Part shown: positions 1 through 32,487 of the stretch, one piece after another
How the letters are laid out: each line of letters opens with the position of its first letter
How positions within the stretch are numbered: the first letter of the stretch is position 1
NCBI GenBank assembly: GCA_021840555.1
Contig: JAKBXW010000013.1
Coordinates: 1-32,487, forward strand
Direction of reading: 5' to 3'
Length of the DNA: 32,487 nt
Origin: Nitrospirota bacterium
GTDB lineage: Bacteria > Nitrospirota > Leptospirillia > Leptospirillales > Leptospirillaceae
Position numbers and translations under genes: made by a program
The notes under the pieces: generated by a model
Database searches by the model: none
Told to the model about the DNA's origin: nothing
Seen by the model: only the letters and a program-made list of their open reading frames with translations

Positions 1-343
1 CGAGGTCGAGAGAGACGTCGGCGACGATGATGCCGAGATTCCAGAGCCAGATGTTCATGACGCCGAGCCGCTCGCTCCAGAGTTTCGTTCCGCAGAGAAC
101 GGGGGTCATGTAGTACATGGCGGCCGCAAAGGCCATCGAGATCCAGGCGTAGATCACCGTCAGGACGTGGACCGGCCGGATGTGCCCGAAGTTCAGGTAG
201 GGCGTTCCCGAGAGAACGTCGGGGTAGGACAGTTTGAGCGAGGTGACGAATCCCAGAGTCGTCCCCATCGCCAGCCAGAAGACGGAGGAGATGATCGCCG
301 TCTTCGCAGCCGTTCCGTTCGGGATTTCTTTTACGGAAGCCAT
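1..343 (-). CDS. ccoN: cbb3-type cytochrome c oxidase subunit I, N-terminal part (cut by window edge)
   Basis: The reverse strand encodes about 114 residues starting MASVKEIPNGTAAK and then runs off the window. The ATG at 341-343 follows a good ribosome binding site (AAGGAGAGAGG). Residues about 15-35 form the first membrane segment. The stretch YLNFGHIRPVHVLTVIYAW matches the early region of cbb3-type heme-copper oxidase subunit I, where the loop after helix 1 leads into the helix 2 histidine region. A second hydrophobic segment and the motif MYYMTPVLCGTKLW follow. In the family this subunit carries heme b and the heme b3-CuB site that reduces oxygen at the inner membrane. The catalytic histidines lie beyond the edge. 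The related nitric oxide reductase large subunit shares the fold, so the exact subfamily is not proven from this part. Confidence 0.8.
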   Translation of the reverse strand, partial: MASVKEIPNGTAAKTAIISSVFWLAMGTTLGFVTSLKLSYPDVLSGTPYLNFGHIRPVHVLTVIYAWISMAFAAAMYYMTPVLCGTKLWSERLGVMNIWLWNLGIIVADVSLDL

Positions 344-829
344 AAATCCTCTCTCCTTTTTTGAAGTGCTACGGTCCGGGTGTGAAGATCCGAACCCCCC
401 ATGGAAATTGCGCGTCCTGTCCACAGCGGACAGAATCCCCGACCGTTGGCTGGGCAGGAGGGGGCGGTTCTCAGGAGTCATATGGGGGTATGGCTTCCCT
501 GGGGATTCCGCCTGTCCCTCCCGCCCAGACCGCGGGTCAAGACCCGATCATGTTCAGCTGATATGATTCGAAGGTTTCCTTATGCAGAATGCGTACCAGA
601 TTCCGGGGGCCAGAATGGAGCACGCTCTTTGATATTCAGGGAATTTTTCTGCTCATAAATGTTGCATCTATGAATCACGAATAAATCGTTGTGTTTCATT
701 TTATATCGCAAATAATGTATATTATGTAAACAATAGCGGATTGTGGCCTTGCGCCGGAAATCATGGAAGTCTATCGACCAGGAAGCCCGGGTCCGGCTTC
801 GTTTCTTTCTTTTTTAAATGCTAGCTGGC
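344..829. other. Gap without a supported gene; AT-rich patch and small inverted repeats
   Basis: No open frame here looks like a protein. The part nearest the oxidase gene is GC-rich and has two short inverted repeats: CTGTCC/GGACAG (417-433) and CGGGTC-AA-GACCCG (533-546). From about 640 to 740 the sequence becomes strikingly AT-rich, with ATAAT-GTAT-ATTAT at 712-725. On the minus strand TTTACA (728-733) lies 19 bases from TATAAA (703-708), a weak promoter candidate that would give the oxidase gene a leader of about 350 nt. None of this is strong enough for a firm call. Confidence 0.4.
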
Positions 830-1010
830 CAAAAGAATTCTGAAAGAATTTGTTCTTGGGTGTAGTGGTTCGCATTGTAGGCTGAAACTGCTATTTCAAT
901 AGGTGTGACATAAGCCGACCGAGTTGGCTCTTGAGTTCTCTTTTCTCCCTTTTTCCCATATCCTCCAACTCGTCAGCTTGGATGGTCTCGCATGGGAAAT
1001 CTCGTTCTTT
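830..1010 (-). pseudogene. Remnant of a DUF29-family gene
   Basis: Reading the minus strand, residues ADELEDMGKREKRELKSQLG then RLMSHLLK match the central helix of DUF29 proteins (consensus roughly EELEDMGxxExRELxSxLxxLLxHLLKWQFQP). Directly after LLK comes TAG at 891-893, where the family has a Trp codon (TGG). The reading continues QFQPTM, which again matches the family. This looks like a W-to-stop mutation in a gene that has also lost both ends: upstream residues are only weakly family-like, and nothing recognisable follows QFQP. DUF29 proteins are small and of unknown function, are often present in many copies, and are often near other mobile small genes. The match is from memory of the family consensus, not from a search. 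Confidence 0.6.
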
Positions 1011-1058
1011 CTGTTCCCGTTTCTCTGCGATGATTCCCCGCAATAGCGGCGTTCTCAA

Positions 1059-1087
1059 TTGGGTTCTCGAAAAAACTGTGCTACGAT
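1059..1087 (+). promoter_or_regulatory. Candidate sigma-70 promoter for the cytochrome c peroxidase operon
   Basis: TTGGGT (1059-1064) and TACGAT (1082-1087) are separated by 17 bases. A TG dinucleotide at 1079-1080 gives an extended -10. The predicted transcript would start about 35 bases before the ATG at 1128. Confidence 0.45.
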
Positions 1088-1127
1088 TTTCTCGCAGGCT
1101 TGGCAATCTTTCTCTTCAGGAGGACCA

Positions 1128-2120
1128 ATGAGACTTTCTCATATCGTTTCAATTTTTCCGGTAATCCTTTCCGTCTCACTAGCGCAGGCCCAGCCCCTGG
1201 TTCCCCTTCCCCCTTCCCCCCCTATCCCCCTTTCCAATCTGGAAACTCCCGCGAAGGTGTCTCTGGGGAAAAAGCTGTTTTTTGACCCCAGGCTCTCGGT
1301 AAACGGCTCCATCAGTTGCGCCTTCTGTCATATGCCGAAGGCAGGCTACGCCGATCCAAGGCCCGTCTCCATCGGTGTCGGGGGAAAGCGGGGAGGACGC
1401 AACGCGCCGCCGGTTCTGAACGCAGCCTACCTGAATCTTCTGTTCTGGGATGGACGGGCCGGAAGCCTCGAGGAGCAGGCTCTCGGTCCATTGACCAATC
1501 CCGTCGAGATGGAGAACCCCTCCAACCAGAGCGTGGTGGATCGTCTCCGAAAGATTGCGGCCTACCGGACATCCTTCCGGGAGGTCTTTGGCGGAGATGT
1601 CTCCATCGACCGGATCGGGGAAGCGATCGCCGCCTACGAACGGACGCTGGTTACGCCGGATTCTCCCTATGACCGATTTCTGATGGGAGACGCGAAGGCC
1701 CTTTCTCCTGCACAAAAACGGGGATTCATGCTCTTCAAGGGAAAGGCCCGCTGCGTCCTTTGCCATTCCGGGGCCCTTCTTTCCGATCAGTCCTACCACA
1801 ATCTTGGTGTCCCCCAGACAGGAACCTTGCCGGTTGATGTCGGCCGGTACGCCGTGACCCATGATCCCCTGGACAAAGGAAAGTTCCGGACGCCTCCGCT
1901 CCGGAACGTGGCACTGACGGCCCCCTACATGCATGACGGAACCTTCAGGACCCTCCGCCAGGTCGTCAATTTCTATGATCGGGGCGGCGGAAAATCACTC
2001 TTTGCGACAAAAGACCCACTGCTGGTTCCTCTCCATCTGAAGAACTCGGAGAAAAGGGATCTTCTGGCCTTTCTCAAAGCTCTGTCGGGAGAGACGAAAA
2101 AAGAGATGAACCAGCCCTGA
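1128..2120 (+). CDS. Di-heme cytochrome c peroxidase (CCP/MauG family), secreted
   Basis: The product has 330 residues. The ATG at 1128 follows AGGAGG at 1118-1123. The N-terminus MRLSHIVSIFPVILSVSLAQA is a signal peptide, so the protein acts in the periplasm. Two c-type heme motifs are visible: CAFCH near residue 64 and CVLCH near residue 209. Family landmarks include LGKKLFFDPRLS before heme 1, NAPPVLNAAYLNLLFWDGR between the hemes, and RNVALTAPYMHDGTF near the C-terminus. Peroxidases of this family reduce hydrogen peroxide to water with electrons from small cytochromes; MauG-type members instead oxidise protein residues. Context does not separate the two. The longer open frame from 1059 lacks a ribosome binding site and would bury the signal peptide. 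The stop is 20 bases before the ribosome binding region of the Mla genes, so cotranscription is likely. Confidence 0.9.
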   Translation: MRLSHIVSIFPVILSVSLAQAQPLVPLPPSPPIPLSNLETPAKVSLGKKLFFDPRLSVNGSISCAFCHMPKAGYADPRPVSIGVGGKRGGRNAPPVLNAAYLNLLFWDGRAGSLEEQALGPLTNPVEMENPSNQSVVDRLRKIAAYRTSFREVFGGDVSIDRIGEAIAAYERTLVTPDSPYDRFLMGDAKALSPAQKRGFMLFKGKARCVLCHSGALLSDQSYHNLGVPQTGTLPVDVGRYAVTHDPLDKGKFRTPPLRNVALTAPYMHDGTFRTLRQVVNFYDRGGGKSLFATKDPLLVPLHLKNSEKRDLLAFLKALSGETKKEMNQP

Positions 2121-2182
2121 ACACAGGATGAAGGGAGAGCGATGAACTCTTTCCCGTCATCAATGACGCGCCGAGGTTAGCC

Positions 2183-2962
2183 ATCGACATTCTTGTCCGA
2201 ATCAGTCCGGTCAGGCTTTTTCATTACTTCCGGGATCTTGGTCAGATCGTCCTTACCAGCATTTACGATCTCATTCGCCTCGTCCTGACCCGCCGGCTGA
2301 TTCTGCACAGCTTTCTTCAGCCAATCGTGGCGGCCGGGATTTCTGCCCTCCCGATCGTCACTGTCGTCGCGCTCCTCGTGGGGGCCGGGATAGTCGCCGA
2401 GACGGGGATCGAGCTTCCACGTCTTGGGATCCAGAACCTCATGGGACCCATCGTCCTTCATGTGATCTTCGGGATCGTCGGTCCCTTTGCGACCGCCCTG
2501 ATCGTCATCGCCCGCTCGACCTCAGGTCTGGCGGTCGAGATCGGGAACATGCGCGTCAACGGAGAGCTCGACACGATCGAGATGCTGGGCGTCAATCTAT
2601 CGAACTTTCTCGTGACCCCCCGTCTCGTGGGTATCGTCGTTTCAAATATCGCCCTGACCTTTTACTTCGGGCTGATCGCGATGGGTGGCGGGTTCGCCAT
2701 GGCCCTGATGGGCCTTTCGATGCCGATCGCCACCCTGGTCAGGATGATCGAGACCAGCATCAAGCTGACGGATCTCGTGCTTCCGGTTCTAGAAGGGCTT
2801 GCCTACGGGACGATCATTGCCTCGGTCAGCGTCTACCATGGGTTGCGGGTGAAAAACTCCCCGGTCGAGGTTCCCCGGGAAACGACCCTGTCCCTCGTCA
2901 GTTCCCTGTCCCTGTGTGTGGTGATGCTCAGCCTCTATCTTATCTTTTCCGCGCTGGCTTGA
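2183..2962 (+). CDS. mlaE: MlaE-family lipid transporter permease; start unresolved
   Basis: This is the membrane subunit of an ABC lipid transporter that moves phospholipids between the outer and inner membranes. From the GTG at 2327 the product would be 211 residues, but the frame is open back to 2132. The upstream codons encode MlaE-like sequence (FHYFRDLG, YDLIRLVLTRRLILHSFLQP) leading into PIVTVVALLVGA. Counting from codon ATC at 2183 gives 259 residues, the family's usual length (about 260). That ATC follows CCGAGG by six bases, but ATC is a very rare start. Alternatively translation starts at ATG 2142, which has an excellent ribosome binding site (AAGGGAGA). That frame ends after 12 codons at TAG 2178-2180, so a one-base loss would have to have broken the gene. 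Several membrane segments and the conserved ELDTIEMLGV cytoplasmic coupling motif are intact. Confidence 0.85.
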   Translation: MDILVRISPVRLFHYFRDLGQIVLTSIYDLIRLVLTRRLILHSFLQPIVAAGISALPIVTVVALLVGAGIVAETGIELPRLGIQNLMGPIVLHVIFGIVGPFATALIVIARSTSGLAVEIGNMRVNGELDTIEMLGVNLSNFLVTPRLVGIVVSNIALTFYFGLIAMGGGFAMALMGLSMPIATLVRMIETSIKLTDLVLPVLEGLAYGTIIASVSVYHGLRVKNSPVEVPRETTLSLVSSLSLCVVMLSLYLIFSALA

Positions 2963-2985
2963 CCTGACGGTAGGAGTCGTATTTT

Positions 2986-3660
2986 TTGGAAACATTGCTT
3001 GATTTCCAGGATGCCAGGATCGGATACGAGCCGGATCGCCCGCTCTTTCCCGCATTGAACCTCCGAATCTCCCGCGGGGACCACATTCACATTACGGGAC
3101 CCTGCGGAATCGGCAAGTCGGCGATCGTAAAGACGGTCCTCGGCCTTCTCACCCTCTGGGAAGGGGAATACACCGCCTTTGGGCGGGACATGACCGCGCC
3201 TTCGGCTCCCCTGCTCTCCTATGTCCGGAAAAAGATCGGCGTTCTTCCCGACAGGGGAGTTCTGTTGAGCCATCTGACGGTCTTCCAGAACATTGCCCTT
3301 CCTCTTCGATTCGGACATTTCGAATCGCTGGAACGGGTGACTGCGCTCCTCGCCCCGTTTCTGGAGGAGTTTCGCCTCGGAGATCTCCTCGATCTCTATC
3401 CGTCCTCCCTGAATCTCGACCAGATCAAAAAGGTGGGCTTTGTCCGCTCTCTGATCAACAACCCGGATCTCCTGATTCTTGACGACCCCTTCGAGGGCCT
3501 TGACGATGAGGGAGTTGAGACATTCTGGAACCGGCTTGCCCGGATCGACTCCGAAAAAGAAATAACCGTTCTTGTGCTGGCAAGAAAGAGTATGGACAGA
3601 CAATCCTTTTTCAGCCATCGCTATCGTTTGGCGGCCGATGGCGTTCACGAGGTCCCATGA
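2986..3660 (+). CDS. mlaF: MlaF-like ABC ATPase with degenerate catalytic motifs
   Basis: The product has 224 residues from TTG 2986, with TAGGAG nine bases upstream. It sits between mlaE and mlaD and overlaps mlaD by ATGA, so it is the expected ATPase of this lipid transporter. The Walker A motif GPCGIGKS (residues 38-45) is intact. The other motifs are not. The Q-loop position reads LPDRG instead of containing Gln. The signature reads LNLDQIKK instead of LSGGQxxR. Walker B reads LLILDDP, with Asp where the catalytic Glu normally sits. The switch region reads VLVLARK, with Arg where the H-loop His is expected. The D-loop (GLDDEG) remains. ATP binding looks possible, but normal hydrolysis is doubtful. 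The length is a little below the family's usual 260-270 residues. Confidence 0.85.
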   Translation: METLLDFQDARIGYEPDRPLFPALNLRISRGDHIHITGPCGIGKSAIVKTVLGLLTLWEGEYTAFGRDMTAPSAPLLSYVRKKIGVLPDRGVLLSHLTVFQNIALPLRFGHFESLERVTALLAPFLEEFRLGDLLDLYPSSLNLDQIKKVGFVRSLINNPDLLILDDPFEGLDDEGVETFWNRLARIDSEKEITVLVLARKSMDRQSFFSHRYRLAADGVHEVP

Positions 3661-4568
3661 AACTTCACTATGTGCATCGCGCCGGGGAAAAAAAAATCGA
3701 ACAGCTGGCGGGAATCTTTCTTCTGGTTCCTCTTGTCGGGTTCATCTTCGGACTGTACGAGATCGCCGTGCACCAGCACGTCTTCGACAGGCGCTTCCAT
3801 CTTTACACCATTCTGGACCAGTCCTACGGAATTGTTCCCGGGACTCCGGTCATGCTCGCTGGGCTCAATGTCGGAGAGGTGGACGGGCTGGATTTCACGA
3901 AGCTGAACCAGATCAAGGTGTCGATGAAGGTCCTCAGCAAATACCAGGACATGATTCGCAAGGACTCCTTCGTCACGATCAAGAAATCCGGAATCATCTC
4001 CGGCGACGTCTCCCTCCGGATCAGCATTGGAACGCCCTGGCTCCCGGAGGTGAAGAACAATGCCCGTCTTCGGGCGGAGACCCCTCTGACCATGGAGCAG
4101 ATCATGGCGAAACTCAACCCGACGATCGTCGATCTTCAGCGAATCGTCCGGAACATCGCCGATCTCTCGAGTTCGATCGATCGCGGGAAGGGCACGGTCG
4201 GGGCGATCCTCAAAAAGCAGGAGATCTACGACGAACTTCAGGGAACGGCGGTCAACATCCGCAAGACATCCGAAAACATCAAGGTCGTGGCCGGCGATCT
4301 TCCTCGCCTCGTCGCGCAGCTGCAATCGATCGTCGACGACGTCAAGAAGGCCACTCCGGCCCTCCCTGAAATCACCGGCAAGACCACTACGATTCTGAAG
4401 ACCACCGGAGAGACGCTCGATACGACCCAGTCGATTCTGAACGGCATCAAGCAAAGCTGGCCGGTCCGGAACCTCATTCCTCCCCCTTCCCCGCCCATTC
4501 CGGCTCTGGGTCCGGTCGATCGGGGAGCGAGCCCGGTTCCATCCCTTTCGGAAGGGGGTGGCAAATGA
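3657..4568 (+). CDS. mlaD: MlaD-family (MCE domain) lipid-binding protein
   Basis: The product has 303 residues; the ATG overlaps the mlaF stop as ATGA. After a basic N-terminus, residues about 17-38 form one membrane anchor (LAGIFLLVPLVGFIFGLYEI). The MCE domain follows at about 44-125, with the typical features GIVPGTPVMLAGLNVGEV and SGIISGDVSLRIS. The rest is a long helical region rich in Thr, Ile and Asp that should form a periplasmic coiled stalk or barrel extension. It ends in a Pro-rich tail. MCE proteins form hexameric rings on the MlaE-MlaF complex and pass lipids across the periplasm. The length is well above E. coli MlaD (about 183), closer to the long MCE proteins of other phyla. 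Confidence 0.9.
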   Translation: MKLHYVHRAGEKKIEQLAGIFLLVPLVGFIFGLYEIAVHQHVFDRRFHLYTILDQSYGIVPGTPVMLAGLNVGEVDGLDFTKLNQIKVSMKVLSKYQDMIRKDSFVTIKKSGIISGDVSLRISIGTPWLPEVKNNARLRAETPLTMEQIMAKLNPTIVDLQRIVRNIADLSSSIDRGKGTVGAILKKQEIYDELQGTAVNIRKTSENIKVVAGDLPRLVAQLQSIVDDVKKATPALPEITGKTTTILKTTGETLDTTQSILNGIKQSWPVRNLIPPPSPPIPALGPVDRGASPVPSLSEGGGK

Positions 4569-5488
4569 AGTCCGGCCATCGGGCATCTCTGGGAGTCCTC
4601 CTTCTGACGCTGGTTCTCGCCGGGTGCGCCGGCACCCCCGTGGCCCACCCCAACAGGGTGAAGGCCCGGGAGAATCTTTCAGGAGCCCAGGAGCTACTGA
4701 TGCAGAACCATCCGGCCCAGGCGCTCTCTTCCATCCGGAAGGCTCTTAAAATGCACCGTCTTTCCGACGATCTTCCCGGAACGATTGACGACATGAACCG
4801 TCTTGCGAGGATCTCATTCTATCTTGGTCGCAACGACGCCTCCAGATTGTGGATCAATCGGGCCCTTCTCCTGGAAGGAATCAGCAACTACTCCGTGAAG
4901 AGGGCGGAAACTTATATCCTGGCATCGGAGACCGCTCCTCCCGGACAGGCCGGCCCATGGATCGAAGAGGCCCACCGGATCGCGGATGCCATGCCCTCCG
5001 GATCTCCGGATAAAGACCGTCTCGAGGCCCGTCTCTTCCAGGTCGAGGGAATGAGGGCCTCCGCCCGGAAAGACTACCGGGGAGCAATTCCCCTTTTCAA
5101 TAAAGCCCTCGCGCTGGATCTTGGCCGGAAAGATCCCCTGTCGGTCGCGACCGACAATGCCAGTCTCGGACGCAACTATTATCTTTCGGGCGATTTCAAG
5201 AATGCCCTCCGCTATTTTGGGACGGCCCTTTCCGGGGATGAAAAACTTCGCAACCATGCCGGGATCGCCTTCGATCTCGAAGGACTCTCTCTCGCGGAGG
5301 CCGGTCTGGGAGAGTATCGGAGCGCGGCAAGGAGAATGATGGAAGCGTCCGGAGTTGAAGCTGGACTCGGGCGAATGGAGATGTCCCGAAGAGATGTGGC
5401 CTTTGCCCGCTCCCTTTTCAAGAACATCCGGACTCCGGACTCGGAGCGCTTTCGGGAGGTTCTCCTTCACTGGTTCGATGCCGATTAG
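4565..5488 (+). CDS. TPR-containing lipoprotein, last gene of the Mla operon
   Basis: The product has 307 residues; the start overlaps the mlaD stop as ATGA. The N-terminus has a signal sequence ending in the lipobox LVLAGC (Cys near residue 21), so the mature protein should be lipid-anchored. The rest is helical, with tetratricopeptide-like repeats. The clearest are around residues 165-185 (YRGAIPLFNKALALD) and 207-225 (SGDFKNALRYFGTAL). TPR proteins are scaffolds for protein contacts. The context suggests a partner of the lipid transporter, perhaps replacing MlaA or MlaC, neither of which is here. That role is inference. It ends nine bases before the stop of the convergent gene, with no clear terminator between them. 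Confidence 0.8.
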   Translation: MKSGHRASLGVLLLTLVLAGCAGTPVAHPNRVKARENLSGAQELLMQNHPAQALSSIRKALKMHRLSDDLPGTIDDMNRLARISFYLGRNDASRLWINRALLLEGISNYSVKRAETYILASETAPPGQAGPWIEEAHRIADAMPSGSPDKDRLEARLFQVEGMRASARKDYRGAIPLFNKALALDLGRKDPLSVATDNASLGRNYYLSGDFKNALRYFGTALSGDEKLRNHAGIAFDLEGLSLAEAGLGEYRSAARRMMEASGVEAGLGRMEMSRRDVAFARSLFKNIRTPDSERFREVLLHWFDAD

Positions 5489-5497
5489 TCTTCGGGG

Positions 5498-6889
5498 TCA
5501 GGCGTAGAAAAAGGTTCCTTCGAAGTCGGTCCGTTCGGAGAGGCGTTCGAGTATCTGGTCGAGAAAGGTGTGAATCGAGGGGGCGGATTCTGGGGGGTAG
5601 GAGATCATGATTCCCCGGTAATGAAGACCCTTCTCAAGCTTTTCTGACTGCCCGTAGCGTGAGAGAGCCCTGGCGATGCGACCCTCCACGGCCCGCCCTT
5701 CGACCGGGCCGGCCTCCAGAATCTGGACCATGAGCAGGTCTTCCTGGGGTCTCATGATCCAGTCGGTGGATCTCAAGGTGGAGGCGATGCTCCCCGTGAT
5801 CAGGCTCCATGCCTTTTCCATGGGTTCCGCTCCATAGTAGCGTTCGACCTCCCGAAGATTGTCAATATGGAGTGCGACCACGGAAAAAGGGATTCCCAGC
5901 CTTCGGGTCCGGCCCCACTCTTCGAGCAACCGGTTCATCGTGGCCCGATAGTCCAGGGAGCCCGACGAGTCACGGGTGGTGAGCGAAGCGTCCCCCCGGT
6001 CGTTTTCCTCCTGGCGTGCGATCAACGCCTTGATCAGCGGCATCGATTCCTGGACCGATTCTGTCCAGGCGTTCGGCGGGTTCCCCGACTCCATTTCAAG
6101 CAGGATGGCGCAAAAGGTTCCCGAATCGACTACGAAGGGAAAAATCCAGACTCCCTCACGTTCTCTTTTCCGAAGGGGGGAAAGAACGCGAAGCGGAAGC
6201 CCCATGATCTCTGCCGGAAAAAGGGAGGCTGTGTTGAGGCTGCGGAATTCTGGACCGTTGCTGAAACCAACGACCCGAAACTGGGTCATTTTTTCGTCGT
6301 ACATAAAAAGAGAAATCCGGCTGTTTCGCATTCCCGCTCCCAGGGACTGACGGAGGGAGTCCAGGACGTTGTCGACCTTTCTCAGGGCTTTCTCCGGAGG
6401 AATCACGGAAAGTTTTTCTATTTCATTCTTTTCTTTTTCAAGAAGTGAGTGGAGGAGAGGCGTCGTCTTCGTCAGGCCAGGGTATCCCGATCCTCTGCCA
6501 GCTTCCAGTTTTCTGACCTCCGCCATCCCTTCCGCGAGCATCCGGTTCTGGCGTCTGAAAACCACGATGGCCGCCACGATTCCACCTAGAAACAGGAGAG
6601 AGGATCCCAGAACGAGAAAGGGATGGGCAATGACCGAGCGCTCCCAGAGCGGCCGCGTGGGGGGCTGTGTTTCATCCCCCAGTCCCAGGTCCTTTCGCAG
6701 AAATTTTTCCGAGCGTTTGAGGTCCTCGACGCTGGCAAGCCGGGGTTCGGGATCGACCGACAGAGAAGGCACGGAATCCTGGGCGACGGGGAATCCGGGA
6801 GTGAAACCCCGGAGAATACCCAGAAAGATGCCTCCAGCCAATAAAATTGGACCGATTGGAATTTTTGACAAGTCCTCTCCGCCTTCCAT
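5498..6889 (-). CDS. Membrane protein with GAF-like region and degenerate GGDEF domain
   Basis: The product has about 463 residues from ATG 6889. Upstream in-frame starts exist at 6922, 6940 (ATG) and 6943 (GTG); none has a good ribosome binding site. I prefer 6889 because the divergent promoter overlaps the longer version. Two membrane segments (IPIGPILLAGGIFLGIL and FLVLGSSLLFLGGIVAAIVVF) flank a periplasmic part. A coiled linker leads to a GAF-like region (about residues 175-285) and a C-terminal GGDEF-fold domain (about 320-463). The GGDEF signature is replaced by QEDLL, so cyclase activity is very unlikely. The RSTD just upstream fits the RxxD inhibitory-site pattern that binds cyclic di-GMP. 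This layout resembles PelD-type receptors, but no pel genes are nearby. A c-di-GMP sensor is the most likely role, by inference. Confidence 0.7.
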   Translation of the reverse strand: MEGGEDLSKIPIGPILLAGGIFLGILRGFTPGFPVAQDSVPSLSVDPEPRLASVEDLKRSEKFLRKDLGLGDETQPPTRPLWERSVIAHPFLVLGSSLLFLGGIVAAIVVFRRQNRMLAEGMAEVRKLEAGRGSGYPGLTKTTPLLHSLLEKEKNEIEKLSVIPPEKALRKVDNVLDSLRQSLGAGMRNSRISLFMYDEKMTQFRVVGFSNGPEFRSLNTASLFPAEIMGLPLRVLSPLRKREREGVWIFPFVVDSGTFCAILLEMESGNPPNAWTESVQESMPLIKALIARQEENDRGDASLTTRDSSGSLDYRATMNRLLEEWGRTRRLGIPFSVVALHIDNLREVERYYGAEPMEKAWSLITGSIASTLRSTDWIMRPQEDLLMVQILEAGPVEGRAVEGRIARALSRYGQSEKLEKGLHYRGIMISYPPESAPSIHTFLDQILERLSERTDFEGTFFYA

Positions 6890-6894
6890 AGAAT
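6865..6894 (+). promoter_or_regulatory. Strong candidate sigma-70 promoter for the nucleotide cyclase operon
   Basis: TTGACA (6865-6870) and TAGAAT (6889-6894) are 18 bases apart. Transcription should start near 6901, giving a leader of about 85 nt before the TTG start at 6986. A small inverted repeat, CGGCA-TTT-TGCCG (6920-6932), lies inside that leader. The promoter overlaps the start of the divergent gene, so the two may interfere. Confidence 0.6.
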
Positions 6895-6985
6895 GAACTG
6901 ATTGTTTCTCTCGACTCTTCGGCATTTTGCCGGATTTCATCACCGGTCGATGGAGTGCACCCGTGAGTCGCCGGACGGAGATTTT

Positions 6986-8359
6986 TTGAGAATTTCACTT
7001 TTCAACAAAATTCTTTTTCTTTCGATCCTGGTCCTTTCCGTCTCACTGGGATTCGGGTATGTCCTGCTGGAACACCAGATCCTTCACCAGACGAAGAACC
7101 AGATTGCAAAAGACAACCGACTCCTTCTACTTGAGTTGACCCGATCCCTCTCTCTTCCGCTTCTCAAGAATGACCGGATGGCTCTCGAGGACAATCTTGG
7201 GGTGTTCGAGCATTCCCCCGGGGTACTCGGTGTCTTTGTCTTCGACCGACAGGGGATTCTCCAGGGACGCATCGAAAATGATACCATCCCTTCTGCCCTG
7301 AACCGAGATCTCCTCTCCCCCCCCTCCTTGCGGTCGCCCTGGCCGGCGGGAAAAGAGGACCTCGTCATCAGGCACCTGAAAAAGCACCATCTGTACCAGC
7401 TTTCCGCTCCGATCCTTTTTCAGGGAGTGGGAGTGGGAGAGGTTGTCCTTTTCCTGTCGGACGCTCCCTACGAGATCGTGAGGGCCAAGATCGCCCGAAC
7501 ATTTCTGATCCTGGGAGGGGGCAGTCTCCTGCTGGCACTTCTCGGGTCTCTTTTTCTGTCCGCCTACATTTCCCGCCCCATACGGTCCCTCAGAAACGCG
7601 ACAGAAGGAATTCTCCAGGGAGACTTCATACGGGTCAATCCTCCGGTCCTTCGGGACGAAACGGGGGACCTCGTCGTCGCCTTCAACCGGATGGCCCGGG
7701 AGATGGAGCACAAGGAACGTCTGGAAAAGGCCCTGGTCCGCTATGTCTCTCCCGATGTTGCCGAACACCTGATCAACCATCCAGAGCTGATCCATCTGGG
7801 AGGAATCCGGCAGGAAGTAGTCCTCATCTTCGCCGACATCCGCAATTTCACCCGACTGTCGAGCCAGCTTCCCTCGGAGGAGGTGGTCCAGATCCTGAAC
7901 GACTACTTCAACTCCTTTATCGACGAGATATTCCTTCATCAGGGATCGGTCAACAACATCATGGGCGACGGAATCATGATCGTTTTTGGCATCCCGCAGT
8001 TCTCGGAGTCCCATCCGGAAAGCGCCCTGGCCTGCGCGCTATCGATCAGGAGAAGAATTCAGGATCTCTCGGACCGGAGAAAATCCCAGGGAATGCCCTT
8101 CGTCCAGTTTGGCCTGGGGCTCCATATCGGGGAAGGGGTGGTCGGGCACATAGGATCCAAGACGCGCATGGAGTATACTGTTGTGGGAAGGGCGGTCAAC
8201 ATAGCCTACAGAATTCAGGAGGATGCAGGTCCGGGGGAGATTCTCGTCTCCGACAGTCTCTGGAAACGCCTGTCCGGAAACTACGAAAGCCTCCGGCACG
8301 GCACTCGTATTGTGACGCCAAAAGGTCTTGAGGAAACAGTTTTCGTGCATGTCCTTTAA
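6986..8359 (+). CDS. Class III adenylate/guanylate cyclase with HAMP domain and periplasmic sensor
   Basis: The product has 457 residues from TTG 6986, preceded by GGACGGAG. This start gives a typical membrane-anchored N-terminus (MRISLFNKILFLSILVLSVS). A periplasmic region of about 150 residues follows, then a second membrane segment near 170-195 (FLILGGGSLLLALLGSLF). A HAMP domain (SRPIRSLRNATEGILQGDF) comes next, then the catalytic domain (about 275-457). The two metal-binding aspartates are present (IFADIRNFTRLS and MGDGIMIVFG), as are the VNIAYR transition-state Asn and Arg. The positions that normally choose adenine (Lys in NKxxGD, Asp in VxGDxVN) are Asn (NNIMGD) and Arg (VVGRAVN). The protein may make cAMP, but its substrate cannot be assumed. 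It leads an operon with the next four genes. Confidence 0.88.
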   Translation: MRISLFNKILFLSILVLSVSLGFGYVLLEHQILHQTKNQIAKDNRLLLLELTRSLSLPLLKNDRMALEDNLGVFEHSPGVLGVFVFDRQGILQGRIENDTIPSALNRDLLSPPSLRSPWPAGKEDLVIRHLKKHHLYQLSAPILFQGVGVGEVVLFLSDAPYEIVRAKIARTFLILGGGSLLLALLGSLFLSAYISRPIRSLRNATEGILQGDFIRVNPPVLRDETGDLVVAFNRMAREMEHKERLEKALVRYVSPDVAEHLINHPELIHLGGIRQEVVLIFADIRNFTRLSSQLPSEEVVQILNDYFNSFIDEIFLHQGSVNNIMGDGIMIVFGIPQFSESHPESALACALSIRRRIQDLSDRRKSQGMPFVQFGLGLHIGEGVVGHIGSKTRMEYTVVGRAVNIAYRIQEDAGPGEILVSDSLWKRLSGNYESLRHGTRIVTPKGLEETVFVHVL

Positions 8360-8379
8360 TCTCGTAGAAAGATCACCCT

Positions 8380-9273
8380 TTGCTGAAGACATCCTTTTCT
8401 GAAGAGGGCATTCCTGGACTGGGGAGAAGGTTCAGCCTTTTCCCGGTTTCTGTGGCACTCCTCTTCCTTCTCTCTTCCGGGTGCGTGCCGCCCCCGGCGC
8501 CAGAAACGTCACTCCCTCCTCAGCCTCCCCGCACGATTCTGGTCGATACCCCGGCCTCTCTGGCCGTCCGGGCGCTCCTTCTGGGAGAGGACAAAAAGGC
8601 GGTAACCCTCGCCAGAACCATCCGGAACAGGCGGGAACGCGAGGCTCTTCTCGGGCTGATCCGCCAGAGGGATCTCGACCGCCAGGCCGAACGCATCCGC
8701 TCCGACTTCTCCGATGGTCACCGAAGCGAAGGGGCCGCCCTTTTAAAATCCCTCCAGGAAACACATCCTGAAAAGGCGATGGAAATTTTTCTCACGGTGC
8801 TCCCGAAAACGCTTTCATGGATCCTTCGCCATGAAATCCAGGGAGGGCAGGAGCGTCTGGCCATCAGGACGATGAACCTTCTGCAGCCCTACAAGCGCTC
8901 CTCTTTTCACCCGCTCATGGCATCGGCCTACAGCCATTGGGGATTCCGCCGCTTCTGGCAGCGGCGCTACCATGATTCATTCATGCTCGCAAACCAGGCC
9001 CTCGCCGCCGACCCATCCAACAAGTCCGCCCTCTCCCTCAAGAAGCGCCTTCTCGCCATTCGGGACGCCCGCGTCTCCCGGGGTCTTGTCGCCTATCGGC
9101 ACCAGCATCTTTCGAAGGCCATCCGGTTGTGGAAAACGGCATTGGCGATCGACCCTTCCAATGAGGAGACCAAAAAGTATATCCTCAAGGCAGAGGAATT
9201 GCTTAAAAAGGTCAGACATCTTGAAGGACAGGCGGGACAACCCGCTCCGCAGTCCCCCGGGGGTAAAAAATAA
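8380..9273 (+). CDS. Lipoprotein with TPR-like helical repeats
   Basis: The product has 297 residues from TTG 8380, the only reasonable start codon ahead of the signal sequence. The ribosome binding site is weak. After about 20 residues a hydrophobic stretch (FPVSVALLFLLSSGC) ends in a lipobox with Cys near residue 35, followed by a Pro-rich linker. The C-terminal half has TPR-like units, such as YHDSFMLANQALAADPSNKS and LSKAIRLWKTALAIDPSNEE. It should be anchored in the membrane and act through protein contacts. The specific role is not recognisable. It begins 20 bases after the cyclase stop and ends one base before the DsbA-like gene, so it is part of the same transcript. Confidence 0.75.
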   Translation: MLKTSFSEEGIPGLGRRFSLFPVSVALLFLLSSGCVPPPAPETSLPPQPPRTILVDTPASLAVRALLLGEDKKAVTLARTIRNRREREALLGLIRQRDLDRQAERIRSDFSDGHRSEGAALLKSLQETHPEKAMEIFLTVLPKTLSWILRHEIQGGQERLAIRTMNLLQPYKRSSFHPLMASAYSHWGFRRFWQRRYHDSFMLANQALAADPSNKSALSLKKRLLAIRDARVSRGLVAYRHQHLSKAIRLWKTALAIDPSNEETKKYILKAEELLKKVRHLEGQAGQPAPQSPGGKK

Positions 9274-9274
9274 C

Positions 9275-9916
9275 ATGGAACCGCTTCTCTTTGCCGATTG
9301 GTACACCGATCCTTTCTGTTCCTGGAGCTTCGCGGCCGAAGAGGCGATCGGACGATTCCGAAGCCATTTCGGTGAGAGGCTCTCCTTCCGGCACCGTCTT
9401 TTTCCCCTCTATTCGAGCATCGACGAGTTTCTCCGGAATCATGGCCTGGCGACTCAGAATGATTTTGCTCCGCGGATCGGAAAGGTCTCCAGGGCGACCG
9501 GGGTGACCATGAGTCCGAAGGTCTGGGAAACGGGGCAGGCCCCCTCCTCGACTGAGGAGTGCTGCCGCTTCGCCGAAGCGGCCCTGATCGCGGACCCGGA
9601 AAAAGGAGACCGGTTTCTCGCGCGCCTCCGGGAGCTCGCCTTTCTCGACGGTCGGAACATTGGGGATCCGGGCATTCTCCGGGAAACGGCCAGGGCCCTG
9701 GGGGTCGACATGGCGCTTCTCGAAGAAGCCCTTCGATCCGGACGGGCAGAGGCCGCTCTCGAAGAGGACCGGGAAAAAGCCCGCGTCGAGGGTGTGACCG
9801 TCCGTCCGACCCTTGTCATGACAAACTCCGGAGGGGACAGGGTCTTTATCGGCGGATTGCGGGACCCCGACCTTTTCATCCTCGCCGGGGAAATCCTGAT
9901 CCGGGAAGCTTCATGA
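9275..9916 (+). CDS. DsbA-family thioredoxin-fold protein with a single active-site cysteine
   Basis: The product has 213 residues from ATG 9275. The N-terminus [19 protein letters not shown] matches the FrnE/SpxH-like branch of the DsbA superfamily, where the active site sits after a first beta strand (xxDPxCxW). Here it reads CSWS: the second Cys of CxxC is Ser. The cis-proline loop is present near the end (VTVRPTLVM), followed by the family's final GGLRDPDLF element. A monothiol site argues against simple disulfide oxidation; isomerase, glutathione-linked or adaptor roles remain possible. There is no signal peptide, so it is cytoplasmic. Its stop overlaps the purE start as ATGA, so translation is probably coupled. 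Confidence 0.75.
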
Positions 9917-10404
9917 CCCGCCCCCTGGTCGGAATCATCATGGGGAGCCAGAGCGACTGGGAGACGATGAAACCGGCCTCCGAAATCCTCGATGCCTTTT
10001 CTGTGGAACATGAATGCCGGGTGGTTTCCGCGCACCGCACTCCCCTCGATATGGTGGCCTATGCCCAGGGAGCCCAGGACCGCGGTCTCAGGGTGATCAT
10101 CGCCGGGGCCGGAGGGGCGGCGCATCTTCCCGGAATGGTGGCCGCCCTCACGCCCCTTCCCGTCCTGGGCGTCCCGGTCCCCTCGCTCCACCTCTCGGGG
10201 CTCGATTCCCTTTACTCCATTGTCCAGATGCCCAAGGGGATTCCGGTGGCGACCTTCGCGATCGGAAAGGCGGGGGCGGCCAATGCCGGCCTTTTTGCCG
10301 TCTCCCTCCTGTCGGTGTCGGATCCCGCGCTTCTCAAAAAAATCCAGACCTACCGGGAAGGGCTCGTGGAGCAGGTTCGCGCAATGTCCCTTCCCACTGC
10401 CTGA
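9913..10404 (+). CDS. purE: N5-carboxyaminoimidazole ribonucleotide mutase (PurE)
   Basis: The product has 163 residues, the normal class I PurE length. It moves the carboxyl group of N5-CAIR to give CAIR in purine synthesis, in the cytoplasm. Landmarks are [13 protein letters not shown] (phosphate-binding loop), [11 protein letters not shown] (catalytic His), [19 protein letters not shown], and [22 protein letters not shown]. The ATG at 9913 overlaps the preceding stop. The partner gene purK follows 13 bases later, the usual bacterial arrangement. Confidence 0.96.
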
Positions 10405-10417
10405 GGGAGCGATTCCG

Positions 10418-11560
10418 GTGATTCTCCCGGGTGCCGTGCTCGGAGTCCTCGGAGGAGGGCAGCTGGGGCTCATGTTTTCCCTGGCGGCCCGGCGGATGGG
10501 CTACCGCATCATGGTCGTGGACCCCGATCCCGATGCCCCTGCCTTCGCCGTTTCCGACAGAAGGATTGTCGGCTCCTACGCGGATCCGGACGTTCTTTCG
10601 GAGGTTGCCCGCTCCTGCGAGGCGGTGACGACGGAATTCGAAAATGTTCCCGCTCCCTCCCTCGCCTTTCTTGAAAAAATTCGGACCGTCCGGCCCTCCT
10701 CCCGCTCGGTCGGAACATGCCAGGACCGGATTCTCGAAAAGACCTTTCTCAGGGATCAGGGATTCGAGACGGCGCCCTTTGCCGTTCTTCTTGATGGGAA
10801 GCTTCCTTCTCCGGACATCCTGAGACCTCTTCTTCCAGGCATCCTCAAGTCGAGTCGGGAAGGCTACGACGGAAAAGGCCAGTGGGGAATCGGGTCCATT
10901 GAGGAGATGGCCCGATTCATGGAAGGGAGAACGGGCTCCTATGTCCTCGAAAGGAAACTCGATCTCAAGGGCGAGTTTTCCGTGGTTCTCGCCCGGGACC
11001 AGAATGGGGAAACCGCTCTTTATCCCGTGGCGGAAAATATTCACGCATCCGGCATTCTCCATGTCTCGGCTGTTCCGGCCGACATTTCCGGCTCCCTTTC
11101 GGAAAGGATTTCTTCGGTCGCCCGGGAAATCGCCGAAAGGCTCGATTACAAGGGAGTTCTTTCGGTCGAGTTTTTTCTGGCGGAAGGAGACCGTCTCTAT
11201 GTCAACGAGCTGGCTCCCCGACCCCACAACAGCGGACACTATACGATCGACGCCTGCGTGGCGAGCCAGTTCGACCAGCAAGTCCGCGTTCTGGCCGGAC
11301 TTCCCCTGGCCTCGACACGCCTTCTTTCCCCCTGCGCGATGGGAAATCTTCTGGGAGACCTCTGGCAGGATCGCTCCCCTCCCCCTCTCCGGACTCTCCT
11401 GAAGCATCCCTCGGCCAAGCTGTACCTCTATGGCAAGAAGGTTCCCCGGACCGGCCGAAAGATGGGACACTTCACCGTTCTGGCCGGGTCCGCCTCCGAG
11501 GCGAGCCAAAAGGCGCGCTCCCTCCTCGACTCCCTCTCCTCTTCCTGCGAAGGCCGGTAG
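10418..11560 (+). CDS. purK: N5-carboxyaminoimidazole ribonucleotide synthetase (PurK)
   Basis: The product has 380 residues from GTG 10418, with GAGGGAG nine bases upstream; the open frame extends further back but only inside purE. It is an ATP-grasp enzyme that carboxylates AIR to N5-CAIR with bicarbonate and ATP, feeding PurE. The N-terminus VLGVLGGGQLGLMFSLAARR is the family's nucleotide-like fold. The ATP-grasp part shows LKSSREGYDGKGQWGI. The metal and substrate region shows LSVEFFLAEGDRLYVNELAP followed by RPHNSGHYTIDAC and SQFDQQVRVLAGLPL. It is the last gene of the operon that begins with the cyclase. No terminator is visible right after it. Confidence 0.96.
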   Translation: MILPGAVLGVLGGGQLGLMFSLAARRMGYRIMVVDPDPDAPAFAVSDRRIVGSYADPDVLSEVARSCEAVTTEFENVPAPSLAFLEKIRTVRPSSRSVGTCQDRILEKTFLRDQGFETAPFAVLLDGKLPSPDILRPLLPGILKSSREGYDGKGQWGIGSIEEMARFMEGRTGSYVLERKLDLKGEFSVVLARDQNGETALYPVAENIHASGILHVSAVPADISGSLSERISSVAREIAERLDYKGVLSVEFFLAEGDRLYVNELAPRPHNSGHYTIDACVASQFDQQVRVLAGLPLASTRLLSPCAMGNLLGDLWQDRSPPPLRTLLKHPSAKLYLYGKKVPRTGRKMGHFTVLAGSASEASQKARSLLDSLSSSCEGR

Positions 11561-11772
11561 AGGCTCCCTTCCGGATAAACGGGTGATTCAAGAAGCGAGG
11601 TTGGTCAAAGAGGTCATGCACCCAAGCGCCGTCCACGGGAATGACACCCGAAAAATGGCGCGAGTTGCCAGAGGATTTCCACCCTGGTCTATGTTTCGTC
11701 GGGCAAATGCATCCTTGCCACCCTTCTTCGCGTGGATACTATACTTTTTTCAGGCGGAGGGGGACGTTCCTT
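11561..11772. other. Gap after purK; no gene recognised
   Basis: About 210 bases between purK and the Uma2 remnant. A promoter-like pair on the plus strand, TTGCCA (11715-11720) and TACTAT (11737-11742) with 16 bases between, points into the pseudogene from its 3' side. No protein or RNA gene is supported downstream of it. Confidence 0.35.
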
Positions 11773-12112
11773 CAGTGAAAAGACAGGATCATGACGGGAA
11801 AGATGTCGGACAACAAAATCGCCACTCCCGGCAGGAATGGGGACTCGAGTCCAACGATCCTGCAGGGCTCCAGAGGAGCGGAGTATTGCCCACCGGACAG
11901 CCGGAAGACCTGACGGGTTTTCGTTTCGGGATAGACGATCCAGCATTCCGGAACGCCGGAATGTTCTGAAATATGAATTCATCACGGCGATCGGGTGTTT
12001 CCGGTCCCTCCGGGAGAACTTCGACCACCATACGAATGGGACATGGTTTTGCCGAAAATGGCAGGAAACCGATTCGGCTGTGGTTGAAAAAAACATGCGC
12101 CTGCAGTAAAAT
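11773..12112 (-). pseudogene. Frameshifted, truncated Uma2-family (DUF820) endonuclease-like gene
   Basis: On the minus strand one frame reads LLQAHVFFNHSRIG, MVVEVLPEGPETPDRRDEF and FIFQNIPAFR. The frame one base back continues ECWIVYPETKTRQVFRLSGG and then ESPFLPGVAILLSDIFPV, ending at TGA 11773-11775. Joined, these match the C-terminal two thirds of Uma2 proteins (VVEVLSPxTxxxDRxxKFxLYxxIPxxREYWIVDPE...GxxxLPLxDIF). A single missing G near 11950 explains the break: CGGAA where CGGGAA would keep the frame. The N-terminal third is missing. Uma2 proteins have a restriction-endonuclease-like fold, unclear roles, and often many copies per genome. The call is from the remembered family consensus. 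Confidence 0.65.
12084..12112 (+). promoter_or_regulatory. Strong candidate sigma-70 promoter for the nuoF-lolD operon
   Basis: TTGAAA (12084-12089) and TAAAAT (12107-12112) are separated by exactly 17 bases. The transcript would begin near 12119 and have a leader of about 100 nt before the ATG at 12223. It lies at the edge of the Uma2 remnant. Confidence 0.6.
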
Positions 12113-12222
12113 CTCATAGTTTTGATGGGGAAAAAACCATTGAAATTCAAAGGGGATTATCATTCAGTGCCCTCCCCGAAATATCGGGTCCGACTCCGAC
12201 CCCAACATGTAAGGCTTGGACG

Positions 12223-13554
12223 ATGGATATGTTTGTCATGGAGGGGCCCGATCCGGTTCTGACCCGATCCGACCTGATCGCGGACCCTTCCCTCGCTTCT
12301 TATGAAAAAGCCGGAGGATATGCCGGGCTGCGGCGGGTCCTTTCCGGACTCTCCCCATCCGACGTGATCGAGGAGGTCAAGGCTTCGGGACTCCGTGGCC
12401 GGGGTGGATCGGGGTTCCCCACTGCGCTCAAATGGGAAAAGGTGGCCGGCCACCGTGTTCCCGTCCGGTATGTGGTCGCCAACGGCAGCGAAGGCGAGCC
12501 GGGAAGCCACAAGGACCATTTTCTGATCTCCCGCTCCCCTCATCAGATTCTGGAAGGGATGATCATCGCCTCCTATGCCGTCGGTGCCGCCCAGGCCCAC
12601 CTTTTCGTCAAGGAAAGCTTCCCGGAGGGGATCGGGATCCTGCGGAAGGCCAGAGAGGAGGCTCTTGCGGCAGGACTGATCGGGAACAAGATACTCGGGA
12701 GCTCCTTTTCCCTCGATATCGTGATCTTTGTCGGCCCGGCCGCCTATATCGCCGGCGAGGAAACGGCCCTCCTCGAGGCCCTGGAAGGCCGGCCTCCCCG
12801 CCCCCGACCAAAGCCGCCCTTCTACCCCACGGAGATGGGGCTTTTCCGGAAGCCGACGGTCGTGAACAATGTGGAGACCTACGCCCACGTCGCCCGTATC
12901 CTGGCCGACGGCCCCGCCAGCTTCAGAAAGCGGGGAACCCCGAAGAGTCCCGGAACGATGATCTTTTCCGTTTCGGGATCCGTGGCTCGTCCCGTCCTTG
13001 TGGAGCTTCCGCTGGGTTTTCCCCTGCGCCGGCTGCTGGAGGAGTATGCGGGAGGTCCGCTTCCGGGGGAGAATTTCCAGTGCTTCTTTACCGGGGGCCC
13101 CTCCTTCGGCATTCTTCCGGCGAAGGAGATCGACACTCCCCTTGAATACGATGCCTTGCGAGCCAAGGGGACAGGCCTCGGATCCGCCGGAATCATCGTG
13201 TTGGGGTCGGGCGACTGCCCGGTGGCCGCCTCCCGGGATTTTGCCCTTTTCTACGAAAAGGGCTCCTGCGGACAGTGTCCCCCCTGCCGGCTCGGCACGG
13301 AATCTCTTCACGGGCTTCTCGAGACTCTCGAATCGGGAAAAGGATCTCCCGAGACCGTGGAGAGAATCCGGAAGATCGCCGAGATGATCAAGGGGCGCGG
13401 AAACTGTGGGCTGATCACTGCCTCCGCCTATATGGTCCAATCTCTGCTCCAGCACTTTCCCGGCCTGGTGGATGAGCATCTGGGTGGGGACAACCGCCCC
13501 CGCTCCACGGGCGAACGGGTGCCATCCTGGCACTACGACCATTTCGTAGGATAA
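12223..13554 (+). CDS. nuoF: NuoF-like NADH-binding flavoprotein (51 kDa subunit family)
   Basis: The product has 443 residues. It belongs to the family of Complex I NuoF, HoxF and formate dehydrogenase beta subunits, which pass electrons between NAD(H), FMN and iron-sulfur clusters. The NADH region shows GLRGRGGSGFPTALKWEKV, and the FMN region shows NGSEGEPGSHKDHFLI. The second glycine-rich motif reads VGPAAYIAGEETALLEALEG, where most members have GAGAYICGEE. An SLBB-like region follows. The C-terminal 4Fe-4S site is complete: CGQCPPC plus the last Cys in RGNCGL. Only a 2Fe-2S ferredoxin follows, not the rest of Complex I, so this is probably a small diaphorase module. ATGs at 12229 and 12238 are alternative starts. 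Confidence 0.88.
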   Translation: MDMFVMEGPDPVLTRSDLIADPSLASYEKAGGYAGLRRVLSGLSPSDVIEEVKASGLRGRGGSGFPTALKWEKVAGHRVPVRYVVANGSEGEPGSHKDHFLISRSPHQILEGMIIASYAVGAAQAHLFVKESFPEGIGILRKAREEALAAGLIGNKILGSSFSLDIVIFVGPAAYIAGEETALLEALEGRPPRPRPKPPFYPTEMGLFRKPTVVNNVETYAHVARILADGPASFRKRGTPKSPGTMIFSVSGSVARPVLVELPLGFPLRRLLEEYAGGPLPGENFQCFFTGGPSFGILPAKEIDTPLEYDALRAKGTGLGSAGIIVLGSGDCPVAASRDFALFYEKGSCGQCPPCRLGTESLHGLLETLESGKGSPETVERIRKIAEMIKGRGNCGLITASAYMVQSLLQHFPGLVDEHLGGDNRPRSTGERVPSWHYDHFVG

Positions 13555-13577
13555 AGCTATGACTTCCATTTTCAACA

Positions 13578-13916
13578 TTGGATATGACCGTCATGATGAA
13601 AAAAATACCGGTCGACCACCATCTTCTTTTCTGCACAGGGAACAAGTGCATGGGAAAGGGGAGTGAAGACCTGAAAATCCTGGCCCAGAACATGCGAGAC
13701 CAGTCTCCTGATCTGTCGCGTCTCATCGTTACCAAGATGGGATGTCTCAAGCAATGCGAATCCGGGCCCATAGCAGCCCTCTATCCGGAAGGCTACTGGT
13801 TTTCGGACATGAACACGAGCCGGACGGTGAAACTTCTGGACCAGATCCGGGAAAGGCGTCCGCCTCTTCCCGAAAATCGTTACTTCGTTCTGGAAAACGC
13901 TGATCAATCCCTCTGA
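13578..13916 (+). CDS. Thioredoxin-like [2Fe-2S] ferredoxin
   Basis: The product has up to 112 residues. The open frame begins at TTG 13578, but ATGs at 13584, 13593 and 13596 are possible and none has a strong ribosome binding site. The four cysteines of the thioredoxin-like 2Fe-2S family are visible as FCTGNKC and GCLKQC, followed by the conserved ESGPIAALYPEGYWF. This fold is also used by NuoE, the usual partner of NuoF. It lies 23 bases after the NuoF-like gene, so it most likely exchanges electrons with that flavoprotein. The physiological donor or acceptor is not shown by the sequence. Confidence 0.88.
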   Translation: MDMTVMMKKIPVDHHLLFCTGNKCMGKGSEDLKILAQNMRDQSPDLSRLIVTKMGCLKQCESGPIAALYPEGYWFSDMNTSRTVKLLDQIRERRPPLPENRYFVLENADQSL

Positions 13917-13926
13917 AAGGACCCTC

Positions 13927-14685
13927 ATGGCTTACCGAATTCGAAAGAAGGCATCTCAGGACAGCACTCCGGAACCTCCCGCCCCTCCCTCCCCTCCCCG
14001 TTCCTTTTCCTCATTTTCAGGGTCGGGTCCGTCCCGGAACGCCTGGGGGTTTGCCGGGGCCATAGTTCTGGTGATCCTGATCGGAATCGGAGTGGTCTAC
14101 CACATCCATTCGGACAAGATGAAAACGGAATCGGAGGCGGCGGCCCTTGAAACTCAGGCGGAGCAGCTTTACTCGAAGGGGCAGCAGACCAACGGCCCAG
14201 AGCTTCAGAAGGCCAAAGAAGCCTTCGAGGAGGTCATGAAGAAATACAAGGATACGAAATCGGCCCGGATCGCCCCCCTCTTCCTCGCCTCGATCGAAAA
14301 CATCCAGACTCCGGGGAATTCCGCAAAGGCCCTGGCATGGCTTCATCAGGGGCTGGACATGAACGCTGGCAACATGAAGCTCCTTCCTTTCTATTATGAA
14401 AGCATGGGGGTGACCCTCATGTCCGCGCACCAGTACGATCAGGCTCTTGCCATGTTCCAGAAGGTCATCGCCTTTCCTGAGAAGATCCTGGCCGACGCCG
14501 CTCTTTTCAATATCGGGAAGATTTATGAAAACCTGAATCAGCCGGCCCTCGCGATCGTCAACTACAAAAAGCTGGTCAAGGAGTTTCCGAGCTCTCCCTG
14601 GGCCGCGGAATCGGAACCGTTTCTCATGAAAAACGGGATCACGCCCCCTGCGAACACTTCGCCTCAACCGCTTGCTCCCAAATAA
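13927..14685 (+). CDS. Membrane-anchored TPR protein (YfgM-like layout)
   Basis: The product has 252 residues; the ATG at 13927 follows GAAAGGA. A basic, Pro/Ser-rich cytoplasmic N-terminus of about 40 residues leads to one membrane segment ([18 protein letters not shown]). The remainder should lie in the periplasm and has helical repeats. These include [37 protein letters not shown] and [20 protein letters not shown], the last being a clear TPR. The C-terminus is Pro-rich. YfgM-type proteins sit at the translocon and help chaperones; the resemblance here is in layout only. The gene lies between redox and methionine-salvage genes that do not explain it. Confidence 0.75.
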
Positions 14686-14758
14686 GATTGCCGGCTTCGG
14701 AGTTCTGCCACAACTAACCCCGGTCGGGGCCTTCCATTGTCCCGACCCTCATTCGAGA

Positions 14759-15823
14759 ATGGAAAAAATGGTCGAAGCGATCTGGACAGTCAGAAATATG
14801 AATGGATTGACGGAGGTCCACCTGATAGACCAGAGGCTCCTCCCGTCCCGTGAGATCGTGGTGGAATGCCGCTCTCACAAAGAGATTGCGGACGCCATCC
14901 GGGAGATGGTGGTCCGGGGAGCCCCGGCCATCGGAATTTCCGCGGCTTTCGGGGTCGCCCTGGGCGCCCAGGAGCTCGCCGGACTCTCCGATCCCGAAGC
15001 CTTCACGAAAAAGATGGAGGCCGTCGAAAGGACCCTTGCCGCCACACGGCCCACCGCCGTGAATCTCTTCTGGGCCCTTTCCCGGATGCGGCCCCTCTGG
15101 GAGCGGATCGCCACCCAGGCTCCGGAAGAGCGGACGGCGATCCTCTTCGCGGAGGCCCAGGCGATCAAGGAGGACGACATCGCCCGGAACAGGAAGATCG
15201 GCGCCTTCGGACAGGCCCTTCTTCCGCAATCCGCGAACATCCTCACCCACTGCAATGCCGGAGCGCTTGCGACCGGAGGATACGGAACGGCCCTGGGGGT
15301 GATCCGCGGGGCGGTCGAGGCCGGGAAATCCGTAAAGGTATTCGCGGACGAAACCCGTCCCTACCTCCAGGGAGCCCGGCTGACCGCCTACGAGCTTGCC
15401 GCCGACAACATCCCGGTGACGCTGATCACCGACTCGATGGCGGCCATGGTCATGGCCCAGGGAAAGGTCAACGCCGTCATCGTAGGAGCCGACCGGATCG
15501 CCGCCAACGGGGACACCGCCAACAAGATCGGGACCTACGGCCTGGCCGTGCTGGCCCGGGAACACGGCATTCCCTTTTATGTGGCGGCCCCTTTTTCCAC
15601 CATCGATCCCGAGACCCCAACCGGCAGAACCATCCCGATCGAGGAGCGATCCCCCCGCGAGGTCACCCATGCGGGAGAGATCCGGATGGCTCCGGAGGGA
15701 ATCTCCGTCTTCAATCCGGCCTTCGACGTGACTCCGGCCCGTTACATCACCGCCATCATCACCGAAAAAGGGGCATTTTCCCCCGAGGAGCTGTCACGGC
15801 ATCTCGGGCGCTCCGGACAATAA
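14759..15823 (+). CDS. mtnA: Methylthioribose-1-phosphate isomerase (MtnA)
   Basis: The product has 354 residues from ATG 14759; ATG 14768 is also possible, and the frame is open back to 14672 without family similarity. MtnA converts methylthioribose-1-phosphate to methylthioribulose-1-phosphate in methionine salvage, and shares its fold with eIF2B subunits. Landmarks are [48 protein letters not shown] (catalytic Cys), [38 protein letters not shown] (catalytic Asp) and [12 protein letters not shown]. All are intact. The gap before it holds the short palindrome CCCCGGTCGGGG (14718-14729), too small to call. Confidence 0.95.
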
Positions 15824-15844
15824 ATACAAAGGAAGACCCGACCA

Positions 15845-17371
15845 TTGAGCCAGAAACCCCCCTCCCAGCCCTCCGGTCCCCTCGAACAGAGCGAACACGA
15901 ACGTGTCCGCCGCCAAAAAAGGGACCAGCTTCTACTCCGGGGAATCGACCCTTATGGAGCTCCCTTTCCGGGCCGCGAACCGATCGCCTCCCTTCGCTCC
16001 CGAACGAGGGATTTGACCCCTGACTCTCTTCCCGAGCCAGCCCCGTCCGCCCGGATCGCCGGTCGCATCGTCCTTTTCAGGAAGTTCGGGAAGGCCTTCT
16101 TCGCCACTCTCCAGGATGAGGGGGAGCGCTTTCAGATCTATGTGCGGGCCGACCTTCTGGGGGAGGAGTATGCCCGGATCGCCGATTCCCTTGACCTTGG
16201 CGACATCGTCGGGGTCGATGGGATCTTTTTCTTCACGAAGACCGGCGAGCCCACCCTGTCGGTCACATCTCTCACCCTTCTGGCAAAATCCGTCCGTCCC
16301 CTTCCCGACAAGTGGCACGGGCTCTCCGACCAGGAGGCCCGCTACCGGCAGCGGTATGTGGACCTGATCGTCTCTCCGGAGACGCACAGCGTTTTCGTCA
16401 AGCGGTCGACCATCGTCCGGTTCATCCGGAACTTCATGGACTCCCACGGTTTCGTCGAAGTGGAAACCCCCATGATGCAGCCCACCCCGGGAGGCGCGCT
16501 GGCCCGACCCTTCTCGACCCATCACAACGCCCTCGACATCGCGCTCTATCTCCGCATCGCCCCGGAGCTCTATCTGAAGAGACTCATCGTGGGGGGGATG
16601 ACCCGGGTGTACGAGATCAACCGGAACTTCCGGAACGAAGGGGTCAGCACCCGCCACAACCCCGAGTTCACGATGATGGAGTTCTATGCGGCCTATGCCT
16701 CCTACGAGGATCTCATGGCCTTGACCGAGACGCTCCTGTCTTCTCTCGCCCATGAGGTCAACGGATCAAGCGAGATCCAGTTCGGCACGCACCGGATCTC
16801 TCTTGCGCCCCCCTACCGGCGCATCTCCTATCTCGAAGCGATCGGGGAGGCCTTCGACCTTTCTCCCGAGGACTACTTCAACAATGGTCGCCTTCTGGAG
16901 GTTCTTCGCTCCCGGAGTCTTCCTGTTCCCGAACCCCGACCGGGGAAGCCCTATGTCGCCGATCTTTTGAATACTCTGTTCGAGGAAGCCATCGAGCCGA
17001 CTCTCATTCAGCCGACCTTCGTGACCGGCTATCCAAAGGCGATCTCACCTCTGGCCCGTTCCTCCCAGTCCGATCCGGAGGTGACCGACCGCTTCGAACT
17101 CTTCGTGGGGGGGATCGAGCTCGCCAACGGATTCAACGAACTCAACGATCCCGACGAGCAGCTCCGGCGATTCCTCTCGCAGCAGGAATCGCGTCTGTCG
17201 GGGGACCTTGAGGCTCCGCCGCCGGACTACGACTATGTCCGGGCCCTCGAAGTGGGACTCCCCCCCACCGCCGGCGAAGGAATCGGCATCGACCGTCTGG
17301 TGATGCTGCTCACAAACCGCACCTCCATCCGCGACGTCCTTCTCTTTCCGCTTCTCCGGCCGGAAGCATGA
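15845..17371 (+). CDS. lysS: Lysyl-tRNA synthetase, class II (LysS)
   Basis: The product has 508 residues, normal for class II LysRS, starting at TTG 15845 with AAGGAAG upstream. It charges tRNA-Lys in the cytoplasm. An N-terminal OB-fold that binds the anticodon (about residues 65-160) shows ARIAGRIVLFRKFGKAFFATL. Motif 1 is around FVEVETPMMQPTPGGA. Motif 2 is FRNEGVSTRHNPEFTMMEFY. Motif 3 is GEGIGIDRLVMLLTN. The family lysine-binding segment ELANGFNELNDP is present. The stop overlaps the start of the Lol permease gene as ATGA. Confidence 0.97.
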   Translation: MSQKPPSQPSGPLEQSEHERVRRQKRDQLLLRGIDPYGAPFPGREPIASLRSRTRDLTPDSLPEPAPSARIAGRIVLFRKFGKAFFATLQDEGERFQIYVRADLLGEEYARIADSLDLGDIVGVDGIFFFTKTGEPTLSVTSLTLLAKSVRPLPDKWHGLSDQEARYRQRYVDLIVSPETHSVFVKRSTIVRFIRNFMDSHGFVEVETPMMQPTPGGALARPFSTHHNALDIALYLRIAPELYLKRLIVGGMTRVYEINRNFRNEGVSTRHNPEFTMMEFYAAYASYEDLMALTETLLSSLAHEVNGSSEIQFGTHRISLAPPYRRISYLEAIGEAFDLSPEDYFNNGRLLEVLRSRSLPVPEPRPGKPYVADLLNTLFEEAIEPTLIQPTFVTGYPKAISPLARSSQSDPEVTDRFELFVGGIELANGFNELNDPDEQLRRFLSQQESRLSGDLEAPPPDYDYVRALEVGLPPTAGEGIGIDRLVMLLTNRTSIRDVLLFPLLRPEA

Positions 17372-18609
17372 TCCCTCTTTTCGAGCTCCGGGTCGCGCTC
17401 CGATACCTTCGCTCTTCACGCCACCAGGGATTCCGGCTCTCCCTCAACACGGTCATTTCGGTGGCGGGAGTGACGGTCGGGGTGGCGGCCCTGATGGCGA
17501 CCCTGGGGGTCATGACCGGCTTTCAGCACAAGCTCCGGTCGAAGATCCTGGGCGTCAACTCCCACATTGTCCTCACGAACGGCGGTGCGGGGCCCATTGC
17601 CGACCCTGGCCGGATCGAAAAGGAGATCGCGTCCGAACCGGGGGTTCTCGCGACCTCCCCCTTCATCGTGGGCCAGGCCATGATTTCGGCCAACAAGATC
17701 GTGGCCGGCACGGTTCTGAGGGGGGTGGATCCTGGCCGTGAGCGGAATGTCACCCGAATCGCGCGCTATATGGTCGAAGGCCATCTTGCCTCCCTGGCCG
17801 CGCCCCCTGAAAAAGGCGCCTTCCCGGGGATCATCCTGGGGGCGGATCTGGCGGACCGTCTCAACGTGGATCTGGGCGACTCCGTGGATCTCATAAGCCC
17901 CACCGGAACGCCGTCGGCCTTCGGGATGATCCCGAAAATCCGCCATTTCCGCGTCGTGGGGGTCTTCAAGTCCGGACTCTACGAGTACGACAACACCCTG
18001 GCCCTTCTCGAGATCGGACAGGCGGCGCGGTTTCTGGGCCTTCCACCGGGAAGCGCGACCGGGATCGAGGTGCGGGTCCACGACATCTTCATGGCGACAA
18101 AAATGGCCCACAGGATCGGGGAGCGGCTCGGCTTCCCCTTCTGGGCCCGTTCCTGGCTCGAAATGAACAAGAACCTTTTTTCGGCCCTCATGCTGGAAAA
18201 GATGGTCATGTTCATCATCCTTGTCCTGATCGTTCTCGTCGCCTCTTTCAATATCGTGAGCACCCTGTCGATGATCGTGATCGACAAGGCCAAGGAGATC
18301 GCCATCCTGAAGACCATGGGCGCGACCCATCCCCAGATCATGCGGATCTTCATCCTGGACGGCCTCCTGATAGGAACGGCGGGCACCATGCTGGGAATCC
18401 CTCTCGGATATCTGATCACCTATCTTCTCGAGCATTACTACACCCTGCCGAACGACGTCTACTTCGTGAGCCACATCCCGGTCATCATCCGGGCAAGGGA
18501 TGTCCTTTCCGTGGCGCTTTCCGCGGTAGGAATCAGCTTTCTGGCGACGATCTATCCTTCCCGGCAGGCCGCCCGCCTCGAGCCGGTCGACGCCCTGAGG
18601 TACGAATGA
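17368..18609 (+). CDS. Lipoprotein-releasing ABC transporter permease (LolC/LolE family)
   Basis: The product has 413 residues with the typical four-helix layout: one membrane segment near residues 28-50 (SVAGVTVGVAALMATLGVMTG), a large periplasmic domain, then three C-terminal segments. The N-terminal ALRYLRSSR motif and the C-terminal LSMIVIDKAKEIAILKTMGA (MacB/FtsX signature) are clear. It should pull mature lipoproteins out of the inner membrane for transport to the outer membrane. Only one permease gene is present, so a homodimer (LolF-like) is likely, but a second copy could lie elsewhere. It overlaps lysS upstream and lolD downstream by ATGA. Confidence 0.92.
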   Translation: MIPLFELRVALRYLRSSRHQGFRLSLNTVISVAGVTVGVAALMATLGVMTGFQHKLRSKILGVNSHIVLTNGGAGPIADPGRIEKEIASEPGVLATSPFIVGQAMISANKIVAGTVLRGVDPGRERNVTRIARYMVEGHLASLAAPPEKGAFPGIILGADLADRLNVDLGDSVDLISPTGTPSAFGMIPKIRHFRVVGVFKSGLYEYDNTLALLEIGQAARFLGLPPGSATGIEVRVHDIFMATKMAHRIGERLGFPFWARSWLEMNKNLFSALMLEKMVMFIILVLIVLVASFNIVSTLSMIVIDKAKEIAILKTMGATHPQIMRIFILDGLLIGTAGTMLGIPLGYLITYLLEHYYTLPNDVYFVSHIPVIIRARDVLSVALSAVGISFLATIYPSRQAARLEPVDALRYE

Positions 18610-19292
18610 TGGGAGGGCTCTCCGTCCTGGTCAAGAATCTTTCCCGCTCCTACCGCCGCGCCGAACGGACGATCGAGGTTCTCCGCGGCCTCTCGACCTC
18701 CCTTCCCCCGGGCAGCTTTACCGTGCTGACGGGGCCGTCCGGGGCCGGCAAATCGACCCTTCTCCATCTTCTGGGGACCCTCGACCGCCCGACCCAGGGC
18801 GAAATCCTCTACGACGGCCGGTCGCTCCAGGGCGCCTCCGACCGGGAGATGGCGGCCTTCCGGAACGCGAGGATCGGCTTCATCTTCCAGTTCCATCATC
18901 TGCTTCCGGAATTTACCGCATTGGAGAATGTCCTGATGCCGACCTGGATCGCGGGAAGGGAAGAGGATGCGAGCCGCGCCAGGCGGCTCCTGGGAGAGGT
19001 GGGGCTCGAACACAGGCTCGGCCACAAGCCGTCGGAGCTTTCGGGGGGAGAGCAGCAGCGGGTTGCCGTGGCGCGGGCCCTGATCATGCAACCGGCCCTT
19101 CTTCTGGCCGACGAGCCCACGGGAAACCTCGACTCCCATACCAGTCTGGAGGTCTTCACCCTGCTCAGGGATCTTTCGGAACGGCAGGCCATGACATGTC
19201 TGGTAGCCACCCACAACGAGGTTCTGGCCCGGATGGCGCACCGTCATCTGGCGATGGACGACGGGGAGATCGTTTCGGAGACGGTCTCCTAG
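18606..19292 (+). CDS. lolD: Lipoprotein-releasing ABC transporter ATPase (LolD)
   Basis: The product has 228 residues, the normal LolD length. It powers the adjacent permease in releasing lipoproteins from the inner membrane. All motifs are canonical: Walker A GPSGAGKST, Q-loop IGFIFQFHHLLPEFTALENV, signature LSGGEQQRVAVARAL, Walker B LLLADEPTGNLD and switch His in LVATHNE. The start overlaps the permease stop as ATGA. It is the last gene of this operon. The stop region contains the palindrome GGAGGCCTCC (19292-19301), but no T-run follows, so a terminator is not clear. Confidence 0.95.
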   Translation: MMGGLSVLVKNLSRSYRRAERTIEVLRGLSTSLPPGSFTVLTGPSGAGKSTLLHLLGTLDRPTQGEILYDGRSLQGASDREMAAFRNARIGFIFQFHHLLPEFTALENVLMPTWIAGREEDASRARRLLGEVGLEHRLGHKPSELSGGEQQRVAVARALIMQPALLLADEPTGNLDSHTSLEVFTLLRDLSERQAMTCLVATHNEVLARMAHRHLAMDDGEIVSETVS

Positions 19293-19389
19293 GAGGCCTC
19301 CCGGAAAACAGCGCCCCGGGCTCTCCGTCTAGAAATGTCCCGGAGCGCCACCAGTTCTGGCCTTACCCGGGGTGAAATGGCCATAGACG

Positions 19390-19467
19390 CAAGCGCGTGC
19401 GTTTTGCCTCGCCGTTCAGCTGGATCCCCTGGTCCGGCGACAGGTCCATATCGACCGGCAACCTCAT
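19390..19467 (-). pseudogene. Start of a DUF5615 (PIN-like toxin) gene, truncated
   Basis: On the minus strand an ATG at 19465-19467 begins MRLPVDMDLSP, very close to the N-terminal signature of DUF5615 PIN-like toxins (MRxLVDMNLSPRW). Similarity fades after about 12-20 residues and the reading soon stops. The remaining 100 bases to lolD hold nothing recognisable. It lies just downstream of a DUF433-like fragment, the usual order for this antitoxin/toxin pair. The fragment is short, so the call rests on the pairing as much as on the residues. Confidence 0.5.
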
Positions 19468-19489
19468 GGGCGGGTCCGTTCGACCTTGC

Positions 19490-19615
19490 GCTCATCATTC
19501 TGTGATCCGCACCGAACTGGACGACGGTCCTGCCCACCGTCACCCGCATGCCCCGGACACTCGCCTTTGCGCCCATCACTTCGGGTTTCTGGACGAGGCG
19601 ATCAGGTTGTCTCAT
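19490..19615 (-). pseudogene. Fragment of a DUF433 antitoxin gene
   Basis: On the minus strand ATG 19613-19615, just after GGGAG, begins MRQPDRLVQKPEVMGAKASV and continues RGMRVTVG. DUF433 antitoxins have the consensus xxxDPEVMGGKPCIRGMRITV at this place. The following helix-turn-helix part (normally about 45 residues) is missing or garbled: the frame runs on through unrelated sequence. The fragment lies ahead of a DUF5615 start, matching the order of intact pairs. Loss of the end of the antitoxin and most of the toxin suggests a dead locus. Confidence 0.6.
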
Positions 19616-19679
19616 ATCTCCCACTTCTGGCCCAGCAACGCACCTTCGCCATCGGGTCCGTGGAGGCCAGCGCCCCTTG

Positions 19680-19698
19680 ACCGGATCTACGATCCGGT
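19680..19698. repeat. Perfect hairpin across the fmdB stop codon
   Basis: ACCGGATC (19680-19687) and GATCCGGT (19691-19698) are perfect 8-base arms around TAC. On the minus strand the zinc ribbon gene stop codon TAG falls inside. No T-run follows, so it is not a classic terminator. Confidence 0.5.
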
Positions 19699-20010
19699 TG
19701 CCGCTGTCGGGGAGGAAGGAGCGGGTGCCGGAGAGGCGGCCGGCGCGGGAGTTGCCGATGAGGAATCCGAACTCGTGGCGGGGGCGGGCGAATTCGTCTC
19801 TCCTCCACCGCCCGTGCCTCCCCCCCCGTCCTTTTTCACATAGTCGGTGATGTAGAAGCCGGATCCCTTGAACTGCAGGGCGGGCTTTCCCATCAGCTTG
19901 AGCAGGGGGCCGCCGCAGGTCTCGCAGACGAGAAGGGGCGGATCGGAAAATTTCTGGATTTTCTCGACCACGGTGTGGCATTTCTGGCAGGAATATTCAT
20001 AAAGCGGCAT
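19687..20010 (-). CDS. FmdB-family zinc ribbon protein with low-complexity tail
   Basis: The product has 107 residues; the ATG at 20008-20010 follows AAGGAG. The N-terminus MPLYEYSCQKCHTVVEKIQ, then FSDPP and CETCGG, is the FmdB/CxxC_CxxC_SSSS zinc ribbon, with two CxxC pairs that bind zinc. The first 60 residues match the family length well. A tail of about 45 residues rich in Gly, Ser, Ala, Pro and Thr is extra and variable by nature. The family is named after a putative regulator of formamidase expression, but its function is generally unknown. It has its own promoter and is not closely coupled to the aminotransferase gene. Confidence 0.88.
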   Translation of the reverse strand: MPLYEYSCQKCHTVVEKIQKFSDPPLLVCETCGGPLLKLMGKPALQFKGSGFYITDYVKKDGGGGTGGGGETNSPAPATSSDSSSATPAPAASPAPAPSSPTAATGS

Positions 20011-20068
20011 CGTGCACTCCTTGGTGATTGTCCGGGTTTTTTCCCTGGTCCTGTTCCCTCATGGGCCA

Positions 20069-20098
20069 ATTATAACCCACGGGCCAAAGGCCGGACAA
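20069..20098 (-). promoter_or_regulatory. Candidate sigma-70 promoter for the zinc ribbon gene
   Basis: Read on the minus strand, TTGTCC (20093-20098) and TATAAT (20069-20074) are 18 bases apart. Transcription would start about 52 bases before the ATG. The -35 lies just past the end of the aminotransferase gene. Confidence 0.6.
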
Positions 20099-20111
20099 TC
20101 CTCCGGAGGGC

Positions 20112-21323
20112 TTATTCGAGGAGGGCGACCGCTTCTCCGATTCTCCGGAGCCCTTCCTTGAGGGAAGAGAGGGATGCGGCGTAGGACATGCGCATGTGGA
20201 CCGGGCTTCCGAAGGGTGTTCCGGGAACCATGGCAACCCGGGCCACATCCAGAAAGAATTCCGCGAGTTCGTAGGCGGTCTGGATCGGAACTCCCTTGTA
20301 GGAGCGCCCAAGAAGGCCGGAGATGTTCGGAAAGACATAGAACGCCCCCTCCGGGGGCTGGCAGCGGATCCCGGAAATCCGACTGAAGGCTCCGACCACC
20401 CAGTCTCTCCGTTTCCGGTATTCGGCCAGCATGGACTCGAAGTATTCCTCTCTGGAGCGCAGGGCGAAAGCGGCCGCCTTTTGCGCGATCGAATTCGGAT
20501 TCGAGGAGGTCTGGCTCTGGACGGCATCCATGGCCTCCATGATTTCCCGGGGGCCGGCCGCATATCCGATCCTCCACCCGGTCATGGCGTAGGTCTTCGA
20601 GACACCGTTGACGATCACCGTCCGGTCCCTGACGCTCTTGTCGAGGGTGGCGATGGAGGGGACCGGATCTCCCGTGTAGTTGATCTTTTCGTAGATCTCG
20701 TCGGAGATGATGATCAGATCGTTCTGGAGCGCCATTTCGGCGATTCTTTCGAGCCGTTTGAGGTCGATGATGGCCCCGGTCGGATTGTTGGGGGAGTTGA
20801 GGACGAGGATCTTTGAACGCGGGGTGAGAACCTCCCTCAGGGCGTCCGGATCGATGCGAAATCCGTCCTCCTCCCGGCAGGGGATAAAGACCGGATCCCC
20901 CTGGTTCAGGAGAATCTGGTCCGGATAGGAGACCCAGGCCGGCGTGGGGAGAAGGACCTGATCGCCGGGATTGACGAGAACCTGAAAAATTTCGAAAAGG
21001 GAGTGCTTGGCCCCGTTGGAGACGACAATGGCCCGGGGATGGAAGTCCAGCCCCTGGTCTCTCATGAATTTTTCCCGGATGGCCTCCTTGAGCTCTGGGA
21101 TTCCCCCCACCGCAGTATACTTGGTGAAGCCCTCCTCGAGCGCCATCACCGCAGCTTTCTTGACGGGCTCGGGGGTATCGAAGTCCGGCTCTCCTCCCGA
21201 GAAGTCGAGCACATCGATCCCCTGCTGCTTCAAATCCCGGGCCCGGGCGGCAAGGAGAAGGGTTGGCGAGGGCTTGAGAAGGGAGAGACGCGAGGCCAAA
21301 AAGTCTTGAAGCGGTCGATTCAT
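20112..21323 (-). CDS. Class I PLP-dependent aminotransferase (aspartate aminotransferase type)
   Basis: The product has 403 residues. It belongs to the fold type I branch that includes bacterial aspartate aminotransferase Ib: residues LDFSGGEPDFDTPEPVKKAA, YTAVGGIPELKEAI, NSPNNPTGAI, ISDEIYEKINY, and the PLP-lysine site in GVSKTYAMTGWRIGYAAGP. The conserved substrate-carboxylate Arg is expected in HMRMSYAAS near the C-terminus. It most likely interconverts aspartate and oxaloacetate with glutamate, but related enzymes act on other amino acids. The start lies 3 bases after the coaD stop, so it is cotranscribed with rsmD and coaD. Confidence 0.93.
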   Translation of the reverse strand: MNRPLQDFLASRLSLLKPSPTLLLAARARDLKQQGIDVLDFSGGEPDFDTPEPVKKAAVMALEEGFTKYTAVGGIPELKEAIREKFMRDQGLDFHPRAIVVSNGAKHSLFEIFQVLVNPGDQVLLPTPAWVSYPDQILLNQGDPVFIPCREEDGFRIDPDALREVLTPRSKILVLNSPNNPTGAIIDLKRLERIAEMALQNDLIIISDEIYEKINYTGDPVPSIATLDKSVRDRTVIVNGVSKTYAMTGWRIGYAAGPREIMEAMDAVQSQTSSNPNSIAQKAAAFALRSREEYFESMLAEYRKRRDWVVGAFSRISGIRCQPPEGAFYVFPNISGLLGRSYKGVPIQTAYELAEFFLDVARVAMVPGTPFGSPVHMRMSYAASLSSLKEGLRRIGEAVALLE

Positions 21324-21326
21324 GCG

Positions 21327-21818
21327 TTAGTGTCTCCGGGCATATTTGATCTTCAGGGCCTGTTCGACGGGAGCGGGCACGAACAGGGAGAGATCTCCTC
21401 CCAGTTCGGCGATCTCCCGGATCACGGTCGAGGTGATGAACATGTGATTTTCGGACGGCATCAGGAAGACGGTTTCGATTTCGCGGTCGAGATTCTGGTT
21501 GACAAGGGCCATGCGGAGTTCGTAATCGAAGTCGGAAACGGCCCGGACTCCCCGGAGAATGCAGACGGCCTTTTCTTCCCGGACGAAATGAACCAGAAGA
21601 TGGTCGAATCCCTTGACCGTCACCTGGGGTTCTGGATAGGGAATGGAGGCCCTGAGAAGTTCGATGCGTTCTTCAAGGGAGAAAAGAGGAGATTTTCGGG
21701 GACTGTCCGCGACTCCGATGACAATCTCGTCAAAAATGGCCAATCCCCGGTGCAACATGTCGAGATGACCGTTTGTCACCGGATCGAAGGTGCCGGGGTA
21801 GACCGCCCTGTGGTTCAT
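21327..21818 (-). CDS. coaD: Phosphopantetheine adenylyltransferase (CoaD)
   Basis: The product has 163 residues, starting at ATG 21816-21818, which overlaps the rsmD stop as ATGA. Earlier in-frame codons lie inside rsmD and lack similarity. CoaD makes dephospho-CoA from phosphopantetheine and ATP. Landmarks are AVYPGTFDPVTNGHLDML with the TxGH nucleotide site, LRGVRAVSDFDYELRMALVN, and the C-terminal FITSTVIREIAELGGD (ISSTxVR-like). All are intact. The pairing of rsmD with coaD is common in bacteria. Confidence 0.97.
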   Translation of the reverse strand: MNHRAVYPGTFDPVTNGHLDMLHRGLAIFDEIVIGVADSPRKSPLFSLEERIELLRASIPYPEPQVTVKGFDHLLVHFVREEKAVCILRGVRAVSDFDYELRMALVNQNLDREIETVFLMPSENHMFITSTVIREIAELGGDLSLFVPAPVEQALKIKYARRH

Positions 21819-22387
21819 CGGGTCGATGGAGCGAGGAGGCTCACGCCGCTTTCCCCATAATTGTGGTGAGACAAGATCTGGCAACCCCAGTCCGGGAGGG
21901 ATCCCCATGGGAGGGAATCCTTGTGGTGGTATTCGAGAACCATGAGGCAATTGGCACCCACTATACCACCGCCGCACAATGCGTTCAAGAGTCCGGGCCA
22001 GTCTGGATAATGGTAGGGAGGATCGAGAAAGAGAATCGAAGGGGGGAGAGTCGGAAGTGCGGAGTCCAGGGATGAAGCAGCGTCCGAGACCTTGAAGGAA
22101 AAATGGGAGGCGTGGTCGGGGATTTCTCGGAAAATCCAGCGTTCGAGCGCCGTCAGGAGAGATCGGTCCCGGTCAAGGAAGAGGACCCGGGAGGCTCCCC
22201 GTGAGTAGGCCTCGAGGCCCACGGCCCCCGATCCGGAAAAGAGATCCCAGAAAACGGATCCGGGCAGATCCTTCTGGAGCATGTTCATCACCGCCGACCG
22301 GACCTTCGCGCTCGTCGGGCGGACTTTTTTAGGGTCGGGAAGGGGGAGGGACTTCCCTTTGAGAATTCCCGACTGGATTTTTATCAT
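21815..22387 (-). CDS. rsmD: 16S rRNA (guanine(966)-N2)-methyltransferase (RsmD)
   Basis: The product has 190 residues from ATG 22385-22387, preceded by GGGGAG. RsmD methylates G966 of 16S rRNA with S-adenosylmethionine. The N-terminus shows IQSGILKGKSL and RPTSAKVRSAVMNML; motif I is FWDLFSGSGAVGLEAYSRGA; the catalytic motif is LFLDPPY. It starts a three-gene unit with coaD and the aminotransferase. The start follows directly behind the terminator of the upstream gene, so transcription comes either from readthrough or from a promoter I could not identify. Confidence 0.93.
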   Translation of the reverse strand: MIKIQSGILKGKSLPLPDPKKVRPTSAKVRSAVMNMLQKDLPGSVFWDLFSGSGAVGLEAYSRGASRVLFLDRDRSLLTALERWIFREIPDHASHFSFKVSDAASSLDSALPTLPPSILFLDPPYHYPDWPGLLNALCGGGIVGANCLMVLEYHHKDSLPWGSLPDWGCQILSHHNYGESGVSLLAPSTR

Positions 22388-22395
22388 GGCTCCCC

Positions 22396-22422
22396 AAAAA
22401 AAAAGAGGGACCGAAGTCCCTC
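22396..22422 (-). terminator. Strong intrinsic terminator of the peptidoglycan-binding protein gene
   Basis: On the minus strand GAGGGAC-TTCG-GTCCCTC forms a perfect 7-bp stem with a stable UUCG loop, followed by nine T. It starts 30 bases after the stop at 22452 and ends 9 bases before the rsmD start. Confidence 0.9.
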
Positions 22423-22451
22423 CCGAAATGCAAAAATCCTAACCGAAGTGC

Positions 22452-22820
22452 TTAGACTCCAAGCGCCTTCTTCGTGGCCTTGTCGAGCTTCCCGGTCGCC
22501 TTCAGCTTGTTGGCCTTCTGGAATGCGGCGATGGCTTTGTGGGTCAGAGGTCCGGGATAACCATCGGCCTTGATCTTCGCACCCTTGGCGATCAGCGCCG
22601 TCTGGACTTTCTTCCAGAATGCGGAAGGACCATGCTTTTTGCCGGACTTGACAGCCTTCTTGTGGGCCATTTTCTTGGCCGGAGCCTTTGCCGCGGTCTT
22701 GGGAGCCGCATCTCCCGCGAATGCGCCCTGAACGGGAAGAAGAATGATGGCAGCCGAAAGTACGATGCCGGAAATTGCAGACCCAACCGTGGCAAGAACA
22801 GTCAATTTTTCTGATTTCAT
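22452..22820 (-). CDS. Secreted lysine-rich protein with a peptidoglycan-binding domain
   Basis: The product has 122 residues. The ATG at 22818-22820 is preceded by a near-perfect ribosome binding site (AGGAGGTGG) eight bases away; the GTG at 22832 lies inside that site and is rejected. Residues 1-35 are a signal peptide ending near VQGAFAGDA. A Lys/Ala-rich linker follows. The C-terminus (about residues 60-122) is a PG_binding_1 domain: FWKKVQTALIAKGAKIKADG, YPGPLTHKAIAAFQKANKLK, ATGKLDKATKKALGV. It should bind peptidoglycan in the periplasm. There is no catalytic domain, so it is not itself a lytic enzyme. Strong promoter, long leader, strong ribosome binding site and strong terminator suggest a highly expressed, controlled single gene. 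Confidence 0.88.
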   Translation of the reverse strand: MKSEKLTVLATVGSAISGIVLSAAIILLPVQGAFAGDAAPKTAAKAPAKKMAHKKAVKSGKKHGPSAFWKKVQTALIAKGAKIKADGYPGPLTHKAIAAFQKANKLKATGKLDKATKKALGV

Positions 22821-23050
22821 CGTGGTAACCACCTCCTTTTATGCCGAATGGCCATCCTTCGCACTGGAAAATTCGGCGTTTGCCAGCGAGCCCAATCCCC
22901 CCGTCACCCGGCGGGGGTTCTCTGAAACATGGATCCGGATCCGATTTGCCGTTCTCTCCTGAAGAAGCTTGCTCTTCCGAGAAGGAACCTCAGGAGAACC
23001 GGCAAGGACCGTATGACCGAATTTCCTTCCGTCACCGGCGATCCGGATTT
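22821..23050 (-). promoter_or_regulatory. Structured 5' leader, candidate regulatory RNA
   Basis: About 230 nt lie between the predicted start site (near 23050) and the ATG. Base pairing visible by eye, with plus coordinates: a 9-bp closing stem ATCCGGATC (23040-23048) with GATCCGGAT (22933-22941), placed right at the 5' end; within it an arm pair GCCGG..TCTCCTGA (22990-23003) with TCAGGAGA..CGGC (22948-22962); a 6-bp CCCCCG/CGGGGG hairpin (22898-22917); stem A CGCTGG (22882-22887) with CCAGTG (22862-22867); and stem B GCCGAAT (22871-22877) with ATTCGGC (22843-22849), just before the ribosome binding site. A and B are interleaved, so they form either a pseudoknot or two exclusive states. I recognise no known riboswitch consensus in it. 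Confidence 0.5.
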
Positions 23051-23056
23051 TTTCGA

Positions 23057-23085
23057 ATACTACCAATGATTGGCTCATGTGTCAA
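23057..23085 (-). promoter_or_regulatory. Strong sigma-70 promoter for the peptidoglycan-binding protein gene
   Basis: On the minus strand a perfect TTGACA (23080-23085) and TAGTAT (23057-23062) are separated by 17 bases. It is the best promoter in the window and predicts a start near 23050. Confidence 0.75.
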
Positions 23086-23282
23086 GAAATGGGCGAAATA
23101 TTCCATGTCCGGCGAGGTGGCGGGAGTATCGATCAGCATTATTTTATCCTGGTTTACGAAAAACAGAATTCCCGGTGATTGCAGTCTTCCTTAGGGAAGG
23201 GGGGGTGGATCGCCCTTCCGTCATTGTTTTCTCCCGCCGGCTATGCAAGAATAAGAAGAACCATTCGGATCCGGAGGACAAC
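23086..23282 (+). other. Upstream region of the GGDEF-EAL gene
   Basis: The frame of the downstream gene is open through here from 23070, but the residues are not domain-like and the real start is GTG 23283 behind GGAGG. A small hairpin CTTCC-TTAG-GGAAG (23186-23199) is present. I see no convincing promoter. Confidence 0.4.
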
Positions 23283-26200
23283 GTGGATGACCTGAAGAAC
23301 GCCCGGGAGAGGGTTGACCTCATTTTTCAGGAACTGCCCCGGCTTCTTTCGGATGGAGAGGCCCGGGTTTCCACTGGAAAAGCGATTCTGGATCTTTTTT
23401 CAGGCCTCTCTTTCGTCGACGCTGTTCTCGTGCGGATCGAAGGAACCTCCTCCAGGAATGCACGGACTTTCGCCTCCCGCTCGTTTCCCTCCGCATCGCC
23501 AGCCGAACGTCGGAATATTTCCTCATTTCTGGAGGCGCTGGGACCTCTTCCCATCGTTCTGAGCCCATCGAAGCCGGGTGCACCCCCTCTTCCAAAAGTG
23601 ATTGAGGCATTTTGCAGGATCCACGGATACCGGGAGGCTGTCTTTCTTCCGCTCTTTTCGCCGGGTTCCTCCGATGGAAAAAGAGGGGGTGTCGCCCTGT
23701 TTCTCCGGAAGGAAAAAGAAGGGGATCTTTTTTTCGACACTCTGGTTCTGAAGGCCTTTTCCCTGCTTCCCCTTCCCCTGCCACCCCTTCCGTCGGATCT
23801 CGACAATCTCGTCCGGTTCTACAAGGCGCTCCACGAAATCAACCATCTGATCGCCCGCCATCCCCCTCCGGAGATCCTTTACGGAGAGGTCTGCCGGATT
23901 GCGGTCAGCTACGCAGGGCTTCGTCTGGCCTGGATCGCGACGATCGACCGCCTGGACCGGAAAGCCCGGATCCTTGCCGCCCACGGTCCGGCCAAAGAAT
24001 ACGCCGAGGATCTCCTGATCACCGCCGATCCGGCCTCTCCCTACGGGAGGGGTCCGGCCGGTCGCGCTTTTCGGGAGGGAACCATCGTCGTGGCCGAGAT
24101 CGATTCCGACCCGGAGTACGAAGTCTGGCGGACAAGGGCCCACCGTTTCGGACTCCATTCGAGCTGCAGCTTTCCCTTCCGAAGGGACGGCCGCATCGAG
24201 GGCGTGATGGGAGTCTATTCCGAAAATCCCCGGTACTTCACACCTTCGGTGGTCGCCCTTTTGAGCCGTCTCTCCGAGGATATGGAGTTCTCGCTGGAGT
24301 CCTACGACCGTTCTTTCCGGATCGAACGGCTTCAGACGCACCTCCGGTCCCTCCTCGAAATCACGGAAGAGATCGCAAAGAAACCTGACGAACAGACGCT
24401 TTTCGACCACGTGACCGCCCTGGCCGTCGAAAAGATCGGCGTCGCCTTTTCGGCCATCATCCTCCGGGAGGGGGAGGATGGCCTTTCCCTGGTTTCCAAG
24501 GCCGGGACACCTCTCGGGTTTGACGAGAGAGCGCGGATGGGTTTCAGAAACCCTTCCGACCCCGCTCCGGTGGCCTTCGGACTCGTCAGCCGGGTCCTTT
24601 CCACCGGAAAAACGGTCGTGGCGGACAGCTTCGCCTGGTCCCCCGCCTTTCTACCCTGGAGGACGCTCATGATGCAAAACGGCATCGTGTCCGGAGCCGG
24701 ATTTCCTCTGCTGGTCGAAGGCGGAACCATCGGACTTCTCGTCGTCGGATCGCGGGACGGGGAGTTCTTCACCGACGAGATCGTCGACCTTCTCGAAAAC
24801 ATGGCCGAAACCATCGCTTTCGCCGTCCAGGACATCCGAAGGAAGAAACGCCTCGAGTTCCTGGGACTTCACGACGACCTGACGGGGCTTCCGAACCGGA
24901 CCTCCTTCCGCGAGCACCTCGAACTGGAACTTCCCAGGAACAGGCCCTTTGCCGTCGCGATCCTGGACATAGACAACTTCAAGGAAATCAACGATTCCAT
25001 GGGCCATGCCGCCGGAGACAGGGTCCTGGTCGAGGCCGCGGCGAGACTGTCGGCGATCCTTCGTCCGGGGGAGCTCCTTGCCCGTCTGGGGGGAGACGAG
25101 TTCGCCCTGATCATTCACAGACGCGATGGCGCAGGCGAGATTGAAGGGTTCTGGAAGGAGCTCTCGCAGGCCCTCGACCACCCCCTCCTGCTCGGAGAAT
25201 TCGAATCGGGGATACTCTCTCTCACGACCAGCATGGGGGTGGCCGTCTCGGTCCCGGGTTTTTCCTCCGCAGGGGATCTTCTGAAGCAGGCGGACCAGGC
25301 TCTCTATTTCTCCAAGGAAAGCGGCCGGAACACATGGAGCCTCTATACCCCGGCCCTGAACGAAAGGGTCGAGCGCACCTTCGGCATACGGCGGGCCTTC
25401 CGGACCGGTCTCGAGGCAGGAGAGATGTGTCTCTACCTCCAGCCCCAGGTCGACCTCGCCTCCGGAGCGGTCCTCGGGGCGGAGGCCCTCGTGCGCTGGA
25501 AGGATCCCCGGACAGGAGAGATCCGGCTTCCGGGGACCTTCCTCCCGGTCGTCGAAACCGACCTTTCCCAGGTCTCCCTTCTCGGAGAGTGGGTCCTGGC
25601 GGAGGCCTACCGCCTCCTCTCCGGCCCCGGAATGGAAAAAGAGCACCTGTCGGTCAATATCGGAGCCCTCCATTTTCTCCACAAGAACTTTCTTTCCCAC
25701 GTGGACTCGTTTCACATGAACCAGCCCGAGATCGGACAGCGGCTCACGATCGAGATCACCGAGGCGGTGGCGCTCTCCCATCTCGATCAATCCGCCAGAA
25801 CGATCCGGGCCCTTTCGGAACGCGGGATCTCCGTCTCCCTCGACGATTTCGGAACCGGCTTCGGCTCCCTTTCCTATCTGAACAGCCTTCCGGTCAGAGA
25901 GCTCAAGATCGACCAGTCCTTCATCCGGAACATGACCTTTCGTCCGGGGGACTTCGCCATCGTGAGCGGAACCATGCTGACGGCCGGGCTCCGGCAGATC
26001 CAGGTCGTAGCCGAGGGACTGGAGGACCTCGAAACGGGACTTTCGCTTCTACGGATGGGCTGCCATTACGCCCAGGGATTCGGGATCGCCCGCCCCATGC
26101 CCGCCACCGAATTTCTCTCCTGGAAGGAATCCTGGCATTCCCCCGAAGTATGGCGAAAAGGAAGTCCCTCCCACTTTCTTTACCGGGGGGCCGACCTTCT

Positions 26201-26513
26201 GATCGCCCAGGTGGAGCTCCGGGGATTCATGCGGGAGGCGTCCGGGATCGGGGGATCCCTCGCTCCGGAGGACCCCCGTCGTCCGTCCCTCTCCCGCACC
26301 CTTCGCCGTCTTCGGGACTGGATGGGCAACGGGCTTCGGCGTTTTGGAAAGTTCGCCGCCTATCGCCGGATCGCCTCGCTTCTGGATGAGGTCGAGACGC
26401 GGTTGCAGTCGTCGTCCGTTCACCCCGCCGACCCGGGAATTTCGGCCATTCTGGCGGAGATGGACAGGAGTTTTTCCGAGCTCGTTGATGCGGTGGAGAA
26501 GGAGCGCCTCTGA
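23283..26513 (+). CDS. GAF-GAF-GGDEF-EAL protein (cyclic di-GMP synthesis and breakdown)
   Basis: The product has 1076 residues from GTG 23283, with GGAGG five bases upstream. There is no membrane segment. An N-terminal region of about 180 residues resembles a weak GAF. A clear GAF domain spans about 184-342 and another about 355-519. The GGDEF domain (about 526-690) has HDDLTGLPNR and an intact ARLGGDEFAL, so diguanylate cyclase activity is possible; its inhibitory site reads RPGE instead of RxxD. The EAL domain (about 718-950) keeps the catalytic set: EALVRW, LSVNIGAL, TIEITEAV, DDFGTGFGS, KIDQSF, VVAEGLED and AQGFGIARPM. So phosphodiesterase activity is likely. The last 125 residues are unusual: WMGNGLRRFGKFAAYRRI echoes a CZB-type zinc domain but lacks His and Cys ligands. 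Confidence 0.93.
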   Translation: MDDLKNARERVDLIFQELPRLLSDGEARVSTGKAILDLFSGLSFVDAVLVRIEGTSSRNARTFASRSFPSASPAERRNISSFLEALGPLPIVLSPSKPGAPPLPKVIEAFCRIHGYREAVFLPLFSPGSSDGKRGGVALFLRKEKEGDLFFDTLVLKAFSLLPLPLPPLPSDLDNLVRFYKALHEINHLIARHPPPEILYGEVCRIAVSYAGLRLAWIATIDRLDRKARILAAHGPAKEYAEDLLITADPASPYGRGPAGRAFREGTIVVAEIDSDPEYEVWRTRAHRFGLHSSCSFPFRRDGRIEGVMGVYSENPRYFTPSVVALLSRLSEDMEFSLESYDRSFRIERLQTHLRSLLEITEEIAKKPDEQTLFDHVTALAVEKIGVAFSAIILREGEDGLSLVSKAGTPLGFDERARMGFRNPSDPAPVAFGLVSRVLSTGKTVVADSFAWSPAFLPWRTLMMQNGIVSGAGFPLLVEGGTIGLLVVGSRDGEFFTDEIVDLLENMAETIAFAVQDIRRKKRLEFLGLHDDLTGLPNRTSFREHLELELPRNRPFAVAILDIDNFKEINDSMGHAAGDRVLVEAAARLSAILRPGELLARLGGDEFALIIHRRDGAGEIEGFWKELSQALDHPLLLGEFESGILSLTTSMGVAVSVPGFSSAGDLLKQADQALYFSKESGRNTWSLYTPALNERVERTFGIRRAFRTGLEAGEMCLYLQPQVDLASGAVLGAEALVRWKDPRTGEIRLPGTFLPVVETDLSQVSLLGEWVLAEAYRLLSGPGMEKEHLSVNIGALHFLHKNFLSHVDSFHMNQPEIGQRLTIEITEAVALSHLDQSARTIRALSERGISVSLDDFGTGFGSLSYLNSLPVRELKIDQSFIRNMTFRPGDFAIVSGTMLTAGLRQIQVVAEGLEDLETGLSLLRMGCHYAQGFGIARPMPATEFLSWKESWHSPEVWRKGSPSHFLYRGADLLIAQVELRGFMREASGIGGSLAPEDPRRPSLSRTLRRLRDWMGNGLRRFGKFAAYRRIASLLDEVETRLQSSSVHPADPGISAILAEMDRSFSELVDAVEKERL

Positions 26514-26556
26514 TCAGGAATGGCTCTCACCTCTCAGGGATGTTCGGGAAATCCTC

Positions 26557-27594
26557 CTAAGGCGAGGGTCTGGCCGGAGAGCGGAGACTTTTGTACAGGA
26601 TCCAGATTATGACGGCCATGAAAGCGGGAACGAGCAGGAAGACGATCAGGTCCATGTTGAGCCGGGTTCGGGCCACCTCGTGGTCGATGGCGGCTTTCGG
26701 CGCCTCGAGGACGGCCAGCCAGGGATAGGAGGCGATCCCTGTGATCGCACCCAGAAGCGTCGACCCATAGAGGAGGACCGTTCCGCCGGCGGAGGCGGAA
26801 AACGACCCCGACCTCCCGGAGTCGAAACGGTCCAGGACCGCTTTCCGGCCGAGAGAAAGGATGTTTTTTCCGGTCATCTCCGGATCGGAGGAGGCGAGGA
26901 CCAGCCCGTCTCCGGAGAGAAGATAGGATCGGCCGGGAGTCCCGTGGATCCGGGGAACCGGAAGGGCCGGCCCGAGAAGTCTGGGAAGGTTCATCACCCC
27001 TGCCAGAACCCCTCCCGACCCGCCCTCGGAGCGGGTGGTCCGGACCGCCACCACGAGGAGAACCAGAGGGTGCGTTCCCGGCACGACAACCGGCTGGAAG
27101 CGGGCGAACCCGCCGGTTTCGAAGAGCTTTTCCCCAAGTTCCCTGGCCTGGCCGAGAAAGGGATCGATATCCCTGCGGTCCTCCCTGGCGACCACCTTCC
27201 CCGTCCGGTCGAGGACCGCGAGCCCCGCGAAATTCGCAAGATCCCCTTCCTGGCGCGATCGCCCGATGATCTCCCGAAGGGATTCCTCCGGGGGCGGCGT
27301 CGGACCGGTCCAGTTAAGGCGGCTCGCCGTATCCGCGAGGTCCCGCATGTTTCCGACGAGCACCCCTTCGATGGTGCGCGCCATCCGGAGGGAGGAGGGC
27401 TGGAGGGGGTTCCGGGTCATGTAGTAGGTGACCGCCACCTCCCGGTAGTAAAAGACCAGGAGCACCAGGGCCGGGACCAGGGCGATCAGGACCAGGACCG
27501 CTCCGACGGTCCATCGCCATCCATCCCCTTTTCCTCCTTTCCTGGGGAGAGGGGGAGTGTCTTCGACAGAAACGAAGGGATTGTCTTCTTTCAA
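26557..27594 (-). CDS. Membrane sensor with Cache-like periplasmic domain and no output domain
   Basis: The product has 345 residues from TTG 27592-27594, with GGGAGGA five bases upstream; the open frame reaches 27675 inside the neighbouring gene, without a ribosome binding site. One membrane segment lies near residues 28-52 (VGAVLVLIALVPALVLLVFYY) and another at the C-terminus (IVFLLVPAFMAVIIWILYKSL). Between them is a periplasmic part of about 250 residues. It shows Cache-type features: FAGLAVLDRTGKVVAREDRR, SYLLSGDGLVLASSDPEMTG and a final YPWLAVLEAP strand. Cache domains bind small ligands for chemoreceptors, kinases and cyclases. Here nothing follows the second membrane segment, so it must signal through a partner or act in another way. 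It ends 43 bases from the convergent GGDEF-EAL gene, a possible partner by position. Confidence 0.72.
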   Translation of the reverse strand: MKEDNPFVSVEDTPPLPRKGGKGDGWRWTVGAVLVLIALVPALVLLVFYYREVAVTYYMTRNPLQPSSLRMARTIEGVLVGNMRDLADTASRLNWTGPTPPPEESLREIIGRSRQEGDLANFAGLAVLDRTGKVVAREDRRDIDPFLGQARELGEKLFETGGFARFQPVVVPGTHPLVLLVVAVRTTRSEGGSGGVLAGVMNLPRLLGPALPVPRIHGTPGRSYLLSGDGLVLASSDPEMTGKNILSLGRKAVLDRFDSGRSGSFSASAGGTVLLYGSTLLGAITGIASYPWLAVLEAPKAAIDHEVARTRLNMDLIVFLLVPAFMAVIIWILYKSLRSPARPSP

Positions 27595-27625
27595 CGGATT
27601 CCTCCCGATCTTCTCCCGGAACCTC

Positions 27626-28360
27626 TCACCATTGCTCCTTTCGGACCGCCGCCTCGGGGAACCCGGCAAGTGCAAGATAGTCCACCGTTCCCCTGACCAT
27701 GTCCGGGTGGCCGCAAATGTAGACCACCTCCCCGGAATAGGCGGGAACCAGCGTGGGCAGGAGGTCGGGAACGCGACCCGAAAGCCCCCCCCACCCCGGA
27801 TCGGGCCTCGAATGTATGACGATCAGGGAAAACCCAGGAGCGGATTCGGCGTATTCCAGAAACTCCTTTTCGAAAATGAAATCCTCTCCCTTCCGGAACC
27901 CGTAGATGACCTTGATTCCCGGGGGGGCCGGGGAGCCGAGCAGGGTCCGGATCATTGCCCGGAGAGGGGCGATCCCGCTGCCGGCTCCGACGAACAGGTG
28001 CGGCGCGGGATTCCCTTCCTCGAGCGAGAAGCTGTTTCCGTAAGGTCCCTCCACCAGAACGGGATCGCCGACCCTGGACGCGTGAATCCGGTTCGAGAAG
28101 TATCCCCCCTCTCCCACGCGGGTGATGCTGAGTTCGATGTATCCCTTTTCGAGATCGAGCGGGGACGAGGAGATGGAATAGGCCCTGCGGACGGGACGGT
28201 CCCGCTCGTTTCTGAAGTCGGGGATCGACGCCATGATGAACTGGCCCGCCTTGAAGGAAAAGGACGCGTCCTTCGGAATTTCGAGGCGGAAGGTCGACAC
28301 CCGGGGGGTCTCCGGGATGATGGCCTGAATGCGGGTTTCGATGACGGGGCGTTTTGACAT
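27626..28360 (-). CDS. FAD/NAD(P)-binding oxidoreductase (ferredoxin-NADP reductase superfamily)
   Basis: The product has 244 residues from ATG 28358-28360, preceded by AGGAAGG. The FAD domain (about 1-110) shows RRAYSISSSP, where the flavin phosphate and isoalloxazine bind. The nucleotide domain shows HLFVGAGSGIAPLRAMIRTL and VVYICGHPDMVRGTVDYL. The C-terminus ends in VRKEQW. Members move electrons between NAD(P)H and ferredoxin, flavodoxin or an oxygenase partner. There is no 2Fe-2S domain on this protein. It lies 31 bases before the Cache protein gene and 74 bases after the export permease. No substrate can be named from the context. Confidence 0.88.
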   Translation of the reverse strand: MSKRPVIETRIQAIIPETPRVSTFRLEIPKDASFSFKAGQFIMASIPDFRNERDRPVRRAYSISSSPLDLEKGYIELSITRVGEGGYFSNRIHASRVGDPVLVEGPYGNSFSLEEGNPAPHLFVGAGSGIAPLRAMIRTLLGSPAPPGIKVIYGFRKGEDFIFEKEFLEYAESAPGFSLIVIHSRPDPGWGGLSGRVPDLLPTLVPAYSGEVVYICGHPDMVRGTVDYLALAGFPEAAVRKEQW

Positions 28361-28400
28361 GACTCATTATCCTTCCTGCAAGAAGCGGGAGTCAAACAGT

Positions 28401-28420
28401 TCCGGACCGGCCGGTCCGGA
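28401..28420. repeat. Perfect 20-bp palindrome between permease and reductase genes
   Basis: TCCGGACCGGCCGGTCCGGA is its own reverse complement. As RNA it could form an 8-bp GC-rich hairpin with a 4-base loop. No T-run follows on either strand. It may separate expression of the export cluster from the reductase gene or bind a dimeric protein. Confidence 0.6.
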
Positions 28421-28434
28421 GCGGATCCTTCGTT

Positions 28435-29256
28435 TCAGGATCCCAGTTTCAGATGAAATCCTTTGCGGCGGGCCCTCGCGATTACCCGGGAATAGACGAA
28501 GAGGGCCACCGCCGCATACAGAAAATCCAGAAAAAAGGCCATGACCAGATCTCCGGTGGGGAGGCGGTTCGAAACGAGGACGCTGCGCATCCCCTCGAAG
28601 ACATAGGAGGCGGGAACCGCCCGGGAGATGGCGGCCGCAGGGCCCGGCAGAACCGAGACCGGGTTGAAGACGGCCGAAAAGGGCTGGAAGAGAAAGATCA
28701 CGCCCCAGGCGAGCACCTCCGCCTCCTGCCCGAATCGCAAGATGACCGCCGTTGTCAGGATTCCCAGCGCCCACCCCATCATCAGGAGTGCCAGGATGAA
28801 GAAGAACAGGTGAAGACCGAGGGAGAAAATTTTGAAGGAGAAAAGGAAATAGGCCAGAATGGCCGCTACCGAGGAGGAAAGTATCACCTTCGCGATGCTC
28901 GAGAGAATCGCCCCCCCGACGACGTGGAGCGGCGTGATGGGGGCTATCAGGAGATGGACCAGGTTCCGTGACCAGATCTCCTCGAGAAACATGACCGAGA
29001 TTCCCTGCTGGGCCCGGTAGAGAAGATCCCACAGAAGGAGGGCTCCGAGAAGGGCGGTCACGGCAGAGGGCATGAAGGTCGGGATCTTTTTCAGATAGAG
29101 GGTCAGGAAGCCCCATACGAGAAGGTCCAGAAGGGGCCAGTAGAAAACCTCCATCCAGCGGGGAACGGAGCGGCGATAGAGGACGATCTGCCGAAACAGG
29201 ATCCCGGCCAGCGGTCGCCAGGCCAGGAGGGGGACGGGCGGGCGGGGACTATTCAT
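28435..29256 (-). CDS. ABC-2 type transporter permease
   Basis: The product has 273 residues from ATG 29254-29256, with GAAGGAG upstream; the start overlaps the ATPase stop by eight bases. Six hydrophobic segments are seen, for example EVFYWPLLDLLVWGFLTLYL, HLFFFILALLMMGWALGIL, and VMAFFLDFLYAAVALFVYS at the C-terminus. The layout matches ABC-2 exporters of the NodJ/DrrB kind, which move polysaccharides, lipids or drugs out of the cytoplasm. A likely dimer works with the neighbouring ATPase. The cargo is unknown; the outer membrane genes in the same operon suggest that the substrate is sent through the whole envelope or acts there. Confidence 0.88.
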   Translation of the reverse strand: MNSPRPPVPLLAWRPLAGILFRQIVLYRRSVPRWMEVFYWPLLDLLVWGFLTLYLKKIPTFMPSAVTALLGALLLWDLLYRAQQGISVMFLEEIWSRNLVHLLIAPITPLHVVGGAILSSIAKVILSSSVAAILAYFLFSFKIFSLGLHLFFFILALLMMGWALGILTTAVILRFGQEAEVLAWGVIFLFQPFSAVFNPVSVLPGPAAAISRAVPASYVFEGMRSVLVSNRLPTGDLVMAFFLDFLYAAVALFVYSRVIARARRKGFHLKLGS

Positions 29257-30010
29257 CCCGGCTCCTTCCCCGGCCCACAATCTGGAGGAAGAGAGATTCG
29301 AGATCCTCGGTCGCGTATCGGGCCATGAGGTCGGGAACCCTCCCCTCCGCGACGAGGCGTCCCTCCCCCATGAGGTAGACCCGGTCGGAAAATCGCTCGA
29401 CCTCCCGCATGTTGTGGGAGGTATACAGAAGTGTCATTCCCCGTTCCCGCACCATTTTCTGGAGGGTCGACCGGAGCTGGGCCGAGACCTCCGGGTCGAG
29501 TGTCGCCGTCGGTTCGTCGAGAAACAGGAGCTCGGGATCGTTGATCAGGGCCTTGGCGATGCCCATCCGGGCCACCTGGCCCGTGGAGAGGCGGCCGACA
29601 CGGACATTCCGGAAGGAAGAGAGGTCCATCTCGCCAAGCAGAGCATCGATCCGGCTCCCGATGTTCCGCATGTTGTAGATCAGTCCATAGGCCATCAGGT
29701 TCTCCCGGACGGTCAGGGAATAGGGAAGGCTCAGATCGGTCGAGGCGTAGTTGACGCGGTGGGCGATCTTCCGGCGTCCGGTGGCCATGTCGGTTCCAAA
29801 AATCCGCACCGATCCTGAATCAGGGACGAGAAGTCCCAGCATCATCTGGATCAGCGTTGATTTTCCCGCGCCGTTGGGACCCACGATCGAGACGACCTCC
29901 CCCCGACGGAGGGAGAGGCTGACGCCGTCCACCGCCCAGGGCCCATCAATCGAATAGCGTTTGCGGACTTCCTCCGCCACCAGGACCTCCGGGGACTCCG
30001 GTCCGGCCAT
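29249..30010 (-). CDS. ABC-2 type transporter ATPase
   Basis: The product has 253 residues. Walker A is GPNGAGKST, the signature is RLSTGQVARMGIAKAL, Walker B is LLFLDEPTATLD and the switch His is in LLYTSHNMREVE. The Q-loop position reads NYASTDLSLPYSLTVRENL, lacking the usual Gln, which is also seen in other ABC-2 ATPases of this type. The protein should drive the permease encoded directly after it. Its start shares one base with the stop of the preceding gene, so translation is coupled. Confidence 0.93.
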   Translation of the reverse strand: MAGPESPEVLVAEEVRKRYSIDGPWAVDGVSLSLRRGEVVSIVGPNGAGKSTLIQMMLGLLVPDSGSVRIFGTDMATGRRKIAHRVNYASTDLSLPYSLTVRENLMAYGLIYNMRNIGSRIDALLGEMDLSSFRNVRVGRLSTGQVARMGIAKALINDPELLFLDEPTATLDPEVSAQLRSTLQKMVRERGMTLLYTSHNMREVERFSDRVYLMGEGRLVAEGRVPDLMARYATEDLESLFLQIVGRGRSRDE

Positions 30011-30630
30011 CAGGAAGGCCGGCCCGGGGTCTTCAGGTTCTCGAAGTGGATCAGGTAGCGGTCTCCCTTGACCCCCCGTGTTCCCGCCAGGCCGAGATAG
30101 AGGTCGAAGGAGGAACCGGTGGGCATGCGCGAAAAGTGGATGGTGAAATGCCCGGGCCTCCCCTTCCGGAAGACGGTGGCCGTCGACAGGGAGGGGGATC
30201 CCTCTCCGGCGTTCCGGTTGGCGTCCACCCAGCGGGGGGTTCCGATCACCGCGAAGGAGAGTCCCGAATCTCCGGATCCGTCCGTTTTCGCCAGGAGTTC
30301 GAAGGAAGCGTCGAATCCCGTTTTTGCCTTGGAAAGTCCCGCCACCTTGAGTTGGAAGTCGGGCTTCTCGTAAAGGGCGACGGTTTTTCCGGAGCCCGAG
30401 GGAAGGAAGGTGTTGGGCGGCACGGGGAGAGGGACATGCCGGATCGCCTCCCCGTTTTTGTCGAGGGTCCGGTGGTTGGGGAGGGTCAGATAAAAGAAGA
30501 CGGTGTAGACCACCACCCCCGCCATGACGAGGATCGAACCTCCTCCCAGGATGAGGAAGCTTTTGGGAAGATGGAGCTTTCCGTCCGTGGAGGGGGATTC
30601 TTCCTTGCGTTCATTATTCTTTTCGTCCAT
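30010..30630 (-). CDS. Unknown membrane-anchored protein of the export cluster
   Basis: The product has 206 residues from ATG 30628-30630, preceded by GGAGCGAG. A charged cytoplasmic N-terminus of about 24 residues (MDEKNNERKEES) leads to one membrane segment (SFLILGGGSILVMAGVVVYTVFFYL). A periplasmic domain of about 155 residues follows, rich in beta-type sequence (FQLKVAGLSKAKTGFDASFE, HFTIHFSRMPTGSSFDLYLG). I do not recognise a family. The position between outer membrane proteins and the ABC genes fits a periplasmic adaptor, but it lacks the coiled-coil and lipoyl-like parts of standard membrane fusion proteins. That role is only a suggestion. Confidence 0.75.
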   Translation of the reverse strand: MDEKNNERKEESPSTDGKLHLPKSFLILGGGSILVMAGVVVYTVFFYLTLPNHRTLDKNGEAIRHVPLPVPPNTFLPSGSGKTVALYEKPDFQLKVAGLSKAKTGFDASFELLAKTDGSGDSGLSFAVIGTPRWVDANRNAGEGSPSLSTATVFRKGRPGHFTIHFSRMPTGSSFDLYLGLAGTRGVKGDRYLIHFENLKTPGRPS

Positions 30631-30669
30631 GGGCTCGCTCCGTCAAAAGAGTGTTAAGGAAGATCCTGT

Positions 30670-31428
30670 TCAGAACCGGACACTGATTCCGGCCACGAGG
30701 GGAAGAATGGTCATGATGTTCCCGCCGACATCGAATGCGGTGGGATCGGCCTCTCCGAAGACACCCAGGGGATAACCCGGGATCGAAAGGGAGAGTCCCG
30801 CCCCCACGTCGAGAAGTCCTCCGTAGGGGTGGCCGGAAATTTTCGGCACATTGGTGACCGCCCAGTCCACCCCTCCCGCATCGACTCGCAAGTAGGGAAC
30901 GATGACGCGCCGGAGTCCCCATCGTTCGGGGGTGATCTCGGGAATGTCCCAGGCCAGCCCGGTCCGGAGGATGAATCCCGTCACGCTGGCCGAGTTGGGG
31001 AGCGGCGGGACCGGCTGTGGACTCACGTTCGAAAATCCGAAGGAGGAGCTCGAGGAGAACGTCGGGGCGAGCGTCGCTCCGGGAGTCATCTGGAAATAGG
31101 AGATGTCTCCCAGCCAGCGGAGATGGGAGAGCGCCGTCGCCTTCTGGCCCTTTTCGGGAAGGTCCCCGAGCCGGCGGGAGATCTCGCCCCCTACTCCGAA
31201 AGCCTGGTCGATGTAGCGGGAAAGCCCGCCTCCCGGGAGGAGATAGAAGGAGTATGTCGGCGAGACGGACCACTTCTGGGTCTTCTTTCCCGCGTGAGTC
31301 TTCTCCACCGGGGGAAGGCCCGGAGAGGACGGGACGGCCATGAGCGGCACCGGGTCTGCGGCGGCTTTCGAAATTGGAGCGATCAGGGCCCACAGAAAGA
31401 GTCCGGCAAGGGTTCCGGCTAGTCTCAT
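30670..31428 (-). CDS. Probable outer membrane beta-barrel protein
   Basis: The product has 252 residues from ATG 31426-31428, overlapping the TolC-like stop as ATGA. The signal peptide is MRLAGTLAGLFLWALIAPIS, with cleavage probably after SKAAA. A Pro-rich linker follows. The rest alternates hydrophobic and polar residues with many Gly and aromatic residues. It ends in LPLVAGISVRF, a terminal Phe as in proteins inserted by the BAM complex. No specific family is recognised. Stretches such as VTGFILRTGLAWDIP and LLDVGAGLSLSIPGYPLGVF fit barrel strands. It probably works with the exporter. Confidence 0.75.
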   Translation of the reverse strand: MRLAGTLAGLFLWALIAPISKAAADPVPLMAVPSSPGLPPVEKTHAGKKTQKWSVSPTYSFYLLPGGGLSRYIDQAFGVGGEISRRLGDLPEKGQKATALSHLRWLGDISYFQMTPGATLAPTFSSSSSFGFSNVSPQPVPPLPNSASVTGFILRTGLAWDIPEITPERWGLRRVIVPYLRVDAGGVDWAVTNVPKISGHPYGGLLDVGAGLSLSIPGYPLGVFGEADPTAFDVGGNIMTILPLVAGISVRF

Positions 31429-32487
31429 GGAAGATCCCTGGACGGGAGCTGGTGGGTGACGGGATCGATGTTGGTCCCTTCGTCGTGCTTGAGCTGGGCG
31501 ATGGCGATTCCCAGGTCGGCCTGGTCCCTGACAAGGGCGGCCCGGGCGCTGGCCAGATCCCGCTCGGATTGCGTCACCGCCACCGAGGTTCCCGTTCCGA
31601 CACGGAACTGGTTTTCAGCCAGATAGAGATTCTGCTCGGCCTGGCTGACGAGCTCCCTGTCCGCGGATATCTTCTGGTAGTCCGTCCGGATATTGAAGAT
31701 GTCGGTCTTGACCTCGACGATCGTCTGCTGCCGGAGATCCTCACGCTGGAAGAGGGTCTGCTTCATCTGGGCCCGGGACTGCTCGGTCTGTTTCACAAAC
31801 TGGAAACCGTTGAAGATCGGAACGGTGAGCGTCGTCCCGACGGACCAGTTGTAGACGAGAGGAAAAAATTCACTGTCGAGGCTGTAGGCGGCGACTGTCT
31901 GGACAGTCGGAAAAAACTGCGCCTGGTTGAACTTCACCACCTGTTTCTGGGCGAGGGCCTGCTGGGTGATCTGCTCGAGGTCCGGCCGGTTGTGAAGGGC
32001 GACCGCCACCGCCTGATCGGGAACCAGGGGAGGCGTGGGAAGTGAGAGAGGCGCGACCACACGGTAGGGCTGGTTCGAGACGACTCCCATGGCCCGGTCC
32101 AGGGTCAGGCGATCCACCCGGAGCTGGTTGCGGTCTGTGACCTTCGTCAGAAGGGCGTTCGAAAGATTGACCCGGGCGTTCAGCACGTCGTAGGTCGTTG
32201 CGACCCCGTCCTTGTAGCGGATTTCGGCGACCTGTTTCTGGAGCTTGTAGTCGTCGATCGTCAGGTCGTCCACCCGGATGAGCTTCTGGTCCTTCAGGAC
32301 CAGGAAAAAGGCCCTTTCGACGTTCAGGACCGTGTCCTGGAGGGTCCGGCTGTACTGGCTACGGCTGGCCTTGTAGAGATGGCGGTTCTGGCGGACCTGG
32401 GAACGTCTCCGGCCGAATGAAAAAAGGGTTTCGGACAATGTCAGCTGCGCCTGGTAGAAATCGTAATTCACGGGGGATTCCGGAATG
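31425..32487 (-). CDS. TolC-family outer membrane efflux protein (start outside the window)
   Basis: At least 353 residues are encoded and the frame is open to the window edge; the GTG at 32471 is internal, because the family needs about 100 more N-terminal residues. The visible part covers the two OEP repeats: long helices such as VERAFFLVLKDQKLIRVDDL and YKDGVATTYDVLNARVNLSN, then LVYNWSVGTTLTVPIFNGFQ (a barrel strand with the typical PIFNGF turn) and FRVGTGTSVAVTQSERDL. TolC proteins form a trimeric outer membrane channel with a periplasmic tunnel for export. Here it leads a cluster with an ABC-2 exporter. The window contains no membrane fusion protein of the usual type. Confidence 0.92.
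   Translation of the reverse strand, partial: IPESPVNYDFYQAQLTLSETLFSFGRRRSQVRQNRHLYKASRSQYSRTLQDTVLNVERAFFLVLKDQKLIRVDDLTIDDYKLQKQVAEIRYKDGVATTYDVLNARVNLSNALLTKVTDRNQLRVDRLTLDRAMGVVSNQPYRVVAPLSLPTPPLVPDQAVAVALHNRPDLEQITQQALAQKQVVKFNQAQFFPTVQTVAAYSLDSEFFPLVYNWSVGTTLTVPIFNGFQFVKQTEQSRAQMKQTLFQREDLRQQTIVEVKTDIFNIRTDYQKISADRELVSQAEQNLYLAENQFRVGTGTSVAVTQSERDLASARAALVRDQADLGIAIAQLKHDEGTNIDPVTHQLPSRDLP

Follow-up and report, generated by a model that had tools for sequence, protein, structure and literature searches.

What kind of RNA precedes the gene of a small peptidoglycan-binding protein on the minus strand of the window (the whole stretch of 32,487 nucleotides analysed here), and what might it do for that gene? 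An earlier note had read a regulatory leader at this place, on the plan of riboswitches and thermosensors, with cyclic di-GMP as a guessed ligand. A search for literature on Leptospirillum leaders, or on transcripts of the peptidoglycan-binding gene, found none. The transcription unit is made up as follows:

23057 to 23085, minus strand: promoter TTGACA-17-TAGTAT with an extended -10 (TG before the second hexamer), a motif match kept in relatives.
22821 to 23051, minus strand: predicted 5' leader of about 231 nt, with its first nucleotide placed by means of the promoter; z of the fold about -2.9.
22832 to 22837, minus strand: Shine-Dalgarno AGGAGG, invariant throughout the clade that carries the pseudoknot described below.
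22452 to 22820, minus strand: gene of a 122-aa protein with a PG_binding_1 domain (PF01471, E 1.7e-13; domain search) and a signal peptide-like N-terminus (read by eye).
22396 to 22424, minus strand: intrinsic terminator with a UUCG loop and a run of nine T, conserved in relatives.

The promoter, described as strong in the earlier note, is the only sigma-70-like match between 22400 and 23400, where shuffles yield 0.4, and its TTGACA is unchanged across six distinct close relatives. Among close relatives (one near-identical pair set aside), the promoter is 72-94% identical, against 23-52% for the 100 nt immediately upstream; such conservation over diverged DNA supports the predicted transcript start. 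The leader thus predicted is of very nearly the 230 nt first proposed, and the ribosome binding site that went with it is present, ahead of the ATG at 22820 (minus strand). The entire leader is more stable than its shuffles (z -2.8, with 2 of 200 shuffles as good; z -2.95 in a second run). A palindrome, CCAATCATTGG, lies within the promoter spacer (about 23062-23073), extends to the extended -10 and is partly retained in relatives; it is a possible operator. In the protein, an apparent signal peptide is followed by a Lys/Ala-rich linker and the PG_binding_1 domain. The terminator, GAGGGACUUCGGUCCCUC followed by nine T, is nearly letter-for-letter constant in six relatives and, being conserved after the stop codon, suggests that the mRNA is probably monocistronic. 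Family-wide, the gene precedes rsmD-, coaD- and aminotransferase-type genes wherever the contig permits this to be read. A leader peptide was considered and rejected: the candidate frame, which begins AUGUUUCAGAGAACC, is not retained in relatives.

Upstream in the leader lie a predicted 5' domain and a further hairpin:

22933 to 23048, minus strand: 5' domain closed by P1, a three-way junction P1/P2/P3 by fold prediction, with the same MFE fold in G000, G003 and G001.
22946 to 23005, minus strand: P3, a long, genus-wide, covarying hairpin (alignment of relatives, model search).
22898 to 22917, minus strand: P4, a G+C-rich hairpin with no U run after it; one pair changes from C-G to U-A in two genomes.

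P1 is exactly the 9-bp stem that had been placed at the predicted 5' end: 22933-22941 pairs with 23040-23048 with 100% complementarity, structure begins at about nucleotide 5 of the predicted transcript, and 26 of 2000 shuffles hold a 9-bp Watson-Crick stem beginning within the first 8 nt. It is well retained in G000, G003 and G001, doubtful in other genomes and not clearly kept in G012, the most distant carrier of the pseudoknot. The earlier note was therefore right about the stem closing its 109-nt domain, but it had not singled out the strongest element inside, which is P3. Searched with a covariance model (R2), P3 precedes the gene in all 13 genus genomes that were found to have it, with one copy per genome (reverse-strand matches are the same palindrome and not extra copies), and none was seen beyond the genus at E <= 1e-4 among the other genomes of the 198 from the phylum that were searched. 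Over 12 distinct sequences, pairing holds in 95.8% of cells, against 43-66% in slid versions. Two-sided changes occur in 6 of its 18 pairs, a level reached by none of 500 shuffles, in a control that ignores relatedness. The 5' arm, CUCUCCUGA, is almost constant, while the variation in the 3' arm is of the G-U or compensatory type. The alignment thus provides good evidence that P3 is a hairpin under selection, and by the same comparisons the 5' domain is conserved more in shape than in sequence. Two simple roles for these hairpins were examined and set aside. The P3 arm CUCUCCU could have served as an anti-Shine-Dalgarno switch, but in G012 this arm reads CUCUCUU and its P3 partner has changed to match while the Shine-Dalgarno has not, showing that pairing with the latter is not what selection keeps. 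As for intrinsic attenuation, the sequence shows no U run at either P3 or P4.

The second folded part lies beside the ribosome binding site:

22862 to 22888, minus strand: stem S1 (A), CGCUGG 22883-22888 with CCAGUG 22862-22867, extendable by AAA(A)/UUUU; paired in 6 of 6 distinct sequences, with one G-U to A-U change.
22843 to 22877, minus strand: stem S2 (B), GCCGAAU 22871-22877 with AUUCGGC 22843-22849; paired in 6 of 6 distinct sequences, with one A-U to G-U change.

Stem B had been described exactly; stem A is real, with its 5' arm one base away from the 22882-22887 first given. The two had been taken for a switchable pair, yet they are compatible with each other as one H-type pseudoknot, and both are conserved. 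The third loop of this pseudoknot is 12 nt long and ends with an invariant GGCC, followed by AUAAA and then AGGAGG, which places the 3' edge 5 nt upstream of the Shine-Dalgarno with neither stem arm covering it. All 13 pairs are kept in the 6 distinct sequences (7 genomes), with 100% of cells paired against 27-39% when the pairing is slid; the two stem changes are both one-sided and both preserve pairing, and most variation falls in the loop between CCAGUG and GGCC. Leaders had been gathered from relatives, as the earlier note advised, for conservation and covariation of its stems, and the outcome is divided: P3 covaries, whereas the pseudoknot stems are conserved but near-invariant, with no two-sided changes and hence no covariation support. 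By itself the interleaved pair is only mildly unusual, since shuffling the last 70 nt gives an equally good one in 33 of 1000 cases, and across the whole leader chance yields better interleaved stems; the pseudoknot is credible because it is conserved. In 4 of 5 sequences its crude energy (-14.8) is no higher than that of the best nested fold.

How strongly this stretch is conserved is best seen against its surroundings. Positions 22821-22889 are 97% identical to G009 and 88% identical to G012; against the latter, 69-nt stretches average 71%, and only 0.24% of them reach this figure. The best such stretch against G012 (22813-22881, 91%) overlaps the element and ranks first in the aligned region, coding sequence included; against G009, a stretch offset by 12 nt is 100% identical, tied with four other stretches. 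Identity is 38-65% at fourfold sites of the gene and 46-74% elsewhere in the leader (one near-identical pair set aside). Conservation thus exceeds that of the coding sequence and extends about 50 nt upstream of the Shine-Dalgarno, and identity above both fourfold sites and the rest of the leader points to strong purifying selection on the 3' element. That the structure is a mere by-product of G+C-rich sequence, with the conservation reflecting the ribosome binding site alone, would fit the shuffle frequency of about 3% for the pseudoknot taken by itself; it is highly improbable given the covariation of P3, the reach of the conservation beyond the Shine-Dalgarno and above coding level, and stem changes that preserve pairing. 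Judged from these alignments, the leader is a real RNA of regulatory type.

What it might respond to is a separate matter. Predicted accessibility of the Shine-Dalgarno, from folds that cannot represent pseudoknots, lies anywhere from 0.1 to 0.9, depending on the leader, and relatives do not agree; over 25-50 C it shifts by no more than about 0.2 (0.23 to 0.45 in the studied leader). An RNA thermometer, in which heat would release the ribosome binding site, could draw on the predicted folds in which part of the Shine-Dalgarno is paired, but so small and inconsistent a shift makes it unlikely: no conserved arm pairs with the Shine-Dalgarno, prediction does not place it in a melting helix, and the leader matches neither FourU nor ROSE elements, so that we hold this reading to be very improbable. 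The plan of a closing stem with a switchable pair near the start codon is possible but not demonstrated: A and B can form together, no arm lies on the Shine-Dalgarno and its accessibility follows no consistent pattern across relatives.

We do find the general mark of riboswitches, a leader RNA that is folded and conserved ahead of a gene, and a ligand riboswitch is possible. The leader does not fit the consensus of cyclic di-GMP riboswitches (GEMM-I or c-di-GMP-II). The Rfam 15 covariance models gave no match in it at gathering score and nothing relevant at permissive thresholds (cyano-S1, E 0.5, is weak, unrelated and outside the leader), in line with the statement of the earlier note that no known riboswitch consensus was recognised. 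Its cyclic di-GMP guess came from the neighbouring gene. At 23283-26513 on the plus strand, a GAF-GAF-GGDEF-EAL protein (start read as GTG at 23283) diverges from the leader, an arrangement seen only in the closest relatives. In G012, which has the full pseudoknot, and in P3-bearing relatives without it, other, co-directional frames lie upstream (the G007 contig ends before this neighbour can be read). As the enzyme gene is not a conserved neighbour, the guess is unsupported. The regulatory-leader reading of the earlier note thus survives as a structured, conserved leader with a pseudoknot at a strong ribosome binding site; the ligand switch is no more than possible, and the cyclic di-GMP link is unsupported.

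The pseudoknot is found in few places. Strong matches to its model (R1) occur in 7 genomes only, always before the peptidoglycan-binding gene, and a CoaD and aminotransferase tree, from which G001 was omitted because of its short contig, sets the tested carriers apart by a branch with a support of 99/100. The search for further copies returned weak R1 matches only (best in the family, E 0.01), and those in orthologous leaders are driven by the ribosome binding site and start codon. In the phylum, one weak match lies in a distant Nitrospirota genome (L122, G145:C50:45789-45871; E 0.0014). The other half of the genus retains the promoter and P3 with a different 3' region and no pseudoknot; other genera keep the gene behind leaders of 77-79 nt, unrelated in sequence and with no pseudoknot. 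Since the gene is retained in such lineages, the pseudoknot is dispensable for it in general. Across these alignments the leader is rebuilt between related lineages ahead of one syntenic gene, a point against an old ligand sensor common to them.

Some of the other leaders have features of their own. Those of L047 (about 1397-1473), L048, L049 and L050 (same gene, other genera) are 77 nt long and contain a chain of pairings that exclude one another, AGUC / GACUC / GAGUC / GAUUC, around AAAGGAGGU; their stems are invariant and their loops variable, and they could be a separate small switch. Those of L051 and L052 (same gene, genus g3) open with a hairpin CCGGUU...AACCGG at the first nucleotides, followed by GGAUC/GAUCC and by UGAG/CUCA touching AGGAGG, and are more stable than shuffles (z about -3).

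A new riboswitch class would make the pseudoknot the aptamer of a small molecule or ion whose binding alters access to the ribosome binding site. The preQ1 and SAM-V riboswitches (PMC11625349, PMC6061858) are translational riboswitches built on an H-type pseudoknot, and the studied leader resembles their plan: a compact 5'-leader pseudoknot near the ribosome binding site, near-invariant stems and joining bases, one variable loop. The similar crude energies of pseudoknot and nested folds also suit a switch. Unlike in those classes, the Shine-Dalgarno here is outside the pseudoknot, 5 nt beyond its 3' edge, and covered by no arm, and the leader has neither an Rfam match nor a known ligand; the pseudoknot was found before one gene only, in one clade of one genus, and the product is a structural-type envelope protein, neither enzyme nor transporter. 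We consider such a class doubtful. Equally doubtful is a broader proposal, in which the 22843-22888 pseudoknot would either be an aptamer, representing a new riboswitch class of very narrow distribution, or bind some regulator, and would in either case control an envelope protein in one lineage of Nitrospirae.

If a protein or small RNA acting in trans recognised P3 or the pseudoknot, this would explain why one arm of P3 stays nearly constant as the other drifts through G-U and compensatory changes, and why the pseudoknot sequence is conserved beyond the needs of pairing; with no known partner and only one site per genome, we find it rather unlikely. Pseudoknot leaders do serve autoregulation in rpsO and T4 gene 32 (ribosomal-protein and phage mRNAs), where they control initiation. 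The likeness is in the leader pseudoknot (a sequence relation was checked via Rfam only), but the product studied here looks exported and not like a cytoplasmic RNA-binding protein, making classical autoregulation unlikely.

The reading that we prefer, at a probability of about one half, is that the small exported peptidoglycan-binding protein is made from a strongly promoted and probably monocistronic mRNA whose 5' UTR is structured, acts in cis and is specific to the lineage. By sitting immediately upstream of the Shine-Dalgarno, the pseudoknot would set or modulate ribosome loading. The 5' domain, which begins no more than about 5 nt from the predicted 5' end, would perhaps protect the transcript against 5'-end-dependent decay. 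A ligand would not be required, and a trans-acting factor sensing the pseudoknot could be accommodated. The E. coli ompA mRNA carries a stabilising structured 5' UTR of this general kind, alike in having structure close to the 5' end of an envelope-protein mRNA with a strong promoter and a good ribosome binding site; the studied leader differs in its larger domain and its pseudoknot, and the strict conservation of its 3' end exceeds what stabilisation alone requires. Messenger RNA decay is the subject of a review (PMC3997798).

The locus offers an orphan leader whose structure is supported by comparison, in which a genus-wide covarying hairpin is joined to a pseudoknot more conserved than its gene. 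The element of about 70 nt gives a small and concrete object on which to study translation control in bacteria for which little genetics is available.
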